Shown here: positions 1-64,000 of the stretch, one piece after another
How positions within the stretch are numbered: position 1 is the first letter of the stretch
How the letters are laid out: every line of letters begins with the position of its first letter
From: Exiguobacterium antarcticum DSM 14480
Lineage (GTDB): Bacteria; Bacillota; Bacilli; Exiguobacteriales; Exiguobacteriaceae
Reading direction: 5' to 3'
DNA: 64,000 nucleotides
NCBI RefSeq assembly: GCF_000685865.1
Contig: NZ_JMKS01000006.1
Span: 62,001 to 126,000 of the forward strand
Position numbers and translations under genes: made by a program
The notes under the pieces: model-generated
Told to the model about the DNA's origin: nothing
Database searches by the model: none
The model's input: only the letters and a program-made list of their open reading frames with translations

Positions 1-234
1 GTCATCTGGATACAAATGGAGTGAACGACCGGGTGGTACTTGCGCGGACCGGCCGGCACAGAAGAAGCCGGCGAGTTGTTTTTGAGCGATGACGGCCTGG
101 TAGGAACCGTCAAGCAGTTCAGCATATGCCTCCTCCGACGTTTCCATATTGTAAAAATCGTACGGCGGCGGATAGGTCCACTTCAGAATGGCAGTTGCCT
201 GATCAACTGTCATTGGGACAGCTTGAAATATCAT
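1..234 (-). CDS. GNAT-family N-acetyltransferase, N-terminal part
   Basis: The gene runs off the left edge and only the first 78 codons are visible. The start ATG at 234 sits 7 to 8 bases after a TCCGGAGGT ribosome binding site; another ATG four bases upstream is in a frame that closes after 12 codons and was not used. The N-terminus (MIFQAVPMTVDQA, then KWTYPPPYDFYNM) is typical of small bacterial GNAT acetyltransferases, whose first beta strand and helix alpha1 carry this WxYxxPYxxYN pattern. The acetyl-CoA loop would lie beyond the edge. It is transcribed away from the acetyltransferase at 1641, and the two genes are now separated by an ISL3 element. The substrate cannot be told. Confidence 0.75.
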   Translation of the reverse strand, partial: MIFQAVPMTVDQATAILKWTYPPPYDFYNMETSEEAYAELLDGSYQAVIAQKQLAGFFCAGRSAQVPPGRSLHLYPDD

Positions 235-268
235 AATGCATACCTCCGGATATATTTTTTTCACTGTA

Positions 269-297
269 TCGCATTCCTGTTATTTTTTCTATATAAT
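269..297 (+). promoter_or_regulatory. Promoter of the acetyltransferase gene at 1641, now cut off by an IS
   Basis: A perfect -10 box TATAAT lies at 292-297; the -35 region (about 269-274, TCGCAT) is poor. Transcription would start near 303-305, that is, within or just before the 8-bp target site AAAAAGAA at 301-308. Without the inserted element the box would stand about 34 bases from the ATG now at 1641. The promoter is inferred from sequence only. Confidence 0.4.
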
Positions 298-330
298 GGT
301 AAAAAGAAGGCTCATCACCATAAGGTGTGG

Positions 331-360
331 TTGACACATAAAATCCATCGGATTTTAAAT
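331..360 (+). promoter_or_regulatory. Internal promoter of the ISL3 transposase with palindrome in the spacer
   Basis: A perfect -35 box TTGACA at 331-336 is followed after 17-18 bases by TTTAAA/TTAAAT at 354-360. The spacer holds a 7-bp inverted repeat, AAAATCC-ATC-GGATTTT (340-356), which could be a transposase binding site and operator. The -35 box lies at the inner edge of the left terminal repeat. The same arrangement recurs in the other full copies. Confidence 0.6.
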
Positions 361-376
361 CGAACATAGAAAAAAA

Positions 377-434
377 GCGAAAACCCCGGTATCGTAATTG
401 TTGTCTAGACAAACCACGATTGGAGTTTTCGCCT
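377..434 (+). promoter_or_regulatory. Long imperfect hairpin over the transposase translation start
   Basis: Two arms of nearly 30 bases (starting GCGAAAAC at 377 and ending GTTTTCGC at 432) face each other around the perfect 12-bp palindrome TTGTCTAGACAA at 401-412. The probable ribosome binding site TTGGAG (420-425) is in the right arm, so in RNA it would be paired. Such a structure can limit transposase translation, especially from transcripts entering from outside. It is present in the three full copies and absent from the deleted copy. Confidence 0.55.
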
Positions 435-1588
435 TGTCCCAACAGTTTATCAAATTAATTCTTCCGCTTCCAGCCCTTTTTCAAATCCAGATGTCGTCCG
501 ATGAAGAACCGCACGTATTTCCTGTCATTCCTGATACACATGAAATCCCTTGTCCGCTATGCGAAAAAAAGACCATCCTGCATTCGAAAAAGCGTCGTCG
601 TTTTCGACACGGTCATGCGTGGGGAGTCGGTGCCTTGTGGATCGAACTGGATGTCCCACGTCAAAGATGCCTCTCTTGTGATTTGACGTTCGTATATGAC
701 TACGGTCTCGGACTCGTCCGTACTTCTACCGAAGTGTTCCGAAAAGGCATCACAGAACGGTGCCATGGCCGGACAATTTCAGATGTTGCGCATGAATATG
801 AACTTCCTTATACGACTGTGGAACGGTGGTTTTATCAGTACGCTTCAGTGGATACAGTGGGACAGGCGACACACATCCTCGTCGATGAGTTCGCCACGAG
901 AAAAGGACACCACTATGCGACGATCGTTCTTGATGCCAAGACTGGACGTCTTCTGTCTATCGTCCCGGGCCGGGACGTATCGGCGATTACGGCTGCGCTT
1001 CAAGGTGTACTGGGAGATGTTCGTTCTGTCGTCAGTGATTTTGCACCTGCGATGGCGAAGGCAACTACTCGTGTCTTCCCGAATGCAGCGCATGTGCTGG
1101 ATCGTTTTCATCTCATCCAGTTCTTTACGGATGCTCTTCGCCGCCGGCGTCGTTTTTTGAACGAGGCAAGACGCCATCATCATGTTCGTGTGATTGATCG
1201 TGCTCTCGCTTGTCGTCCGGAAGCATTGGCTCTTGAAGATCGAGAGGTCGCCCATTCTTGTATTCTAGAAGACTCGTTTACCCGGGATCTTTATCAAGGA
1301 CTCCAACATATTCGATATGTGTTGAAAGCAACGTGCGACGGGCAGGCATGCCGAAGACTGAAAGACTGGCTGGAACGTTATCAATTTCATCCATGCGGAC
1401 CTCTTGCGAAAATCGCGAAAGCGATTCGTGGCCGTGAAGAAGCGATGCGTCAAACCATTGTATCGACACTATCGAATGGGAAAATGGAAGGGACGAACAA
1501 TAAGATTAAGCTCATTAAACGTCGTGGTTATGGCTACCGAAACCTCGAACGATTCTTTTTGAGATTGCGCCTTGAGCTTGGTCGTTAA
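434..1588 (+). CDS. ISL3-family transposase (copy 1)
   Basis: DDE transposase that mobilises the surrounding element. An N-terminal zinc ribbon is visible as CPLC and CLSC pairs about 40 residues apart. The catalytic core follows with acidic residues in HILVDEFA, in SVVSDFAPAMAKA and in SNGKMEGTNNKIK near the C-terminus. The frame is open from a TTG at 398, but the TTG at 434 (384 residues, MSQQFIKLILPLP) has TTGGAG eight bases before it and is the likelier start; an ATG at residue 20 is a third option. The length is slightly below the usual 400-430 of the family. The copies at 17697 and 56007 encode the same protein. Confidence 0.9.
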   Translation: MSQQFIKLILPLPALFQIQMSSDEEPHVFPVIPDTHEIPCPLCEKKTILHSKKRRRFRHGHAWGVGALWIELDVPRQRCLSCDLTFVYDYGLGLVRTSTEVFRKGITERCHGRTISDVAHEYELPYTTVERWFYQYASVDTVGQATHILVDEFATRKGHHYATIVLDAKTGRLLSIVPGRDVSAITAALQGVLGDVRSVVSDFAPAMAKATTRVFPNAAHVLDRFHLIQFFTDALRRRRRFLNEARRHHHVRVIDRALACRPEALALEDREVAHSCILEDSFTRDLYQGLQHIRYVLKATCDGQACRRLKDWLERYQFHPCGPLAKIAKAIRGREEAMRQTIVSTLSNGKMEGTNNKIKLIKRRGYGYRNLERFFLRLRLELGR

Positions 1589-1640
1589 AATAGCAACCAC
1601 GTGTTATGGTGATGAGCCAAAAAGAAACGAGGGAACTGAC

Positions 1641-2246
1641 ATGACGATAACGGAATTTTACCAATACTTACCGGTCCTTGAGACCAAACGATTGATCCTG
1701 CGGCCGCTTCAAGCAAGCGATCGCGATGACTTATTCGAATATACACAAGACGAGGAAACCGCTCGATACGTGACGTGGAATGCCAATCAGACGATTGAGC
1801 AGGCAGAACAGTTTCTGAACTACGTCCTGTCGAACTACGAACAGGGGAAAGAAGCACCATGGGCGATCGTTTGGAAGGAAACCGGTAAGATGATTGGAAC
1901 GATTGACTTCATCCATTTGTTGCTCGATGACACTAAACAAGCGGAACTCGGTTATGCGATATCGCGTCAGTTCTGGGGCAAAGGCATCGTCACGGAAGCC
2001 GTCGCACGTGTCATGGTATTCGGATTTGAAGAACTCAGACTCGAGCGTATCCAGGCCCGGTGCATGGAGGGCAACATCGGTTCCGCCCGGGTGATGGAAA
2101 AAGTCGGCATGACGTACGAGGGAACGTTGCGCCGATTGATCTTCATCAAAGAAGCGTTTCACGACGTCAAGATGTATTCGATGTTACGTGAGGAGTACAC
2201 CGTATTGCGTCAAGAGTCGACACAACAGACGGAACAACATCAATGA
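1641..2246 (+). CDS. GNAT acetyltransferase of the RimJ/RimL type
   Basis: A 201-residue acetyl-CoA dependent N-acetyltransferase, probably cytosolic, acting on an amino group of a protein or small molecule that cannot be named. Hallmarks are ETKRLILRPL near the N-terminus, the ELGYAISRQFWGKGIVTEA segment that carries the acetyl-CoA pyrophosphate loop, and NIGSARVMEKVGMTYEG, typical of RimJ/RimL-like enzymes. The ATG at 1641 follows GAGGGA. The ISL3 element ends 22 bases upstream, so its own promoter (TATAAT at 292) is now 1.3 kb away and expression probably depends on read-through from the transposase gene, which points the same way. A terminator follows directly. Confidence 0.88.
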   Translation: MTITEFYQYLPVLETKRLILRPLQASDRDDLFEYTQDEETARYVTWNANQTIEQAEQFLNYVLSNYEQGKEAPWAIVWKETGKMIGTIDFIHLLLDDTKQAELGYAISRQFWGKGIVTEAVARVMVFGFEELRLERIQARCMEGNIGSARVMEKVGMTYEGTLRRLIFIKEAFHDVKMYSMLREEYTVLRQESTQQTEQHQ

Positions 2247-2249
2247 GTC

Positions 2250-2286
2250 AAAACCCCCAATCCGGTTCGCCGGTTTGGGGGTTTTT
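2250..2286. terminator. Bidirectional Rho-independent terminator
   Basis: AAAACCCCCAA and TTGGGGGTTTTT form a GC-rich stem closed by a second small stem (CCGG-TTCG-CCGG), with A and T runs on both sides. It serves the plus-strand acetyltransferase and the converging minus-strand nitrilase gene. Confidence 0.9.
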
Positions 2287-2288
2287 GA

Positions 2289-2951
2289 TTAGATCGTCTG
2301 TTCAACGGATGAAGCATCCACGAATTCGACCGTATGCGTCACCGTATCGAGAATTCGCGTCCGCGGATCATCTTTTGAGAGGAAGATGGCTTCGCCGCTC
2401 GCGTTAAACGCAAACGCCGTCGGAATCGAGAAGCCGCAATTCCGGTAAGACCCGTCGGCGTGACTCGTTCCGATGAATAGTGCTGATTGCTGGCGGCTGA
2501 TTTTTTGTGCTTCACCGGACCAGTCCGTGTATTGTTCCTCACTAAACATTCCGACACCGATTGGATTAAAGATGATATCCACTGTATCGTGCTTCAGACC
2601 ATCCAATCCGAGAAAAATCTCGCGGCAAAGCAGATATCCGGCTGCTTGCCCGGCAACGATGGCGGTCGACGGCGTATAGAGCGGACCCGCTTCCGGTGTC
2701 TTCGCCCGGTCGAGCAGGAGCTCTCCTTCTGCATTGATAATCAGTGCCCGGTCCAAACGGTTTGCGTCGCGGTAACCGGTCACGATGATCGTCGCATACT
2801 GTTTTGCTAACTGGCGCAACGTCGCGACATCTGTCTCGCGGCAATACCCTTCCGGATAGAGAAGGAGATTGATGTCCGGATAGGCGGCAATCTCACGTCG
2901 TAATTGTTCGAGTTGGGTTTCCTGTTTGGGTTGGCCGATTAAAATTTTCAT
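2289..2951 (-). CDS. Carbon-nitrogen hydrolase (nitrilase fold)
   Basis: A 220-residue cytosolic enzyme of the nitrilase superfamily, which splits amide or nitrile C-N bonds with a Glu-Lys-Cys triad. The triad is visible: Glu in LLLYPEGYC, Lys in LLLDRAKTPEAG and Cys in YLLCREIF. It is shorter than typical family members (about 260-280), lacking some C-terminal beta structure, so the substrate is open. The ATG at 2951 was chosen because the product then begins MKILIGQP, the usual first strand; an ATG four codons earlier is possible. It lies 32 bases after an MFS gene on the same strand and may be co-transcribed with it. Confidence 0.82.
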   Translation of the reverse strand: MKILIGQPKQETQLEQLRREIAAYPDINLLLYPEGYCRETDVATLRQLAKQYATIIVTGYRDANRLDRALIINAEGELLLDRAKTPEAGPLYTPSTAIVAGQAAGYLLCREIFLGLDGLKHDTVDIIFNPIGVGMFSEEQYTDWSGEAQKISRQQSALFIGTSHADGSYRNCGFSIPTAFAFNASGEAIFLSKDDPRTRILDTVTHTVEFVDASSVEQTI

Positions 2952-2983
2952 AGTGGAGCACATCCTTATAAGTAGTGTAGGAA

Positions 2984-4195
2984 TTAAGAAATTTGTTTTG
3001 TTGTCTGATCTTCGCGGAAAAATGCTTCCTTGTTTGATCGCAGAACACTAACAATCAGCACGACACTCAGTCCCGCAAGCAGGACGGCGGCAACGATGAT
3101 GCTGAACCGAAGCGGGAGCACATCACCGGTAAAACCAATCACTAAAATGAACAGGATTTGAACCAGGCTTTGACCAAGACCATACAGGCTCGTGAAGCGC
3201 CCGATCAAATCGTGCGGGACATTGTTTTTGTAAAACGTCAGGAAACCGGTTCCGGAAAACGTATTAAAAAAGCCGAGTAACAAAAATCCGACCGTCACCA
3301 TCAGGAATGAGTCGGCAGTCGCATAAAGTAAGTAACCGAGCGCAACAAACAGATAACCGCTGACGAGTAATGCCTTGAGCGACAGCCGGTTCGCAAAACG
3401 TGCCACGGTCAGACCACCGAGGACGGAACCAATTCCCGTGATGCTGATCAGAAGTCCGTAATCGGTTGTGGTCAGACCGACGACTGTCTGTAGAAACACG
3501 ACTTCCTGGGCATCCATCGCGAGAGCGAGACTCATGGACAGAATCCCGAGTATGTAAATCAGACAAACGAAACGATTGGTACGGCTGAAGCGGCTCACAG
3601 TCCGCCAATCTGTTGCGAGATCCCCGACCTGTAGTTTTGGAGTAGATGCTGCGCGCGGAATAGACGGCAAAGTAAGCAGTAACAGACCGGATACGAGGAA
3701 CGACACCGCGTTGATCCAGATAGCCACTCCCGGTGTTGCGATAAGCAACAATAATCCGGCGATGGCCGGACCAATCAAAAAAGCACTTGATGTAATCAGA
3801 CTCCGGTACGCATTAAACGATTTGCGGCTGTTTTCCGGGACGATTTGCGTCAGATAACTGATTGCGGCTGGTTCAAAAAACGCTTTGACGAGCGCCAGTC
3901 CGAACAACGTCAGGTAAATCAACGGTAACGTCGAAATCAGGGGAATTAAGGCAACGAGCAGTGCACGGATCGCATCTGTTCCAATCAACCATCGCCGGAC
4001 ATCGACCCGGTCAATCACGCTGCCGGCCCAAAATTTCATGAACAGGGAGGCAAGTGGACCAATGATCCAAAGACCGGCGACGGCAGCGGCTGATCCGGTC
4101 AGCTGATAGAGGTAGACATTGATGGCGACTAAATACACAAAATCTCCGAACTGGGAGATACCGAATGAGAGAAGTAGCGTTGAAGTGCGAGACAC
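2984..4195 (-). CDS. MFS transporter, exporter-like
   Basis: A 403-residue integral membrane protein with about 12 hydrophobic segments. The loop between segments 2 and 3 reads GSVIDRVDVRRW, a form of MFS motif A, and RSLITSSAFLIGPAIAGLLL matches motif C of drug/H+ antiporters. It resembles the enterobactin/macrolide exporter branch of the MFS, but the cargo is unknown. The GTG start at 4195 follows AGGTGG at the right distance. The gene lies between a small membrane protein gene (84 bases upstream) and the nitrilase gene (32 bases downstream), all on the minus strand, suggesting a loose operon. Confidence 0.85.
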   Translation of the reverse strand: MSRTSTLLLSFGISQFGDFVYLVAINVYLYQLTGSAAAVAGLWIIGPLASLFMKFWAGSVIDRVDVRRWLIGTDAIRALLVALIPLISTLPLIYLTLFGLALVKAFFEPAAISYLTQIVPENSRKSFNAYRSLITSSAFLIGPAIAGLLLLIATPGVAIWINAVSFLVSGLLLLTLPSIPRAASTPKLQVGDLATDWRTVSRFSRTNRFVCLIYILGILSMSLALAMDAQEVVFLQTVVGLTTTDYGLLISITGIGSVLGGLTVARFANRLSLKALLVSGYLFVALGYLLYATADSFLMVTVGFLLLGFFNTFSGTGFLTFYKNNVPHDLIGRFTSLYGLGQSLVQILFILVIGFTGDVLPLRFSIIVAAVLLAGLSVVLIVSVLRSNKEAFFREDQTTKQIS

Positions 4196-4279
4196 GATAG
4201 TCCACCTACTTTAGTCATACATATTTTACCAAAAGTATACAGGAAGTGTGGATGATGTGCTATACGAGAATTCAATTAC

Positions 4280-4750
4280 TTATTCAGGACGTGAATCCGG
4301 TTTCTGTAGAAGTGACTGTAGAAGCGAACTGATTACGCTGAATGTAAAGGGGATCAAAATCAGCAGGAAAGCAAAAAGAATGAGACCGGGCGCATCATCA
4401 CGGTCGGCGACGATGAACATGACAGGAAATAAACAGAGTGCGACGGCACTGATGATATAAAAACACGTTGTGATGATCCCGAATGAAGCGGCAATCGGTG
4501 TAACGGTTGCGTTCGATTTGAGGGAACGAAGAATTTTCAAGATATGGATGAAGGCAATCAGACAAGGGATGAATGCTAATAGTCCCGCCATCAAAATAAA
4601 ATAACCCGGTTTATCCAGTAAAATATCCAGTGAGAATCCTTTTTGTGCTCTTTTAATAAACAGGGAAATCGCGACTCCTGCTAATCCGAACAAACCAATC
4701 AGCATTCCAGTGAAAACCAGTTGCAAATAAATGAGACGCCATTTTTTCAT
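4280..4750 (-). CDS. Four-helix membrane protein of unknown function
   Basis: The 156-residue product has four clear hydrophobic segments (about residues 7-30, 48-72, 88-112 and 120-142) and short charged loops, and ends with QKPDSRPE. The ATG at 4750 follows AGGAGGG by seven bases; a TTG two codons upstream is less well placed. No family is recognised. It may be the first gene of the minus-strand run that continues with the MFS exporter and nitrilase, but the 84-base gap could hold a separate promoter. Confidence 0.7.
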   Translation of the reverse strand: MKKWRLIYLQLVFTGMLIGLFGLAGVAISLFIKRAQKGFSLDILLDKPGYFILMAGLLAFIPCLIAFIHILKILRSLKSNATVTPIAASFGIITTCFYIISAVALCLFPVMFIVADRDDAPGLILFAFLLILIPFTFSVISSLLQSLLQKPDSRPE

Positions 4751-4953
4751 GATCAATCCCTCCTTTCTTTCTGTCAGTATAGAACAACCGACATGAAAGA
4801 TTGCCCGTCTGAAGGCGGATTTAAGCGAGGGAATCGATTCTTTTTTATTAATTCAAAGCAAAGTACTCGGAATTAAACTTGAAGTATGTTATGCTAGAAA
4901 TAAGAAAAGTAAGGAAGTAAGGAAAATCAGAAAAAGAAAGAAGGAAGTTCGGA

Positions 4954-5172
4954 ATGGAGCTATCCAAGTTGACGTCCAAGGGACAGATTACGATCCCGAA
5001 AAAAATCAGACAAGCGTTACAGGTGGAGGAAGGAGATCGCGTTGCATTCATCGAGGAAGACGGGTTTGTCATCATGGCGAAAGCGGATTTAAAACAGCTG
5101 CATGACCTTCAAGATATATTGAGTGACGAAAAATTCAAGGCACTCATCCAGAAAGCCAATCATCATTTGTAA
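4954..5172 (+). CDS. SpoVT/AbrB-domain DNA-binding protein
   Basis: The 72-residue product begins ELSKLTSKGQITIPKKIRQAL, the classic swapped-hairpin AbrB/MazE DNA-binding fold (SKGQxTIPKxIR), followed by VEEGDRVAFIEEDGFVIMAKA. The C-terminal 25 residues are helical. It could be a stand-alone repressor or an antitoxin-like protein; no toxin gene adjoins it. Only 36 bases separate it from the KhtT gene, so it is probably the first gene of the antiporter operon and may regulate it. In Bacillus subtilis the corresponding operon starts with khtS, which this is not. A purine-rich leader at 4905-4950 precedes it. Confidence 0.85.
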   Translation: MELSKLTSKGQITIPKKIRQALQVEEGDRVAFIEEDGFVIMAKADLKQLHDLQDILSDEKFKALIQKANHHL

Positions 5173-5208
5173 ACCAATCGATTGACCAATTCAAAGGAGG
5201 AACTACAC

Positions 5209-5709
5209 ATGGATATGCGCGAAGTGGATTTACCGGGAATCGGACGGAAGTTCGAAGGCATCACAACTCGAGGAGACAAGGTGGTCGTCATCGTCCATGA
5301 CGACGGTCGCCGGGAAATGCACCATTATGACGACGACGATTTTGATGAGAGCATCTCGAGCGTGACATTCAACGATGCGGAAGCACGGCAGATGGCTGGT
5401 ATTTTAGGGGGCCTTGCGTACAAACCGAAAGATCTCGAAAAAATTGAACTGGCGTTTGACGATCTTGTCATCGAATGGTTTAAGATCGGTGAGGATTCAA
5501 CCGTCAACAATCGGACGATCGGTGAACTTGATGTTCGTAATCAGTATGACATCTCGATCATCGCTGTTTTGAAACACGATAAATCAAAATCATTGAATCC
5601 GGGACCGGATACACGTCTTGAAGCAGGCGATACGATCGTCTTGTCCGGTGAACGTCAATATATCCGCCATATCACGAAAGCCCTATTCTCCATCGAAGGA
5701 GGCGGATAA
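5209..5709 (+). CDS. khtT: KhtT-like regulatory subunit of a K+/H+ antiporter
   Basis: A 166-residue cytosolic protein. The N-terminal half (DLPGIGRKFEGITTRGDKVVV) and the C-terminal RCK_C/TrkA-C domain (IGELDVRNQYDISIIAVL, then LEAGDTIVLSGE) match KhtT, which gates the antiporter KhtU. In characterised KhtT the RCK_C domain binds c-di-AMP and responds to pH; this is known for the family, not shown here. The ATG at 5209 follows AAAGGAGG, preferred over a TTG nine codons earlier. The gene ends three bases before the antiporter gene, whose ribosome binding site lies inside this reading frame, so the two subunits are translationally linked. Confidence 0.9.
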   Translation: MDMREVDLPGIGRKFEGITTRGDKVVVIVHDDGRREMHHYDDDDFDESISSVTFNDAEARQMAGILGGLAYKPKDLEKIELAFDDLVIEWFKIGEDSTVNNRTIGELDVRNQYDISIIAVLKHDKSKSLNPGPDTRLEAGDTIVLSGERQYIRHITKALFSIEGGG

Positions 5710-5712
5710 TAT

Positions 5713-6933
5713 ATGGATCATTTAATATTTGAAGTCGGTACCGCGCTTATCTTAGTGGCGATCGCAGCATTGCTTGCGAATAAATTAAATTTTTCGATTA
5801 TTCCGTTTTTAATTATCTTAGGAATAATCGTTGGGCCGCACGCTCCGACAATCGGGATACTAGACTTCAAGTTCATTGAAAGTGCAGAGTTCATCAGTTT
5901 CCTCGGACGCATCGGTGTCCTGTTCCTGTTATTTTATCTCGGACTGGAGTTTTCGATTGGTAAGTTGATCCGGTCGGGAAAATCAATCGTCACGAGTGGA
6001 ACGATTTATCTCTCGATCAATTTTACCGGTGGTTTGCTGTACGGGTTCATCGCCGGCTTCCCGTTATATGAAGTACTGATCATCGCCGGAATCATCACGA
6101 TCTCATCCAGTGCAATCGTCGCGAAAGTCTTGGTCGACTTGCGCCGGACCGGGAATACGGAAACGGAACTCATTCTCGGCATCATCATGTTCGAAGATAT
6201 CTTCCTCGCCGTCTACCTGTCCGTCTTGTCCGGACTCCTGCTTGGTGGCGGGACCACTTTACTCGGTTCGTTAACCTCAATTTTGATTGCCCTCGGTTAC
6301 ATGTTGCTGTTTTTCATCATCGCAAGGAAAGCAACACCACTCCTCAACCGGATGCTAAAGATTGCGTCCGATGAAGTTTTCATCATCGTTGTCTTTGCGT
6401 CATTGTTTTTCGTCGCCGGTTTCTCAGAAACGATTCATGTCGCGGAAGCCATCGGAGCCTTACTGCTCGGACTCGTCTTTTCGGAGACGGATCAAGGGGA
6501 GCGGATTGAACACCTCGTCGTTCCGTTCCGTGATTTCTTCGGTGCCATTTTCTTCTTCAGTTTCGGACTGAGCATTGATCCGACGATGCTGCTCGATGCC
6601 GTTTGGCTCGCACTTGGTGCCGTCGTCATCACGATTGTCGGGAACTACGTCGCCGGCATGATTGCCGGACGCAGAGCCGGACTGTCGCACAAAGCGTCAT
6701 CGAACATTGGTCTGACAATCGTCTCCCGTGGTGAGTTTTCAATCATCGTTGCGAATCTCGGGATCGCCGGCGGACTGATGGATATCCTGTCGCCGTTCTC
6801 GGCCCTGTACGTGTTGATTCTGGCCATCCTCGGACCACTTATGACAAAAGAATCGAAACGAATCTTTAATTTCATGAACGGTATCTTTAAATGGACGGAA
6901 CCGAAACCGAAAAAAACGAAAATTAAATCTTGA
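5713..6933 (+). CDS. khtU: KhtU-like CPA2 K+/H+ antiporter
   Basis: A 406-residue membrane protein of the CPA2 family with about 12-13 hydrophobic segments, exporting K+ (or Na+) in exchange for protons. Visible family marks are FLGRIGVLFLLFYLGLEFS in helix 3, ISSSAIVAKVL in the unwound helix 4 region, and FFFSFGLSIDP and IVSRGEFSIIVANLG near the C-terminus. The protein ends shortly after the last helix, with no C-terminal RCK domain; that role is played by the separate KhtT subunit encoded just upstream. Co-occurrence with khtT three bases upstream makes the assignment firm. Confidence 0.92.
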   Translation: MDHLIFEVGTALILVAIAALLANKLNFSIIPFLIILGIIVGPHAPTIGILDFKFIESAEFISFLGRIGVLFLLFYLGLEFSIGKLIRSGKSIVTSGTIYLSINFTGGLLYGFIAGFPLYEVLIIAGIITISSSAIVAKVLVDLRRTGNTETELILGIIMFEDIFLAVYLSVLSGLLLGGGTTLLGSLTSILIALGYMLLFFIIARKATPLLNRMLKIASDEVFIIVVFASLFFVAGFSETIHVAEAIGALLLGLVFSETDQGERIEHLVVPFRDFFGAIFFFSFGLSIDPTMLLDAVWLALGAVVITIVGNYVAGMIAGRRAGLSHKASSNIGLTIVSRGEFSIIVANLGIAGGLMDILSPFSALYVLILAILGPLMTKESKRIFNFMNGIFKWTEPKPKKTKIKS

Positions 6934-7046
6934 TTGCTTGAGAAAATAGAACGCTGATGGATTCACCTATTGATCAAAACAAGCAGGCTTTCATGACTTC
7001 ACTGTCGTATTCCTATTAGTAACAAATCTGCTTGAGGAGGGATACA

Positions 7047-7970
7047 ATGAAAGCCGTCATTTGTACTGCTTATGGTCCGCCGGATGTATTGAAGTTACAA
7101 GAGGTCGAACAGCCTGTCCCGAAAGAATCTGATCTGCTGATTCAGGTACATGCTTCCGCCGTGCACTCCGGGGACCGTCGTCTGCGGGCGCTCGACGTCC
7201 CGGCAGCCGGAAAGCTCCCGATGCGTCTCGTCGTCGGATGGAAAGCACCGAGACAGCCGATTTTAGGAGTCGTCTTAGCGGGTGAAGTCGTCGCGACGGG
7301 TAACCGTGTAAAAAACTTCAAGGTCGGCGATCGTGTCTACGCCCTGACCGGAATGCGTTTTGGCGGGTATGCCGAATATGCCTGTATCAAGGAAAACAAG
7401 TGTGTCCAGCAGATGCCGCGCAACGCAAGCTTTGCAGAAGCAGCCAGTCTTCCGTTTGGCGGAACGACCGTTCTGCATTTTTTCCGGAAACTGAACCTCG
7501 AGCAGGCAAAGACCATCCTGATTTACGGGGCGTCCGGAGCCGTCGGTTCGATCGCTGTCCAGATTGCGAAAGAATATGGTCTTCATGTGACGGGCGTCTG
7601 TAGCGGGCGGAATGCTGAGATGATCAAACGTCTTGGCGCGGACATCGTCGTCGATTATACAAAACCGGACTACGATGCTGCGCTGACGATGTATGACGCG
7701 GTGTTTGATGCGTCCGGAAAGGTGGAGAAACGGACGGCACGCCAGCATGTCAAGGCGGGCGGAGCGTTTCGTTCAGTCGCCGGACAAGGCGTCGCCCGGG
7801 CACTGAAGGACGATTTAACCCAGCTGAATGAGTGGTTTGAAGCAGGGAAGATCCAAGCGGTCATCGATACGGTGTATCCGCTTGAGGATATCGTCGCCGC
7901 TCACCGTTACGTCGATTCCGGACAGAAGCACGGCAATGTGATTGTGTCGGTTGCCGACGATCATGATTGA
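7047..7970 (+). CDS. NAD(P)-dependent quinone oxidoreductase-like MDR protein
   Basis: A 307-residue zinc-less medium-chain dehydrogenase/reductase. The N-terminal catalytic domain starts MKAVICTAYGPPDVLKLQEV and includes LGVVLAGEVVATG and FKVGDRVYALTG; the nucleotide-binding motif is ILIYGASGAVGSIAVQIAK, with the AxGxxG pattern expected for NADPH quinone reductases. Zinc ligands of alcohol dehydrogenases are missing. The C-terminus (YPLEDIVAAHRYVDSGQKHGNVIVSV) is standard. The ATG at 7047 follows GAGGAGG, better placed than the TTG five codons upstream. It stands alone between KhtU and a long terminator. The natural substrate is unknown. Confidence 0.88.
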   Translation: MKAVICTAYGPPDVLKLQEVEQPVPKESDLLIQVHASAVHSGDRRLRALDVPAAGKLPMRLVVGWKAPRQPILGVVLAGEVVATGNRVKNFKVGDRVYALTGMRFGGYAEYACIKENKCVQQMPRNASFAEAASLPFGGTTVLHFFRKLNLEQAKTILIYGASGAVGSIAVQIAKEYGLHVTGVCSGRNAEMIKRLGADIVVDYTKPDYDAALTMYDAVFDASGKVEKRTARQHVKAGGAFRSVAGQGVARALKDDLTQLNEWFEAGKIQAVIDTVYPLEDIVAAHRYVDSGQKHGNVIVSVADDHD

Positions 7971-7998
7971 ACGGATAAAATGAAATGCCGTCATCAAG

Positions 7999-8050
7999 AA
8001 AAAACCTTTGAACACATGCATGGATTAAATGCATCGTTTCAAAGGTTTTT
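7999..8050. terminator. Long hairpin terminator between convergent genes
   Basis: AAAAAACCTTTGAA (from 7999) pairs with TTTCAAAGGTTTTT (8037-8050), with an inner ATGCAT/ATGCAT pair. A and T runs at both ends let it act in both directions. Confidence 0.85.
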
Positions 8051-8062
8051 CTGCGTAGCAGG

Positions 8063-8584
8063 TCATCTTAAGACGTCATACGTTGCCATGATGAATTGTC
8101 TGGACGGACGGCAACCGGTCAGGTTGAACCGGGTTTCAAGCGTCCCTTCCGGAAACAGCGGGATTCCACTGCCGAGGACGACCGGGGCGATCGCCAGTTC
8201 GAGCTGATCAATCAGTTGCAACCGTAACGCTTCTTGAATCAATTCACCGCCGCCGACGAGCCAAATCTTACCGTCAATCGTCGGACCGATCCGGTTGATT
8301 AAGGCATCGAGCGGTTCATTCGTGTAGATTGCGTGTTCCGACTGTTTGCCCGGTTGCCGGGTCAAGACGTAGTTGTCGATGGTCGGGTACGGATACTCTT
8401 CGCTCAGCACCAAGACTTCGTCAAACGTCTTTCGGCCCATGATGACGGCACCGACGTCTTCCATGAACGTCGCGTACCCATTGTCACCGTCGCCTTCGAC
8501 AGCAAACAACCAATCGAGCGAATCGTTCGAACGGGCGATTTTCCCATCTAAACTGCAGGCGATATATAAAACGGTTTTTGTCAT
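8063..8584 (-). CDS. Dihydrofolate reductase-fold protein (RibD C-terminal type)
   Basis: A 173-residue protein of the RibD C-terminal/DHFR superfamily, predicted NADPH-dependent reductase. Visible signatures are VLYIACSLDGKIA at the N-terminus, AVIMGRKTFDEVL for cofactor binding, IWLVGGGELIQEAL for the glycine-rich loop and APVVLGSGIPLFPEG near the C-terminus. It resembles Bacillus YyaP/YwjB-type proteins whose substrate is unknown; it is unlikely to be the folate enzyme, which has a different first loop. It is transcribed divergently from the WYL-domain regulator at 8668, with only 83 bases between the starts, a layout typical of a regulator and its target. Confidence 0.85.
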   Translation of the reverse strand: MTKTVLYIACSLDGKIARSNDSLDWLFAVEGDGDNGYATFMEDVGAVIMGRKTFDEVLVLSEEYPYPTIDNYVLTRQPGKQSEHAIYTNEPLDALINRIGPTIDGKIWLVGGGELIQEALRLQLIDQLELAIAPVVLGSGIPLFPEGTLETRFNLTGCRPSRQFIMATYDVLR

Positions 8585-8667
8585 CGTAACTCCTCCTGTT
8601 GTTTGTTCTACACTTAGTCTACGGTATAATCATGACAAAAGATGTCGTAATTAAAGAGGGGATTTTT

Positions 8668-9555
8668 ATGAAAAGTCGTCATTTAAAAGTCATGCGTCTG
8701 CTGAACCGGCAACAACTTCTGACGGCACGGGAACTGGCGGAATCCTGTGAGGTTTCCTTACGGACGATTCAGCGGGATTTACTTGAGCTCGAAGCGAACG
8801 GGTATCCAATCTACAGTGAACGCGGACCGGCTGGTGGCTACCGGGTCTTACCAAATCGTTTGTTGCCACCGCTTGCCTTGCGGGAACAGGAAGCCATCAC
8901 CCTGTTTTTGATGCTCGACTGGGTCGGACAGATTCCCGATTTGCCGTTTGGTGCGTTGCGGGGCAATCTTGCCGAGTGGTATCTGCACGAACTGCCGTCC
9001 GATCTCGAAGCCAAGTTGGACCGTCTCAAAGGACGGGTCCGTTTTGCACGACCGGATACACCACCGTCTCCCTTGACACGTGACTTATTGCGTTTGATGG
9101 AAGCGGAAGTCAAAGGGGAGATGGTCTACCAGACGACAAGCGGTCGACGGACGATCCTCATTGATCCGATTGGTCTGACATTTGAGCGCAACCGTTGGTA
9201 TCTGCTTGCGCAAACGGACCGGGGATTGCGCCAATATCGCGTTGACCGGATGGAACAGGTGACCGAGACGGCTATCCCATCGGAACGGATGACATTCGAG
9301 GAGGCAGATCAACAAGGGCAGGCGGGGGAACAGGTGACGGTCCGCTTGAAGTTGACATTACTCGGGGAACGGTTGCTCGAAGGAATCTTACCGCTCAACG
9401 AACAACGGACATGGTCCGTCCCTGTTGCGGAATTACCGTTTCTCGGCCGGCAATTGTTTGGACTCGGTCGGGAGGTCAAGGTGCTTGAACCGTTGGCACT
9501 CCGGGAGGATATTAAAAAGCAGGCCAGGGAATTACTCGCATTCTATAGAGACTGA
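8668..9555 (+). CDS. HTH-WYL transcriptional regulator
   Basis: A 295-residue YafY-type regulator. Residues 5-55 form a DeoR-like winged helix (LTARELAESCEVSLRTIQRDL), and the WYL ligand-binding domain is centred on DPIGLTFERNRWYLLAQT at about residues 165-185, followed by a C-terminal WCX-like extension. The ATG at 8668 follows AGAGGGGA; the frame is open further upstream but without a ribosome binding site. It is divergent from the DHFR-fold gene and probably controls it, itself, or both. WYL proteins sense small ligands or nucleic acid; the ligand here is unknown. Confidence 0.9.
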   Translation: MKSRHLKVMRLLNRQQLLTARELAESCEVSLRTIQRDLLELEANGYPIYSERGPAGGYRVLPNRLLPPLALREQEAITLFLMLDWVGQIPDLPFGALRGNLAEWYLHELPSDLEAKLDRLKGRVRFARPDTPPSPLTRDLLRLMEAEVKGEMVYQTTSGRRTILIDPIGLTFERNRWYLLAQTDRGLRQYRVDRMEQVTETAIPSERMTFEEADQQGQAGEQVTVRLKLTLLGERLLEGILPLNEQRTWSVPVAELPFLGRQLFGLGREVKVLEPLALREDIKKQARELLAFYRD

Positions 9556-9636
9556 AAAGGGAGGATTCCCCTAAGTCAGTGAGAAACTATGTTACGATAA
9601 AGCTAGAGAAACAGTTGAATATGGAAGGGGTTTTCT

Positions 9637-11649
9637 ATGGAAACGTTATCACTCATTTTGTTAATGCTTGCCTTAATCATCTTGACGCAAGTCCTCGGTC
9701 ACTACATCCGCTTCATTCCGACGGCATTGATACAAATTGTCGTCGGAACGATTGCCGCGCTGTTAATCAGTGGACTGAAGATTGAAGTCGAATCGGAATG
9801 GTTCCTGTTATTATTCATCGCTCCATTGCTCTATAACGACAGTTCACATTTTCCGCGCGATGAACTGTGGAAGATGCGCGCTGCCATTTTCGGTAATGCC
9901 ATCGTCCTCGTCTTATTGACGACGGTCATCGGTGGATACTTCATCAACTGGCTCGTACCGGTCATTCCGGTTGCGGCGGCCTTTGCGCTCGCTGCAATCC
10001 TGTCGCCGACCGATCCGATTGCCGTCAACGGGATCGCGAAACGGGTTCAGATTCCGGAACAGATTTTAAATCTCGTCCGGGGAGAGTCGTTGATCAATGA
10101 CGCGTCAGGACTTGTTGCCTTCAGTTACGCAGTCGCAGCCGTCGTCACCGGTTACTTTTCAATTCAACAGGCGACGACGGAATTCGTCTACATGTTCGCT
10201 GTCGGAGCAGTCGTTGGTCTCGCCATCAGTGTCGCGATGAACTGGTTGAAGATGAAATTACGGCGGACAGGAATTGAAGATGTCGTTTTTTATGCGTTGT
10301 TGCAAATCCTGACACCGTTCATCATCTTTTTTGTGGCAGAAGAAATCTTGCATGCGTCCGGCGTTATCGCAGTCGTGACCGGCGGTATTCTCCATGCCTT
10401 GATTAAAGAGCGGACGGAAACGTTTTTTGCCCAGGAACAGACGTTGACCGACAACATCTGGACGATGATTGCCTATATCCTGAACGGGATCATCTTCCTG
10501 TTACTCGGTCTGACGTTACCGGAAGCGACACGCGAAATCTTTGCCGATGATGCGATCAACAATTGGCGTCTGATGTCGTTCGTTATTGAAATTGGAACGG
10601 TCATTCTGTTGATTCGTCTGATTTGGACGATGTTCTTCAATTGGTTCGACCATCGCTTCCTGAAAAAAGCGGATCACCGCAAACCGTCGTTTAAGCAGGA
10701 TGTCATCACGACACTCGTCGGCGTCCGCGGAACGATTACGATGGTCGGGGTCTTGTCATTACCGTTCGTAACCGAATCAGGAGAAGGGTTCCCGGAACGG
10801 TCGCTGATCATTTTCCTCGCGGCCGGTGTCATCATCTTCACACTCGTTCTCGCGACAATCCTTTTACCGTTGCTCAACCGCGGTGAGGCCGATGCCCAGC
10901 CGGAACTCGATTTGAATTCGTATAAACAGCGGATGGTCAAACGGGCGATCACGGAAATCAAACAGGTCGTGCAGGAAGAAAACTCGACCGTCGCCTTTGA
11001 TTTATTAAATGAATATCATGTCATGCTGCGTCTGCTACGGGCACAGGAGAAAAGTGAGGAAGAATTAACCCATTTCAACCAACAGCTGAAAAAACTGCGG
11101 CTTGAGGCCGTCCAGTGGGAACGCAACTTTACGAAGCAGTTCCTGCAGGAGCACAAAACACCGGACCAGTTGAAAAAAGAAGTCTTCCGGTCAATCGATA
11201 ACCGGCGCGAAGCCATTGATAAGGAAGCCCGTTTCCGTCTGTTGCAACCGATCCGGAAAATTTTATGGAAACGGAAACGGTCGAACATGTCATCCGATCA
11301 ATTGATTCACTTGACACAGGTCGAGCATGAGCTGTACGAACAGGTCATGACAGGAGTCATCACCCGGCTCGAAGGATGCCGCGGCGATTATCCGCCCGAT
11401 GTCGTTCAAAGTGTGCTTGAATTCTACAAACGGTTACGGTTTAAGCATACGCGCTGGTCGTCACCGGTCGGTGGAAAAGCCGATGTCGATCAACAAAAAG
11501 AAGAACTTTGTCTGCGGGCAATCGAAGTCCAGCGCCAGGAAATCGCTTCGATGTCAAAAGAAGGCGATTTGTCCGGCGAAGAAGAAAAAGAGTTACGTCG
11601 GTTCATCCACTATATTGAAAGTGTCGTTCTCTATGAGTACGTCGAGTGA
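9637..11649 (+). CDS. CPA1-family Na+/H+ antiporter with long cytosolic tail
   Basis: A 670-residue membrane protein. The first 430 residues form about 12 hydrophobic segments with the CPA1 marks AAILSPTDPIAVNGI (the ion-binding TD/DP region), VRGESLINDASGLVAF (the conserved ND pair) and LVGVRGTITMVGVLSLP. The last 240 residues are a hydrophilic, helical tail probably regulatory. It resembles the NhaP/NhaK group (Bacillus YvgP), which exports Na+, K+ or Li+. The ATG at 9637 follows GGAAGGGG. It is a single-gene unit closed by the hairpin at 11703. Sodium export fits a salt-tolerant lifestyle, but ion preference cannot be read from sequence. Confidence 0.9.
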   Translation: METLSLILLMLALIILTQVLGHYIRFIPTALIQIVVGTIAALLISGLKIEVESEWFLLLFIAPLLYNDSSHFPRDELWKMRAAIFGNAIVLVLLTTVIGGYFINWLVPVIPVAAAFALAAILSPTDPIAVNGIAKRVQIPEQILNLVRGESLINDASGLVAFSYAVAAVVTGYFSIQQATTEFVYMFAVGAVVGLAISVAMNWLKMKLRRTGIEDVVFYALLQILTPFIIFFVAEEILHASGVIAVVTGGILHALIKERTETFFAQEQTLTDNIWTMIAYILNGIIFLLLGLTLPEATREIFADDAINNWRLMSFVIEIGTVILLIRLIWTMFFNWFDHRFLKKADHRKPSFKQDVITTLVGVRGTITMVGVLSLPFVTESGEGFPERSLIIFLAAGVIIFTLVLATILLPLLNRGEADAQPELDLNSYKQRMVKRAITEIKQVVQEENSTVAFDLLNEYHVMLRLLRAQEKSEEELTHFNQQLKKLRLEAVQWERNFTKQFLQEHKTPDQLKKEVFRSIDNRREAIDKEARFRLLQPIRKILWKRKRSNMSSDQLIHLTQVEHELYEQVMTGVITRLEGCRGDYPPDVVQSVLEFYKRLRFKHTRWSSPVGGKADVDQQKEELCLRAIEVQRQEIASMSKEGDLSGEEEKELRRFIHYIESVVLYEYVE

Positions 11650-11702
11650 GCTAAAAAATGGGGCTGACTCATAAGTGAAGATGTCTCTTGATTAAACTGA
11701 AC

Positions 11703-11752
11703 AAAGGGAGGGAAATTTCCAGGGTGAATCCGGGGATCTTCCTCCCTTTTCC
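11703..11752 (+). terminator. Terminator after the CPA1 antiporter gene
   Basis: AAAGGGAGGGAA pairs with TTCCTCCCTTTT with one bulged G and a large loop that can pair further. It marks the end of ordinary sequence; a scrambled region starts just after it. Confidence 0.7.
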
Positions 11753-11875
11753 TTTTGTTGTGACACTGTATGACGCACAGGCGAAACGTCTCGCAATTGA
11801 AGAAGTCTTATTTGATGTGAAAATATAATATCAGTCTTCCCCCCTTCAAATGAAAGGAATGTACGACTCATCAAT

Positions 11876-12376
11876 TTGATTTCGAAACAAAACAAGAGTT
11901 TCTTGTTGAAAGACATGCTTGCTCCGCTTGCAAAGGAGTTTGACTGGATTATCTTGGACTCAGTTCCTTCTATTAATGAACTGTCAAAAGTGGTCCTGTC
12001 ATGTGCGGATCATGTAGTCGTACCCTTTATGCCAAAGAAACTCGTATTCGATCAATTAGGTAGTACCATTCGCACCATTCGTCAGGTGAAAAAGTTCTAT
12101 AATGCTACTCTCGACGTAACAGGTATTATGCCAGTTGCCATCGATTTAGGTTTAAAAGGAGATCGGGAATATGTAGAGGCGATGAAGCAGTTAGCACATG
12201 CGGAGAATCTTGCCGTTCTTCCGGCCGTTCGTCGAGCTGCCTTTATTGAGAAAGCAGCAGACAATGGGAAAAGTGTTCTTTAATACAAGTCAAAGGAAGG
12301 ACTAGAACTGGCGCTACCGTTTCGAGAACTTGCACGTCACATGACCGGAGGCAATCAACATGAAGGCACGGAATAA
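11876..12376 (+). pseudogene. ParA-type partition ATPase remnant (no P-loop, internal stop)
   Basis: The frame encodes the C-terminal two thirds of a ParA/Soj ATPase. Walker B (DWIILDSVPSINELS) and the following ADHVVVPFMPKKLVF are present, but there is no Walker A motif and no plausible N-terminus, so the 5' part is lost. A TAA at 12281-12283 interrupts the frame; translation resumes in the same frame with YKSKEGLELALPFRELARHM, a good ParA C-terminus, ending at 12376 and overlapping the start of the next gene. A single C to T change (CAA to TAA) would explain the stop. The gene can no longer make a working ATPase. Confidence 0.8.
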
Positions 12377-13052
12377 ACAGATTCATAAAGTAAAGCCGCA
12401 AGAGCAACATCCTTACCGGAGTGGTTTAACCGATATCGGATCTGTTGTGCAAAAGTTACCGGTCTCGCGTGATCTTGAAAATCTTGCGGTTGAGATAAAA
12501 GAGCTAGCCAAGGTTCAAACCATCTCAGTCTTTGAAATTGGGAAACGTCTTTCAATCGCTCGATTGGAAATGCATGATAAGCAAGAATGGCGAAATTTTT
12601 TAGATGTCGTCAGCTTCTCAAATTCGCTTGCCTCACGCTACGTTAAGGCCTATGACACCTTACAACCATTTGAAGAGTCACTGGGTACCTTACCGGCTTC
12701 AAAAATCTTTGAATTGATGTATGTCGAGGATCCGGAAGATGTTGTGCTACATGGTCTTCCTGTAGAAGAGGGACGCAAGCCAATTGAGCAAGCAACCGTT
12801 CGAGAGATTCGTGCCAATCGATCTAGTACGTCTGGTGTAAAAGTACGTGCTTTTCGCCAGAAAGAGGTGGCATCGACGGTTGTCTCGGCGCGAGTGCCAA
12901 CAGAAACATCTGAACGTATTCGGATGATGGCGAGTGCGAAAGGACTCAGCATTAGTGAGTACCTCTCAAACATAATAGAAGACACGATCAGCCGTGACAT
13001 TGTGGAGAATGATCAGAATACCGATCAGCTAGAAGGGGAGGAAGAACAGTGA
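12360..13052 (+). CDS. Plasmid-type protein with DUF3102-like N-terminus and ribbon-helix-helix-like C-terminus
   Basis: A 230-residue intact protein. Residues 35-90 (KELAKVQTISVFEIGKRL, then WRNFLDVVSFSNSLASRYV) resemble phage and plasmid proteins of the DUF3102 type. Residues 172-210 (STVVSARVPTETSERIRMM, then GLSISEYLSNIIED) look like a ribbon-helix-helix DNA-binding segment. It stands between two parA-like genes and overlaps the second by GTGA, so it is probably the centromere-binding or replication-control partner of a plasmid partition locus. The ATG follows ACCGGAGG. It is the only undamaged gene of this plasmid-derived group. Functional assignment is by context. Confidence 0.65.
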   Translation: MKARNKQIHKVKPQEQHPYRSGLTDIGSVVQKLPVSRDLENLAVEIKELAKVQTISVFEIGKRLSIARLEMHDKQEWRNFLDVVSFSNSLASRYVKAYDTLQPFEESLGTLPASKIFELMYVEDPEDVVLHGLPVEEGRKPIEQATVREIRANRSSTSGVKVRAFRQKEVASTVVSARVPTETSERIRMMASAKGLSISEYLSNIIEDTISRDIVENDQNTDQLEGEEEQ

Positions 13053-13611
13053 AGAAAATCGCATTATACAATCGTAAGGGGGCGTCGGAAAATCGACGAC
13101 GACGATTAACCTTGCCCATGTATACGCACGACAAGGACTACGTGTCCTCGTCATCGATGCCGATGATCAGGCTTCAACCACAAACGATCTTGGCTTGACA
13201 GATGATTACGACGGAAAAGTACTTCTTGATTGTTTAATGGAAGAACATGATCCATTTTATGTGCCGATTGAACACGTCATTGTCACGTGTGAATATGAGA
13301 ACGGCACGATTCATTTAGTACCTACACGTCGATCAGCATCCCCAACAGGACTGACGAGTCAATTAGGATATGAGTATCGTTTAAGCGAAGAATTAGCTCG
13401 TCTAGAAGAGTTCTTTGTTATCTGTTTGATCGATTGTCCAGGATCCACTTCTGCGTTAAATCCATATGCGCGTTGCGCACTTGTCGCACAGGATCGAATC
13501 ATCATGCCGGTTCAAATGCAAAAATTTTCGATGGATGCTGTTTATACCGCTCCTGAGGAAATAGAGGAAATGAAACGTTACAAAGCAGATATCCATATTG
13601 CCGCCTTTTGA
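13049..13611 (+). pseudogene. Second ParA-type ATPase, frameshifted in the P-loop and truncated
   Basis: The GTG start overlaps the preceding stop. The product begins MKKIALYNRKG and should continue GVGKSTTTINLAHVYARQG, but a run of five G at 13078-13082 (six would be needed) puts this in another frame, destroying Walker A. The restored frame runs to 13611 and includes LRVLVIDADDQASTTNDLG, an LIDCPGSTS Walker B and MPVQMQKFSMDAVY. It then stops after KADIHIAAF, short of the normal C-terminus, where it meets a TIR-domain fragment. One lost base and a rearrangement therefore disable it. Slippage at the G run could yield some full-length N-terminus. Confidence 0.82.
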
Positions 13612-13762
13612 TTATTTAAATGGTACATTAGGAATAGAAATTTCAGATCTAAGTTCATTTGAAGAAAGTTATGACAAATTAGTACGTACAATTTGGAACG
13701 AACCTATATTACAACCTTTAAAAATTGGAAAAAAGCCAGATTTTAATGTGACGAATTGTAAT
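13598..13762 (+). pseudogene. C-terminal edge of a TIR domain protein, fragment
   Basis: The frame following the truncated parA encodes LPPFDYLNGTLGIEISDL, then FEESYDKLVRTIWNEP and LKIGKKPDF, and is cut by the IS30 end after 55 codons. The sequence matches the last strand, the FxxSFxxLVxxIxxxP helix and the GKKPxF linker that end TIR domains of bacterial TIR-effector proteins. The N-terminal TIR core and the effector part are missing. TIR proteins of this type often belong to anti-phage or inter-bacterial immunity loci, but what this one belonged to is lost. Recognition is from pattern memory only. Confidence 0.5.
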
Positions 13763-14790
13763 ATTAAGTGCAACACCTAGCTGAAAACACAAAAAAACCC
13801 ATAACGACCTCGTGTAGAATAGAGTTACCACACAAAATTCAACGGAGGATTCGTTATGAGCTATGTTCATCTTACCACATCAGAAAGAGTCAAAATAGAG
13901 ACGTATCTCGAGCTAGGTTTCTCTGTCCGAAAGATTGCTGGACGCCTGGGGCGTCAACCTTCTACGATTTCACGAGAATTGAAACGAAATCCTCACTATG
14001 ATTCTTCCCATGCCGACCAGCGTTATGTGGAGCGAAAAAAGAAGTGCGGTGCACGGACGAAGTTTACGCTCGAAAAAGGAGTCCGCATCCTCGAAAAGTT
14101 ACGGGAGACGTGGTCCCCTGAACAGATTGCCGGACGATTATTCCAAGAAGAAGGACTTTCGTTCAAGACAATTTATCGTTGGATTTATATGGGCCTCGTC
14201 GAGGCCGATTCTGGACTCCTTCGACAAAAGGGAAAGCGTCAGAAACCACGTGAGACGCGTGGACGCTTTAACGTCGGACTGCCAATCAGTAAACGTCCGT
14301 CTGACGTCAAAGGGCGCCAAACGTTCGGACATTGGGAGCTTGATACTGTTGTCTCGTGTAGAGGGAAATCCAAAGCCTGTGTCGCAACGTTCGTCGAGCG
14401 AAAGAGCCGTTTTTATCTCGCTGTACCGATGGAAGATCGGTCCGCTCAATCGATGGAGTCTGCGATTCAAGCATTGCATCTTTACTTCCCGTTGGGAACG
14501 TTCCAAACTGCGACGACAGATCGTGGAAAAGAGTTTAGCTGTCATGAACGAATTCGTGACACGTTAGGCGTACCGATGTATTTTGCGGATCCGTATTCTT
14601 CTTGGCAGCGTGGGAGTAACGAGAACGCCAATGGTCTTCTCCGTGAATTTTTCCCGAAGGGGACAGATTTCGGAAAGGTCAGTCGTTCTGAACTCGCTCA
14701 AGCGCTCGCCTGGATCAATGGGAGACCGCGAAAATGTCTCAACTGGAAAACTGCATACGAGGTCTTCACGGAAGAAGTGTTGCACTTAAT
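13763..14790 (+). mobile_element. IS30-family insertion sequence
   Basis: The element is about 1028 bp with 14-bp perfect inverted repeats, ATTAAGTGCAACAC at 13763 and its complement ending at 14790, enclosing one transposase gene. No matching 2-3 bp target duplication is visible (AAT on the left, TTG on the right), and its flanks belong to two unrelated truncated genes, a TIR-domain scrap and an MFS gene. That suggests an IS-mediated deletion rather than a simple insertion. Exact ends could shift by a base or two. Confidence 0.85.
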
Positions 14791-14794
14791 TTGA
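13856..14794 (+). CDS. IS30-family transposase
   Basis: A 312-residue transposase. The N-terminal HTH (LTTSERVKIETYLELG, then FSVRKIAGRLGRQPSTISREL) is the IS30 signature, and the DDE core is seen in FGHWELDTVVS, TATTDRGKEF and GSNENANGLLREFFPKG (the NxxNGLLRxxFPK block with the catalytic Glu). Ribosome binding site ACGGAGG lies eight bases before the ATG. It appears intact. The stop codon TGA at 14792-14794 lies just outside the inverted repeat, so it is supplied by the flanking DNA. Confidence 0.92.
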   Translation: MSYVHLTTSERVKIETYLELGFSVRKIAGRLGRQPSTISRELKRNPHYDSSHADQRYVERKKKCGARTKFTLEKGVRILEKLRETWSPEQIAGRLFQEEGLSFKTIYRWIYMGLVEADSGLLRQKGKRQKPRETRGRFNVGLPISKRPSDVKGRQTFGHWELDTVVSCRGKSKACVATFVERKSRFYLAVPMEDRSAQSMESAIQALHLYFPLGTFQTATTDRGKEFSCHERIRDTLGVPMYFADPYSSWQRGSNENANGLLREFFPKGTDFGKVSRSELAQALAWINGRPRKCLNWKTAYEVFTEEVLHLI

Positions 14795-15069
14795 CAAACC
14801 GTCATCATAATAACAGATAAGAAGCGCAACAGTTCACCTCGGAACAATGCGACCTTTCGTCCTTTGACATCGGATAGATATCCACCATGAAAGCTTGCGA
14901 TGAGTGACGCGACTATAACGATAATCATTAAAATTCCTGAAGCCTGTAATCCAAAATGATTCGAGAAATAGATAGCCATGAAGGGAAAGATGGCAATCAG
15001 GGTAACCTTTTGAAGAAAATTAATTAGAATCCTGATTTTGATATTAATATGTAATTCTCTAATCCGCAT
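14791..15069 (-). pseudogene. MFS transporter, first 93 codons, truncated by IS30
   Basis: The start region is intact: GGAGGG lies seven bases before the ATG at 15069. The product shows two to three hydrophobic segments and the loop GGYLSDVKGRKVAL, a clear MFS motif A (G-x-L-x-D-x-x-G-R-K). After VIMMTVCQ the IS30 end takes over and nothing downstream continues the gene. It was therefore a drug-exporter-like MFS gene of about 400 codons that lost three quarters of its length. It resembles, but is not a piece of, the MFS gene at 16237-17442. Confidence 0.75.
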
Positions 15070-16236
15070 CCGCTATCCCTCCATAATCAGTAGGTATTTT
15101 CACTACTAACTATAGAACCGATTGATGGCCAATTGTTAAATAGAACGACGTTAACGGTAGTTACACCATGTAAAAAGAGAGGAGGTATACAGAAGTTAAA
15201 ATCAATGAAACGACTGTTTAGAATAACTCGTCTGATGTTTCACTCATGGAAACATCTCAACATGAATGTAATGAAAGGAAAATGCACCCAAATCTTGATG
15301 TTCGGGACATTCCTCTCAAAAAGTAGAGAGAGGGCAACTATTAAGACTCTTTAAACGGCGTGAGTCTTGAATTCCAGCCGATTCAAGCTGTTTAATCTTT
15401 TTTGATATCATTCTCCGTACAAGTGAGTGTAACGATGAATCGCATGATGAAGTTTATCAAGCTGTTCAAATATGATGTGAAGGTAGTAGGTTTCTTATTT
15501 CAACTTTCAGCGCACGCTATAAAGGTTTAACCTGGCTATTGTCGATAGATTTATTAAAGTAATACATACTTTTCGTGACTCCTACCTCTTGGCCCATCCG
15601 ACAGAAATCATGCTATGTGTATTAAAATCCTTAGTCGTTATAGAAGAGGAAGCGGAATTTAGTGGTGCTCCTCATGACGAGATAGAGCTTCTTGAAAGCA
15701 AGGTGATTTTTTTGAACGACCGATTACAAACTAATAAACTGATCGATCATGTAGATCAAGAAAGGTACTCAGCTATGTCTTTGTGGAGGTCCAATACTTA
15801 CTTGCTTAAGTTACGTGTTATATCCTTTACTGATTTTCGCTTCAATCCTACTGCATGAAAATCAGGGTGCAATACTATCTCATGCATCTGCTGCGAGAGA
15901 CTTTGGACATATTGTACGGTTTTTGGGGGAAGTTTCTATGAGGAGCGTTTCGTTCCAAATTTTTGTATAGAAATGTTATAAAGACCGCACCGAAATTGAC
16001 TGAACGTGATTTTTGGTCCAAACACCTGAATCAAAAATGGGTAAAAGTCATCATTGAAAGTTCGTTTCCTAAAGTAAACTGTATTTGTAACTCAATCATT
16101 TTATTGAGTAGTATAATCATTTTTGTATGAAGAAGTAGCAAAAAAAACCTGGTCTCGAATGAATACGGGACTCAGGCTTAGAAGGATAATTAACTAAACT
16201 ATTCGAAATTAGACATAACATAATGTAATCAAAAAT
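15070..16236. other. Decayed, largely gene-free stretch
   Basis: No convincing intact gene is present. A 22-codon segment at about 15288-15345 reads LDVRDIPLKK, stop, REG in the plus frame, reminiscent of the LDVREIP opening of DUF2249 proteins and interrupted by stops. An 89-codon open frame at 15589-15858 (TTG start, AHPTEIMLCVLKS, then FSGAPHDEIELLESKV) has no ribosome binding site and no recognisable family, and a further coding-like stretch follows near 15850-15970 (GAILSHASAARDFGHIVRFL). The picture is of several old genes with frameshifts, AT-rich towards the right end. Confidence 0.5.
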
Positions 16237-17442
16237 TCATGATACATTTTTAGTTGAATTTTCAACTTTTTTGGAAAATAAATCTATACTTTTATAATAG
16301 AAAAATAAACTTGAAAAAGTAATAACAGCTATGAAAAACATACTCAGCTGATTAAAAAAGATATTTAAAAATGTACCTGTTAAGATGGGCCCAATCATGT
16401 TCCCGCTAGTTCTAAAGTTGTTAGCACCAAAATATGCACCTTTTAAATGTGCGGGAGCAATTTTATCTACCAACATACTACCTAAAGGGAGTATCATTAT
16501 TTCACCCATAGTGAAAATTATCATAAAAGCTATCAAAACTAATAAGTTTTGAGAACTGCCAAAACCTATTATTCCTATTGTGAAAAGTAATACACCATTC
16601 AACATAATTTTCAGTTCAGACTTTTCTTTTATAAATAAATTAATAAAAGGTTGTAAAACGATTACTGAAATAGCATTTACACTTAATAGTGTTGCAAAAA
16701 CTGCTTTTCCATCAGAAGACGTGAGTAACAACGGGAGTATATCTAGTTGAGAGACGCCGATGGCTACTAACGAACCAGCGATTATTAAAAATATCAAAGA
16801 AGTGTCTTTTTTTAAAAGATACAGTGTCTGAGGTAAAGATAAATTACTCACGGATAAACTTTTACTTTGAGCAGGAAGAATAATAGCAAATAAACAAGCG
16901 TAAATAAGTAAAGCGATACTTGCTATAAGAAATGAATTTGACATATTTTTTGTACTTAAAACCGCTCCGATCAAAGGACCTATTGCTGCTCCTATATTAG
17001 CGGCAGTGTACCGATATTTATAAAATTTTAATTTTTTTTCATTGGGTAGATTGTCAGAAAGTATAGCCTGACTCAAAGGTTCATATAAAGAGCGGAAGAG
17101 GCCATTGAGCATATTTAAGAGAATTATAATGTACAAATTTAATGTCAAGTAAAAAGTAAAAAAAACAATACTCCATAGTACCAAGGTAATAATTGTAACG
17201 GATTTTCTCCCGAGTTTATCTGACAAGTAACTTCCTATAAATCCTCCGAATATACCCAGAAACCATCCCGACCCTAAAACAAATCCTATTTGAACTGAAC
17301 TCAAACCAGCACTTGATGCAAGATATAAGGTAAGAAAAGGAAGAGACATGAATGTAATTGCCCTTACCAACACTGTACCTATAATTACTAGCCATGCGAT
17401 TAAAAGGCTATCATCAGTCTTTTTGAAATTAAAATCAAGCAT
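16237..17442 (-). CDS. MFS exporter of the AT-rich island
   Basis: A 401-residue membrane protein with about 12 hydrophobic segments. Motif A is visible as GSYLSDKLGRKSVTI and the motif C region as YTAANIGAAIGPLIGAVL, typical of proton-driven drug exporters. Codon use is very AT-rich, like the flavoprotein and ATP-grasp genes on the far side of the ISL3 element and unlike the flanking chromosome. The ATG at 17442 follows AAAGG by eight bases; upstream in-frame ATG and GTG codons overlap that site. It was originally divergent from the flavoprotein gene over a short intergenic region; it probably exports the product of those enzymes (inference). Confidence 0.85.
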   Translation of the reverse strand: MLDFNFKKTDDSLLIAWLVIIGTVLVRAITFMSLPFLTLYLASSAGLSSVQIGFVLGSGWFLGIFGGFIGSYLSDKLGRKSVTIITLVLWSIVFFTFYLTLNLYIIILLNMLNGLFRSLYEPLSQAILSDNLPNEKKLKFYKYRYTAANIGAAIGPLIGAVLSTKNMSNSFLIASIALLIYACLFAIILPAQSKSLSVSNLSLPQTLYLLKKDTSLIFLIIAGSLVAIGVSQLDILPLLLTSSDGKAVFATLLSVNAISVIVLQPFINLFIKEKSELKIMLNGVLLFTIGIIGFGSSQNLLVLIAFMIIFTMGEIMILPLGSMLVDKIAPAHLKGAYFGANNFRTSGNMIGPILTGTFLNIFFNQLSMFFIAVITFSSLFFYYKSIDLFSKKVENSTKNVS

Positions 17443-17571
17443 AGACATCACCTTTCAATTTTAGTATTCCAAAAAATAAATTTAACATAATAAGGAATAA
17501 AAGTAATGGGTATTTATTACTATTTTTATTTTTTATAAATTGATCTTAAATGTTTAAAATGGTTGAAAGGT

Positions 17572-18881
17572 GGCTCATCACCATAAGGTGTGGTTGACAC
17601 ATAAAATCCATCGGATTTTAAATCGAACATAGAAAAAAAGCGAAAACCCCGGTATCGTAATTGTTGTCTAGACAAACCACGATTGGAGTTTTCGCCTTGT
17701 CCCAACAGTTTATCAAATTAATTCTTCCGCTTCCAGCCCTTTTTCAAATCCAGATGTCGTCCGATGAAGAACCGCACGTATTTCCTGTCATTCCTGATAC
17801 ACATGAAATCCCTTGTCCGCTATGCGAAAAAAAGACCATCCTGCATTCGAAAAAGCGTCGTCGTTTTCGACACGGTCATGCGTGGGGAGTCGGTGCCTTG
17901 TGGATCGAACTGGATGTCCCACGTCAAAGATGCCTCTCTTGTGATTTGACGTTCGTATATGACTACGGTCTCGGACTCGTCCGTACTTCTACCGAAGTGT
18001 TCCGAAAAGGCATCACAGAACGGTGCCATGGCCGGACAATTTCAGATGTTGCGCATGAATATGAACTTCCTTATACGACTGTGGAACGGTGGTTTTATCA
18101 GTACGCTTCAGTGGATACAGTGGGACAGGCGACACACATCCTCGTCGATGAGTTCGCCACGAGAAAAGGACACCACTATGCGACGATCGTTCTTGATGCC
18201 AAGACTGGACGTCTTCTGTCTATCGTCCCGGGCCGGGACGTATCGGCGATTACGGCTGCGCTTCAAGGTGTACTGGGAGATGTTCGTTCTGTCGTCAGTG
18301 ATTTTGCACCTGCGATGGCGAAGGCAACTACTCGTGTCTTCCCGAATGCAGCGCATGTGCTGGATCGTTTTCATCTCATCCAGTTCTTTACGGATGCTCT
18401 TCGCCGCCGGCGTCGTTTTTTGAACGAGGCAAGACGCCATCATCATGTTCGTGTGATTGATCGTGCTCTCGCTTGTCGTCCGGAAGCATTGGCTCTTGAA
18501 GATCGAGAGGTCGCCCATTCTTGTATTCTAGAAGACTCGTTTACCCGGGATCTTTATCAAGGACTCCAACATATTCGATATGTGTTGAAAGCAACGTGCG
18601 ACGGGCAGGCATGCCGAAGACTGAAAGACTGGCTGGAACGTTATCAATTTCATCCATGCGGACCTCTTGCGAAAATCGCGAAAGCGATTCGTGGCCGTGA
18701 AGAAGCGATGCGTCAAACCATTGTATCGACACTATCGAATGGGAAAATGGAAGGGACGAACAATAAGATTAAGCTCATTAAACGTCGTGGTTATGGCTAC
18801 CGAAACCTCGAACGATTCTTTTTGAGATTGCGCCTTGAGCTTGGTCGTTAAAATAGCAACCACGTGTTATGGTGATGAGCC
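17572..18881 (+). mobile_element. ISL3-family insertion sequence, full copy 2
   Basis: The 1310-bp element has the same 25-bp terminal repeats as copy 1 and a perfect 8-bp target duplication, TGAAAGGT, at 17564-17571 and 18882-18889. It landed in the AT-rich intergenic region between the divergent MFS exporter and flavoprotein genes, separating whatever shared control region they had. With the element removed the two start codons would be about 200 bases apart. Confidence 0.95.
17697..18851 (+). CDS. ISL3-family transposase (copy 2)
   Basis: The 384-residue product is identical to that of copy 1, with the CPLC/CLSC zinc ribbon and the three acidic catalytic residues in HILVDEFA, SVVSDFAP and NGKMEGTNNK. 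The TTG start at 17697 follows TTGGAG inside the long leader hairpin, as in copy 1. Its GC content and codon use contrast sharply with the AT-rich genes on either side, confirming that it entered the island later. Read-through from it would run into the flavoprotein gene 106 bases downstream. Confidence 0.9.
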   Translation: MSQQFIKLILPLPALFQIQMSSDEEPHVFPVIPDTHEIPCPLCEKKTILHSKKRRRFRHGHAWGVGALWIELDVPRQRCLSCDLTFVYDYGLGLVRTSTEVFRKGITERCHGRTISDVAHEYELPYTTVERWFYQYASVDTVGQATHILVDEFATRKGHHYATIVLDAKTGRLLSIVPGRDVSAITAALQGVLGDVRSVVSDFAPAMAKATTRVFPNAAHVLDRFHLIQFFTDALRRRRRFLNEARRHHHVRVIDRALACRPEALALEDREVAHSCILEDSFTRDLYQGLQHIRYVLKATCDGQACRRLKDWLERYQFHPCGPLAKIAKAIRGREEAMRQTIVSTLSNGKMEGTNNKIKLIKRRGYGYRNLERFFLRLRLELGR

Positions 18882-18956
18882 TGAAAGGTATTTATTTTTA
18901 CTTTTATTGGATGTATATTCAAAAAGTATTTAAAAATAGAGAGGAAGAGTTAATTA

Positions 18957-20621
18957 ATGGTTATTATTGGTTCTGGTATTACAGGTTTAGTGGCTGCTTA
19001 TTATGCATGTAAGGAAAATAAAAAGGTTAGTTTAGTTACAAAAAATTATTATTCAAATAATGAATACAGTTGGAAGAGTAACGGAGGATGTAGCTGGAAA
19101 ACTCATGCGTTTAATGTTGCTTTAGGAGAAGATAGAGTAGAAGATCATATAGTTGACACTATGATTGGTTCTGATTATCTAGCTAATGAAGAATTAGTAG
19201 AAGTACTTTGCAGTGAAGCTCCGCTTATCGTTGATTTTTTAGAAGAAATTGGTGTGAATTTAGATAGAAACGAAGATGGAACCATACAAAAAAAACCATT
19301 TGGAGGAAACGGGATCTCAAGAGCTGTTTTTGTAGAAGACAGATTAGGATATTACATTGTAAAAGCATTAAATAATCAAATGAACAATCTGATAACTACT
19401 GGACAACTGACAATTTTAGAAGGTTTACGAGTAGTAGAAGTTGAGACAAATATTGATGAAGAAAACAAGCATTTATTGACTTTTATCAATGTGAGTACTA
19501 ATGAGCTACTTGAAATCAAAACGCATACAATCATTTTTGCTGATGGTGGTGGAGCAAGTATGTATGCACCGACAGCATCTTCAGAAGATAAAACTTGTGA
19601 TGGCCTAAATCTTGCTTACGAGATGGGACTTGATTTAATTGACATGGAATTTGTACAGTTTCATCCAACGGGATTAGTATCAGACAATCCGATATACAAT
19701 GGTTCATTATTTGAAGAATCTTTACGATTTTCAGGTGCAAAGTTAAAGAATAAAAATGGAGAGCGTTTTATGTTTTCTTATAATCCTTTAGGAGAATGTG
19801 CGACACGTGATAAAGTATCCAGAGGTATATACATGGAAATTATGAAGGGCAATGGATTCGAAAATGGATCAGTAGAATTAGATTTGTCTGATTGCTATGA
19901 AGAAATAATCGATTCATATCCTGCTCTAAAAGAGCGATTAGTTCAGGCGGGATATGATATCGAAGAAAACAGAAGTATTTTCATAAAGCCAACTGCTCAC
20001 TTTATGATGGGTGGTGTAAAAATCAATTCGAAATGTGAAACAAATATTTCTGGTATTTATTTCGCTGGTGAAAGTGCAGGTGGTGTTCATGGTGCAAATA
20101 GATTAGGTGGTAACGGACTCACTGAAGCATTAGTGTTTGGTAAAATAGCTGGGACAGAAGCCCTTAATTATACTTTAAGTTTGATTAGCAATACAGATAT
20201 GGAAGAAATTATGTTATCAAAAAGAACGGTTAACTATAAAATTAACGGTCTGGTAAAAGGCGATCTATATTCTGATTTTAAACAATTAAAAGAAGTTATG
20301 TATAAAAATGTTGGGCCAGTTAGGACTAAAAAAGGCTTAGAAGATAGTTTAGCATACTTAAAATCATTGAAAGCACATAGCTATGACTTAACTAGTCTTC
20401 CTACTAAGAATTCATATCAAATATATTTAGACTATAAAAATTTGTTATTTACCTCTGAATTGATTGTTACAGCAGCACTTTTAAGAAATGAATCTAGAGG
20501 ATCTCATTATAGAGAAGACTATCTAGATAAATTGGATGTAAATAAAAATTACATCTTAAAAAAAGAAAAGAATCAAGTGTGTACCTCTGTAATTGATACA
20601 CCAAAACTACAACTTAATTAA
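18957..20621 (+). CDS. FAD-dependent oxidoreductase of the L-aspartate oxidase/fumarate reductase family
   Basis: A 554-residue flavoprotein. The FAD Rossmann motif VIIGSGITGLVAAYYA occupies residues 2-17. FHPTGL (235-240), ESLRFSGAKL, RDKVSRGIYMEI with the catalytic Arg near 284, AHFMMGGV (about 347-354) and VHGANRLGGNGLTEALVFG match the SdhA/NadB family, which oxidises or reduces a dicarboxylate or aspartate. No nadA or nadC adjoins it, so NAD synthesis is unlikely. An in-frame TAA directly before the ATG at 18957 fixes the start. It is 24 bases from an ATP-grasp gene, strongly AT-rich, and probably prepares an unsaturated or keto/imino acid for ligation (inference). Promoter may be disturbed by the ISL3 insertion upstream. 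Confidence 0.85.
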   Translation: MVIIGSGITGLVAAYYACKENKKVSLVTKNYYSNNEYSWKSNGGCSWKTHAFNVALGEDRVEDHIVDTMIGSDYLANEELVEVLCSEAPLIVDFLEEIGVNLDRNEDGTIQKKPFGGNGISRAVFVEDRLGYYIVKALNNQMNNLITTGQLTILEGLRVVEVETNIDEENKHLLTFINVSTNELLEIKTHTIIFADGGGASMYAPTASSEDKTCDGLNLAYEMGLDLIDMEFVQFHPTGLVSDNPIYNGSLFEESLRFSGAKLKNKNGERFMFSYNPLGECATRDKVSRGIYMEIMKGNGFENGSVELDLSDCYEEIIDSYPALKERLVQAGYDIEENRSIFIKPTAHFMMGGVKINSKCETNISGIYFAGESAGGVHGANRLGGNGLTEALVFGKIAGTEALNYTLSLISNTDMEEIMLSKRTVNYKINGLVKGDLYSDFKQLKEVMYKNVGPVRTKKGLEDSLAYLKSLKAHSYDLTSLPTKNSYQIYLDYKNLLFTSELIVTAALLRNESRGSHYREDYLDKLDVNKNYILKKEKNQVCTSVIDTPKLQLN

Positions 20622-20645
20622 TATTATCAATAGGGAGTGTTAAAT

Positions 20646-21920
20646 GTGAAAAAAGCTTTTGCTGTAATGGGATATAATAATACAAGAATAAACGATGTAA
20701 ACACAATAAAAAATATCGCATGTAGTGTGTATGATGCGGACATTATTTTATGTAAAGATATTATTACTGAAGAAGATAAAAATTTGATTTCAAACACTAT
20801 TGAAGTTGATTTACTAGGAAATTCTATCGGTCCTATTACGAGTTACCTTAAAAAAAATGATTTTGAACTTATTGGTGTACTTCCGTTTTCTGACCGAGGA
20901 GTTCCTTTAGGTTCATTATTAGCTCAACATTTCTCATTACCAGGGGACCAAGGTGGGGAAATGGCAGAAGCCTGCATAAAAAAATCAAAATTTAGAAATA
21001 TTGAAAGTCAAACTGAATTGCCAAATTGGTATAAAAAAGTTGATTATCTATATACGACAACTAGAGAAGGTATTGAATCTTTTTATGAAAAACATAAGGT
21101 GTTTTTTATCAAACCTAACTCTGAAGGAAATAGTAGAGGTTGTATGATGATTAGCAGTATCGAAGATTTAACCTATTGGTTAGATGTTTTCCATGAATAT
21201 GTCCCTCATGGAGTTCTGTGTGAAGAATTAATCGATGGTCTGCACGAATATAGTTATGACGCTGTAGGAAGTTATGAGTGGATAACAGAAAAAAAGACAA
21301 CAGATGGGCGCTTTAAAGGAGAATATAATCACATTTCACCTGCTCCATTGTCAAAAGAAATGTACAATAGACTTATTGAAGCAGGTAGAGCAGTAAAGAA
21401 TATGATCGGATCAGTAAATGGGGCTAATCATCATGAATTTTTCATTAATAAAGACTATACGATTTCTTGTGTAGAACCTAACCGTAGACCTGCCGGAGCT
21501 AAAGTGTTCTTATTTGGCGAACAATTGTACGATTCTTTAGAAAGCTCATATGAAGAGTGGATGAGAAGCCTTTCTAAAGTTGAGGATAATACTAGTAAAG
21601 AAAATGGTTCTACAAACCTTCTAAATGAGAATGTTGTTGGATTCAGATGGTTCAGAGCAGATAAGGAAATGATAATCCCAGAAACTAACTTTGAAAATTT
21701 GAATACCTATATTAAAGAAAAATACAATACAAAGATTATTGATTTATTTTTCAATGTAAAATCAGGCGATAAAATTACTAACAATATCCAGGATAATTCT
21801 CATTTTTTGGGCCACGTATATGCTAAAGCTACAAGTTATTCTGAATTGATGGACATGCTTGATGATATTGAAAAATATGTTGTAAACCATTTATGCAATG
21901 TGGCAGTAAGTAAATATTAA
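20646..21920 (+). CDS. ATP-grasp ligase
   Basis: A 424-residue cytosolic ATP-grasp enzyme, a fold that joins a carboxylate to an amine through an acyl phosphate. The central ATP-grasp lobes are seen in HKVFFIKPNSEGNSRGCMM (Lys binding ATP phosphates and glycine-rich loop), LCEELIDGLHEYSYDAVGS, NHHEFFIN and CVEPNRRPAG (the E-x-N-x-R-x-x-G Mg2+ and phosphate site). It resembles L-amino acid ligases of the BacD/carnosine-synthase type. The GTG at 20646 follows AGGGAG by eight bases; an upstream GTG overlaps that site. It follows the flavoprotein gene after 24 bases and ends before a strong terminator. Product unknown. Confidence 0.85.
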   Translation: MKKAFAVMGYNNTRINDVNTIKNIACSVYDADIILCKDIITEEDKNLISNTIEVDLLGNSIGPITSYLKKNDFELIGVLPFSDRGVPLGSLLAQHFSLPGDQGGEMAEACIKKSKFRNIESQTELPNWYKKVDYLYTTTREGIESFYEKHKVFFIKPNSEGNSRGCMMISSIEDLTYWLDVFHEYVPHGVLCEELIDGLHEYSYDAVGSYEWITEKKTTDGRFKGEYNHISPAPLSKEMYNRLIEAGRAVKNMIGSVNGANHHEFFINKDYTISCVEPNRRPAGAKVFLFGEQLYDSLESSYEEWMRSLSKVEDNTSKENGSTNLLNENVVGFRWFRADKEMIIPETNFENLNTYIKEKYNTKIIDLFFNVKSGDKITNNIQDNSHFLGHVYAKATSYSELMDMLDDIEKYVVNHLCNVAVSKY

Positions 21921-22025
21921 ATTTCAGATATATATTTTCTTTTTATAAAAATTTCTTACTGTTTAATTTAGTCTAGTATTTTTCTGACGAAGCGAACAGT
22001 TTGATAATAAAACGGTTTACGTTCT

Positions 22026-22059
22026 AAAGCGGATCACTTCGATGTGATCCGCTTTTTTT
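22026..22059 (+). terminator. Terminator of the flavoprotein-ATP-grasp operon
   Basis: AAAGCGGATCAC pairs with GTGATCCGCTTT around the loop TTCGAT, followed by a T run. It lies 105 bases after the ATP-grasp stop codon and has no other candidate gene upstream. Confidence 0.9.
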
Positions 22060-22215
22060 AAATTGAAGATAATGAAAAGGATCGTAAGTCGGCTATCGAG
22101 AATACATGAGGTGAGGAAATGCATGTAGGAAGTTAAATGCATCATCGATATATTGATCTAAGCAAAAAACTACATCTAAGAACAGGTCTGAACAATGTTG
22201 AAGTAAAGCGTTGAT

Positions 22216-22629
22216 GGAATATTTCATTTGATTACTGATCATGGAATGAACATTTCTATCTCCACATCTCGTATCTAGATTTATAAGTCTATTGGGTCAA
22301 TGAAATGTCCTGTTCAGAATCGAGCGCAATCGAAAGTGATCAAGATGATCAAGGGAATTGGCTAATGAAAGTGAACGGTTCGGTTTAATTTTTCCGATGG
22401 GAAAAGACAGCCGTTGATTTATTAAAATAATACAGGGCCGGCAGAAAACTATATACTAAGGGTAAAATTTTTTGTGGCGGCAGTATTGAAGAGCCGCGAC
22501 ATTTTAAAAGAATTATTCACTCCTACTTTCGCGGCAAACCGTATTGTCAGATGTACTGCTCATGTTTTAAACATCAATCTCATTACATGGGACATGGCTC
22601 CCAAAAAACGATCTCATCTAAAAAGTTGA
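22216..22629 (+). pseudogene. Decayed citrate synthase gene (ghost)
   Basis: Three pieces in order match the citrate synthase C-terminal half: FHLITDHGMNIS near 22222-22257 (family pattern LxxHADHExNxS), then after a TAG, YKSIGSMKCP and RAQSKVIKMIKGIG at about 22280-22363 (family AIGSLKGPLHGGANExVxxML), and finally, in another frame, FVAAVLKSRDILKELFTPTF, then AANRIV and TAHVLN at 22471-22577 (family LFTPxFAxSRxxGWxAH). Several stops and at least one frameshift separate them and the GGAN active-site stretch is eroded. The 22061-22215 part shows nothing recognisable. It is an old remnant with no coding capacity. Confidence 0.55.
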
Positions 22630-22730
22630 TATGCGTATATGTATAATACTCCGCTTTTTAAATTTCCAATCGATTACGACGAATCAATTTACGAGAAGGA
22701 AGAAACGAACAAAATGCAATCAAACTGAGA

Positions 22731-22757
22731 CAAGGACGTTCTGTCCTTGCTTTTTTT
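22731..22757 (+). terminator. Short Rho-independent terminator
   Basis: CAAGGAC, loop GTTCT, GTCCTTG, then seven T. It closes the decayed stretch before the open frame at 22821. Confidence 0.7.
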
Positions 22758-22820
22758 ACATCCGATGTCAATATTTCGTATACTCGAAACATACTAAGAA
22801 ATGGAAAGGGTTGATGACTT

Positions 22821-23195
22821 ATGATAATTGCTTTTATAAAAAGTGGCATATCAGATTTTTCTTTAATAGTGAATTCGCGAGAAAAAAAGTTTGACGTCAC
22901 TGGATTCGGGACGTGGAAATGGATTTATGAAAAGTTGGAGATTGAGCACTTCCTATACGCCAACCGAATCATTATGCTTGATTGTGGTTTGATTCGATAC
23001 TTGTCCAACGGTAGAACATCAATGGTCAATCTGATTGGTCGATTGATTCTATCTCAAGTAATAAAATCCGTCGTGCAGCCTGAATGTGTAGAAAGATTCC
23101 ATCGTTATACAGAGACGGTCTCGGTACAAGACGAACATTTTAAAGAGGTTTTACCGTTTGGAGAACGAATTTTAGTGAACGAGGAGGTAGTTTAA
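22821..23195 (+). CDS. Hypothetical protein translationally coupled to PhzF
   Basis: A 124-residue open frame with no recognised family. It begins MIIAFIKSGISDFSLI after a modest AAAGGG site, has no signal peptide and ends LPFGERILVNEEVV. Its stop codon overlaps the ATG of the PhzF gene (TAATG), and the PhzF ribosome binding site (GAGGAGG) lies within its last codons, which argues that at least the end of this frame is translated. An internal ATG at 22972 could be an alternative start. It might be the truncated tail of a larger gene, since decayed sequence lies directly upstream. Confidence 0.45.
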   Translation: MIIAFIKSGISDFSLIVNSREKKFDVTGFGTWKWIYEKLEIEHFLYANRIIMLDCGLIRYLSNGRTSMVNLIGRLILSQVIKSVVQPECVERFHRYTETVSVQDEHFKEVLPFGERILVNEEVV

Positions 23196-24070
23196 TGAAC
23201 GTAACCGTCCTCCATTATGATGTCTTCACGGAAACGCCCGGTCATGGTAACCCAGCCGGGGTCGTCCTACAAGCAGAACATCTGACGCATCAACAGATGC
23301 AATTGATTGCTCGTTTTGCTGGATTCACTGAGACGACATTTGTACAACGTTCGATCAATGCGACGTGGAATATGCGTTATTTCGCGCCTGGCAAGGAGAT
23401 GAATCTTTGTGGTCACGGGACGATTGCTGCATTGACGGCACTAGCACAAGCTAGTCAGTTACCGCAGAAATTCACGATCGACACACAAGCCGGTATTCTA
23501 AAAGGAAAACAGGCAGCTGTAAAAACCCGATTCCGGTTGCGGCAAGGGAATCCACAAATCGTTCCGTTCCAAGGAGCAGTCCGTCCCATACTCGCAACCA
23601 TCGGGTTAGACATCAAGCATCTCGATGATCGTCTACCAATTGTCTATGGCAGCACAGGAAACTGGACACTCATTTTACCCATCCGCCGGTTGATAGATTT
23701 CAAGAGGATGCGGCCAGACAATGAACGTTTCCAGCAGGTATTGACGGCATTTCCTACTGCATCCATACATCCGATTTGTCTCGAGACCTATCAATCCGTT
23801 CATCTGCATGGTCGACACTTTTCCGCATCCGGTGCTGGAACGGTTGAAGACCCTGTCACTGGGACATCAAGTGGCGTGATGGGGGTCTATCATCGCCTGT
23901 TTATTAATCCGCTGTCTACGGAGACAATCAGAATTGAACAAGGACACGAGATGAATCGCCCCGGCACCGTCGACATTCTTGTTAGCGGAACAGAATCGGA
24001 CCCTTCACAGTGGCAGGTCGAAATGGAAGGAGGGAGTATTTTTGTAGGGGCACGATCTATTACGATATAG
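23195..24070 (+). CDS. PhzF-family isomerase
   Basis: A 291-residue protein of the phenazine-biosynthesis PhzF/diaminopimelate epimerase fold. The N-terminus VLHYDVFTETPGHGNPAGVVL and the FTETTFVQ stretch carry the conserved catalytic Glu region, FAPGKEMNLCGHGTIAAL is the first diagnostic motif, and the second lobe shows EDPVTGTSSGVMG. Bacterial homologues outside phenazine clusters have largely unknown substrates; no other phenazine gene is here. The ATG overlaps the preceding stop. The C-terminus (SIFVGARSI) is complete. Base composition is near that of the core chromosome, not of the AT-rich island. Confidence 0.88.
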   Translation: MNVTVLHYDVFTETPGHGNPAGVVLQAEHLTHQQMQLIARFAGFTETTFVQRSINATWNMRYFAPGKEMNLCGHGTIAALTALAQASQLPQKFTIDTQAGILKGKQAAVKTRFRLRQGNPQIVPFQGAVRPILATIGLDIKHLDDRLPIVYGSTGNWTLILPIRRLIDFKRMRPDNERFQQVLTAFPTASIHPICLETYQSVHLHGRHFSASGAGTVEDPVTGTSSGVMGVYHRLFINPLSTETIRIEQGHEMNRPGTVDILVSGTESDPSQWQVEMEGGSIFVGARSITI

Positions 24071-24112
24071 AGAGACGGTCCGCTCATCACTTCGATTGTC
24101 ATCTTCACTGAT

Positions 24113-24289
24113 TTATTGAAAGCAGAGGATAGAGATGGTCGATAGTGTATTGTGAATGGTCTTTAGGTAAACATCTTCAGACATATATCGATCATTCACA
24201 CCATATTGAACTAATGATGAACCGTCTAGTTGAAAGATGTAGAGCATAGCACTTTGTTTGGTAAATCCAAAGAATGGTGCAGTATTTTC
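24113..24289 (-). pseudogene. Possible C-terminal gene remnant
   Basis: On the minus strand 58 codons are open between two stops, reading PFFGFTKQSAMLYIF, then QLDGSSLVQYGVNDRYMSED and YLKTIHNTLSTISI. The amino acid pattern looks like real protein, but there is no start with a ribosome binding site; an ATG at 24247 would give 44 residues. The family is not recognised. The rest of the 24071-24489 gap shows nothing further except the leader of the GHKL gene. Confidence 0.3.
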
Positions 24290-24489
24290 TTATTATACAT
24301 AGTCATAAGATCAATGCTGAGAAACTTGAATGTTTATCCATTTAAAAGTAGCTCTATTGTATTCGGAAAACCTTAGTGTTTTGAACATCCGTTCGCAGTC
24401 GTTTCAGGAAATCACGTTCTCTAACACTTATCGTTCTTTAAGAGAAAATATTTCGAAATCTGAGAAAAAACAAAGGAGGGTGAAACACA

Positions 24490-25392
24490 TTGAAAAAGTT
24501 CGACCTGAATATTGAGCAGGTACTCGAAAACTGGGAAGTCTATCATGCTCTTCGAGAAATTATCGCCAATGCATTAGACGAACAGGTCCTTACACGATCA
24601 AAAGATATCCGTATCGAATGTGATTCGGATGGCAATTGGCGCATTCGTGATTATGGCCGAGGCTTGCAGTACGTGCACTTCACGCAAAATGAGAACCAGG
24701 AGAAGTTGAACCATCCGAATCTAATCGGGCGTTTTGGTGTCGGGTTGAAGGATGCTATGGCGACGTTTGATCGTCATGATGTCGGTGTTGAGATTCTATC
24801 GAGACACGGGCGGTTCACCTTAGGAAAAAGCAATAAACATGCGTTCGAGGATGTCATGACGCTCCATGCCTATATCGAGCCATCTCTCGATGATGCGTTC
24901 GAGGGAACGGAATTCATCCTCTCGAATATATCCGAAGAGGATATCCAGAAAGCGAAGCGACTCTTTCTACTCTTCAGTGATGAGCAGGTACTTTCCACCG
25001 TTCAATACGGTCAAATCTTAGAAAAGCATGGTCATACGGCGAATATCTACATCAATGGCGTGAAGGTCGCAGCGGAGGAGGACTTCCTCTTCTCTTACAA
25101 CATCACCTCATTGACGAAGGGGATGAAGAAGGAGTTGAATCGAGAACGTACGAACGTCGGACGTACCGCCTATTCGTCTCGTGTGAAGCAGATACTCCTT
25201 GATAACAAGGAACCTCGTACGACCCGTCTTCTAGTAGAATCATTGAATCGGTTCACGGAAGGAGAGCTTCCAGTTGAACTCACATGGAAGGACGTGGCTA
25301 TCCATTCCTGTAAGCTATTGAACATGCTTGAGGATGTCGTGTTCATGACACCCTCCCAAAATAAATCGAATATGATGTACTCTTTTAAGTAG
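24490..25392 (+). CDS. Orphan GHKL ATPase-domain protein
   Basis: A 300-residue protein with a GHKL (Hsp90/MutL/histidine-kinase type) ATP-binding fold. The N box is ALREIIANALDEQ (residues 19-31), the G1 box IRDYGRGLQ (about 54-62), the G2 box GRFGVGLKDAMATF (about 79-92), and FEGTEFIL gives the GT motif. No dimerisation or histidine is present, so it is not a sensor kinase. The TTG start follows AAAGGAGGGTGA. The end (TPSQNKSNMMYSFK) is abrupt, and homologues I recall seem to continue, so it may be truncated. Its neighbours are debris; function unknown. Similar ATPases occur in phage-defence and phage loci. Confidence 0.7.
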   Translation: MKKFDLNIEQVLENWEVYHALREIIANALDEQVLTRSKDIRIECDSDGNWRIRDYGRGLQYVHFTQNENQEKLNHPNLIGRFGVGLKDAMATFDRHDVGVEILSRHGRFTLGKSNKHAFEDVMTLHAYIEPSLDDAFEGTEFILSNISEEDIQKAKRLFLLFSDEQVLSTVQYGQILEKHGHTANIYINGVKVAAEEDFLFSYNITSLTKGMKKELNRERTNVGRTAYSSRVKQILLDNKEPRTTRLLVESLNRFTEGELPVELTWKDVAIHSCKLLNMLEDVVFMTPSQNKSNMMYSFK

Positions 25393-25612
25393 ACCATATT
25401 CTTGAAATATACGAAGAATAACTCTTATGAGATGTTGATGCATCTTATAAATTAACTATCTGAGCTCCATTTGCGCTATCTATATTTGATAGATAGGACT
25501 TGGATTACCTTAAATGAATGCATCTTGTTACAAGCGGATTTCCTCATTCTCATAATAAATATAGAGGGTTTAAATGCGGATAATTTTGTGTGTTATTCAT
25601 TAATTTGAATAG

Positions 25613-25657
25613 AAATGGCCGATGATTCCGTGGAAAGAAGGAATCATCGGCCATTTT
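25613..25657. terminator. Strong bidirectional terminator
   Basis: AAATGGCCGATGATTCC pairs perfectly with GGAATCATCGGCCATTTT around a ten-base loop. It lies downstream of the minus-strand aldehyde dehydrogenase gene. Between 25393 and 25612 nothing recognisable was seen. Confidence 0.9.
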
Positions 25658-25698
25658 AGTAGTTTTGAAGCGACTTATGAGTCGGCCCGATTTTACGA

Positions 25699-27114
25699 TT
25701 AAGCGAGTGACAGGTATTTGACTTCGAGGTAATCCTCGATGCCGTAGACGCCGCCTTCACGACCAAGTCCACTTTCTTTATAACCGCCGAATGGTGCTTG
25801 GGCAGCGGATGGTGCACCGTCGTTCAGACCGACGATGCCGTACTCGAGTTTTTTACCGAGTTGAAGCGCTTCGTCGATTTTTTCCGAGAACGCATATGCC
25901 GCAAGACCGTACGGTGTGTTGTTCGCCCGCTTGATGACTTCGTCGAGTGTTTCGAAGACGGAGATCGGAGCGAGTGGACCAAACGTTTCTTCCTGCATGC
26001 AGATCATGTCTTCCGTGACATTACCGAGGACAGTTGGTTCGACGAAGTAACCGACTGAATCATCAATCGTACCGCCTGTTAAAATCGTTGCGCCTTTAGC
26101 GACGGCGTCGTCAATATGTGCTTTGACTTTGGCGACAGCCTTCGCATTGATCAACGGTCCGATCGTCGAATCCGCATCGAGCCCGTTACCGACTTTCAAC
26201 CGCTTGACTTCGGCGACGAATTTTTCAGTGAAGGCGTCGAGAACCGATGCCTGGACATAAAAGCGGTTCGTTGCGACACAAGCTTGACCGCCGTTGCGGA
26301 ATTTCGAGCGGATGGCACCTTGAACGGCTTTGTCGAGATCCGCATTTTCCGTGACGATGAACGGAGCGTGACCACCGAGTTCAAGTGATAATTTTTTCAT
26401 TGTATCAGCCGCTTGACGCATGATTAATTTACCAACAGCTGTCGAGCCCGTGAACGTGATTTTCCGAACGCGGGAATCGGCTTGCCAGACACCACTGATT
26501 GTTGCTGCGTCCCCCGTCAAGACGTTGATCGCACCAGCCGGAATACCGGCTTCAATCGCCAGTTCAACAAGACGAAGTGCTGTATACGGTGTTTCTTCCG
26601 ATGGTTTGAGGACGACCGTACAGCCGGCAGCAAGCGCCGGAGCAAGTTTCCGTGTGATCATCGCCGCGGGGAAGTTCCATGGTGTGATCGCCGCAACGAC
26701 ACCAACCGGTTCTTTTTCGACGAATAGCCGTTTTCCGGGAACGGATGCCGGAATTGTTTCCCCATAAATCCGGCGTGCTTCTTCTGCGTACCAACGGACG
26801 TATTGATTCCCGTAATCGATTTCCCCGCGTGCTTCGATGAACGGTTTTCCTTGTTCACGTGTCATGATGTCTGCCAGTTCATCACGGTGTTGTTGAATCA
26901 GACGGTACCAGGCATCGATTTTATCAGCGCGGTCGTCTGCTGTCCGCTGTGACCAGTCGACGAAAGCTGTACTTGCCGCATCGACGGCACGCGCTGCATC
27001 GTCTGCTGTGCTGCTTGGGACGTGTCCGAGTAATTCTTTTATTGCCGGGTTGAAGACCGGAATCGTTTCCTCTGTGTCATACCATACTCCATTGATTACA
27101 TTTTGTTCTATCAT
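25699..27114 (-). CDS. gabD: NAD(P)+-dependent succinate-semialdehyde dehydrogenase
   Basis: A 471-residue aldehyde dehydrogenase that oxidises succinate semialdehyde to succinate in the GABA shunt or related catabolism. Family marks are AAITPWNFPAAMITRKLAPALAAG for the cofactor site, TFTGSTAVGKLIM, the general base in LSLELGGHAPFIV, the catalytic Cys in FRNGGQACVATNRF and the C-terminal PFGGYKESGLGREGG, all typical of GabD. The ATG at 27114 lies eight bases after CGGAGG; a GTG three codons upstream overlaps that site. It forms a single-gene unit ending in the terminator at 25613. No gabT or gabP adjoins it, so the physiological aldehyde remains an inference. Confidence 0.92.
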   Translation of the reverse strand: MIEQNVINGVWYDTEETIPVFNPAIKELLGHVPSSTADDAARAVDAASTAFVDWSQRTADDRADKIDAWYRLIQQHRDELADIMTREQGKPFIEARGEIDYGNQYVRWYAEEARRIYGETIPASVPGKRLFVEKEPVGVVAAITPWNFPAAMITRKLAPALAAGCTVVLKPSEETPYTALRLVELAIEAGIPAGAINVLTGDAATISGVWQADSRVRKITFTGSTAVGKLIMRQAADTMKKLSLELGGHAPFIVTENADLDKAVQGAIRSKFRNGGQACVATNRFYVQASVLDAFTEKFVAEVKRLKVGNGLDADSTIGPLINAKAVAKVKAHIDDAVAKGATILTGGTIDDSVGYFVEPTVLGNVTEDMICMQEETFGPLAPISVFETLDEVIKRANNTPYGLAAYAFSEKIDEALQLGKKLEYGIVGLNDGAPSAAQAPFGGYKESGLGREGGVYGIEDYLEVKYLSLA

Positions 27115-27308
27115 GTGTTGCACCTCCGTGTGTTTTCATTACGTCCCTTATTAAACACCCATCCGACCGGTTTGTGTACTTCCGCTTTGGATGGGGGGCA
27201 TAACGAACTGGAATGACCCGATAAAAACCGTTAATCGACTGAATAATCGGGAATATGAATAGTATGCAGAGTGGAGCGTCGTTCGTCGGAGAAAGGGTGA
27301 GGTTTCAT

Positions 27309-28553
27309 ATGAATAGGAAATGGATCGGAGCAAGTCTTGCCGGGATTGTGTTCGTCAGCGGATGTGGACAACCGTCAATCGAATCGGCAACGAAACCGAA
27401 GCAGGTGCAGCGTCAAGCGACAGACGCGAGCTACATAAGACAGGAGTTAAAACGCGCCGAGTTCATTGCAGCACAATATGATTACGGGCGGGCCATCCGG
27501 ATTGTCGACCGGTTGAAGACGACGGAAGCAAAACAAAAGCGGAAGGAATATGCGGCGAAGCAGGCGAATCTCGGCACGGTTAAAGCCGGTACGTCCGTCC
27601 CGCACCTGTTTTTCCACTCTTTGATCGCGGAACCGAAACGCGCCTTTGACGGGGACCGGAAACAGCAGGGTTACGATGATTATATGGTGACGCAAGGTGA
27701 GTTCGAACGGATTTTGACCGCCTTGTATCAGCGTAACTATGTCCTCGTCCGACCGACGGATCTTGCGACGTGGCAAGACGGACGGATGACGGAAAAGGGA
27801 CTTCCTTTTCCAAAAGGCAAAAAGCCGCTTGTCCTGTCGCAGGATGACGTTAATTACTATGAATACATGATCGGCGACGGTTTTGCGACGACGTTAAAAG
27901 TCAAAGACGGACGGATCACGAATTCGATGACCGGAAAACCGGACGGCGCGTACGATCTCGTGCCAATCGTGGACGCGTTCGTTAACCGTCATCCGGATTT
28001 TTCTTACCACGGCGCAAAAGGATTACTCGGTATTACGGGCTATAACGGCGTTCTCGGTTACCGGTCGTCGTATGCCCAGTATGGCAACTCTGCTAAAGTC
28101 GAACAGGCGCGTCAACAGGCGAAAGCGACGGCGACCGCTCTGAAGAAAGACGGGTGGCAGTTTGCCAGCCATACGTATGGTCACATCGCGATCGGGAAAG
28201 TCAGTCTGGCGACGATTCAGGCGGATACGGCGCGCTACAAACGTGATGTCGCTCCATTGATTGGAACGACACGGCAGTTGATCTATCCATTCGGCAGTGA
28301 TATTCAGAATTGGCATGGTTACACGGGGGATAAATACCGCTATTTGACGCAACAGGGTTTTCATTATTTTTATAACGTCGATGCGTCGCAACATGCTTGG
28401 AAACAGTTGGGCAAAGACTATTACCGCCAGGCGCGGATTAATGTCGACGGGATCCGGCTCCGCCAGGCCTTGGCGAAAAAAACAAAGGTCTTGGATCCGT
28501 TCTTCGATACAAAAACCGTTTTTGATACGATGCGTCCGGTCGTTAAAAAATAA
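27309..28553 (+). CDS. Polysaccharide deacetylase-like lipoprotein
   Basis: A 414-residue secreted lipoprotein: a positively charged start MNRKWIGASLAG leads into the lipobox IVFVSGC with Cys19 as the lipid site. The rest resembles extracellular NodB-type deacetylase proteins: PHLFFHSLIAEP, LVLSQDDVNYYEYM, HPDFSYHGAKGLLGITGYNGVLGYR, SHTYGHIAIGK (His of the metal site) and TRQLIYPFGSD. The usual metal-binding HDD is modified to QDD, so activity is uncertain. The ATG at 27309 follows GAAAGGGTGAGG. It is probably anchored on the outer face of the membrane and may act on cell-wall glycan. Confidence 0.82.
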   Translation: MNRKWIGASLAGIVFVSGCGQPSIESATKPKQVQRQATDASYIRQELKRAEFIAAQYDYGRAIRIVDRLKTTEAKQKRKEYAAKQANLGTVKAGTSVPHLFFHSLIAEPKRAFDGDRKQQGYDDYMVTQGEFERILTALYQRNYVLVRPTDLATWQDGRMTEKGLPFPKGKKPLVLSQDDVNYYEYMIGDGFATTLKVKDGRITNSMTGKPDGAYDLVPIVDAFVNRHPDFSYHGAKGLLGITGYNGVLGYRSSYAQYGNSAKVEQARQQAKATATALKKDGWQFASHTYGHIAIGKVSLATIQADTARYKRDVAPLIGTTRQLIYPFGSDIQNWHGYTGDKYRYLTQQGFHYFYNVDASQHAWKQLGKDYYRQARINVDGIRLRQALAKKTKVLDPFFDTKTVFDTMRPVVKK

Positions 28554-28576
28554 TTCGAAGTTTTAAAAACAGATTG

Positions 28577-28620
28577 ACCCATTTAATGATTCACACCAGT
28601 CCGTGTGACATTAAATGGGT
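28577..28620 (+). terminator. Hairpin after the deacetylase-like gene
   Basis: ACCCATTTAATG pairs with CATTAAATGGGT, with an inner TCACAC/GTGTGA stem. The T run after it is weak (ATTATTT), so it may act less efficiently than others in the window. Confidence 0.7.
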
Positions 28621-28679
28621 ATTATTTGTATAGAAGAGTTTTTTTCTCAATACTGCTTTGATAAAAAGGGGTTCAGGAT

Positions 28680-29708
28680 ATGCAGACAGGTTATAAGGTG
28701 TTCCTGGCAGCTACTGTTATCAGTAGCCCAATTGGATTGAATCATCAGGTCTCTGCCCAAACCGATACATTTCAAGTCGTATCGACAAGTTATACAAAGC
28801 CGTTAACAACGTTCGAGACATATGTCGGAAATAAAAAGATTGAAACGGTATACTTTACACTCGGGGGCACCGATCGTCTGCATGACGGATTGTTATACAG
28901 TTCTTACGGTGACCGTGTCATCGATCTGAAGAACAGCAAGAAAGTAATCAAGCAGGTCGAACCGGGACCAGTCCGGATTAAGAAATACAAAAATGCTTAC
29001 TACGCAATGAGTTTATCGGCGATTAATCAATTTTCACTCTCGAAATATACATTGGATTTCAAGAAAATCGGTGCAACGAAACGCTATACCGGATTCGGTA
29101 GAGACCTGATTGTGACTGGTGACAAATTATATGTCCTGGCAGATCATATGAAAGGAATCGATTACTCCATTAAACTACATACCTTTGATACAAAATCATT
29201 CAAGTCTCTCCACCAGGAGACCTTCAAACAGTTAATTCATGCTGATCATATACGTCAGAACGGCTCACAGCTGAAGATTTATGGTACCTCTCTGGAAAAT
29301 GATAATAAATTGACTATCTTGTCTTATGACACGAAGAAACAGCGCAACACGAAAATGATGACGACGAACCAACATGTAAAAGGCGGGGTGGAGAAAACAC
29401 AGATGCTCTCACGGGAAACCGAACTGATTTTCAATATGGACTGTCTGTTTGAAATCAACCATTGGACGAAACAAGCCCGTCTCCTATATGACAATGATCA
29501 TGATTTGATTGACTACGCGTATGACGCCAAGACGAAAACATATCATGTCCTTGAACTAACAACGAAAACAGATGACTACCGGGTTATGACGTTGAACAAT
29601 AAGTTTATCATTTTGATGAAAAAGACAGTTGTTCTACTCAAGGACAAACAGGGACTCTCGATAAAAATCGGAAGTCCCTGTTGCTTTGTTCTAATTAAAA
29701 TCCTTTAA
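28680..29708 (+). CDS. Secreted protein of unknown function
   Basis: The 342-residue product has a signal peptide (YKVFLAATVISSPIGLNHQVSA, cleavage probably after VSA-Q) and then alternating beta-rich repeats of the type KLYVLADHMKGIDYSIKLHTF and SQLKIYGTSLENDNKLTILSY, suggestive of a beta-propeller. No family is recognised. The reading frame runs straight through a terminator-like hairpin (29648-29682), and its last residues (IGSPCCFVLIKIL) are unlike the rest, so the true 3' end may have been lost to a frameshift. The start has a GGGGTTCAGGAT leader. It converges with and overlaps the SDR gene by 14 bases. Confidence 0.6.
   Translation: MQTGYKVFLAATVISSPIGLNHQVSAQTDTFQVVSTSYTKPLTTFETYVGNKKIETVYFTLGGTDRLHDGLLYSSYGDRVIDLKNSKKVIKQVEPGPVRIKKYKNAYYAMSLSAINQFSLSKYTLDFKKIGATKRYTGFGRDLIVTGDKLYVLADHMKGIDYSIKLHTFDTKSFKSLHQETFKQLIHADHIRQNGSQLKIYGTSLENDNKLTILSYDTKKQRNTKMMTTNQHVKGGVEKTQMLSRETELIFNMDCLFEINHWTKQARLLYDNDHDLIDYAYDAKTKTYHVLELTTKTDDYRVMTLNNKFIILMKKTVVLLKDKQGLSIKIGSPCCFVLIKIL
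29648..29682. terminator. Terminator hairpin inside the end of an open frame
   Basis: ACAGGGACT pairs with AGTCCCTGT, with an inner CGAT/ATCG pair, followed by a T-rich stretch. It separates the convergent secreted-protein and SDR genes, yet lies within the last 20 codons of the former. Confidence 0.75.
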
Positions 29709-30462
29709 TCGTCATCCCACCGTCAACAAACAGCGTTTGTCCGGTAACGTATGTTCCGGCGTCTGATGCCAGAAAGACAGCCGGTCCGACGAGTTCTGTC
29801 AGTTCACCGACCCGGCCGAGCGGTGTCACGTCGACGATGTCCTGTAAATAAGACGGATTGGCGAGCAACGGTTCCGTCAGCGGTGTCTTGAAATACCACG
29901 GTCCGATCGCATTGACGCGGATATTTTTCGGACCCCATTCAAGCGCCAATACTTTTGTCATCTGAATCAAAGCTGCTTTCGTCGTCGCATAGACGACACC
30001 GGTCCGCAAGGCAACGTGCCCCGCGACCGAAGCAATGTTCAGGATACTGCCGCCCGTGTCCTGCATCCGGCGCCCGATTTCCTGTGAGAACAGGAAGGCA
30101 GACTTTAAGTTCGTCTGCTGGATTGTTTCCCACTCGTCCTCGGTGACATCCAGTGCTTTCGAGCGGATGTTCATTCCGGCATTGTTGACAAGGACATCAA
30201 TCCGGTCGACATATGTATAGGCACGGTCGACTGTCGCCTGGACTTGTGTCCGGTCCGTCACGTCGCATGTTAAGACAAAGGCGCGCCGTCCAAGCTGTTC
30301 GATTTGTTTTGCCGTTTCCTGTAAGTCGGACTCGGTCCGGGCGACAAGTAGTAGATCGGCACCGGCTTCCGCCATCCCGATGGCGAGAGCACGTCCAATC
30401 CCGCGTCCGGCACCCGTCACGAGAACGGTTTTTTGATCCAATCGAAACGAAGGTAAGTACAT
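29695..30462 (-). CDS. Short-chain dehydrogenase/reductase
   Basis: A 255-residue SDR, NAD(P)H-dependent. The cofactor motif TGAGRGIGRALA, the NNAG motif in VDVLVNNAGMN, the catalytic Ser in ILNIASVAG and the YATTKAA Tyr-Lys pair are all present, and the C-terminus FLASDAGTYVTGQTLFVDGG is classical. It resembles gluconate 5-dehydrogenase or 3-oxoacyl-ACP reductase relatives; the substrate is not identifiable. The ATG at 30462 follows AGGAT by eight bases, preferred to an upstream in-frame ATG without a site. Single-gene unit. Confidence 0.88.
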   Translation of the reverse strand: MYLPSFRLDQKTVLVTGAGRGIGRALAIGMAEAGADLLLVARTESDLQETAKQIEQLGRRAFVLTCDVTDRTQVQATVDRAYTYVDRIDVLVNNAGMNIRSKALDVTEDEWETIQQTNLKSAFLFSQEIGRRMQDTGGSILNIASVAGHVALRTGVVYATTKAALIQMTKVLALEWGPKNIRVNAIGPWYFKTPLTEPLLANPSYLQDIVDVTPLGRVGELTELVGPAVFLASDAGTYVTGQTLFVDGGMTIKGF

Positions 30463-30582
30463 ACGATCACATCCTATCTGACAATATAATTTCACTGTAC
30501 GCTGAAATTGACTGAAAAGAAAGAAAAATGATGATGGATTGATGACGATATGCTATTATTTGGTAAAAAAAGGAGGGGCGAC

Positions 30583-31215
30583 ATGGAACGGAAGCTCGGA
30601 CTGATGATTCTCTCCGTTTTAGTACTGGCTGCATCGCTCGTCGCGTTTGAACGGTATGTCTACACGACTTACATTTACAAACCGGCGGACTACACATTCC
30701 ATTACAAAATCAAACCGCGGAAAGGGCTGAAGGCCGCGACGATAAAAATCAAATATTTTCCGAGTGGTCCGATGATCAAAGGAGCATCCTTATTCTTGCC
30801 CGATATTCTGTTGCCGATTGGAGCACTGGTCACAGCCTTCTTATCTGTTTTTGTGTTCCGCCGGTTACTCGGATACCGCCGGCGTAAACAGTTGCTTGAG
30901 CCGACGGAAGAGGGGGATCCGCAAATCTTACGTCCGAAGATAGCACCGCTTGACGGGCATCCGGAGCGACAACGACAACAAACGGACTCCGTTTCCGAAG
31001 TCCGTCAATTGATTGCTTCTTTTGACCGGCAGCTACCGGACGGATCAAAACGCCGGCCGGAAGAAACGGTCAAGGACTGGCTCGACCGGATAAAGTTGAC
31101 GATTGATCCGATGCTCAATCACTTGGTTCGTTACGGGGAAGTCGACGATCGGACGCTTGACCGTTCCGAGATTGACGCTCTGCGGAGCCGGCTGGATCAA
31201 CGGTTGCGCGGATGA
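30583..31215 (+). CDS. Two-helix membrane protein with DUF4129-like tail
   Basis: A 210-residue protein. A first hydrophobic segment at about residues 5-24 and a second at about 68-90 (LLPIGALVTAFLSVFVF) bracket a 45-residue extracytoplasmic loop; the remaining 115 residues are cytosolic. The tail (VRQLIASFDRQLP, then RRPEETVKDWLDRIKL) resembles DUF4129, found at the C-terminus of transglutaminase-like membrane proteins and of stand-alone proteins. The ATG follows AAAGGAGGGG. It overlaps the 3' end of the convergent LysR gene by 19 bases, with no terminator between them. Confidence 0.6.
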   Translation: MERKLGLMILSVLVLAASLVAFERYVYTTYIYKPADYTFHYKIKPRKGLKAATIKIKYFPSGPMIKGASLFLPDILLPIGALVTAFLSVFVFRRLLGYRRRKQLLEPTEEGDPQILRPKIAPLDGHPERQRQQTDSVSEVRQLIASFDRQLPDGSKRRPEETVKDWLDRIKLTIDPMLNHLVRYGEVDDRTLDRSEIDALRSRLDQRLRG

Positions 31216-32063
31216 CCGATCAGTCGGAGTAACGTCTGATGATGTTCCGTATCCCGTGTTACAAGCGACAGTTCGCGTGTCACGTCAAAACCGGTAATTG
31301 GTAACGTCCGGATTTCCGCTGGCAGACCATCCTGGAAAATCGCCGGTAAAATCGCAATCCCGAGTTTTGCCCGGATGAAACCGAGGACACTTGAACCGAA
31401 CTCCATTTCCGAAGCGACGGTATAGGTCGCGCCGCGCTCGGTGAAAGCTGCCTTTAAGATGTTCGTCGAGTCACAGTCGATCGGCAACGACAGAAACGAT
31501 GAAGCTTCAATCTGATCAAAACGGACATCGACACAACCTTCAAACCGTTCGTCAGCTTCATGGAAGTACAGTAAAAACGGTTCCGTATAGAGGTGCGTCG
31601 ACGGATACGGATGCTCGATCTGCCGGTCGTCGAGCAACACGGCATCGTACTGGTGCTGCTCAAGACCGGTCATCAATTCGATATACGTGTGGGCCGTCTT
31701 GATCTTCAGTTCCGGTCCATCCACTGTTGGATGGTTGGCGAAGTGTTGCGGCAAATAAGACATGGCGACACTCGGCCATGAACCGAGTGTGAACGACGTC
31801 TGTCCCTGCAACTGATCAATTTTTCGTTGCATGTCATCGAGCTGTTCGAGAATTTTTTGTCCGTCTTTGAAGACGATTTCTCCTGCCGGCGTCAACGAGA
31901 CGCCGCTCGTCGTCCGTGTGAACAGGGGAGCGCCGACCGCCTGTTCGAGATTTTTGATTTGTTTGCTGAGCGCCGGTTGCGTCATATGCAAAAGTTCACT
32001 CGCTTTCGTCAGGCTGGATGTTTCCGCCGTGACGTGAAAGGCTTCGAGCCATTCGGTTTTCAT
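31197..32063 (-). CDS. LysR-family transcriptional regulator
   Basis: A 288-residue LTTR. The winged HTH occupies residues 1-60 (AFHVTAETSSLTKASELL, HMTQPALSKQIKNLEQAVG) and the ligand-binding domain follows, ending with GFIRAKLGIAILPAIFQDG typical of CysB/CynR-like co-inducer domains. The gene is divergent from the arsR-type gene at 32206, with 142 bases between starts, so the shared intergenic region may be its target. No effector can be assigned. Confidence 0.9.
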   Translation of the reverse strand: MKTEWLEAFHVTAETSSLTKASELLHMTQPALSKQIKNLEQAVGAPLFTRTTSGVSLTPAGEIVFKDGQKILEQLDDMQRKIDQLQGQTSFTLGSWPSVAMSYLPQHFANHPTVDGPELKIKTAHTYIELMTGLEQHQYDAVLLDDRQIEHPYPSTHLYTEPFLLYFHEADERFEGCVDVRFDQIEASSFLSLPIDCDSTNILKAAFTERGATYTVASEMEFGSSVLGFIRAKLGIAILPAIFQDGLPAEIRTLPITGFDVTRELSLVTRDTEHHQTLLRLIGHPRNR

Positions 32064-32154
32064 CAGACTTCACACTCGCTCTCGCTTCTTGTGCTTTGAC
32101 GATACTGTACGTTTGTTTCGTCTGACAACTATTTCGCTCAATTTTATATATTCT

Positions 32155-32184
32155 TTGTTTGGAATATTCCTTTTGGGGTATATA
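32155..32184 (+). promoter_or_regulatory. Promoter and probable ArsR operator
   Basis: TTGTTT (32155-32160) and TATATA (32179-32184) stand 18 bases apart, and the perfect palindrome GGAATATTCC fills the start of the spacer (32161-32170). A repressor bound there would block RNA polymerase, so it is a good operator candidate for the ArsR protein encoded 22 bases downstream. Confidence 0.5.
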
Positions 32185-32205
32185 TAAACAGAAGAGGTGG
32201 AAATC

Positions 32206-32544
32206 ATGTCAGATGGGCTTGCACGTACGTTATTTGCTTTATCCGATACCAATCGCTTGAAAATCGTCGAACTGTTGAAGAGGGGTCCGTTACCGGTCGG
32301 TGAAATTGCGGCGCAGTTACGTCTCAACCAACCGCAAACATCGAAACACCTGAAAGTTTTGCTCGAAGCGGATATCGTCCGGATCGAACCGGCCGCCAAC
32401 CGCAGAATCTATCATTTGCGGACAGAGCCGTTCCAAGGTCTCACTGCGTGGAGCCAATCGTTTGAACAGCAGATGGTCAGCCGGATGACACGACTTGAAG
32501 GCTATTTGGAACAGATGCAGGACACAGTCAACCCAAAGGAGTGA
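32206..32544 (+). CDS. ArsR-family winged-helix repressor
   Basis: A 112-residue regulator. The HTH is clear: FALSDTNRLKIVELLKRGPL, EIAAQLRLNQPQTSKHLKVL, then a wing ending RRIYHLRTEPF. There are no CxC metal-binding cysteines, so it belongs to the non-metal group that usually pairs with SRPBCC proteins. The ATG at 32206 follows AAGAGGTGG. Three bases after its stop the AHSA1 gene begins, a very common operon, and the palindrome in the promoter suggests autorepression. Confidence 0.88.
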   Translation: MSDGLARTLFALSDTNRLKIVELLKRGPLPVGEIAAQLRLNQPQTSKHLKVLLEADIVRIEPAANRRIYHLRTEPFQGLTAWSQSFEQQMVSRMTRLEGYLEQMQDTVNPKE

Positions 32545-32547
32545 ACG

Positions 32548-33066
32548 ATGATGCAAGAAAAACTAAAAACGAAAGTCGAAGGTTCCGTTTTACAAATGGA
32601 ATGGACGTTTGATGCCCCGCGCGAAATGGTATTTGCCGCATTCACGGAAAAAGAGCATCTCGAAGCCTGGTGGGGACCGGAAGGCTGGCAAACGGAAATC
32701 ACGACCTTTGATTTCGTCGAAGGCGGTATTTGGCATTACTGTATGCGCTGTGAGGATCCAAATCAGGGCGAGTTTTTCGGGATGGAATCCTGGGGAAAAG
32801 CCATCTTCCGACAGATTGATGCTCCGCACCGTTACGCCCATGCCGATTATTTTTCGGATGCGTCCGGTACGATCTCGGAAGAACTTCCCGGTAGTGAAAA
32901 CGTGACGACGTTCGAAAGCATCGGTGATCGGACCCGGGTGTTGTTCCGGTCGGACTTTAAGACCGAGGAAGCCGTAAAACAGGTCCTTGAGATGGGTATG
33001 AAAGAAGGGTTTACGTCACAATTGCACCGTCTCGATCAATGGCTTCTTCAACGAACTGTATCCTAA
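32548..33066 (+). CDS. SRPBCC/AHSA1-domain protein
   Basis: A 172-residue START-like cavity protein of the activator-of-Hsp90-ATPase-1 homology group. Typical landmarks are MEWTFDAPREMVFAAFTEKEHLEAWWGPEGW at the N-terminus (a hallmark pattern for this group), GGIWHYCMRCEDP and the C-terminal MKEGFTSQLHRLDQWL. Such proteins bind a hydrophobic ligand; their cellular role is poorly known. It is co-transcribed with the ArsR-type repressor, which probably controls it. AAAGGAG precedes the first of two adjacent ATG codons. A terminator follows. Confidence 0.88.
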   Translation: MMQEKLKTKVEGSVLQMEWTFDAPREMVFAAFTEKEHLEAWWGPEGWQTEITTFDFVEGGIWHYCMRCEDPNQGEFFGMESWGKAIFRQIDAPHRYAHADYFSDASGTISEELPGSENVTTFESIGDRTRVLFRSDFKTEEAVKQVLEMGMKEGFTSQLHRLDQWLLQRTVS

Positions 33067-33074
33067 AAGTTTCT

Positions 33075-33104
33075 GACAATCCGTCACTGACGGGTTGTTT
33101 TTTT
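33075..33104 (+). terminator. Terminator of the arsR-AHSA1 operon
   Basis: ACAATCCGTCA pairs with TGACGGGTTGT (one mismatch as G-T), followed by seven T. Confidence 0.85.
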
Positions 33105-33238
33105 CGAGCAGTCATGCAAAGCTGTCACTCTTTTGGAAAAAAGATCATTCATTTTGGGAATTCAAAGGAAAATGCTTCATCTTTAGCAGCATGAAGCCGT
33201 TATACAAGATGAGATGATTGAAAAAGGGGATCGATAGT

Positions 33239-34531
33239 GTGAAATGGTGGACGAAACAACAAGAGATGACGTTTTCAGAACGGATGCAACAAGAACGCGA
33301 ACACGTTCGCCTGGAAGCGGGGGCGGCATTTGCGCAACAACTCCAGTTGATTGATTTGACGGTCGAGGATTTACAGATCGTCCGTTTGATCCGTCATGAT
33401 GTAGCGGAGTGGATGCCGCAGATGGTCGATGCGTTTTATGCGGAACTGGTCCGGGTGCCGGAGCTGAAACAACTGATTGAACGGCACTCGACACTCGAAC
33501 GCTTAAAAGGAACACTTGCACAGCATATCCTCCAGATGTTTGACGGACAGGTCACACCGGACTACATCAACGTCCGAAAACGGATTGCCGATCGGCATGT
33601 CCGGATCGGCCTGCAAAATAAGTGGTACATCGCCGCTTTCCAAAAAGTATTAAACGTCTTGAGCCGGCAAATCGAGGACAGTACGTTACCTGAATCGGAA
33701 CAGGTCCGGATTGTCCGTTCTGCCGGAAAACTGTTTAATCTCGAACAACAGATCGTCCTGACGATGTATGAGGAGATGGTCGAAGCCGAGCGGCAGACAG
33801 TCACGGATGCGAAACAGCGTGTCGGACAGACCGTTCAAAAGTCGACAGAGGAACTGGCCGCGATGAGTCAACAATCGTCCGCCAGTTTTCAGGAAATGGA
33901 GCGACATGCCCAGCAGGTGTCCGTGACGACCGGGGCGATTGCGACACAATTGACCCAGGCCGCGAAAGAAGCGGCAGACGGTGTCGAATTGGTCGAGGCG
34001 GAAACGAAACGGTTTGAGCAAGTTGTCGAAGAGATGACGCTGACGACGGAACAGATGACGCAACTCGCCTTTTTGTCACGCGAAATCGAACGGATCGCCG
34101 GGATGGTGACGGCGATTTCCGATCAGACGAACCTGCTGAGTCTCAATGCTTCGATCGAGGCCGCACGGGCCGGGGAGATGGGACGGGGCTTTACCGTCGT
34201 CGCCCAGGAAATCCGGAAACTGGCGGAAGAAAGTAAACGGTCCGCGTCAGAAGCATCAAGCATCGCCCAGGAAATCACTTCGAAAATGGGACAAGTCTCG
34301 GAGCGGATGAGCGGGACCGAACAGTCGGTCGTGCAAACGACGGAAGAACTGACCCGTGTCGTCACTGCCTTTACGACGATTTCCCGCCAAACGGTCGATG
34401 TCTCGAAACAAATCATTACATTGTCGCAGGATACGGAACAGGTCGCCGGAACGATTGAAGGGATGCGCCATATCGCGGAATCGATTGCGGAGACGGCAGA
34501 CGATTTACAGACCGTCGCGACGACACTCTGA
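33239..34531 (+). CDS. hemAT: HemAT-type globin-coupled chemoreceptor
   Basis: A 430-residue soluble aerotaxis sensor. Residues 20-185 form a sensor globin: [17 protein letters not shown]-like helices and [21 protein letters not shown], in which the His of RHVRIG is the likely proximal haem ligand. The C-terminal half is a cytosolic chemoreceptor signalling domain with the hairpin tip [26 protein letters not shown] and no membrane segment. It signals oxygen to CheA through CheW. The GTG at 33239 follows AAAGGGG. GCCGTTAT at 33196-33203 resembles a sigma-D -10 box, though the -35 TAAA is not evident. The next gene, a lipoprotein, starts 13 bases downstream. Confidence 0.92.
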
Positions 34532-34544
34532 AAGGGGAATAGGG

Positions 34545-34982
34545 ATGAGAAAACGAATCCATCTGTTGCTTGGAGTTGGAATTCTGATGCTGGCCGGTTG
34601 TGCAAGTCATGATTACCCGTCAGAGGAAGCCGTCAAAAACGGTGACATCGTCACGACACCGGAACGGCACAATCTCGACCGGTTCGAGACGTTTTTAACG
34701 CGAGTCGGGCAACAGAAACAGGATACGATCCGGATTACGGGGTATACGACGGAAGGCGATGCCATTCTTGAAGATGTGACGTATGACGGGGAACGGTTTA
34801 TTTATTCACTCGATTCGTCGCGTGATGAATATGGTTCGCAGACAGACGACCGGGACAAGGAAATCTGTCAAAACCTTGAGCAACAAACAACTGATCAAGG
34901 GAATAGCTTCACCCTGACCGATTGCAAAGAAGGACAGAATCATGAGATTTTCAAATCAAATCCTGATGAACTTAAAAAATGA
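34545..34982 (+). CDS. Small lipoprotein, DUF4362-like
   Basis: A 145-residue lipoprotein: MRKRIHLLLGVGILMLAGC ends in the lipobox LAGC. The mature part (SEEAVKNGDIVTTPERHN, LDRFETFL, IRITGYTTEGDAILEDVTYDG, then CQNLEQQTTDQGNSFTLTDC) follows the pattern of DUF4362 lipoproteins, with two cysteines probably disulphide-linked. Function unknown. The ATG at 34545 follows AAAGGGGAATAGGG. It lies 13 bases after hemAT and may be co-transcribed. Its stop codon is the first base pair of a terminator. Confidence 0.72.
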   Translation: MRKRIHLLLGVGILMLAGCASHDYPSEEAVKNGDIVTTPERHNLDRFETFLTRVGQQKQDTIRITGYTTEGDAILEDVTYDGERFIYSLDSSRDEYGSQTDDRDKEICQNLEQQTTDQGNSFTLTDCKEGQNHEIFKSNPDELKK

Positions 34983-35027
34983 AAAAACAGTTGATCCTCG
35001 CGTGAATCGGAGGATCAACTGTTTTTT
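34982..35027. terminator. Bidirectional terminator between convergent genes
   Basis: AAAAAACAGTTGATCCTC pairs perfectly with GAGGATCAACTGTTTTTT around a short loop. It serves the lipoprotein gene and the minus-strand repeat protein gene. Confidence 0.92.
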
Positions 35028-35673
35028 AGTCGAGTGTCTCTTCGAGAATCCGCAAGGCTTCCCGCCAACTCGCGAACCGTTCGATCAACAGGGTCAAGGA
35101 AGGGGCTTGGTGCTTACGGGCAAACCGGACATACTCTTGGCTCGTTAAGTCAGGACCGAGTTCTTTGTATGCCTGGCGCAATGCGTTCAGGCAATCTTCG
35201 TCGGAATAAAAACCGTTTGATGACAACTGGAAATGTGCCAGTGCCTGTTTCCATGTCCCGTAATGGCGGATGATTGTGTTCGCGCTCACCATCTGCGGGT
35301 GTTTTTCCCGTAACCCCGAGTAGGAACGGATGGTCACGCGCGAGCCACGCGTCTTGATATAAAAAGCGATACTTTCGTTCACACTCCAGCGTTTTTGGCT
35401 GGATGTATCGGTTTTTGCACGGTTCAGCATCAAATGGTCCTCGATTGACAATTCGAACGGTTTGACGATGCCCGCTTGTTCCAATAGTTTGGTCCAAGAG
35501 CCAAACCGTTGTTCAATTTCCTGTAAAGAGGGATAGGGCAGGTGCATGGCTAGTTTTTGATAATGTGCTGCTTTCATCGGTGTTGTATGTAACTGGTGAA
35601 GACCTTGAATCAAGCGGATGATTTTTTCATCCGTCGTCAAGGTGGAAGTGGGTGTGTGCGTGGTCTCTTTCAT
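35026..35673 (-). CDS. Protein with homing-endonuclease-associated repeats
   Basis: A 215-residue hydrophilic protein with three copies of a roughly 50-residue repeat of the pattern xxYxxxAxxxxxPSLxxIxxRFGSWxxALxxAG: LPYPSLQEIEQRFGSWTKLL, VSANTIIRHYGTWKQALAHF and APSLTLLIERFASWREALRI. This matches the HNH_repeat family often linked to homing endonucleases and phage proteins as a DNA-binding module. No nuclease domain (HNH, GIY-YIG or LAGLIDADG) is present. It could be a DNA-binding regulator. It is a monocistronic gene; leader and start are ordinary. Confidence 0.7.
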   Translation of the reverse strand: MKETTHTPTSTLTTDEKIIRLIQGLHQLHTTPMKAAHYQKLAMHLPYPSLQEIEQRFGSWTKLLEQAGIVKPFELSIEDHLMLNRAKTDTSSQKRWSVNESIAFYIKTRGSRVTIRSYSGLREKHPQMVSANTIIRHYGTWKQALAHFQLSSNGFYSDEDCLNALRQAYKELGPDLTSQEYVRFARKHQAPSLTLLIERFASWREALRILEETLD

Positions 35674-35802
35674 AGGAAGTCTCCCTTAGTGAATCGTTGG
35701 AACGTAATGAAATTAGTGTACCATCAACCTCCAAGAGATTTAACTAACAAAATCGTAAGGTTCAAAGGGACAGTCTTCTCGAACAGAAGGACCCTGCATC
35801 CA

Positions 35803-36171
35803 TCAACCTTCCGGAATGGCCGTATACCGGTAAGTGGTCGTTCCTTTGAAAACATACAGTACGCCGGTCGCGTCTTCATTCCGGTATAACTTCGTGCCGG
35901 ATTGCCAGTGTGTCGCCGTCCGGTCCGTCAAAGGTTGTTTCGAAGTCAGTTGTTTCGTGACGGTCGAAAAGGAAATCACGTCCTCTTTTTTGATCGACGA
36001 GTCTTTTCCGTTGAGCCGATACACCCGGTCGTCTGCTCGAATCAAGTCAGCCGATGTATCTTGACGAGCTTCCGTCGCAATCGAATCCGTCGTCGAAGTC
36101 GTTGTTTCAGTGGTACATCCTGCCATAAAGAATAGACTGCTCATGACGATCAGAATGATTCGTTTATTCAT
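35803..36171 (-). CDS. Small lipoprotein of unknown function
   Basis: A 122-residue protein with a clear lipoprotein signal, MNKRIILIVMSSLFFMAGC, lipobox MAGC. The following 25 residues are a Thr/Ser-rich linker, and the C-terminal 80 residues (RVYRLNGKDSSIKKEDVISF, TKLYRNEDATGVLYVFKGTT) are probably a small beta-barrel. No family is recognised. It is divergent from the MarR gene, and two palindromes that look like MarR operators lie between the two start codons, so it may belong to that regulon. Confidence 0.65.
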   Translation of the reverse strand: MNKRIILIVMSSLFFMAGCTTETTTSTTDSIATEARQDTSADLIRADDRVYRLNGKDSSIKKEDVISFSTVTKQLTSKQPLTDRTATHWQSGTKLYRNEDATGVLYVFKGTTTYRYTAIPEG

Positions 36172-36203
36172 GGTCTGTCCTCGCTTTCCTGACTGTTTAT
36201 TTA

Positions 36204-36237
36204 TATCGTAATTTACGATATAATCGTTTTTAACGAT
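36204..36237. promoter_or_regulatory. Tandem palindromic operators around a TATAAT box
   Basis: Two inverted repeats stand side by side: TATCGTAATTTACGATA (36204-36220) and ATCGTTTTTAACGAT (36223-36237). They share the half site ATCGT. The -10 box TATAAT at 36219-36224 is squeezed between them, so binding of a dimeric MarR protein would occlude the promoter of the marR gene at 36258. The half-site spacing and location strongly suggest autoregulation. Confidence 0.65.
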
Positions 36238-36257
36238 ATAAAAAGGGGTTGTAAAAA

Positions 36258-36668
36258 ATGTCGACGATTCATGAAGACTTTGCCCGGTTGTACTATCATC
36301 TGCACCCGAAATGGACGGAAAATCTGTCGCATCAAAGTGTCCGGATTTTGCAAACGATTCAAATGACCGGCTCTATGACGGTGAAAGAACTTGCGATTCG
36401 ATTTAATTTATCTCCGAATACCGCATCAGAGCACGTGAAAAAATTAGAGGGGCTTGGGTATATCGTCAAACAACGTTCGCGGACGGATCAACGTGTTGTC
36501 CAGATCCTCTTGACAGCAGAAGGGCTATCCGCTGTCAAAACGCATACTGAACTCGATGCCAGTCGGATTAAACGTGTCTTCGAGCAGTTATCGCCTGCAG
36601 AAAAACACATGATTCAAACGGCATTTCAGCTGTTTCGGGAGGCGACCGATGACTGCTTTTCTGATTAA
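36258..36668 (+). CDS. MarR-family transcriptional regulator
   Basis: A 136-residue winged-helix regulator. Its DNA-binding core reads MTGSMTVKELAIRFNLSPNTASEHVKKLEGLGYIVKQRSRTDQR, with the DxR wing typical of MarR proteins. The RBS is AAAAGGGG. Tandem palindromes directly upstream probably bind it. Downstream, a damaged membrane protein gene overlaps its end by 20 bases (ATGAC), so the two were once an operon, as is frequent for MarR regulators and the membrane proteins they control. Confidence 0.88.
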   Translation: MSTIHEDFARLYYHLHPKWTENLSHQSVRILQTIQMTGSMTVKELAIRFNLSPNTASEHVKKLEGLGYIVKQRSRTDQRVVQILLTAEGLSAVKTHTELDASRIKRVFEQLSPAEKHMIQTAFQLFREATDDCFSD

Positions 36669-36836
36669 GATTCTGACCAGTGCCGTCATCATCGGTCTCG
36701 TCACGGAAATTGCCCGGCGCTCTCCGACATATGGTGGGGCGGATCACTGTTGTTCAGCGTATGCTGTGCCGGAGCATGCTGGTGGATTGTTTGGATGCTC
36801 CAGCAGCAACTTACGTTGTTATCGAGTCGTCTATAA
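36649..36836 (+). pseudogene. DUF3147-like small membrane protein, shortened and frameshifted
   Basis: The first 30 codons (MTAFLIKILTSAVIIGLVTE, then IARRSPTYGG) match the start of DUF3147 membrane proteins of about 115 residues. Right after YGG the frame turns into non-membrane sequence, while another frame reads IWWGGSLLFSVCCAG, then ACWWIVWML and stops at 36836, which looks like a last transmembrane helix. The middle of the gene is missing. An internal deletion with a frame change explains this. The original frame happens to stay open into the next gene, giving a false fused product. Confidence 0.5.
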
Positions 36837-36861
36837 AAGACAACAGGAGACAGAGTCACGC

Positions 36862-37335
36862 ATGCGAATCTATACACAATCAGACATCGATACCTTCGAA
36901 GACCGATACGAATATGAACTTTCATTAAATCTACATACAATCGAACAACCGTACCAAATCATTGAAGACTTGAATATCGTGTCTTTTGACAGATCCACCA
37001 TCATTCCAGAAAAGCTAGCCGAACAGTATACACTTGTGTTGTTGGTTCCGGTGTTTCCACGTTTCCACGTGTTACGTCCCTTGAAACGCTTAGGCAGCAA
37101 CACGACGTTTGAATTGCTCGAAGTCACACAAGATTCGCTTAATCAACAAATAATCGATTTTTTGGTTGAAAACGAACTCAGTTTTCCTTTTTTCTTAATC
37201 AAGCATGTCGAACGGATTTCGTTCGCTTTACCACATATGAGTAACGAATACCTTGTTCTAACAAATGGAGGAGAAAATGAACTCATCGAACTGCGATTGG
37301 AATTTGGCGGAATCGTTCATCTGTTTTTTAAATAA
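36862..37335 (+). CDS. Hypothetical cytosolic protein
   Basis: A 157-residue acidic protein without signal peptide or membrane segments, starting MRIYTQSDIDTFEDRYEYEL and ending LRLEFGGIVHLFFK. The ATG at 36862 follows ACAGGAGA by about ten bases. The middle part (LVLLVPVFPRFHVLRPLKRL) is hydrophobic but too short of continuous apolar residues for a helix in the membrane. No family is recognised. The frame is continuous with the damaged DUF3147-like gene upstream, but the ribosome binding site and change in character indicate an independent gene. Confidence 0.55.
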   Translation: MRIYTQSDIDTFEDRYEYELSLNLHTIEQPYQIIEDLNIVSFDRSTIIPEKLAEQYTLVLLVPVFPRFHVLRPLKRLGSNTTFELLEVTQDSLNQQIIDFLVENELSFPFFLIKHVERISFALPHMSNEYLVLTNGGENELIELRLEFGGIVHLFFK

Positions 37336-37378
37336 GCTTGCTTGTGTACATGCATGAAAGATGTTTTTAGGAGATCAC

Positions 37379-39271
37379 TTACTTCTCTAATTCCTGGAGA
37401 GAGGTATATAGACTATAAGCTCCTTTGGGACATTTTTTCTTAGCAGCATACATCGCAATGTCTGCATGCTTCATCAATTCTCGAAATGAATTCGCATCCA
37501 TCGGAAAAGATGACACACCAAGGCTTGGAGTACAATGGAGGACTTGTCCGCAAATGGTATAAGGCTCTCTAAGGCGAATCACCAACATGTTCGCTAACTC
37601 ATGTAATTTTGATTCAGATTCAATGTTTTCCACAATCAATGTAAATTCATCTCCACCTTGTCTCGCAATCATCGTAAAAGATTCTGACAAGCTATGCAGA
37701 CGCCTAGCGACAGCTATGAGAAGTTGATCCCCTACATCATGCCCTAAAGAATCGTTCACATGTTTAAATTGATTTAAATCCATGAAAAATAGCGAGATAT
37801 TTTGACTCGAACTGATATTGATTTGATTATTGATAAGATCATGTATTTTTTCCTCGAAAGCAATCCGGTTGTAAAGTCCCGTTAAAGCATCATGATAGGC
37901 CAAGTAACTAACTTTTTGTTCATTTTCTTTGTTTAGCGTAATGTCTTTACCGATTCCGAATATACCTACTAGCTTGTCCCGAACGATAATAGGAATATTT
38001 GTAATGTACATATATGATTTTTTTCCATGGTGACCGTGTACTACTGTTTCGTAACTCCGAGGATGACCAACAAACACGTGTTGGAGTTCAGAAGTGACGC
38101 GTGCCCGATCAAGTGGATCGACATACGTCAAACTGTTTTTTCCAATCAATTTTGCATTCGTTACACCGAGCAAGGTGCTACAGGATTTATTAGCACTATC
38201 AAACCGTCCGGTGAGATCAGTTGAGTAGACTGGATCTGGGTGATATTCAAATAACGATTTATACCGTTCTTCACTAATTTCTAGTTCTTGGGTTTTACGA
38301 TGATATTGTTTGATCAAGCGTTGATTTTCCAAAATCATAAGTATTTGACGAATGATCACCAACATAATCGATAGTCCTGAACCGATGGTAACGGAATCTG
38401 TTTCATTTGAATGCAAGCCCATGAAGAAAAATAAAATCAGTACACCTCCATAAGGTGTCACCAATTGAAGAATATTCATACGAGCGACAATGGTTTCAGA
38501 CTCTCGTGATGGCTCGGAAGATGTATGAAGAAATCCAGACAAACCAAGTAGCATCATGACAACAATAAACAACGGATCAATCAAACTACCTGAAAAATAA
38601 GCGCTGATGGACAGTAAATAAAGGTAGAGTGAATCAGCTGCAGCTTGCGTGAGAAATGCTACAAATACAAGCAGCATAGAAATATTTTGATTCTGTTTTG
38701 TTGCACTGAAAAAAAGAAAGGCTGTCGCTAAAAGCATACCTAAATCGCCGATCGGGTATGCTAGAGAAACTATTAGCTCAATCATACTAATAGTATTTGA
38801 TGAAAGAATTGGTGCGAGTAGAAAATGCCAAGAAAATGTAGTTGCGACCACTATGGTGATTAAAATATCAAAAAGAAAGGGAACACGTTCTTGTTTCTTT
38901 GTTTGGTGAATGATTTTATAAATAAGTGCGCTTAAAATACAAATAACTTGCAAGAGATAGAAAATATCTGTCCATCCGGGATAAGGTACTTCTTTTATAA
39001 AAATACTTTCCGTAACGAACCAAATGATTTCTGCGATTAAATAAAAAAATGTGGCACAACATAAAATCAGCCAGAATATTTTATCTGTTCCATTAGATTT
39101 TTGGACAGTCGAAGATAACCATGCCAAGGAAATGATGATTCCGAGCATTGAAAAAATATTCCCTCCAAGAGCTTGAAGAAATGGGATATCTTTAAATACT
39201 AAAATCCAAAGATAATAGGATATAAGATAAAAAAATAAAATGAAAATGGGAAATCGGATTTGTTTAATCAT
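37379..39271 (-). CDS. Membrane-bound diguanylate cyclase with PAS domain
   Basis: A 630-residue protein that probably makes c-di-GMP. Residues 1-320 contain about nine hydrophobic segments forming a membrane sensor, residues about 335-455 a PAS domain with PAC (SLFEYHPDPVYSTDLTGRFD, then VGIFGIGKDITL), and residues 460-630 a GGDEF domain. The active site is intact (RQGGDEFTLIVE, with the Mg2+ Asp in LFFMDLNQFKHVND). The upstream inhibitory RxxD site is not present, so product inhibition through it is unlikely. Codon use is more AT-rich than its neighbours. It is a single-gene unit facing a terminator-like hairpin at its 5' side. Confidence 0.9.
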   Translation of the reverse strand: MIKQIRFPIFILFFYLISYYLWILVFKDIPFLQALGGNIFSMLGIIISLAWLSSTVQKSNGTDKIFWLILCCATFFYLIAEIIWFVTESIFIKEVPYPGWTDIFYLLQVICILSALIYKIIHQTKKQERVPFLFDILITIVVATTFSWHFLLAPILSSNTISMIELIVSLAYPIGDLGMLLATAFLFFSATKQNQNISMLLVFVAFLTQAAADSLYLYLLSISAYFSGSLIDPLFIVVMMLLGLSGFLHTSSEPSRESETIVARMNILQLVTPYGGVLILFFFMGLHSNETDSVTIGSGLSIMLVIIRQILMILENQRLIKQYHRKTQELEISEERYKSLFEYHPDPVYSTDLTGRFDSANKSCSTLLGVTNAKLIGKNSLTYVDPLDRARVTSELQHVFVGHPRSYETVVHGHHGKKSYMYITNIPIIVRDKLVGIFGIGKDITLNKENEQKVSYLAYHDALTGLYNRIAFEEKIHDLINNQINISSSQNISLFFMDLNQFKHVNDSLGHDVGDQLLIAVARRLHSLSESFTMIARQGGDEFTLIVENIESESKLHELANMLVIRLREPYTICGQVLHCTPSLGVSSFPMDANSFRELMKHADIAMYAAKKKCPKGAYSLYTSLQELEK

Positions 39272-39411
39272 GCATCTTCTAAACTCCTTTTTTATGATTC
39301 ATCTATTATATACGGCTTGAGGGGAAATTCTGATTAAGATTTTATTGTTAGGTAAATGGATAGGCAAAACATGCCGAGAATCAAAAACATAATATATATA
39401 TTGGACTTTAT

Positions 39412-39444
39412 AAAACGGACGAGACCATTTCGCTCGTCCGTTTT
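39412..39444. terminator. Strong terminator hairpin
   Basis: AAAACGGACGAG pairs perfectly with CTCGTCCGTTTT around a nine-base loop. On the minus strand it would end transcription of the short frame at 39469 before the GGDEF gene. The rest of the 39272-39468 gap shows only an AT-rich promoter-like leader for the GGDEF gene. Confidence 0.85.
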
Positions 39445-39468
39445 CAGAATAAGATAATTAATAACGAC

Positions 39469-39564
39469 CTAAGATACTGGAACTATTTTAGGTTCTGGAA
39501 GAAGATCCATAAAGAAAAAAATACCTAAATCAGCGAACTGAAATAAGAGTGTAACTGTATTCAT
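39469..39564 (-). CDS. Short peptide frame beside the deleted ISL3 copy
   Basis: A 31-codon frame, MNTVTLLFQFADLGIFFFMD, then LLPEPKIVPVS, ends just before a strong terminator. The amphipathic start and the acidic-proline tail (PEPKIVP) faintly recall AgrD-type peptides, but the central Cys or Ser is missing. Alternatively it is the 3' end of a longer gene cut by the ISL3 copy at 39617, because the frame stays open up to the element. The Shine-Dalgarno match (AAAGAG) is weak. Treat as tentative. Confidence 0.25.
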   Translation of the reverse strand: MNTVTLLFQFADLGIFFFMDLLPEPKIVPVS

Positions 39565-39616
39565 CCAAAAAGACTCTTTTTGCAGATGATAAAGGGGATG
39601 AAGTAGATAATAATAA

Positions 39617-40724
39617 GGCTCATCACCATAACACATGGTTGCTATTTTAACGACCAAGCTCAAGGCGCAATCTCAAAAAGAATCGCTCGAGGTTTCGATA
39701 GCCATAACCACGACGTTTAATGAGCTTAATCTTATTGTTCGTCCCTTCCATTTTCCCATTCGATAGTGTCGATACAATGGTGTGACGCATCGTTTCTTCA
39801 CGGCCACGAATCGCTTTCGCGATTTTCGCAAGAGGTCCGCACGGATGGAACTGATAACGTTCCAGCCAGTCTTTCAGTCTTCGGCATGCCTGCCCGTCGC
39901 ACGTTGCTTTCAACACATATCGGATATGTTGGAGTCCTTGATAAAGATCCCGGGTAAACGAGTCTTCTAGAATACAAGAATGGGCGGCCTCTCGGTCTTC
40001 AAGAGCCAATGCTTCCGTTCGACAAGCGAGAGCACGATCGATCACACGAACATGATGATGGCGTCTTGCCTCGTTCAAAAAACGACGCCGGCGGCGAAGA
40101 GCATCGGTAAAGAACTGGATGAGATGAAAACGGTCCAGTACATGTGCTGCATTCGGGAAGACACGAGTAGTTGCCTTCGCCATCGCAGGTGCAAAATCAC
40201 TGACGACAGAACGAACATCTCCCAGTACACCTTGAAGAGCAGCCGTAATCGCCGATACGTCCCGGCCCGGGACGATAGACAGAAGACGTCCAGTCTTGGC
40301 ATCAAGAACGATCGTCGCATAGTGGTGTCCTTTTCTCGTGGCGAACTCATCGACGAGGATGTGTGTCGCATGTCCCACTGGATCCACTGAAGCGTACTGA
40401 TAAAACCACCGTTCCACAGTCGTATACGGAAGTTCATATTCATGCGCAACATCTGAAATTGTGCGGCCATGGCACCGTTCTGTGATGCCTTTTCGGAACA
40501 CTTCGGTAGAAGTACGGACGAGTCCGAGACCGTAGTCATATACGAACGTCAAATCACAAGAGAGGCGTCTTTGACGTGGGACATCCAGTTCGATCCACAA
40601 GGCACCGACTCCCCACGCATGACCGTATCGAAAACGACGACGCTTTTTTGAATGCAGGATGGTCTTTTTTTCGCATAGCGGACAAGGGATTTCATGTGTC
40701 AACCACACCTTATGGTGATGATCC
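39617..40724 (-). mobile_element. ISL3-family element, deletion derivative (copy 3)
   Basis: Both terminal repeats are present, but the element is 1108 bp, exactly 202 bp shorter than the full copies. The missing piece spans the region between two ATGTGT repeats: one near the start of the gene and one beside the promoter, so recombination between the short repeats removed the leader hairpin, -10 region and the first 44 codons. The outermost right repeat has GATCC instead of GAGCC, several base changes separate it from the other copies, and no 8-bp target duplication is seen (AATAATAA versus TAAAAAAT). It is an older, non-autonomous copy. Confidence 0.9.
39647..40708 (-). pseudogene. ISL3 transposase lacking its N-terminus
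   Basis: The remaining frame is joined to codons created from the terminal repeat (GTG TGG TTG ACA CAT, then EIPCPLCEKK) and stays open to the usual C-terminus GLRLELGR-like end. It lacks the normal start, ribosome binding site and the -10 box; the only in-frame start upstream is a GTG within the repeat. One zinc-ribbon cysteine is changed (RQRRLSC instead of RQRCLSC), and other substitutions include VDPVGHA. The catalytic residues persist. Expression and activity are unlikely, but its ends could be moved in trans by the full copies. Confidence 0.85.
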
Positions 40725-40761
40725 TAAAAAATACCATCTATTGATTTGAGGGGGAATGAGA

Positions 40762-41199
40762 ATGACACGCCAAAAAAATATCGTCTATAACGTCTTGTTA
40801 AACGAGACACGGGATCAGGTCCTGATGGTCAAAAACATCGGACCGTCTTATTCGTACTACACGCTACCTGGGGGAACAGTTGAAGCGGGGGAGACGTTAC
40901 CGGAAGCAGCTGTCCGGGAAGCGAAGGAAGAGACCGGTTATGACGTTGCGGTCGGGGAATTGTTACACGTCAGCGAAGCCTTTTTCCCGCAAGTTGATGA
41001 ACACTGTCTGTTCTTCTTTTTCCAGTCGGAGATTCGCGAGGGCGAACTTGGGACGATTTTTCCGGATGAAATCGAGGAGATTTCGTGGGTCACGATTGCC
41101 GATGCCGTTCAGTTCATGAATCTGTCGAAAGAATACGAACAGATCCTCACGACGCAGCAGACGGTTCCGTACGTCTTCAACGGACAAATTACGCACTGA
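40762..41199 (+). CDS. NUDIX hydrolase
   Basis: A 145-residue pyrophosphohydrolase. The Nudix box is complete: GGTVEAGETLPEAAVREAKE, then ETGYDV, at about residues 37-62, with the REx2EE metal ligands. The N-terminus QKNIVYNVLLNETRDQVLMVKN is typical of MutT-like proteins that hydrolyse nucleoside diphosphate derivatives; the substrate is not deducible. The ATG at 40762 is seven bases after GAGGGGG, while the ATG two codons earlier is too close. It begins 37 bases after the deleted ISL3 copy and leads a run with the broken GNAT gene and a small membrane protein. Confidence 0.9.
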   Translation: MTRQKNIVYNVLLNETRDQVLMVKNIGPSYSYYTLPGGTVEAGETLPEAAVREAKEETGYDVAVGELLHVSEAFFPQVDEHCLFFFFQSEIREGELGTIFPDEIEEISWVTIADAVQFMNLSKEYEQILTTQQTVPYVFNGQITH

Positions 41200-41213
41200 G
41201 CGGAGGGATACAC

Positions 41214-41678
41214 ATGCAGATTATCGAAACGACGGATCTCGATACACTGGCCCGGCTGAACCGCTACGTCCATGAGCCGCACGTCGCGCAACAGCCGGAC
41301 TTCTTTAAACCGTACGACTTCGCGACGGTCCGGGCATTTTTTGCGGAAATCGTCGGAACCGGCAACCATCAGTTTTTGATGGCGGAACTCGACGGCGAAG
41401 CGATCGGCTACGTCTGGATCGAATATCTCCGGCGTCCGGAAAGTGCCTTTCATTTTGCCAATTCGAAAGTCCGCGTCCATCATCTCTGTATCGTCGACGA
41501 TAAATAGCAGCAAGGGTTCGGTCGTCAGTTGTTGCTTGCAGTCGAGCGCCGGGCACTCGAACAGGACATACATAAAATTGATCTCGACTACTGGATGAGC
41601 AACGACGGGGTCGATGTCTTCTACGAACGGCTTGGCTTTGAAAAGATGCGCCAAGTCGTCGCAAAATCGTTACATTAA
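41214..41678 (+). pseudogene. GNAT acetyltransferase with an in-frame stop
   Basis: The gene starts with MQIIETTDLDTLARLNRYVH after GCGGAGGGA and reads well to VHHLCIVDDK, where a TAG at 41505-41507 interrupts it. The same frame continues QQGFGRQLLLAVERRALEQD and ends VFYERLGFEKMRQ..., giving about 153 residues in all. QQGFGRQLL is the acetyl-CoA pyrophosphate loop (Q/R-x-x-G-x-G/A), so the truncated product would lack the cofactor site. A single base change (for example TAT or CAG to TAG) accounts for it. The rest looks undamaged, so the mutation is recent, or the TAG is sometimes read through. Confidence 0.85.
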
Positions 41679-41695
41679 GAAAGAGGGAAGTACGA

Positions 41696-41812
41696 ATGGA
41701 TTATACAGACTTGAATTTCATCTTTGGTTTGCTGCGCATAGCAGTGCTCGTCATGGCGATTCCGTCAATGGTGTACGCCTTGTATCTGTTGCGCAAGATT
41801 GCCAATAAATAA
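41696..41812 (+). CDS. 38-residue membrane peptide
   Basis: A small frame with AAGAGGGAAG eight bases before the ATG. The product starts MDYTDLNFIFGLLRIAVL, contains one hydrophobic segment (about residues 8-30) and ends YLLRKIANK. The positively charged tail fits an outside-in or inside-facing C-terminus. The family is not recognised. It is 17 bases after the broken GNAT gene and followed by a terminator, so it is the last gene of the NUDIX operon. Confidence 0.6.
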   Translation: MDYTDLNFIFGLLRIAVLVMAIPSMVYALYLLRKIANK

Positions 41813-41816
41813 GCGG

Positions 41817-41849
41817 CACCTTGTTTCCTCTACGGAGACAAGGTGTTTT
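41817..41849 (+). terminator. Terminator of the NUDIX operon
   Basis: CACCTTGT pairs with ACAAGGTG, with a further TCC/GGA pairing in the loop, followed by TTTT. Confidence 0.85.
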
Positions 41850-41925
41850 GTATTATCCCGCTTGAAAACAGGGTAATGAAATAAGAGTGATTTGCCAGGA
41901 AATTCTTGAAACCAGGAGGGATCAA

Positions 41926-42300
41926 ATGTTATTTTTATTCATCGGTTATTACGACGCGGAAAAGATGAATCAGTCCTCGCAACAAGAGCTCGATGCCGTC
42001 ATGGAACGATGTAATCCACCGCTCGCGACCTTTTTTACGAAGCTCAACGTTTTGTCTGAATGGCATCCGGGAGCCGAAACGAAACGGGCACGGCTCCTCG
42101 ACGGTCAGATCCGGCATCAGGACGGACCGGACCCGGACAAAACGGAACAGATCGGCAGTCTGATCGTGTTTGAAGCGGATGATTTGGAACAGGCCGTCGA
42201 CTTGGCGTTGCTTCATCCGACGACTCAGATTGAGGAAGCTGAGCAGTACGGCTGGCGGATGGAAGTACGGCCGTTGATTGATCCAAAAGAAGCAAAATAG
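41926..42300 (+). CDS. YCII-related (DGPF-like) protein
   Basis: A 124-residue ferredoxin-fold protein of the YciI/YCII group. Marks are MLFLFIGYYDAEKMNQSSQ at the N-terminus, LLDGQIRHQDGPDPDKTEQIGS in the middle and the MEVRPLID end. Members of this group occur with sigma factors or as stand-alone proteins, and their function is largely unknown. The ATG at 41926 follows ACCAGGAGGG, preferred over a frame start 13 codons upstream without a site. Monocistronic, with its own terminator. Confidence 0.82.
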   Translation: MLFLFIGYYDAEKMNQSSQQELDAVMERCNPPLATFFTKLNVLSEWHPGAETKRARLLDGQIRHQDGPDPDKTEQIGSLIVFEADDLEQAVDLALLHPTTQIEEAEQYGWRMEVRPLIDPKEAK

Positions 42301-42312
42301 ACGGTTTTTTTG

Positions 42313-42345
42313 AACATACAGCGCATCGATGCGTTGTATGTTTTT
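42313..42345 (+). terminator. Terminator after the YCII-like gene
   Basis: AACATACA and TGTATGTT flank an inner CGCATCGATGCG palindrome, followed by TTTTT. Confidence 0.88.
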
Positions 42346-42397
42346 GTGATTTTCGGGTATACCTGTTTCATAGCTGATCAAAAGAAACCAGAAAGTC

Positions 42398-42565
42398 AGC
42401 TGACACTCCCACCACTAAAGTAGTCGGGTTCTAGCGTACAAGGGCTTCCAACGCTACTCGAGAGCAACGGAGACTCACCCTGTTCCGTTAGACTTTCACC
42501 ATCAAACCCCTCAGTGGGGTTTAGCGATGGCATAGGACGCATGTCAACATCCTGTTTCGCTTCCA
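42398..42565 (-). ncRNA. Putative omega RNA (right-end guide RNA) of the TnpB element
   Basis: Downstream of tnpB on its own strand is about 170 bases of gene-free, structured sequence: an AACCCC-ACTGAG-GGGTTT hairpin near 42505-42520 and, at the end, CCCGACTACTTTAG followed by GTGGTGGGAGTGTCA (about 42402-42430). The last hairpin and GGGAG tail are the usual 3' scaffold of omega RNAs in IS605-type elements. The bases that follow on the minus strand, GCTGACTTTCTGGTTTC (42399 downwards), would be the guide and correspond to the flanking target. Exact ends are not determined. Confidence 0.6.
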
Positions 42566-44098
42566 CTATATCAAACGGAGTTTTTTGCAACGGTTGATTT
42601 CCATGTGGTGCTTTATTAGAAATGCGTCAAAACGGGTGGTACATTTTTCTTCATCGTAGGTCTCTAAATCATCGTTGATATTCATGATTAAGAAGGCAGA
42701 ATATAAGTCCCGCTGGACTTTGATCCCGTTGAGATCATTCCAACGTTCCGATAGTTTCTTCTTTTTGAAGGTCTTGTCTAGATGGTTATACTGACTAGCT
42801 TTCGCCAAATGGGTCTTGATTTTGATCAAAGAGTTTCCGTTGTAGGCTAATTTTCGATTGATGATGTCCAGCAGCATGGCGGGGGCTCGGTTGGCAATCG
42901 ATTTACCAAACCGCTTCTTCTTGTTGAACCTTCCAGTTCGCGCATTGACGGTTGTTTCTTTTGCCCGCCTTGCCAGACCGGAGAAACGCATCGACTCGAC
43001 ATAGATGTTGTCGCCTAATGCCATGATTTCGTTGGCCAGACATTCGTGTTGGTACTTTCGCACCGCAGCCTGTTTGCGGTGGAGTTCCCGAAGCTTTCCT
43101 CGGTAAGACGCGTAGTGGTTGGAGTGGATCCACTTTTTATGAGGAACAGCATTGGGAGTGCCGTTCGCATGGAAGTGGGTCGGGTTCATCGCCCGACGGG
43201 AACGGTCCATCTTTCTGAGTAATAGCCGTTTCTCTTCTTCCATACGCTGAACCTGATCGGCCAAGACTACCAGTTTTACGAGTTCAGCACTGACGATTGC
43301 AATCGTGCTGGGACCGATATCCAGACCCACATCACCGCAACCGGCGGTTCGTTTGAATTGACCTGTTTCCTTGTTCCGTTTTAAAGGCGGTGATCCTTTG
43401 AATACGATCTGGACATAAAATTTGTAGGTCCGACGCACCCACTTCCGGATGATCCGGCAATACGCGATATCGTTCGTGAAGGCTTCCACTTCATAAACAT
43501 TGTTCGGGTCGATCAACACCTGAAGGGATAACCCATTCCACAGCAAACGACCGTCTTTGAAGCGGATTCCCGCCTGGTTCGTTTTGCCTTCAAATGAGTT
43601 GAACTCCCCGAACTTCTTGAAGTGGATTCGATTCCCGTTGCCGTAGAGCAACTTGTCGAATCCTTTCCACAGTTGGGTGGCGATTTTTTGAGAAGTGTTG
43701 GAATCGATATGTCGTTTGAAGTGGTGTTGCATCGGCTTCACATCTTTATGAAATTCGTACTCCGACAAACGGTATTCCTTGCATAATGCTTTGAGGATTT
43801 TGCCTGCTTCCTTTTTATTGGATCGGTACAGGACGATGGCCTGCCGATAACGTTTCGTCTTGATCATTTCCTTGTATCGCTTGAGGGTCACATTGGCAAG
43901 GCTATTGAAGACTCCTCGCCCGACTTCGAAACGCGTATGCAATACATCTTGTTCGAAGACTTCTGCCTTCAATGGGAATTGGACGATGAAATGCGCCAAT
44001 GGACTTCCTCCTTTCGCTTGATCTAAGACCATTGAAACGCGTTTTACGAGAAAGAGCAAGCCATTCCTCCCACCCCTGAAGCAGTGGGCTTCCTGGCC
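42400..44098 (-). mobile_element. IS200/IS605-type element with tnpB only
   Basis: The element carries tnpB and right-end RNA but no tnpA. Its 5' side (about 44061-44098) holds a hairpin CCCACTGCTTCAGGGGTGGG preceding GAGGAATGG; its 3' side holds a similar one, CCCGACTACTTTAGTGGTGGG preceding GAGTGTCA. As usual for this family there are no inverted terminal repeats or target duplications, so ends are approximate. It lies directly in front of the fetA start codon, facing away from it, and replaced that gene's normal leader. Mobility would need a TnpA from elsewhere. Confidence 0.75.
42566..43999 (-). CDS. TnpB-like RNA-guided nuclease without zinc ribbon
   Basis: A 477-residue TnpB homologue, expected to be an RNA-guided DNA endonuclease that favours retention of the element. 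The RuvC triad appears intact: Asp227 in GDVGLDIGPSTIAI, Glu335 in NIYVESMRFSGLARR and Asp431 in KVQRDLYSAFLIMN. The segment between RuvC-II and III that normally carries CxxC...CxxC (residues 401-428, ASQYNHLDKT..LSERWNDLNG) keeps the length and SQ/LSxRW landmarks but has no cysteine. A TTG at 43999 after AAAGGAGG is the likeliest start; an ATG 11 codons earlier has none. It is longer than average (about 400). Confidence 0.85.
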   Translation of the reverse strand: MAHFIVQFPLKAEVFEQDVLHTRFEVGRGVFNSLANVTLKRYKEMIKTKRYRQAIVLYRSNKKEAGKILKALCKEYRLSEYEFHKDVKPMQHHFKRHIDSNTSQKIATQLWKGFDKLLYGNGNRIHFKKFGEFNSFEGKTNQAGIRFKDGRLLWNGLSLQVLIDPNNVYEVEAFTNDIAYCRIIRKWVRRTYKFYVQIVFKGSPPLKRNKETGQFKRTAGCGDVGLDIGPSTIAIVSAELVKLVVLADQVQRMEEEKRLLLRKMDRSRRAMNPTHFHANGTPNAVPHKKWIHSNHYASYRGKLRELHRKQAAVRKYQHECLANEIMALGDNIYVESMRFSGLARRAKETTVNARTGRFNKKKRFGKSIANRAPAMLLDIINRKLAYNGNSLIKIKTHLAKASQYNHLDKTFKKKKLSERWNDLNGIKVQRDLYSAFLIMNINDDLETYDEEKCTTRFDAFLIKHHMEINRCKKLRLI

Positions 44099-44118
44099 TT
44101 AAATTCTGTGAAGCAGAC

Positions 44119-44823
44119 GTGTCGATCATTACCTTTGAAGACGTACAGTACAAACACATACTCCGTGGCATCTCAGGTGCGTTTACGGAAGGAAAAATCA
44201 CGACGCTCGTCGGACCAAGCGGTGCCGGCAAATCGACGTGCTCAAAACAAATCAACGGACTGATTTCCCCGGACAGCGGACGGATTCGGTACCGCGGTGA
44301 GGACTTGGAACAGATGAACCTCGTCGAACTGCGAAAACAGATCGGGATGGCGTTTCAAAGTGCGCCGATGCTGCCGGGGACCGTCCTGGATAATCTCAGT
44401 TTGCCGAAAACGATTTTCCACGAGACCTTGGCACCGGAAGAAGCGAAACGACTGCTGGAACAAGTTGATCTTCATGTCGATTTGAATCAGCCGGTCAAAG
44501 AACTGTCAGGCGGTGAACGGAGCCGTCTCGCGATTGCCCGGACGCTCGTTAATCGACCGGATGTTTTGTTGCTCGACGAAATCACGGCCAGTCTTGATTT
44601 TCGGATGGTCAAGGAAATCGAACAGTTGATTCAGCGCCTGCAACGCGAACTCCGGGTGACCGTCATCTGGATCACGCATGATCTCGATCAGGCACGTCGC
44701 GTCAGCGAAGAAGTCTGGTTCTTAAAAGACGGACAATTGCTCGAACACGGGGACGTCTCGTTGCTTGAGCCGGACGGAACACGCCCGGACATCGAAGCGT
44801 TCTTGAAGGGGGAATCGTTATGA
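44119..44823 (+). CDS. fetA: FetA-like ABC transporter ATPase
   Basis: A 234-residue ABC ATPase, cytosolic partner of the FetB permease; in Escherichia coli FetAB exports iron and protects from oxidative stress. Walker A is GPSGAGKS, the Q loop lies in IGMAFQSAPMLP, the signature is LSGGERSRLAIAR, Walker B VLLLDEITAS and the H loop VIWITHDLDQ. The GTG at 44119 gives the family N-terminus MSIITFEDVQYKHIL, but the preceding bases (TGTGAAGCAGAC) have no good ribosome binding site because the TnpB element ends about 20 bases upstream. It overlaps fetB by ATGA-type four bases. Confidence 0.88.
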   Translation: MSIITFEDVQYKHILRGISGAFTEGKITTLVGPSGAGKSTCSKQINGLISPDSGRIRYRGEDLEQMNLVELRKQIGMAFQSAPMLPGTVLDNLSLPKTIFHETLAPEEAKRLLEQVDLHVDLNQPVKELSGGERSRLAIARTLVNRPDVLLLDEITASLDFRMVKEIEQLIQRLQRELRVTVIWITHDLDQARRVSEEVWFLKDGQLLEHGDVSLLEPDGTRPDIEAFLKGESL

Positions 44824-45593
44824 GTTACGTACAACTGGCGACGTCGCTGATTTTCATCGCGATTCCGCTGATTCTTACCTTTACGCTGAAACTTGGTCTT
44901 GAAAAAGATATCTTGATCGCGACTGTTCGTTCGATCATTCAGTTGCTGATCATCGGGTATATCCTGACATTCGTTTTTGAGAGCGACAGTCCGATTTATA
45001 TCCTGCTGATGATTCTGTTGATGATCGGCGCGGCGACGCTCAACGTCATCCGCAAGGGCGACGGGATTCCCGGGATCCAGTGGATTGTCCTTGCGACGTT
45101 GGTCTCGGTCGAAGTCCTGACGATGGGGCTGATGCTCGGTCTGAACATCATTCCGTTTGAAGCCCAGCAAGTCATTCCGATCAGCGGGATGGTCATCGGA
45201 AACTGTATGATTCTGTCGCTGTTGTTCTTGAACAAGTTTAAAGACGAGGTCGAACGAAGTGACGAAGTGATCGAATTGATTTTGTCACTCGGCGGGGATA
45301 CGAAAACGGCGATTGACACCAGTCTCAAAAGTGCGATCCGGACGAGTATGATTCCGACGATTGAAGCGCAGAAGACAATGGGCTTGGTTCAACTGCCCGG
45401 CATGATGAGCGGGCTGATCATCGGCGGAGCCAATCCGATGGAAGCGGTCCTCTATCAATTGTTGATTCTGTTCCTGTTGCTGACGACGGCAGCGACGTCG
45501 GCTGTCCTTGTTGGTTACCTATCGTACCGGAAATTATTTAATCAAAAGTCACAGTTCATCGGTTTGACGTATCGGAAAGACAAACGGAACTAA
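44820..45593 (+). CDS. fetB: FetB-like iron-export permease
   Basis: A 257-residue membrane protein of the UPF0014/FetB family with about seven hydrophobic segments. Recognisable stretches are LRTTVRSIIQLLIIGYIL-like IATVRSIIQLLIIGYIL, PISGMVIGNCM and the cytosolic EALSLG-type loop ELILSLGGDTKTAI, followed by RTSMIPTIEAQKTMGLVQLPGMM, a strongly conserved FetB motif. It overlaps fetA and forms its transporter. Its Rho-independent terminator immediately downstream is split by an IS3 element, so fetAB transcripts may run into that element. Confidence 0.9.
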   Translation: MSYVQLATSLIFIAIPLILTFTLKLGLEKDILIATVRSIIQLLIIGYILTFVFESDSPIYILLMILLMIGAATLNVIRKGDGIPGIQWIVLATLVSVEVLTMGLMLGLNIIPFEAQQVIPISGMVIGNCMILSLLFLNKFKDEVERSDEVIELILSLGGDTKTAIDTSLKSAIRTSMIPTIEAQKTMGLVQLPGMMSGLIIGGANPMEAVLYQLLILFLLLTTAATSAVLVGYLSYRKLFNQKSQFIGLTYRKDKRN

Positions 45594-45604
45594 TCTGAAT
45601 CCTG

Positions 45605-45623
45605 AAACAGCCCCTGAGACGTT
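45605..45623 (+). terminator. Left arm of the fetAB terminator, disrupted by IS3
   Basis: AAACAGCCCCTGA, together with TCAGCGGGCTGTTTT on the far side of the IS3 element (47067-47082), would form a 13-bp stem with one bulged C and a GACGT loop, followed by T residues. The target duplication CGTT is in the loop. The arms are now 1.44 kb apart and cannot work as a terminator. Confidence 0.75.
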
Positions 45624-45660
45624 TGAACTGAACCAAAAAAGTTAGACAATAAATAATTTG

Positions 45661-46491
45661 TCAGGCGACCTTGAGGACCTGAGTCCGGTATTCGACCGGG
45701 CTCAGGTTTTTTAGGCGTCTCTTGATACGACGATGGTTATAGTACTCGATATAACGCTTGAGCTCACATTTGAAGTGGTCCATGTCATCGAACTCCTTGA
45801 GATACAGGAGCTCTGACTTGAGCACGGCGAAGAAGCTTTCGATGGCTGCGTTGTCGAGACAGTTGCCCTTACGGGACATACTTTGCGTGATGCCGTGCTC
45901 GTGGAGTTTACCGATGAACGCTCGGTACTGATAATGCCAACCTTGATCGGAATGGAGGATTGGCCGTTCCTTCCCGTCGAGCTTCCCGATTGCCTGGTCC
46001 AACATTTCGCCGACGAATCGGTATGTAGGGCGGTCCGACATCGTATAGGCAATGATCTCACGGTTTCCCAAGTCCATCATCGGCGAGAGGTAGAGCTTCT
46101 CCCCGAAGAGGTGAAACTCAGTGACGTCAGTCACCCATTTCTGGTTCAGGCCGGAGGCCTTGAAGTCACGTTGGAGAAGATTCGGTGCGATTTCTCCGAT
46201 CCGTCCCTTGTAAGAGCGATATCGCTTCATGCGAACGAGACACTTGAGCCCGAGCTCGTCCATGAGACGGCGCACGGTCTTCGGATCGTGCCGGAAGCCT
46301 TGGCGTTCGAGAAGTGCGTGGATGCGACGATAGCCACATCGACCCTCGTGTTCGTGGAAGAGGGTATGGATGGCAGCCTTCACCTCCGCATACTTGTCTT
46401 CGCCCGTCAGGCGCGTCCGCCAATAGTAGTAGACGCTCCGGGCCATACCGAGCACGCGGAGGAGTCCTAGGACGGGATAGACCGCCCGCAA
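45661..46491 (-). CDS. IS3-family transposase catalytic part (orfB)
   Basis: The 276-residue stretch carries the integrase core rve: [19 protein letters not shown] (first Asp), [13 protein letters not shown] (second Asp) and [15 protein letters not shown] (Glu), preceded by the HTH_21 segment [15 protein letters not shown]. It lies in the -1 frame relative to orfA and has no good ribosome binding site (TTG at 46491), so it is made as an OrfAB fusion by frameshifting on the A7 run at 46557-46563. The fused frame reads [20 protein letters not shown] without a stop. Intact. Confidence 0.92.
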
Positions 46492-46499
46492 CTCGTCGA

Positions 46500-47018
46500 T
46501 TACTTGCGCCTTGATCCGGTTCGTCGCGCATTCTCTTCTTGAACCAAGGCTCTCAATTTTTTTAACGCAGCGTTCTCCATCTCGAGATACTCGACCCGCT
46601 CCTTGAGCTTCTCGACTTCTGTCATTTCTTCAAAATCCTTCTTCTTGCGTCTCGCCATCGGGGCACGTCCTTTCGGTCTGGCGACCAGACCTGCGGTCCC
46701 TTTCCGTTCATACGTCGCTCGCCAGTTCGAGATCATCCCTGGGGAGGAGATTCTGTATTTTATGGCCGCCTCTATGTAGGACAGCTCATTGGTCGCCATG
46801 TCGTTTAATACCTCCAGTTTAAATGCCGGCGAGTGTGTTGTATAGGAAGGATCGAAGATCGTCTCTCCCCATCGCTCATAGAGACGCGACCACTCACGGA
46901 TTCGTTCACGTGCTATCCCGAATTCCTCCGCCATAATCTGGTATCCGTCTCGTCCCGTCAGGTAATGTTCAGCAACCTTGATCTTAAACGCCTTCGTATA
47001 TTTGACCATAAAAAACAC
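46500..47018 (-). CDS. IS3-family OrfA DNA-binding protein
   Basis: A 172-residue protein with two HTH_Tnp_1-like helix-turn-helix units ([20 protein letters not shown] and [20 protein letters not shown]) and a C-terminal leucine zipper ([21 protein letters not shown]). It binds the terminal repeats and regulates transposition. The A7 slippery run is in the codons for LKKL at 46557-46563; without slippage the protein ends [11 protein letters not shown]. The start region overlaps the strong hairpin at the element's end. Confidence 0.9.
46557..46563 (-). promoter_or_regulatory. Programmed -1 frameshift site of IS3
   Basis: A run of seven A on the minus strand (GCG TTA AAA AAA TTG) lies at the point where orfA and orfB frames can be joined. 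A -1 shift gives an uninterrupted OrfAB reading frame, the normal mode for IS3 transposase production. Confidence 0.75.
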
Positions 47019-47064
47019 CCCATAAAAGTTGGATTTTTATGTCCAACTTTTATGGGGCAGTTCA

Positions 47065-47084
47065 CGTTCAGCGGGCTGTTTTGT
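47065..47084 (+). terminator. Right arm of the split fetAB terminator
   Basis: After the target duplication CGTT, TCAGCGGGCTGTTTT complements the left arm at 45605-45617. The bases from here to 47173 show no gene; an open frame reading AVLLDLYIPDYRIFLIG has no start of its own. Confidence 0.7.
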
Positions 47085-47173
47085 TGGATTTGTATATACC
47101 GGATTACCGGATTTTTCTGATTGGCGATAAGACGCCAACAGGAGAATTTAGCCGAAGAATTAAAGCAGTAACG

Positions 47174-47224
47174 AACAAGCCTTGCATCCGATTTCCGAAA
47201 AGGGAATGGATGCAAGGCTTGTTT
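47174..47224. terminator. Long perfect hairpin
   Basis: AACAAGCCTTGCATCC pairs with GGATGCAAGGCTTGTTT; the loop itself contains TTTCC/GGGAA. It precedes the gene at 47329 and has no clear upstream gene on the plus strand, so it may be an orphan terminator. Confidence 0.7.
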
Positions 47225-47328
47225 AAAAGGATTCCTGTCCATCTCGGTCTTTATGCAAAAAAGCAGGAAATCTTTAATGAACGGCGAATTCTGTCTACAG
47301 AGAACAAAACGGAAACGGGGCGTTCGAA

Positions 47329-47649
47329 ATGCGAAAGACGGTACTGGCACTACTCTTATTAGGAATGATCGGCGGCATCGGTTGGTTTTTTCTTGAGCAG
47401 GAACAGGATGAAACGTTTGAACAAATCGTACGGGCCCGGGTGACGAAACACGTCGCCGAGCAATATGGCAAAGAGACAATCATTGCGGTCCGGTCCGCTT
47501 ATGACAAGACGGCTTCTTCGAAAGAGGCAAGGCATCAGGTCGCCGTTCAATTAAAAACCGATCCGCGCGGCGAGTATCAGGTCTTTCGACTGGCAAAACA
47601 ACAGGTCGTCTTCATCGGGCGGACCCGCTCGTTGCCGGAACGTGAATAA
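47329..47649 (+). CDS. Small secreted or membrane-anchored protein
   Basis: A 106-residue protein that starts MRKTVLALLLLGMIGGIGWFF, an uncleaved signal anchor or signal peptide, followed by a hydrophilic domain (EQIVRARVTKHVAEQYG, KETIIAVRSAYD, VFRLAKQQVVFIGRTRSL). No lipobox Cys is present. The family is not recognised. The ATG lies seven bases after ACGGGGCG. It converges on the minus-strand membrane protein gene ten bases away. Confidence 0.55.
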   Translation: MRKTVLALLLLGMIGGIGWFFLEQEQDETFEQIVRARVTKHVAEQYGKETIIAVRSAYDKTASSKEARHQVAVQLKTDPRGEYQVFRLAKQQVVFIGRTRSLPERE

Positions 47650-47659
47650 GTCGTGCGTG

Positions 47660-48007
47660 TCAGTTTTCCTGCGTCCGTAGACGGAAGTAGGAGACAAGCG
47701 TCGGGACAGCGAGTACCAATGCGACAGCCGTTGCGAGCGGGATCGGGACCGTATTCCATGCGAAGAACGTCACGAGAGCCGCCAAAATGAACATAGTCCG
47801 AAGCAGATTTGAGCCGAGTCGTGCAGCAGGTACATCCTGATCCGGTACCATGTATGCCATCCGGTACTGGAAGTAGAAGTGGATCAACAGTCCAAGTTGG
47901 ATGATCAGCAGGAAAGTCGAATCGGATTGTTCGAAAAAGATGGCATAAATCGTCATCACCATGACGAGGAGATACAAACCGGTCGTTAAAATCAGACGTT
48001 TTTTCAA
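47660..48007 (-). CDS. Four-helix membrane protein of unknown function
   Basis: A 115-residue protein with four hydrophobic segments (LILTTGLYLLVMVMTIYAIF, LLIIQLGLLIHFYFQY, LLRTMFILAALVTFFAW and PLATAVALVLAVPTLVSYF). Short loops carry few charges. A good AGGAGG precedes the start (minus strand, 48013-48020). No family is assigned. Confidence 0.65.
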   Translation of the reverse strand: MKKRLILTTGLYLLVMVMTIYAIFFEQSDSTFLLIIQLGLLIHFYFQYRMAYMVPDQDVPAARLGSNLLRTMFILAALVTFFAWNTVPIPLATAVALVLAVPTLVSYFRLRTQEN

Positions 48008-48126
48008 GAGAGGATCCTCCTTATTCTTATGTAAGTTATTACTTCATATACGTCCGTTTTACCCAAGTGTTCCCAGAATTCTTTACTTAAACAAGCAAGC
48101 ATCCTGTCATGAAAGGGGAAATGAAG

Positions 48127-48429
48127 ATGCATTACGGATTATGGACAAAGTTTACAACACAAGCAGGTGAGGGACAACGATTGGTGCAGGTACTGTTAGA
48201 AGCAGCAACGTCCTTACAGGATGTCTCGGATTGTAAGCAGTATATCGTCAGCACGACCGAAGAAGCTGATACCGTAATGGTCCGGGAGATTTGGACAGAT
48301 CAAGCGGCTCATCTAGCATCCTTACAACTGCCGGCGACACGGCAATTGATTGAACAGGCACGACCGATTCTGTTGCATGTCGAACGAGTGCTTGAAGATC
48401 AGCCGTGCGGTGGTAAAGGGTTAACATGA
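48127..48429 (+). CDS. Antibiotic biosynthesis monooxygenase-fold protein
   Basis: A 100-residue dimeric alpha/beta barrel (ABM) protein. The pattern YGLWTKFTTQAGEGQRLVQVL, CKQYIVSTTEEADTVMVREIW and DQAAHLASLQLPATRQLIEQA is typical of ABM/YgiN-like quinol monooxygenases, including the catalytic-type exposed residues for the small fold. Substrates of most members are unknown. The ATG at 48127 is eight bases after AAAGGGG; the ATG two codons earlier is too close. Confidence 0.82.
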   Translation: MHYGLWTKFTTQAGEGQRLVQVLLEAATSLQDVSDCKQYIVSTTEEADTVMVREIWTDQAAHLASLQLPATRQLIEQARPILLHVERVLEDQPCGGKGLT

Positions 48430-48490
48430 TTTTTCCAAAAAGAGGGAACCTCTCTAGTCAGAGCACGTATTAACGTCAAGAGGTGAGAAA

Positions 48491-48940
48491 ATGAACAAAC
48501 AAGAACGGATCCAAATCATTCAGACCATTCGCAAGCGGATAAAACCAGTACGAATGGTATCTGCCTGTTTTGCGGCGATTGGATTCCTAATCCTATTTTT
48601 AACCGATCAGCCTATATGGTCGATTTTTCTGATCGTTTTCGCTTTGATTCTTTTCGGTATATCTTCAGGAAAAGAGTGTCTCGAAATCTGTCGGATAACA
48701 AACATGAAACAAGCCAAACGGTGGATTCAACTGCGTTACGTTGCTAGTCTTGTCCTTATAAGTATAGCGATGACTCTTTTCGTGATCCCTCATGTGGCTG
48801 ATGTTTCTGATTCGCACATGTTCTATTGGTATTTGGCTAGTTCGGTAATAATCATAATGACAGTCGTCGTCGAAACTAACTTCGATCACCGCGTTAGACA
48901 AGCCGACCCGGAACAGCCGATGAGCAATGAATACCGGTAA
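48491..48940 (+). CDS. Membrane protein, paralogue of the gene at 50141
   Basis: A 149-residue protein with four hydrophobic segments in two pairs and a short cytosolic N-terminus (MNKQERIQIIQTIRKRIKP). The layout and N-terminal NKQER motif repeat in the product at 50141-50617 (KNKQERTQFIQEAKRQ), as does the central VRYVxxx-type loop (WIQLRYVASLVLI versus IIQVQYVIDYCFI) and the acidic-proline C-terminus (ADPEQPMSNE versus LDPEYPTKKE). They are evident paralogues around a DMT transporter gene. Function unknown. The ATG follows AGAGGTGAG. Confidence 0.65.
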   Translation: MNKQERIQIIQTIRKRIKPVRMVSACFAAIGFLILFLTDQPIWSIFLIVFALILFGISSGKECLEICRITNMKQAKRWIQLRYVASLVLISIAMTLFVIPHVADVSDSHMFYWYLASSVIIIMTVVVETNFDHRVRQADPEQPMSNEYR

Positions 48941-48957
48941 TGAAATTCATCTGTTGC

Positions 48958-48989
48958 AAAAAAGCATCCGCGAAATCCGGATGCTTTTT
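48958..48989 (+). terminator. Rho-independent terminator
   Basis: AAAAAAGCATCCG pairs with CGGATGCTTTTT around a seven-base loop. Confidence 0.9.
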
Positions 48990-49082
48990 CTTGTGTTCAA
49001 CTGACGGTATAAGCAGGCAAATCGCTTTCCTGTCCGCCTCTGGCATATGATAGGAACGACTCGTATAAAAGGAGGGCTTCTT

Positions 49083-50009
49083 ATTCTTGCCATTATCATC
49101 GGATTAATCATCGGGATCCTCGTTCCCGTTCAAACGAGTGTCAACACACGCTTACGCGGCATTGTCGGCTCGCCGTTCCTTGCCTCTCTGCTGTCGTTCA
49201 GCATCGGGACGGTTTTTTTGATCTTGCTGACACTTTTCGTCGAACGCAATTTCAGTCTGAATCCGGGCGTCTGGTCGGAACCGGGCTGGATTTGGATCGG
49301 CGGCGTGCTCGGTGTCATCTTTTTAACTGGAAACATTCTGCTCTTCCCGCGAATCGGCGGTGTCCAGACGGTTATTATGCCGATTTTCGGGCAGGTGCTG
49401 ATGGGGTTGCTGATTGACAACTTCGGTTGGTTTTCAAACGCTGTCACACCGCTGTCGTCGACGCGTCTACTCGGCGCGGGATTTGTTCTGCTCGGTGTCA
49501 TCGGAACGGTCGCCCTGGGCGATTGGTTAGCAAAACGTCGCCATCCGGAACAGGCCAAGCCGGTCGACACAACGATTTATGGCTGGCGGGTTCTCGGTGT
49601 CGTCATGGGGATGATGAGTGCTGCCCAAGCCGCGATCAACGGACATCTTGGTGTGGTGCTCGATTCCGCCATTAAAGCAGCATTGATTTCCTTTATCGTC
49701 GGCACGGTGACCTTGTTGCTTGTAAACGTGATCGTCCGGACGAAGTGGCAGTTCGACCGGTCGCTTCCAACACCATGGTGGATCTGGATCGGCGGTTTGA
49801 TCGGGGCGTTGTTCATTGCTGGTAACGCCGTCATCGTGCCGCTTGTTGGAACAGGCGTTGCTGTCGTCATCGTGACAATCGGTCTTTTGACCGGCAGTCT
49901 GTTGATTGACCGCTTCGGATTGTTTGGGGCGGCGAAGACACCGGTCACGGGTGTTCAACTGGTCAGTCTTGCTCTGATGATTGTTGGAATCGTATTGATT
50001 CGCTTGTAA
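49083..50009 (+). CDS. DMT-superfamily transporter, YdcZ-like duplicate
   Basis: A roughly 308-residue membrane protein made of two tandem YdcZ/DUF606 halves (about five helices each), as seen from the repeated SVNTRLRGIVGSPFLASLLSFSIGT and AINGHLGVVLDSAIKAALISFIVGT, and the repeated WIWIGG and LLIDxFGxF motifs. Transport substrate unknown. The only strong ribosome binding site (AAAAGGAGG, 49067-49075) points to an ATT codon at 49083, not to an ATG at 49047 that lacks a site and would place the site inside the gene. The ATT start gives the normal family N-terminus (LAIIIGLIIGILVPVQTSVN). Confidence 0.75.
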   Translation: MLAIIIGLIIGILVPVQTSVNTRLRGIVGSPFLASLLSFSIGTVFLILLTLFVERNFSLNPGVWSEPGWIWIGGVLGVIFLTGNILLFPRIGGVQTVIMPIFGQVLMGLLIDNFGWFSNAVTPLSSTRLLGAGFVLLGVIGTVALGDWLAKRRHPEQAKPVDTTIYGWRVLGVVMGMMSAAQAAINGHLGVVLDSAIKAALISFIVGTVTLLLVNVIVRTKWQFDRSLPTPWWIWIGGLIGALFIAGNAVIVPLVGTGVAVVIVTIGLLTGSLLIDRFGLFGAAKTPVTGVQLVSLALMIVGIVLIRL

Positions 50010-50140
50010 TGAAACGTCTTCTTTTTGGATTTAATCAATCCTAAAAGGAGACGTTTTCAGTTTGAAGCACCCCATTTTTTTCATACAACGATTCATTATC
50101 TCCTATAAATTGTATAATGGAAGAGGGAAGAGCGGAGAAC

Positions 50141-50617
50141 GTGAAAAATAAACAAGAACGCACCCAGTTCATCCAAGAAGCAAAACGGCAATTGATGAAG
50201 CAACGGATGGTGAGCACGTTATTATACGGGACAAGCATTATCTTGATTGTTGCCAACCGAGGCGCCTATTGGCCATTTGCTGTCTTAGTCGTTGCCCGGG
50301 TGCTGATCGCCCGGGTGCACTCACAAGAAGTCAACCGGGATATGGCACTGACGCCGAACCCGACAATGAAGCGGATCATTCAAGTCCAGTACGTGATTGA
50401 TTATTGTTTCATCGTCTTGGTCAGTCTGTTCCTGCCGGTCGTATTGAATCTGAGTCTGCCATTTTTCACGAGCATCAGCATTTATCTTGTGCTCGCCGTC
50501 GGATTATTGATGACGGATTCAGTCCTCGAACGGCGGGGGAAGAAACTCGACCCCGAGTATCCGACGAAAAAAGAGTTACGGACGTATCCGAAGACGTGGA
50601 AAAAGTTGAAAGCATAA
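50141..50617 (+). CDS. Membrane protein, paralogue of the gene at 48491
   Basis: A 158-residue protein with four hydrophobic segments in two pairs. Start GTG at 50141 follows GCGGAG; an upstream ATG overlaps the TATAATGG box (50113-50118), which is the likely promoter. N-terminal KNKQERTQFIQEAKRQLMKQRM and C-terminal LDPEYPTKKELRTYPKTW mirror the paralogue. The two genes flank the DMT transporter, suggesting local duplication. No known family. Confidence 0.65.
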   Translation: MKNKQERTQFIQEAKRQLMKQRMVSTLLYGTSIILIVANRGAYWPFAVLVVARVLIARVHSQEVNRDMALTPNPTMKRIIQVQYVIDYCFIVLVSLFLPVVLNLSLPFFTSISIYLVLAVGLLMTDSVLERRGKKLDPEYPTKKELRTYPKTWKKLKA

Positions 50618-50650
50618 AAAAACCATCATGTTGAACAAGGGGGAGCAGGA

Positions 50651-51205
50651 ATGCATAGAACCATCGAAATCGAACAGCTGTTACAAGAAAACGAAACGTT
50701 GATGGAACATCTCGCACTCCTTGATCGGCTTGGATTACCCGACGCCTGGATTTGCGCCGGCTATATCCGGTCGTTGATTTGGGGACTGGCATTGACAGAT
50801 AAACAGGACATTGATGTCGTGTATTACGATGCAACGGACACATCCGAAGCAACCGAAAAACAGTATGAGGAGAAGTTGAAATCGTGGCAACCGTTGCCAT
50901 GGTCGGTCAAAAATCAGGCCCGGATGCATCATAAAAATAACTTGCCGCCGTACCGGTCGACGTGTGACGCCATCGCCCATTTCCCGGAAACGGTGACGGC
51001 GATTGCGGCGAAGTTAACGGACGGACAGTTTCAGTTGTATTTGGCATACGGCGCAGAAGATTTACATACCCGGACGATCCGCCCGACACCGCTGTTTTCA
51101 AAAGGAAAACCGAAACATGCCATCTTTCAAAAACGGGTGATTGATAAAGATTGGGATAAGCGGCGTGATTTACGGATTGCCTACCAGTTCGAAACGAACA
51201 GCTGA
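50651..51205 (+). CDS. Nucleotidyltransferase-like protein (NTP_transf_6/DUF925)
   Basis: A 184-residue protein. GLPDAWICAGYIRSLIWGLAL followed by DIDVVYYDATD is the nucleotidyltransferase G-x-x-R and D-x-D region; RSTCDAIAHFPETVTAIAAKL is the conserved second block of this family. The target is not known. The ATG follows AACAAGGGGGAG. Curiously the frame remains open for 41 more codons after the TGA (to 51331), encoding coherent protein-like sequence (QKQDGRYVRVKDSKTVSDEL), so the stop may be a recent mutation, or the tail may be the end of another gene. Confidence 0.78.
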   Translation: MHRTIEIEQLLQENETLMEHLALLDRLGLPDAWICAGYIRSLIWGLALTDKQDIDVVYYDATDTSEATEKQYEEKLKSWQPLPWSVKNQARMHHKNNLPPYRSTCDAIAHFPETVTAIAAKLTDGQFQLYLAYGAEDLHTRTIRPTPLFSKGKPKHAIFQKRVIDKDWDKRRDLRIAYQFETNS

Positions 51206-51354
51206 GCACTGCAAGAAAGTGTCTATCAGAAGCAGGATGGCCGGTATGTCCGGGTAAAGGATAGTAAGACGGTGTCGGATGAACTGGATAAAACGAAAAC
51301 GACGTACCTCGAAAACTCGGGAATCAAATGATAGGATATTCTATTGTAACGGAA

Positions 51355-51393
51355 AAACGCTTATGCCCTAAACATACCAGGCATAAGCGTTTG
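51355..51393. terminator. Bidirectional terminator between convergent genes
   Basis: AAACGCTTATGCC pairs perfectly with GGCATAAGCGTTT around a 12-base loop, with A and T runs on both sides. Confidence 0.9.
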
Positions 51394-51398
51394 TTCAT

Positions 51399-51800
51399 TC
51401 ATCCGTGAATTGTAAAAGTATCCCGCAGTTCGATGATCGTTCCTTCCGGTGCCTTCAGTTTACTGAGATGGCCATCGACGACGAAGTAAATGTTTCCGCC
51501 GTGTTTCGGCAAAAACGGCATCCCGAGTTGTTCGAGCCGTGCGACTTCCGCCTGTAAATCATCGACATACAATGCGAAATGGACGGGACCGGCTGCGTGT
51601 TTCGTATAGTCTGACAGCGTCTCTTCGGCTTTGTTCGTCTGGAGTTCGATGTAGAAGTCACCAAGTTTCAGCCAACTGTTGAAGGCGCGCGTATGGAAAT
51701 CGGGTGACTCCTGGACCAGTTCGAATCCGAGTTGTTCGTAAAAGGTTTTTGACGCGATGTAATCAGTCGTCTGGATACAGAGATGATGGATTTGTTTCAA
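51399..51800 (-). CDS. VOC-superfamily (glyoxalase/bleomycin-resistance fold) protein
   Basis: A 133-residue metalloenzyme-fold protein. LKQIHHLCIQTTDYIASKTFYEQLGFELVQ is the opening betaalphabeta with a metal His, and AAGPVHFALYVDDL, then GTIIELRDTF, give the further metal-ligand positions (His and Glu). It is probably a dioxygenase or isomerase of unknown substrate. The TTG at 51800 follows GGAAAGGACG by eight bases. Confidence 0.85.
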   Translation of the reverse strand: MKQIHHLCIQTTDYIASKTFYEQLGFELVQESPDFHTRAFNSWLKLGDFYIELQTNKAEETLSDYTKHAAGPVHFALYVDDLQAEVARLEQLGMPFLPKHGGNIYFVVDGHLSKLKAPEGTIIELRDTFTIHG

Positions 51801-51874
51801 TGAAATAACGTCCTTTCCAGTCAATCGCGAAATGGATCATGTTCAACGATTCTGGTTTAAATTTTAGCACAAAC

Positions 51875-51911
51875 AAACGTCCGCTTCCTATCTTAGGAAA
51901 CGGACGTTTTT
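51875..51911 (-). terminator. Terminator of the chemoreceptor gene
   Basis: AAACGTCCG pairs with CGGACGTTT and an inner TTCC/GGAA pair; read on the minus strand it follows the chemoreceptor stop codon and precedes the VOC gene. Confidence 0.88.
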
Positions 51912-53659
51912 CATGATTCCAGTTCAAACTTCTCTGTCTGATCAGTCAAGTAAGCCGATGTTTCATTCAACGTCTCGACGAGGACATGCAGTCCGGTAAT
52001 CGTCGCAATCATCTGTTCGGACGCCGCAGCAACTTCTTCGTTGCCGGCCGTATGTTCTTCGGCGACAGCAGCAATTTCCGTCAGGGCATTGCGAATCCGG
52101 GCTTCGGTTCTGGCGACGTCAAGCATTTGTTGACGCATTCCGGCAGCGGACGCAGCGACTGTTCCGACTTGTTCCGCGATTTGGGTGAACGAACCATCCG
52201 TCGCTTGAATCTCCTGTTGACCGGAGACCGTCTCCTGTAAGGTCTCAGCGAATCGGACTTCCATTTGCGTCGAATTCCCGGTGATATTCTGGACGATTGC
52301 AGCAATCTGATTGACACTGCTTGCGACATGCGTCGATAACTGTTTGACCTCGGTTGCGACGACCGCAAATCCTTTGCCTTGTTCACCGGCGCGCGCCGCT
52401 TCGATGGCCGCATTGAGTGCGAGTAAGTTCGTTTGTGCCGCGATATCACGGATGATCGTGACCAGTCCTTGGATGTCGGTGGACTGTTGTTTCAGTTGGC
52501 GGACCTGTTCCGTCGCTTCGACGACGTGCGTATGAATCGTGTTCATCCGGATGACGGATTGTTTCATCTGCGTTTGTCCGTCGCGCGTCGCAACACGCAT
52601 CGTCTCAACCGTCTGTTCGATTTGCTGACTGTCGTCGGTCGTCTTTTGCACGAGCGAAGAGAAGCCGGTCATCTCATCGGTCAAGGCGAGTGTCGTGTGC
52701 GTCTGACTTTCCGTACCGGTCGCAATTTCCGACATCGTCTCGGCAATTTGCGTTGAACCGTCGAGGACTTCCGTCGTCCCGGCATCAATCGCCTGACTCG
52801 TGTCCGTGACGAGAGCCGTCGTCCGTTTGATGTCGACGATCATCAGGCGAAGTGTTTCGTTCATCTGCTGAATCGAGCGGGCGAGCGTATAGATTTCATC
52901 TTTTGCCGGAATCTTCATGTGTTGCATCGTCTGATCGGCTTGCGAAAGTTTTCCGTCAGCAATCATCCGGGCGACGGATTGAAGCGTTTCGAGTGGCTTC
53001 AACTTCCGGCCAAGTAAGTAGTAGAGGGAGACAAGCGTCCCGGCAAGTAAGACAAGTAACAGTCCGATGAACAGCGGCAGACTTTGTTTCAGAAGGGTCG
53101 TCGTCAATGCATCGACGTCTTTTGCCGCAATGTCGACACCTAAAATCCCGATGATGTCGTCCGTTGAACTTTTTATCGGGACATAAACGCTGATGTATTG
53201 TCCATACTTCGGATCATCGATGACATCGGTCGAATGCGTATTGCCTTGTAAGACCTCTTTCATGTCGGATGCGACAGCACCGGTCGCCGGATCATTGATT
53301 TTCGCAGCGTCAGCGACCGGTAGACCATCGATCAACAGCTTGACTTGATTCTGTTCAACCTTCGCCGTATAGGCATACAGCAACCCATTTTGCTGTCGCA
53401 GCTGATCAAGCGATTCGCGTAATTGGTCGTAGTTCGTATCGTTCGTCGGATTCGTCAAGAATGTTTGATAGGCGTTGGTGTCAATGGTTTTCGCAATCCG
53501 TAACGCGTCCTGCTCAGCCGTTTTCTTGAGCGTCGACAAGGCCGTTTGTTTCGTATTGAGATAAAGTGACACACTGCTAAATACAAAGAAAAGGATGAGA
53601 ATCAAGCTGATGATAAGTAATAACCGTGTTCTGATGGAATGCGTCCGTGTTGTGTCCAT
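51911..53659 (-). CDS. Methyl-accepting chemotaxis protein
   Basis: A 582-residue membrane chemoreceptor. TM1 is at about residues 12-31, a single-Cache-like periplasmic-side sensor domain at about 35-195 ([29 protein letters not shown]), TM2 at about 197-217, then a HAMP linker and a long signalling hairpin with the tip [36 protein letters not shown]. Methylation-region residues are abundant (TTEV, ETMSEI). It signals to CheA. A sigma-D-like promoter lies 40 bases upstream of the gene. AGGAGG precedes the ATG. The ligand is not known. Confidence 0.92.
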
Positions 53660-53699
53660 ACAAACCTCCTGATGATATGGTGCGTGTTGCCTATCTACG

Positions 53700-53725
53700 T
53701 TATCGGTTAGATTTTCAAGAAATTA
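53700..53725 (-). promoter_or_regulatory. Sigma-D-like (flagellar/chemotaxis) promoter
   Basis: On the minus strand, TAAT (53725-53722), 14 bases, and ACCGATAA (53707-53700) match the sigma-D consensus TAAA-N14-16-GCCGATAT in ten or so of twelve positions, about 40 bases upstream of the chemoreceptor start codon. This is the expected promoter class for such a gene. Confidence 0.65.
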
Positions 53726-53894
53726 TAGACAATATAGCAAAATAAAGTTAAGGGGTTGAACAAATACCGTCTTTTAAAATAAAGGGACTTAAAAATGTTT
53801 ACAGTTAAATAGTTTAGTGTTAAATTATTCAATGCGATAAGGAATCAGACGGAAATTTGATTACATCAAGCTAGCAGGAAAGGATGTTGAACGA

Positions 53895-54344
53895 ATGGAA
53901 CAAGATCAACTCTTTAAAATGATCCACACGGTCGAAGCGGTGACGAATGAAGCGATCATCGATTGGAATACCCGTTTTCCACACAAAATCGGCATCTCGC
54001 CGATTCTGACGTTAGGTGAGCTGAAACGAAAAGGTCCTCAAAATCAGATGAAGTTAGCAGAAACACTTGGTTTTACAGGAGGGGCGATGACGAACATCGC
54101 TAAAAAACTGATTCAACTTGAACTGGTCGAACGGGTTTATAACGAACAGGACCGCCGTCAAGTCTTGCTGCAGATTACGCAGCAGGGCGAACAAATCTTG
54201 AGTGAGGCTCAGGCCATCGGAACACAACAGTATCTTGAACTGTATGACGTGTTAGATGAGGAAGAGATTCGGCTTTATTTAGCGATCAATGAAAAACTGT
54301 TGACCCATATCCGGGCAAAACGGGAGAACGGAGTGAAACGATGA
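53895..54344 (+). CDS. MarR-family transcriptional regulator
   Basis: A 149-residue winged-helix regulator (LGELKRKGPQNQMKLAETLGFTGGAMTNIAKKLIQLELVERVYNEQDRRQ...). The wing NEQDRRQVLL carries the DxR pattern. The ATG follows AAAGGATG. It overlaps the downstream SDR gene (ATGA at 54341), forming an operon with two SDR enzymes, which it likely controls. AT-rich sequence with TAAA-like repeats at 53770-53850 may hold its operator. Confidence 0.88.
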   Translation: MEQDQLFKMIHTVEAVTNEAIIDWNTRFPHKIGISPILTLGELKRKGPQNQMKLAETLGFTGGAMTNIAKKLIQLELVERVYNEQDRRQVLLQITQQGEQILSEAQAIGTQQYLELYDVLDEEEIRLYLAINEKLLTHIRAKRENGVKR

Positions 54345-55135
54345 CTCGAGTAGCGGGAAAAGTAGCGTTGGTGACGGGTGGTGCGTCAGGCATCGGCTTA
54401 TCAGCGGCAACATTGTTGGCAGAAGAGGGAGCGGCTGTCGTCGTCGCCGATTATAACCTCCAAGGTGCGGAAGAAGTGGCGGCCGATTTACGGAAGCAAG
54501 GAAAACAAGCAAAGGCGATTTTTCTGGATGCATCGGAAAGCGAATCGATTCAGCAGGCTGTCGCGTTCACCGTCGCGACATATGGCAAACTTAACGTGTT
54601 GTTTAATAATGTCGGTCTGACAAACCTGCAGAAAGATTTGGATGTCGTCGCGATGGACTTGGCGGAATGGGACCGTTTGATGAACGTCAATGTCAAAAGT
54701 GTCCTGCTTGGTGCCCGTTATGCGATTCCATATATGAAACAGGCTGGCGGCGGATCGATCATCAATACAGCTTCGATGTCGGCTTTTGCAGGCGACAGCA
54801 TCCGCTCTGCTTATGGGACGTCAAAAGCTGCCGTCGTCCAGCTGACGAAGTATATCGCGACGCAGTACGGAAAGGATTTGATCCGCTGTAACGCAATTGC
54901 TCCCGGTTTGATTTTGACACCGGCGGCAAAAGCCAACATGAGTCCCAGTCTTCTCGCGACCTTCGAAAAATACAATGCCCTTCCGTATCACGGTGAGGCC
55001 GATGACATCGGACATGCCGTCGTTTATCTCGCGTCGGACGAATCAAAATTCATGACCGGACAAACCCTGCAGATTGAAGGCGGTCATTACATCGGCAATC
55101 CGACCAGCCCGGACTTTTTAGCGATGCAACAATAA
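54341..55135 (+). CDS. Short-chain dehydrogenase/reductase
   Basis: A 264-residue SDR. TGGASGIGLSAATLLAEEGA is the nucleotide-binding motif, LFNNVGL replaces the usual NNAG, and NTASMSAFAGDSIRSAYGTSKAAV gives the Ser-Tyr-Lys triad. The C-terminus (SDESKFMTGQTLQIEGGHYIG) is classical. It overlaps the marR gene and precedes another SDR, so both are presumably induced by the same signal, for instance a toxic carbonyl compound (inference). Confidence 0.88.
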   Translation: MTRVAGKVALVTGGASGIGLSAATLLAEEGAAVVVADYNLQGAEEVAADLRKQGKQAKAIFLDASESESIQQAVAFTVATYGKLNVLFNNVGLTNLQKDLDVVAMDLAEWDRLMNVNVKSVLLGARYAIPYMKQAGGGSIINTASMSAFAGDSIRSAYGTSKAAVVQLTKYIATQYGKDLIRCNAIAPGLILTPAAKANMSPSLLATFEKYNALPYHGEADDIGHAVVYLASDESKFMTGQTLQIEGGHYIGNPTSPDFLAMQQ

Positions 55136-55157
55136 ACTAGAAACGGAGTGGATGAAT

Positions 55158-55901
55158 ATGAATCGATTAGCAGAAAAAATCATATTAGTGACCGGTGCCG
55201 GGAGTGGCATGGGAGAAGCAACGGCATTGATGGCGGCGCGTGAAGGCGCCATCGTCGTCGCGACCGACATCAATGAAGAGGCCGTCCGTGCTGTCGTCAA
55301 ACAGATCCTGCTTGAAGGCGGTCAAGCGTATGCCTTACACCACGACGTTTCTTCCCGCGAAAGTTGGCAAGACGTCACGGACATGATCAAGCGGGAGTTT
55401 AATCGACTGGATGTTCTGGTCAACAATGCCGGCATTGCGTTGAGTACCCCATTTTTAGAGCAGAATGAAACCGATTGGTCCCGGATTTTTAACATCAACG
55501 TCAACAGTGTCCTGCTCGGGATGCAACAGGCGATTCAGTTGATGCAGGAAACGGGTGGTTCGATCGTCAACATCGCTTCGATTTCTGCCATCAGCGGAAT
55601 GGCGGGAGCCGGCGGATATACGGCATCAAAAGGCGCGATTGATGCGGTAACGCGGGCGGCGGCTGTCGATTACGGCAAGTACAACATCCGGGTCAATGCC
55701 GTTTATCCAGGTTATATCGAGACGAAGATGAGTGCCCCGTCGATGGCCGCCTATAAAGATTATTTTGAACAGGTGATTCCGCTTGGTCATGTCGGTCAGG
55801 CCGAAGAAGTCGCGCACGCTGTTCTTTTCCTCGCAACAGATGAAGCGAGCCATATCTCGGGAATCGGTCTTCCGGTAGACGGTGGCGTCACAGCCAGATA
55901 A
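55158..55901 (+). CDS. Short-chain dehydrogenase/reductase
   Basis: A 247-residue SDR with VTGAGSGMGEATALMAAREGA, the NNAGIAL motif, NIASISAISG and YTASKGAIDAVTRA as Ser-Tyr-Lys, ending ASHISGIGLPVDGG. It is a typical 2-deoxy-gluconate or cyclohexanol dehydrogenase-like enzyme; substrate unknown. ACGGAGTGG lies nine bases before the ATG at 55158; an ATG two codons earlier is possible. Third gene of the marR-SDR-SDR operon, closed by a terminator. Confidence 0.88.
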   Translation: MNRLAEKIILVTGAGSGMGEATALMAAREGAIVVATDINEEAVRAVVKQILLEGGQAYALHHDVSSRESWQDVTDMIKREFNRLDVLVNNAGIALSTPFLEQNETDWSRIFNINVNSVLLGMQQAIQLMQETGGSIVNIASISAISGMAGAGGYTASKGAIDAVTRAAAVDYGKYNIRVNAVYPGYIETKMSAPSMAAYKDYFEQVIPLGHVGQAEEVAHAVLFLATDEASHISGIGLPVDGGVTAR

Positions 55902-55914
55902 CTGAAATGAAACG

Positions 55915-55946
55915 AAGGCACTGTCCATCTGACAGTGTCTTTTTTT
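55915..55946 (+). terminator. Terminator of the marR-SDR-SDR operon
   Basis: AAGGCACTGTC pairs with GACAGTGTCTT around CATCT, followed by T residues. Confidence 0.88.
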
Positions 55947-55976
55947 ATGGAACAACAGGTCAATTGGTAATAAAAA

Positions 55977-57286
55977 GGCTCATCACCATAACACGTGGTT
56001 GCTATTTTAACGACCAAGCTCAAGGCGCAATCTCAAAAAGAATCGTTCGAGGTTTCGGTAGCCATAACCACGACGTTTAATGAGCTTAATCTTATTGTTC
56101 GTCCCTTCCATTTTCCCATTCGATAGTGTCGATACAATGGTTTGACGCATCGCTTCTTCACGGCCACGAATCGCTTTCGCGATTTTCGCAAGAGGTCCGC
56201 ATGGATGAAATTGATAACGTTCCAGCCAGTCTTTCAGTCTTCGGCATGCCTGCCCGTCGCACGTTGCTTTCAACACATATCGAATATGTTGGAGTCCTTG
56301 ATAAAGATCCCGGGTAAACGAGTCTTCTAGAATACAAGAATGGGCGACCTCTCGATCTTCAAGAGCCAATGCTTCCGGACGACAAGCGAGAGCACGATCA
56401 ATCACACGAACATGATGATGGCGTCTTGCCTCGTTCAAAAAACGACGCCGGCGGCGAAGAGCATCCGTAAAGAACTGGATGAGATGAAAACGATCCAGCA
56501 CATGCGCTGCATTCGGGAAGACACGAGTAGTTGCCTTCGCCATCGCAGGTGCAAAATCACTGACGACAGAACGAACATCTCCCAGTACACCTTGAAGCGC
56601 AGCCGTAATCGCCGATACGTCCCGGCCCGGGACGATAGACAGAAGACGTCCAGTCTTGGCATCAAGAACGATCGTCGCATAGTGGTGTCCTTTTCTCGTG
56701 GCGAACTCATCGACGAGGATGTGTGTCGCCTGTCCCACTGTATCCACTGAAGCGTACTGATAAAACCACCGTTCCACAGTCGTATAAGGAAGTTCATATT
56801 CATGCGCAACATCTGAAATTGTCCGGCCATGGCACCGTTCTGTGATGCCTTTTCGGAACACTTCGGTAGAAGTACGGACGAGTCCGAGACCGTAGTCATA
56901 TACGAACGTCAAATCACAAGAGAGGCATCTTTGACGTGGGACATCCAGTTCGATCCACAAGGCACCGACTCCCCACGCATGACCGTGTCGAAAACGACGA
57001 CGCTTTTTCGAATGCAGGATGGTCTTTTTTTCGCATAGCGGACAAGGGATTTCATGTGTATCAGGAATGACAGGAAATACGTGCGGTTCTTCATCGGACG
57101 ACATCTGGATTTGAAAAAGGGCTGGAAGCGGAAGAATTAATTTGATAAACTGTTGGGACAAGGCGAAAACTCCAATCGTGGTTTGTCTAGACAACAATTA
57201 CGATACCGGGGTTTTCGCTTTTTTTCTATGTTCGATTTAAAATCCGATGGATTTTATGTGTCAACCACACCTTATGGTGATGAGCC
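55977..57286 (-). mobile_element. ISL3-family insertion sequence, full copy 4
   Basis: The 1310-bp copy has the same ends and length as copies 1 and 2 but lies in the opposite orientation. Its 8-bp target duplication AATAAAAA (55969-55976 and 57287-57294) is perfect. It sits between a terminator and the start of the gene at 57373, 37 bases before that gene's -10-like box, and may have replaced upstream promoter elements. Confidence 0.95.
56007..57161 (-). CDS. ISL3-family transposase (copy 4)
   Basis: A 384-residue product identical to those of copies 1 and 2, with the same zinc ribbon (CPLC/CLSC), catalytic Asp in HILVDEFA and SVVSDFAP, and Glu in NGKMEGTNNK. The TTG start at 57161 lies downstream of the leader hairpin (57218-57161). 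Because it faces leftwards, it does not read into the gene at 57373. Copies 1 and 2 in direct and this one in inverted orientation provide substrates for deletion or inversion of the DNA between them. Confidence 0.9.
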   Translation of the reverse strand: MSQQFIKLILPLPALFQIQMSSDEEPHVFPVIPDTHEIPCPLCEKKTILHSKKRRRFRHGHAWGVGALWIELDVPRQRCLSCDLTFVYDYGLGLVRTSTEVFRKGITERCHGRTISDVAHEYELPYTTVERWFYQYASVDTVGQATHILVDEFATRKGHHYATIVLDAKTGRLLSIVPGRDVSAITAALQGVLGDVRSVVSDFAPAMAKATTRVFPNAAHVLDRFHLIQFFTDALRRRRRFLNEARRHHHVRVIDRALACRPEALALEDREVAHSCILEDSFTRDLYQGLQHIRYVLKATCDGQACRRLKDWLERYQFHPCGPLAKIAKAIRGREEAMRQTIVSTLSNGKMEGTNNKIKLIKRRGYGYRNLERFFLRLRLELGR

Positions 57287-57372
57287 AATAAAAATCCGTT
57301 TTTAAAGAATTTTTTTACAAAAAAAGCGGTACAATGGAAAGTGAAAATGACAAACGAAATGAGTGGATATTC

Positions 57373-58551
57373 ATGCTTCAATCATGGAAAAAACGAATGC
57401 TGTACGGAACGGCGAGCCTGACCGTTTTGGTCAGTGCAGGTGCTGTATATCTCGGATTGCGTCCGGAGGAACCAAAAGCCGTTTCCTATCCGGTCATTTC
57501 GAAGGATCTCACGACGATGACGTTTACACCGAAAGACGGTCAGGTCATCCTGCTGTATGGAAGCGATATTAACCGTTATAAAGAAACACAGGATGATCCG
57601 CAAGAACCGGGATTGATGAAGACACTATCGAAAACGGGGAAAGAGCTAAAGACAGAAGCAATTGCTGACCCGGATTTCTATTTGATGATGCTGTCACAAA
57701 AAGGAACCGATCCGCGGCACATCTATGCGTATCATCCGGACGGCATCGAAGCAGATCACTTTTTTACGTACGATTTAAAACGGGGGACGTTTACAAAACA
57801 TCAGGTGCCGAATACAGCGATAACATCCGTTGCCCATTACGGGAAAGATGTCTGGCTGGAATCGAATGCCTCGAAGCCGAAGGGGAAAATTCAGTTAATC
57901 AACGTCCGGACAGACAAACGGTATCCGATTGAAGACCGGCTGATGCCGGTCTTTGATTCACCGATTCTTGAACTGAATCAGACGATTGCTTATGCCAACA
58001 ACGGTACCGAGGATGATAAAGAAGGGGCGGCCGGTATGGTTCTGCTCGACCAGAAGACCGGAAAATCACGCGTCATTCGAAAAGCGGACGAACCGTATGC
58101 CTATACGGCGTTATACGGCGCGAAAGACACCGCGTATTTTGCAACGACCGACGGCGTGATGATCCAGCTGAAGACGGACGGAACGATGCAGCAAAAGTCA
58201 TTTTCAGTATTGGATGACGTCAACTACTGGGCGACGGAACCGATGCGGATGATTAACAAACAGACCGGTTATCAAATCATCGGCACCGGTGAAAACGATA
58301 CGGATCAACGGCTCGTTAAGTGGACGTTCGGACAAGCGTTCCGGGTTGAATCGGTCCGACCTGGTTTTTGGCAGCAGGGTAACTATTACCGTTACCTGTA
58401 CCGGAATCCGTATAAGAAGACGTCATATTTTACGGAAAGTAAAACGTCATTTTCCGGAAAAGGCCGATTGATCGTCACGGATGACAACTTAAAAACGTTA
58501 CGGACGATACCGGTCGAAGGAGCAAATGGCGTGGACTTTGTGGTGGATTAA
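57373..58551 (+). CDS. Membrane-anchored beta-propeller-like protein
   Basis: A 392-residue protein with an N-terminal signal anchor (RMLYGTASLTVLVSAGAVYLGL, about residues 8-28), no lipobox, and an extracytoplasmic domain rich in beta repeats of the type KRGTFTKHQVPNTAITSVAHYGKDVWLESN and DGTMQQKSFSVLDDV. A beta-propeller is likely; the family is not recognised. The ATG at 57373 is nine bases after GAGTGG. TACAAT at 57330-57335 is the -10-like box; its -35 region lies against the ISL3 element end. The next gene, a DinB-like protein, starts 20 bases downstream. Confidence 0.65.
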   Translation: MLQSWKKRMLYGTASLTVLVSAGAVYLGLRPEEPKAVSYPVISKDLTTMTFTPKDGQVILLYGSDINRYKETQDDPQEPGLMKTLSKTGKELKTEAIADPDFYLMMLSQKGTDPRHIYAYHPDGIEADHFFTYDLKRGTFTKHQVPNTAITSVAHYGKDVWLESNASKPKGKIQLINVRTDKRYPIEDRLMPVFDSPILELNQTIAYANNGTEDDKEGAAGMVLLDQKTGKSRVIRKADEPYAYTALYGAKDTAYFATTDGVMIQLKTDGTMQQKSFSVLDDVNYWATEPMRMINKQTGYQIIGTGENDTDQRLVKWTFGQAFRVESVRPGFWQQGNYYRYLYRNPYKKTSYFTESKTSFSGKGRLIVTDDNLKTLRTIPVEGANGVDFVVD

Positions 58552-58571
58552 TAGCAAAGGGAGGGAATGAA

Positions 58572-59075
58572 ATGGCTTTTGAAGAGGTATATTTGACGGC
58601 AATTCAAGCGAGGTTCCGGGCCGTCCGCGAACCGGCGGAGCAGGCACTCGGTTGGCTGAACGAGGAGCAGTTCCATCAGATACTGGCACCGGATACGAAC
58701 AGCGTCGCGTTGTTGATCCAGCATATGACAAACAATATGACGTCACGCTGGACCGACTTTTTGACGACGGACGGAGAAAAGCCGGACCGCAACCGGGACG
58801 CCGAGTTTGTCGACCAGGGTCATGACAAAGAGACCTTGCTAAAACTGTGGAACGACGGCTGGCAACTCGTCGAATCAACGATTGCTTCCTTGACACCGGA
58901 CGATTTGGAGAGAACCGTTTTAATCCGCGGGGAACCACATCTCGTCGTCGACGCGATTGAACGGCAACTTGCACATTACGCCTATCACACCGGACAGCTG
59001 ATTTTTTTGATGAAGATCCTGCTCGGACCGGACTTTAAACCATTGACGATTCCCTTGCCGCATCAGCGGCACTGA
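58572..59075 (+). CDS. DinB-like four-helix protein (DUF1572)
   Basis: A 167-residue protein of the DinB/YfiT superfamily. The family pattern is visible: SVALLIQHMTNNMTSRWTDFLTTDGEKPDRNRDAEF with the first metal His, and QLAHYAYHTGQLIFLMKIL with the HxxYHxGQ pair of His. DUF1572 proteins are probably metal-dependent thiol transferases or hydrolases; the substrate is unknown. AAAGGGAGGGAATG precedes the start. It may be co-transcribed with the propeller-like gene before it. Confidence 0.85.
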   Translation: MAFEEVYLTAIQARFRAVREPAEQALGWLNEEQFHQILAPDTNSVALLIQHMTNNMTSRWTDFLTTDGEKPDRNRDAEFVDQGHDKETLLKLWNDGWQLVESTIASLTPDDLERTVLIRGEPHLVVDAIERQLAHYAYHTGQLIFLMKILLGPDFKPLTIPLPHQRH

Positions 59076-59078
59076 ACG

Positions 59079-59121
59079 AAACAGACCTGCCTCTTTCACG
59101 TAAAGAGACAGGTCTGTTTTT
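59079..59121. terminator. Bidirectional terminator between convergent genes
   Basis: AAACAGACCTG pairs with CAGGTCTGTTT, with an inner CTCTTT/AAAGAG stem, followed by T residues. Confidence 0.92.
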
Positions 59122-59731
59122 ATAATGTATCGTCACTCGATCCGCCGACCGGAGTTGTCGATAACGAAATCGTAAAAGCGCGCTCGCCTTTTTTGAGTTT
59201 GATGTCTTCAGGAGAATCGATGCTATCCATTGATTTTCCTCCCATTGTCTCTTGCATCGTCGATTTTTCGAACATCAACAGTTCATATTCAGATGGACGA
59301 AACGACTTGCTCCGAAACTCGACGCCACTCATCATGATTTTCTTTAAATCATCTGACTCCTCGGATTTTTCTTGCATGAGACCATCTAAATCATACATGT
59401 AGGAACGGTAACCTTTTATCGTATCGAACTCTTCTCCGAGTTTCAGTTTTTCCCCGTCATATTGACCGGGTTTGATGGTTTCGCTAAACCAGATTTTTTG
59501 TTCGCCGGACGCAAAATACTCGATCCCGGTCAGGTATAGGGGTTTGTCGGTTTGACCGGTCATGGTATAAACAGCTTCAATTTTATCCGGATCTGATGGG
59601 TTTTTAGACGTATCGCGTTTGAGTGTTAACGGCAGTTCAGTCGGTTGAATGACTTTTTTTGGTACGGCTTCTTCCGAGCTGCAACCGGCGAGTAAAAGTG
59701 CCGATAGTGAACAGACAAGCAGTTGTTTCAA
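59120..59731 (-). CDS. Lipoprotein of unknown function
   Basis: A lipoprotein of about 203 residues: LKQLLVCSLSALLLAGCSSEE gives lipobox LAGC. The mature protein is acidic and helix-and-strand mixed, with KPLYLTGIEYFASGEQKIWF and KGYRSYMYDLDGLMQEK. No family is recognised. The start is ambiguous: the TTG at 59731 gives a normal signal peptide but is 13 bases from AAAGGA; a GTG at 59743 and an ATG at 59764 are also in frame. Monocistronic; it ends at a shared terminator. Confidence 0.6.
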   Translation of the reverse strand: MKQLLVCSLSALLLAGCSSEEAVPKKVIQPTELPLTLKRDTSKNPSDPDKIEAVYTMTGQTDKPLYLTGIEYFASGEQKIWFSETIKPGQYDGEKLKLGEEFDTIKGYRSYMYDLDGLMQEKSEESDDLKKIMMSGVEFRSKSFRPSEYELLMFEKSTMQETMGGKSMDSIDSPEDIKLKKGERAFTISLSTTPVGGSSDDTL

Positions 59732-59827
59732 TATCCACGTCACGTCCTTTGTATGTAAGTACATTTAGTGTAAGGGGAATGGATGATATTTACAATCAGA
59801 TTAGGCATCGCAGAAAGGATGGATTAT

Positions 59828-61138
59828 ATGAAAAAACGTTTTATTCTTTTACTGTCGCTCGGATTGTTTGGCTGTTCGGCGACTTGGAATCAAGAACCGG
59901 CGGAATCGACAGCTGTCAAAAAAGTTCTGTATGTCGCCCCGACCGGCAAGGATACGAATTCCGGTTCAATCAAGCAACCACTGAAAACGCTGAAACGGGC
60001 CAGTCAGCTCGCAAAAGCCGGGACAACGGTCTATCTGCGTCAAGGAACATATCAGGAAGCGTTAACGGTCAAGTACAGCGGGACGAAACAGGCACCGGTC
60101 GTGTTTCGGAATTACCAACAGGAGAAAGTCGTGTTAAGTGGTAAGACGCTGAAGCAGAAAGATGGGGACACGACACTTGTCCGGATCGAAAATCGACAGT
60201 ACGTGACGATTCAAGGACTGGTGGTCGCAGACATCAAAACAACACGAACTAATGAGACACCGATCGGGATGTTCGTCACCGGCACAGGGCGAAACATTCA
60301 ATTGATCGACAACCAGGTCCGTCGGATCAAGACGAACGCCAAAGACGGCAACGCCCACGGGATTGCGATCTATGGAACCGGTCGGTTGAAGCAGATCACT
60401 GTCCGGGGCAACCGGGTCGAAGATAATCGGCTTGGGGCAAGTGAAGCACTTGTACTTAACGGTAACATCGACGGATTTTTCGTCACGAACAATATCGTTC
60501 AGCGCAATGATAACATCGGTATCGACTTGATCGGATACGAAGGAGTCGCAACGAATCCGGTAGAAGATTATGCACGGAACGGGACGATTTCCGGGAATCA
60601 CGTCTCCGACAGTTCAAGTTACGGCAATCCTTTCTATGGCAAGGAGTACAATGCGGCCGGCATTTACGTCGACGGCGGGAAACGGCTGACGATTGCAGAT
60701 AATACCGTCGAGCGGAATGATATCGGCATCGAAGTGACGAGTGAACATGCGAAGAAGTATGCAGAAGACATCACGGTCCGCGACAATCTGGTTAAAAACA
60801 ACCGGTTTACCGGCATTTCGATTGGCGGATACGACAAGAAGCGGGGTGGAACGAAGCAGGTCCGGATTACACGGAATCAGGTCATCGGCAATGATACGAA
60901 AGGGCTGGAAGGGGGACAACTGCTGGTCCAGCATGATGTCCGCGATAACCGGATTGACCATAATACGTTTACGACGGGGCAAGATAATCTGTTTGTTGCC
61001 CACTTTTTTAAGACAAGCTCCGGTAATCGCTTCGAACAGAACACTTATCGCTTGGGCAAAGGAACAGCGAAGCGCTGGATTTGGCAGGATCAAGAATACC
61101 GCACTCCGTCCGCTTTTGAGCGGGCAGTCACTCGATGA
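59828..61138 (+). CDS. Lipoprotein with right-handed beta-helix repeats
   Basis: A 436-residue extracytoplasmic protein. The signal peptide ends in lipobox GLFGC, Cys16 or so. A DUF1565-like opening (YVAPTGKDTNSGSIKQPLKTLKRA) is followed by at least seven parallel beta-helix rungs (NRQYVTIQGLVVADI, GRLKQITVRGNRVEDNRL, IDGFFVTNNIVQRNDNIGID). Such folds are found in pectate lyase-like and other polysaccharide-active proteins. The enzyme activity cannot be told. The ATG at 59828 follows AAAGGATGG. It is divergent from the lipoprotein gene at 59731 with about 97 bases between. Confidence 0.82.
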   Translation: MKKRFILLLSLGLFGCSATWNQEPAESTAVKKVLYVAPTGKDTNSGSIKQPLKTLKRASQLAKAGTTVYLRQGTYQEALTVKYSGTKQAPVVFRNYQQEKVVLSGKTLKQKDGDTTLVRIENRQYVTIQGLVVADIKTTRTNETPIGMFVTGTGRNIQLIDNQVRRIKTNAKDGNAHGIAIYGTGRLKQITVRGNRVEDNRLGASEALVLNGNIDGFFVTNNIVQRNDNIGIDLIGYEGVATNPVEDYARNGTISGNHVSDSSSYGNPFYGKEYNAAGIYVDGGKRLTIADNTVERNDIGIEVTSEHAKKYAEDITVRDNLVKNNRFTGISIGGYDKKRGGTKQVRITRNQVIGNDTKGLEGGQLLVQHDVRDNRIDHNTFTTGQDNLFVAHFFKTSSGNRFEQNTYRLGKGTAKRWIWQDQEYRTPSAFERAVTR

Positions 61139-61140
61139 AT

Positions 61141-61187
61141 AAAACAGACGTCATTCTCCTCACGAGGGAAAGTGACGTCTGTTTGTT
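61141..61187. terminator. Bidirectional terminator
   Basis: AAAACAGACGTCA pairs with TGACGTCTGTTT, flanked by A and T runs; it separates the beta-helix gene from the convergent small membrane protein gene. Confidence 0.9.
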
Positions 61188-61204
61188 TAACGTACTTGCA
61201 TCTT

Positions 61205-61420
61205 TTAGGCATTGTAGCCGACGAACAGTGTGAAAAGCATCAATCCGGCCGAACCGACGATGCAGGTCAGGCAAACGACAGTCGTAAAAATACGCAACGG
61301 CAGCGGCAAGCTGACCTGTCTTTTCCAGACGACATACACGACGACGGCACTCGCCATCATCAGTAAAGCCAAAATCGAGAACGGTAACGCCCGTTCCTGA
61401 ATCAAATGAAAAATATCCAA
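61205..61420 (-). CDS. Two-helix small membrane protein
   Basis: A 71-residue protein with two hydrophobic segments (FSILALLMMASAVVVYVVW and LRIFTTVVCLTCIVGSAGLMLF). The TTG at 61420 follows AAAGGA by about 11 bases; the frame is open further upstream without a better site. The family is not recognised. Monocistronic. Confidence 0.5.
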   Translation of the reverse strand: MDIFHLIQERALPFSILALLMMASAVVVYVVWKRQVSLPLPLRIFTTVVCLTCIVGSAGLMLFTLFVGYNA

Positions 61421-61558
61421 CGACTCACACGTCCTTTCTGTCAGATTCCGAATCGAAGGGGTTGTCCCCTGCAAAATCGGACTCCATTACGTTATACTAA
61501 TTATTGTAACATATGGATGAATCACCCAACATCGAATCAGAGAAAGAAGGGAAGACGA

Positions 61559-61748
61559 TTGGCCCAACCATTACGCAGATCAGCAACAGATCGATCGGTT
61601 CAGGGGGTGTGCGGCGGACTGGCGGAACACTTCGGGATCTCGTCACTGGCCGTCCGCCTGATTTTCATTGTCATTCCGCTTCCGAATTAACTTAATCATC
61701 TACATGATTCTCGCTAACGCGATGGCCGATGCGCCAAGAACATTGTAA
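61559..61748 (+). pseudogene. pspC: PspC-domain protein, frameshifted
   Basis: The TTG start after AAGAAGGGAAG leads into LRRSATDRSVQGVCGGLAEHFGI, the classic PspC opening (R-R-S-x-x-D-R-x-x-x-G-V-C-G-G-L-A), followed by RLIFIVIPLP. At about 61684-61690 the frame closes (AAT TAA), but the next frame continues INLIIYMILANAMADAPRTL to a stop at 61748. The total length is 3n+1, so one extra base (or two lost) destroyed the second half. It would have been a 62-residue membrane stress protein. The first part of the frame is also long open upstream without meaning. Confidence 0.75.
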
Positions 61749-61776
61749 AAACGTATACACAAAGGAGGACAGGGGC

Positions 61777-61956
61777 ATGACAAACGGAAAGATTGCACTT
61801 CGTGTGTTGGGCGTTTTGATCGGCGCGATCGTCGGTTTACTGATTGTTTACGAAGCGAAGGGTACCTTTGACGTCAGTGTCCTGCTTGGATTCGTGGCCG
61901 GTGCTTTGATTTTTGCCCTGATCAACATCATCTGGGTACGCGTCAGAAAATCTTAA
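61777..61956 (+). CDS. 59-residue two-helix membrane protein
   Basis: A small protein with hydrophobic segments at about residues 7-25 and 34-54 and a basic C-terminus (VRVRKS). AAAGGAGGACAGGGG precedes the ATG at 61777. It lies 28 bases after the broken pspC gene, in the same direction, so it is probably the next gene in that operon. Its family is not recognised; it may be a partner in membrane stress response (inference). Confidence 0.6.
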   Translation: MTNGKIALRVLGVLIGAIVGLLIVYEAKGTFDVSVLLGFVAGALIFALINIIWVRVRKS

Positions 61957-61974
61957 ACAGCAGGGGGAAATGGA

Positions 61975-62796
61975 ATGACTTACTTAATTTGTACGACGTG
62001 CGGGGTACAGATGGATGAGAACATAACACAGGACGATATCTGCCCGATTTGCACAGATGAACGGCAGTATGTGAATCCAAACGGTCAATCGTGGACGACA
62101 CTTCCGGATCTGATTTCGTCCGGTACGTATCAGACGACCGTGACAGAAGAACAACCGGGAATTCAAAGTCTCGTCACGACACCGAAGTTCGGGATCGGGC
62201 AGACGGCATATCTCGTCACGGGAACAAAACGGGTTCTTTGGGACTGCATCACCTATCTCGATCGGACAGTCATCGAGGAAGTGGGACAACTCGACGCGAT
62301 GGCCTTGTCGCATCCGCACTATTACGCGACCCAGGTCGAGTGGGCGGAAACGTTTGAAATTCCGCTGTACATTCATGAAGCGGACAAGGAATGGGTAACC
62401 CGGCCGAGTGAGCGGATTGTCTTTTGGTCCGGTGACCGTTTAGAGTTAGCTGACGATGTAGTGTTACACCGGATCGGCGGTCATTTTGACGGGGCGACCG
62501 TGCTCGAATGGACGACCGGGGATGAAGGACTCGGGATTTTACTGACCGGAGACATCATCCGGGTCGTCGCTGACCGGGCGTGGGTCAGCTTTATGTACAG
62601 TTATCCGAATTTGATTCCGTTACCGGCGGCGACCGTCGCTGAAATGGCGTTTGTCCTAGAAGACGTCCGCTTTAATCAAATCTACGATGCGTTCCATAAA
62701 ATCGTCGTAACGGATGCCAAAGCCTCCGTTGCGCGTTCCGCTAGCCGCTACATCGAGGCGTTAAACGGACACGTCAAGGAACGTGAACGGCGATGA
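61975..62796 (+). CDS. MBL-fold hydrolase with zinc-ribbon N-terminus
   Basis: A 273-residue protein. Two cysteine pairs near the N-terminus (ICTTCGVQ and ICPICTDE) form a small zinc ribbon. The rest is a metallo-beta-lactamase fold with SHPHYYATQVEW, GGHFDGATVLEW and LTGDIIRVV. The usual HxHxDH is degenerate (SHPHYY), although other metal ligands remain, so catalysis is uncertain. Family members are uncharacterised. It overlaps the following VOC gene by four bases (ATGA). Confidence 0.78.
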   Translation: MTYLICTTCGVQMDENITQDDICPICTDERQYVNPNGQSWTTLPDLISSGTYQTTVTEEQPGIQSLVTTPKFGIGQTAYLVTGTKRVLWDCITYLDRTVIEEVGQLDAMALSHPHYYATQVEWAETFEIPLYIHEADKEWVTRPSERIVFWSGDRLELADDVVLHRIGGHFDGATVLEWTTGDEGLGILLTGDIIRVVADRAWVSFMYSYPNLIPLPAATVAEMAFVLEDVRFNQIYDAFHKIVVTDAKASVARSASRYIEALNGHVKERERR

Positions 62797-63269
62797 TTCT
62801 TGGCCTCTATGAAGCACATCTGCCCGTCCGCAATTTACAGCGGTCAATCGATTTTTATGCGGGACTCGGGTTGAAGCTTGATCACATCGTGGATGAAAAA
62901 ATCGCCTTTCTCTGGATTGCCGAAGAGCAAAGCTGGCTCGGGCTCTGGCAAGCGGACCAAGTCGAGTTGCCGTACCATCCGTCAATCCGCCATATCGCGT
63001 TTCACGTGTCGCTCGCCGGTTTACGTGAATCGGTCGCTTGGCTGACGGAACGCGGGTTTACGCCGCGTAAAGCGTTTGGTTTTGAAGGAACGGAACCGTT
63101 CGTCATGCCGATCGCCCAGCATGCCCATGCGAAGATCCATTTCAATGATCTAGACGGCAACAGTCTCGAATTCATCACGAAGCTCGACAATCCACTCGGT
63201 GCGCAGGACTACATGTACTTAAGCGAATGGGAGACTCTTTTAAATGAGCATGGGTTCACCTTAGAATAA
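62793..63269 (+). CDS. VOC-superfamily protein (glyoxalase fold)
   Basis: A 158-residue protein with paired betaalphabetabetabeta modules: LYEAHLPVRNLQRSIDFYAGLGLKLDHI, then SIRHIAFHVSLAGL with metal His, and DLDGNSLEFITKL with metal Glu. A divalent-metal enzyme of the fosfomycin-resistance or glyoxalase type; substrate unknown. Its start overlaps the MBL stop, so the two are translated together. A terminator follows. Confidence 0.86.
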   Translation: MILGLYEAHLPVRNLQRSIDFYAGLGLKLDHIVDEKIAFLWIAEEQSWLGLWQADQVELPYHPSIRHIAFHVSLAGLRESVAWLTERGFTPRKAFGFEGTEPFVMPIAQHAHAKIHFNDLDGNSLEFITKLDNPLGAQDYMYLSEWETLLNEHGFTLE

Positions 63270-63271
63270 GC

Positions 63272-63313
63272 AAGTCCTCCTCGATTCATCGTGAATCAGA
63301 GGAGGACTTTTTT
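63272..63313 (+). terminator. Rho-independent terminator
   Basis: AAGTCCTCCTC pairs with GAGGAGGACTT, with an inner GATTCA/TGAATC stem, followed by six T. The 63314-63572 gap to the next gene shows an AT-rich leader only. Confidence 0.92.
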
Positions 63314-63572
63314 GATAGTACATCTTATTCAGCTCTCATCATCCGATGAATATACATTTGGAACTATGCTGTAAAGATGGGGATTAATATTCCTGAAAAA
63401 GACCTGTTTTGAGCGATGGGTCAATGTTTTGAGACGTATGAGCAGAATGATGTGCACATAAATCATGGCTTGTTATGATAACAGCAGACGAAGAAACGTT
63501 CTGCTAAAAAATATCTTTTCTGCTCAATTTTTAAAAATCAAAGTATTATACGACCCGAAGGAGATTACCTAC

Positions 63573-64000
63573 GTGACGACACCGCTACCTACCAATCAGA
63601 CACTTGCCTCTACACATGTCCTTGAAGCCTTAAATACAAATGTCGCAATGATCCGTTTTGATACGCAACGCCGGGTTGTTGATGTCAACGACTTGTTTGC
63701 GAAGACGATGAAGTACAAACGCGATGAGATGATTGGCATGCATCATCATCTCTTCTGTACGACAGAGTTTGCGAACAGTGACAGCTATCAAAAATTATGG
63801 AACAAATTGTTGAGTGGTTTCAGCTCAGCCGATAAAATCGAACGGATTGATGCGCGCGGCGACTCCATCTGGTTAGAAGCGACTTATATGCCGATTTATG
63901 AAGCAAATCAAGTCGTCGGCGTCGTCAAAATCGCCTCCGATATCACGAGTCGCCAAGAGACGATCCAAGAATATGCCATATCTTTTGAAGGCATAGCAAC
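63573..64000 (+). CDS. PAS-domain protein, N-terminal part (probable chemoreceptor or sensor)
   Basis: The gene leaves the window after 142 codons. GTG at 63573 follows GAAGGAG. Residues 20-135 are a PAS domain (EALNTNVAMIRFDTQRRVVDVNDLFAKTMKYKRDEMIG, then ARGDSIWLEATYMPIYEANQVVGVVKIASDIT), with no membrane segment before it. The pattern GxxHxxFCxxxFxxSxxYxxLWxxL is typical of Aer-like and other chemoreceptors with N-terminal PAS domains. A GGDEF or histidine kinase output cannot be excluded. Confidence 0.75.
   Translation, partial: MTTPLPTNQTLASTHVLEALNTNVAMIRFDTQRRVVDVNDLFAKTMKYKRDEMIGMHHHLFCTTEFANSDSYQKLWNKLLSGFSSADKIERIDARGDSIWLEATYMPIYEANQVVGVVKIASDITSRQETIQEYAISFEGIA

Follow-up and report, generated by a model that had tools for sequence, protein, structure and literature searches.

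A rare AT-rich plasmid cassette with a fumarate reductase-like flavoprotein, a remotely BacD-like ligase and an MFS exporter: a candidate pathway for a peptide-like metabolite

Three AT-rich genes, encoding a FrdA/TfrA-like flavoprotein, an ATP-grasp ligase and an MFS exporter, are located in the cargo region of a 244-kb plasmid-like contig of an Exiguobacterium-like bacterium, of which a stretch of 64,000 nucleotides (the window) was analysed. We tentatively propose, with a probability of about 0.45, that they form a mini-pathway: a redox enzyme of the dicarboxylate type and a ligase for amino acids would together build a peptide-like product, which the MFS protein would export.

The features of the block and of its surroundings are listed in Table 1. 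Gene calls and a terminator scan agree with the arrangement described in the first-pass annotation: the MFS gene lies on the minus strand, divergent from the flavoprotein and ligase genes, and exactly 24 bases separate the flavoprotein stop from the ligase start, with no terminator seen between these two genes and a single one behind them. For the MFS gene, the ORF tool placed the start at 17451, versus the SD-supported ATG at 17442 retained here. All three genes of that earlier layout are real, but it had missed a complete ISL3 element that separates the MFS and flavoprotein genes.

Table 1. Features of the three-gene block and of its flanks (positions in the window).
Feature	Position	Strand	Remarks
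Broken parA-like gene	13055..13611	+	P-loop frameshift, C-terminus truncated; left cargo edge; intact in sister contig G037:C2
IS30-family transposase	13856..14794	+	an unrelated MFS gene is cut short by its element
5' remnant of a different, MdtG-like MFS gene	14794..15069	-	cut by the IS30 element; not part of the trio
MFS efflux transporter	16237..17442	-	top curated profile YdeE, under the cut-off
Target-site duplication TGAAAGGT, left copy	17564..17571	.	perfect, 8 bp
Complete ISL3-family insertion sequence, 1,310 bp	17572..18881	+	transposase 17661-18851; in divergent intergenic region
Target-site duplication TGAAAGGT, right copy	18882..18889	.	perfect, 8 bp
FrdA/TfrA-like flavoprotein	18957..20621	+	FAD_binding_2 and Succ_DH_flav_C; predicted non-covalent FAD
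ATP-grasp ligase, remotely related to BacD / L-amino acid ligases	20646..21920	+	GTG start, SD GGGAG
Intrinsic terminator closing the flavoprotein-ligase unit	22026..22055	+	12 bp, 6-nt loop, T tail; strong
Right flank, coding for a 124-aa unknown protein and a PhzF-family isomerase	22565..24070	+	89% to sister contig; right cargo edge

The ISL3 element is bounded by the inverted repeats GGCTCATCACCATAA...TTATGGTGATGAGCC, its transposase gene has a GC content of 0.49, and three copies of it at 100% identity, plus a partial one, occur in the window. Since it sits in the intergenic region, the divergent MFS/flavoprotein pair was formerly about 0.2 kb apart and was split recently; this insertion may have altered or silenced expression of the block in the strain.

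The AT-richness of the trio is real and beyond chance. The GC content of the three genes ranges from 0.315 to 0.324 and their GC3 from 0.20 to 0.25, so that they rank 2nd to 4th lowest among the 122 ORFs of the contig, whose mean GC3 is 0.538 (sd 0.104); the value for contigs C3 and C5 of the same genome is 0.497 (sd 0.049, 36 ORFs). This computation bears out the earlier remark that all three genes are far richer in AT than their surroundings. On the corresponding contig of a sister species, both flanks are present and the block is absent. Most likely the block was acquired horizontally, as a cargo cassette of foreign origin on the plasmid-like contig. A host-native MFS gene was rejected, the paralogues of the genus being only about 33% identical, as was a phage origin of the ligase, for which phage records gave no match and IMG/VR no relative. 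No close plasmid relative of the block was found by megablast or tblastn.

Judged by its phylogeny, profile scores and residues, the flavoprotein is a soluble FrdA/TfrA-like protein, and not a NadB-type one. In the tree it joins TfrA-like proteins of other Bacilli (SH-aLRT 96%), and its grouping with NadB was rejected by the AU test (p = 0.00075; SH-aLRT of the split 100%). It scored 409 bits with the TfrA profile, 351 with SdhA/FrdA and 317 with NadB, the match to the latter (E 3e-94) being that of a superfamily member. Residues were read by NadB-numbered rows. The catalytic His/Arg set is kept (H236, R284, H348, R382), the covalent-FAD His is replaced by E36, the TfrA-like rows likewise being without His, and E253 is common only to these rows. 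The position of NadB E121, a residue that binds the amino group of aspartate and that is Glu in the compared NadB rows, is F115 here, as in SdhA/FrdA. A loop beside a conserved Arg is changed from RGEGG to RFSGA. The structural model is confident (pLDDT 87, pTM 0.90), with FrdA as top structural match (TM 0.86). The protein has the fold and catalytic residues of FrdA/SdhA/TfrA, and may be active on fumarate/succinate. It shares with NadB the superfamily, the predicted non-covalent FAD and the catalytic His/Arg, but it lacks E121 and stands outside the NadB clade, and the host's own nadB-type gene adjoins nadA on chromosomal contig C3. Of the initial label "SdhA/NadB-type", the SdhA side therefore holds, as SdhA/FrdA/TfrA, and the NadB side falls on tree, AU test and active-site residues; the inference that it oxidises aspartate-like acids is not upheld.

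The ligase is remotely BacD/LAL-like, as judged by profiles and aligned residues. As a single sequence it found nothing significant in the PDB; a profile, built without a Paenibacillus-size sequence, ranked BacD first among solved ATP-grasp proteins (5.7e-9), then LAL BL00235 (3.6e-7), then D-Ala-D-Ala ligases. Its Pfam matches stay under the gathering score (ATP-grasp_4, 24.2 for 27 bits; LAL_C2, 18.1 for 29.4 bits), the LAL_C2 match falling at the expected C-terminal position. Its active site retains the expected acidic, Asn and Arg positions (E264, E277, N279, R281), and A285 aligns with W332, the gate residue of BacD, which suggests a roomier donor pocket. The single-sequence AlphaFold model of the ligase (pLDDT 38) was left out of the assignment. 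The BacD type announced by the first-pass annotation is borne out as a remote likeness, dipeptide formation being a prediction.

The transporter is of the MFS efflux type, as proposed, and closest to YdeE and NorA. Its best curated profile is YdeE (NCBIfam PRK10054, 5e-33; 114.6 bits versus a cut-off of 582), annotated as an exporter of dipeptide/arabinose (PMC9600279); at this score the match serves only as a lead. Membership of the MFS family says little on the substrate.

Several known systems come close to the block. Soluble TfrA/FrdA-like flavoproteins of three Bacilli loci (L106, L107, L108; NCBIfam PRK06263 TfrA), 36-38% identical to that of the block, resemble it in fold, FAD domain and catalytic His/Arg, have Phe at the NadB E121 position and Glu at the T259 position, and are without the covalent-FAD His. 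Their genes are accompanied by those of an Fe-S subunit and a two-part fumarase, whereas the block has a ligase and an exporter, and no Fe-S subunit gene stands beside its flavoprotein. With BacD (3vmm), BL00235 (3vot) and the bacilysin pathway, the block shares the ATP-grasp active-site pattern and the pairing with an MFS exporter, but the anticapsin genes bacA, bacB, bacC, bacF and bacG are absent from the immediate neighbours scanned (IS elements, MFS remnant, a DUF3102 protein, the unknown protein and PhzF). The closest relative found of the ligase is the middle ATP-grasp protein (30% and 27%) of three-ATP-grasp operons on plasmids of Streptomyces cyaneofuscatus and Burkholderia stagnalis (L084, L085). 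An MFS gene is near there too, but these operons add two ATP-grasp genes, a 2Fe-2S ferredoxin and an iron-containing redox enzyme, and are without a FrdA-like flavoprotein. In dapdiamide-type pathways, fumaramoyl-diaminopropionyl dipeptides are made with the ATP-grasp ligase DdaF; they would exemplify the joining of a dicarboxylate to an amino acid by an ATP-grasp enzyme, with redox chemistry and gene content that differ from those of the block. Nothing relevant to a pathway of flavoprotein, ATP-grasp enzyme and MFS protein turned up in literature searches. No convincing small precursor-peptide ORF with a ribosome site was seen in the block, and a RiPP was rejected on this ground; PADLOC gave no match, and anti-phage defence was likewise rejected.

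Conserved co-occurrence of the three families, which the first-pass annotation had proposed as a check, was not found in the genomes searched: there was neither a second copy of the trio nor a second genome in which even two of its genes stood side by side or otherwise together. Close ligase homologues were absent from the family (38 genomes), from overlapping Bacilli and Bacillota samples (399 and 398 genomes) and from samples of three other phyla (246, 249 and 136 genomes); one further match, at 27%, was obtained in about 1,150 other genomes, and a pathway common to genomes is thus not established. No related ligase was present at about 80 flavoprotein loci. The best flavoprotein relatives among the matches listed in the genome-contig scan were 30-36% identical, and the closest flavoproteins elsewhere belong to Fe-S/fumarase respiratory operons, not to biosynthetic clusters. 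As the ligase family is very rare, the missing co-occurrence leaves the pathway neither proven nor refuted.

In the mini-pathway that we propose, the flavoprotein, with non-covalent FAD, would add or remove hydrogen across C2-C3 of a C4-dicarboxylate of the succinate/fumarate type, free or acyl, and, because it has no linked Fe-S partner gene, would pass its electrons on to O2, to fumarate or to a diffusible carrier. The LAL-type ATP-grasp enzyme would convert a carboxylate and ATP into an acyl phosphate, then joined to an amino acid. This would give a small peptide-like molecule, such as a fumaryl/succinyl- or modified aminoacyl-amino acid, for the divergent MFS protein to export. The shared low GC3, the 24-nt gap, the SD, the single terminator and the block-free sister flanks count in favour of such a cassette, as do the family assignments of the three proteins. 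Against it stand the lack of co-occurrence in the genomes searched, the respiratory setting of the nearest flavoproteins elsewhere and the remoteness of the profile scores behind the ligase assignment. It is rather unlikely, by comparison, that the genes are unrelated cargo, namely a stand-alone soluble fumarate reductase (for redox balancing or as an anaerobic electron sink) together with an orphan ligase and an exporter of the drug type, all brought in on one AT-rich fragment. The residues and tree of the flavoprotein fit ordinary FrdA/TfrA enzymes, the genes do not co-occur elsewhere in the genomes searched, and the cargo region, here and in the sister contig, contains further unrelated genes as well as IS elements; yet the tight flavoprotein-ligase spacing, common terminator and like composition argue against it, as does the absence of the Fe-S or membrane partner gene of the nearest FrdA/TfrA relatives.

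The steps might also be reversed, the ligase first making a dipeptide or succinyl-amino acid whose dicarboxylate part the flavoprotein then desaturates or reduces before export. We consider this improbable: the anatomy would be identical, the RFSGA loop could suit a larger substrate and A285 hints at a roomier donor pocket, but on a long branch the altered loop could equally be a neutral change. Very improbable is the initial proposal that a NadB-type L-aspartate(-like) oxidase supplies an imino acid for joining to an amino acid by a BacD-type ligase. A BacD-like ligase is present and the flavoprotein does match NadB profiles within the superfamily, but profile ranking, AU test, F115 and the host's own nadB/nadA oppose it, and iminoaspartate is too unstable for a likely ligase substrate.

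To return to the mini-pathway, it is possible, though doubtful, that the block is an undescribed minimal three-gene pathway, in which a FrdA-like flavoprotein and a divergent ligase yield an exported, dicarboxylate-containing peptide-like metabolite, carried on a plasmid of one Exiguobacterium-like species. As it stands, the block is a rare plasmid cassette with a plausible, proposed function. If its genes are linked, the natural-product pathway would be a very small one, placing respiratory-type fumarate chemistry beside a stand-alone amide ligase, and would offer a tractable test of the recruitment of FrdA-type enzymes to biosynthesis, together with an accessible new metabolite.

The first-pass annotation called the flavoprotein of the block SdhA/NadB-type and drew on the oxidation of aspartate-like acids by NadB-type enzymes; phylogeny and active-site comparison speak against a NadB. 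Its Pfam domains are FAD_binding_2 and Succ_DH_flav_C, and the NCBIfam ranking was TfrA (409 bits), SdhA/FrdA (351) and NadB (317), each under its own cut-off. A phylogeny of 101 relatives put it outside NadB and on the SdhA/FrdA side, where its neighbours were three TfrA-like proteins from other Bacilli (SH-aLRT 96), a placement that is approximate because the branch is long (2.26). Constraining it to NadB was 88 log units worse, and was rejected (AU p = 0.00075). Glu121 of NadB touches the substrate amino group, whereas the flavoprotein has Phe115 at the aligned position. E121 appears as an active-site residue of NadB in work cited by PMC4699246 and PMC10354440. The active-site map leaves the catalytic quartet intact (H236, R284, H348 and R382); E253, at the T259 position, is common only to the TfrA-like rows, and Glu occupies the covalent-FAD His position. 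The confident structure model (pLDDT 87, pTM 0.90) had E. coli FrdA as best match, and the host has its own sdhA, as well as its own nadB adjoining nadA. Together, tree and AU test, active-site residues, model and host genes suggest that the protein most likely binds FAD non-covalently and carries out chemistry of the fumarate/succinate type rather than oxidising aspartate.

The BacD-type assignment of the ligase holds at the level of a superfamily branch, not as strict membership. The single sequence scored 24.2 bits against ATP-grasp_4, below the cut-off of 27, and matched LAL_C2 weakly, at the right place. Among the matches listed, those closest to it were two plasmid-encoded proteins, each the middle one of a three-ATP-grasp operon, from Streptomyces (30%) and Burkholderia (27%); a 3-sequence profile of the ligase and these two ranked BacD first (5.7e-9), LAL BL00235 second (3.6e-7) and D-Ala-D-Ala ligases behind. 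Adding the LAL_C2-bearing homologue L087, from a large genome, strengthened the match to 8.8e-26, a value partly driven by that sequence and so not relied on. The EPNRRPAG motif retains its acidic, Asn and Arg residues. A285 aligns with BacD W332, a position reportedly bearing on donor pocket width in W332A work, and suggests a wider donor pocket.

The plasmid operons of S. cyaneofuscatus (L084:6402-12564) and B. stagnalis (L085:7516-12572) are syntenic: both have a 2Fe-2S protein, an iron enzyme of haem-oxygenase-like type and three ATP-grasp genes in a row (51-61% identity between the two plasmids). MFS genes lie close by, and the whole looks to be a biosynthetic cluster, so far unstudied, that is found in more than one phylum. 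In a 7.3-Mb genome, L111:5425-18001 (G063:C10) encodes a cysteine-synthase-like/ATP-grasp fusion with a LAL_C2 domain, threonine-aldolase-like and acyltransferase-like proteins, and a large synthase-like gene.

The transporter is an MFS efflux protein. Among curated profiles YdeE scored best (114.6 bits, cut-off 582); PMC9600279 lists YdeE as taking part in dipeptide and arabinose export. Of solved structures, NorA comes nearest. The genus has native paralogues of only ~33% identity, in agreement with a foreign origin.

Coordinates of features in and around the block, window numbering
Feature	Position	Strand	Remarks
ISL3-family copies	398-1585; 17661-18848; 39650-40708; 56010-57197		three full, 100% identical; one partial, 97.6%
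Left backbone	11761-13608		ParA-like and DUF3102 genes
Second parA, broken	13055-13611		P-loop frameshift and truncation
IS30-family element and MFS remnant	13740-15069		element cuts another MFS gene (MdtG-like, unrelated), of which the 5' part is cut off
MFS exporter	16237-17442	-	
ISL3-family element	17572-18881		complete, 1,310-bp; between MFS gene and flavoprotein
Flavoprotein	18957-20621	+	
ATP-grasp ligase	20646-21920	+	
Terminator	22026-22055		12-bp; 3' of ligase
Right flank	22565-25360		

The window covers bases 62001-126000 of contig C6, which measures 244,180 bp in a 3.2-Mb genome of seven contigs. Exiguobacterium plasmids were the only megablast matches of the region among plasmid records, which suggests an Exiguobacterium-like host. 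In a sister species, the 105-kb contig G037:C2 carries both left backbone and right flank (89-98% identity). Between these flanks G037:C2 lacks the flavoprotein, ligase and MFS genes and has other cargo instead, which argues that the block is part of a variable cargo region on a plasmid-like replicon. The broken parA is truncated right at the limit of homology to G037:C2 (13608); the G037:C2 copy is intact and followed by a ParB-like gene, which is missing at this place in the window. The same interval of G037:C2 (~45-73 kb, L149-L151) is a cargo hot spot with partition genes on one side and a PhzF gene on the other, containing LD-carboxypeptidase/MccF-like, phosphotransferase-like, acetyltransferase and other MFS genes; related IS30 copies are also found on G037:C2.

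The complete ISL3-family element, overlooked in the first-pass annotation, is bounded by inverted repeats that match each other and is flanked by a perfect 8-bp target duplication. Identity of the full copies marks the insertion as recent, and the family appears to have been recently active on this replicon. Without the element, the divergent MFS and flavoprotein genes would be ~0.2 kb apart. Both genes remain in place; their common upstream region is split, which makes their present-day expression uncertain.

Conserved co-occurrence of the three families was not observed in the genomes sampled. The ligase search covered 38 genomes of the family, 399 of Bacilli, 398 of Bacillota (overlapping) and samples from the phyla of a Promicromonospora (246), a Magnetococcales (249) and a Phormidium (136) genome; the one match outside its own genome was 27% identical and came from a large genome, at a locus that looks biosynthetic. 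Flavoprotein relatives in the 399 Bacilli were at most 38% identical and lay, at loci whose context was read, in Fe-S/fumarase or nad operons; no related ligase was found at any of the flavoprotein loci. No other genome in the samples has the trio, but, as this covers sampled genomes and listed matches, it may occur elsewhere.

The arrangement of the three genes matches the first description: 24 nt separate flavoprotein and ligase, and there is a terminator. A ribosome-binding site precedes each gene. Their AT-richness was also borne out, GC3 being 0.20, 0.23 and 0.25 (2nd to 4th lowest among 122 ORFs of C6). Elsewhere, the most AT-rich ORF seen on C6 (GC 0.28; L117:8469-11234, or G000:C6:134469-137234) encodes a 922-aa protein that has a PHP domain at its N-terminus as well as an SMC/AAA ATPase region, and is possibly a defence-type gene.

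Common composition and operon spacing favour a joint function of the trio, and so does the lack of an Fe-S partner. The pairing of a LAL-type ligase with an MFS exporter has a precedent in bacilysin. The main rival, that the trio is unrelated cargo, we consider less likely. For a joint function, the most economical mechanism, of which we infer every step from substrate to product, would combine redox chemistry on a C4-dicarboxylate, which could precede or follow ligation; joining to an amino acid through an amide bond, driven by ATP; and export of the product.
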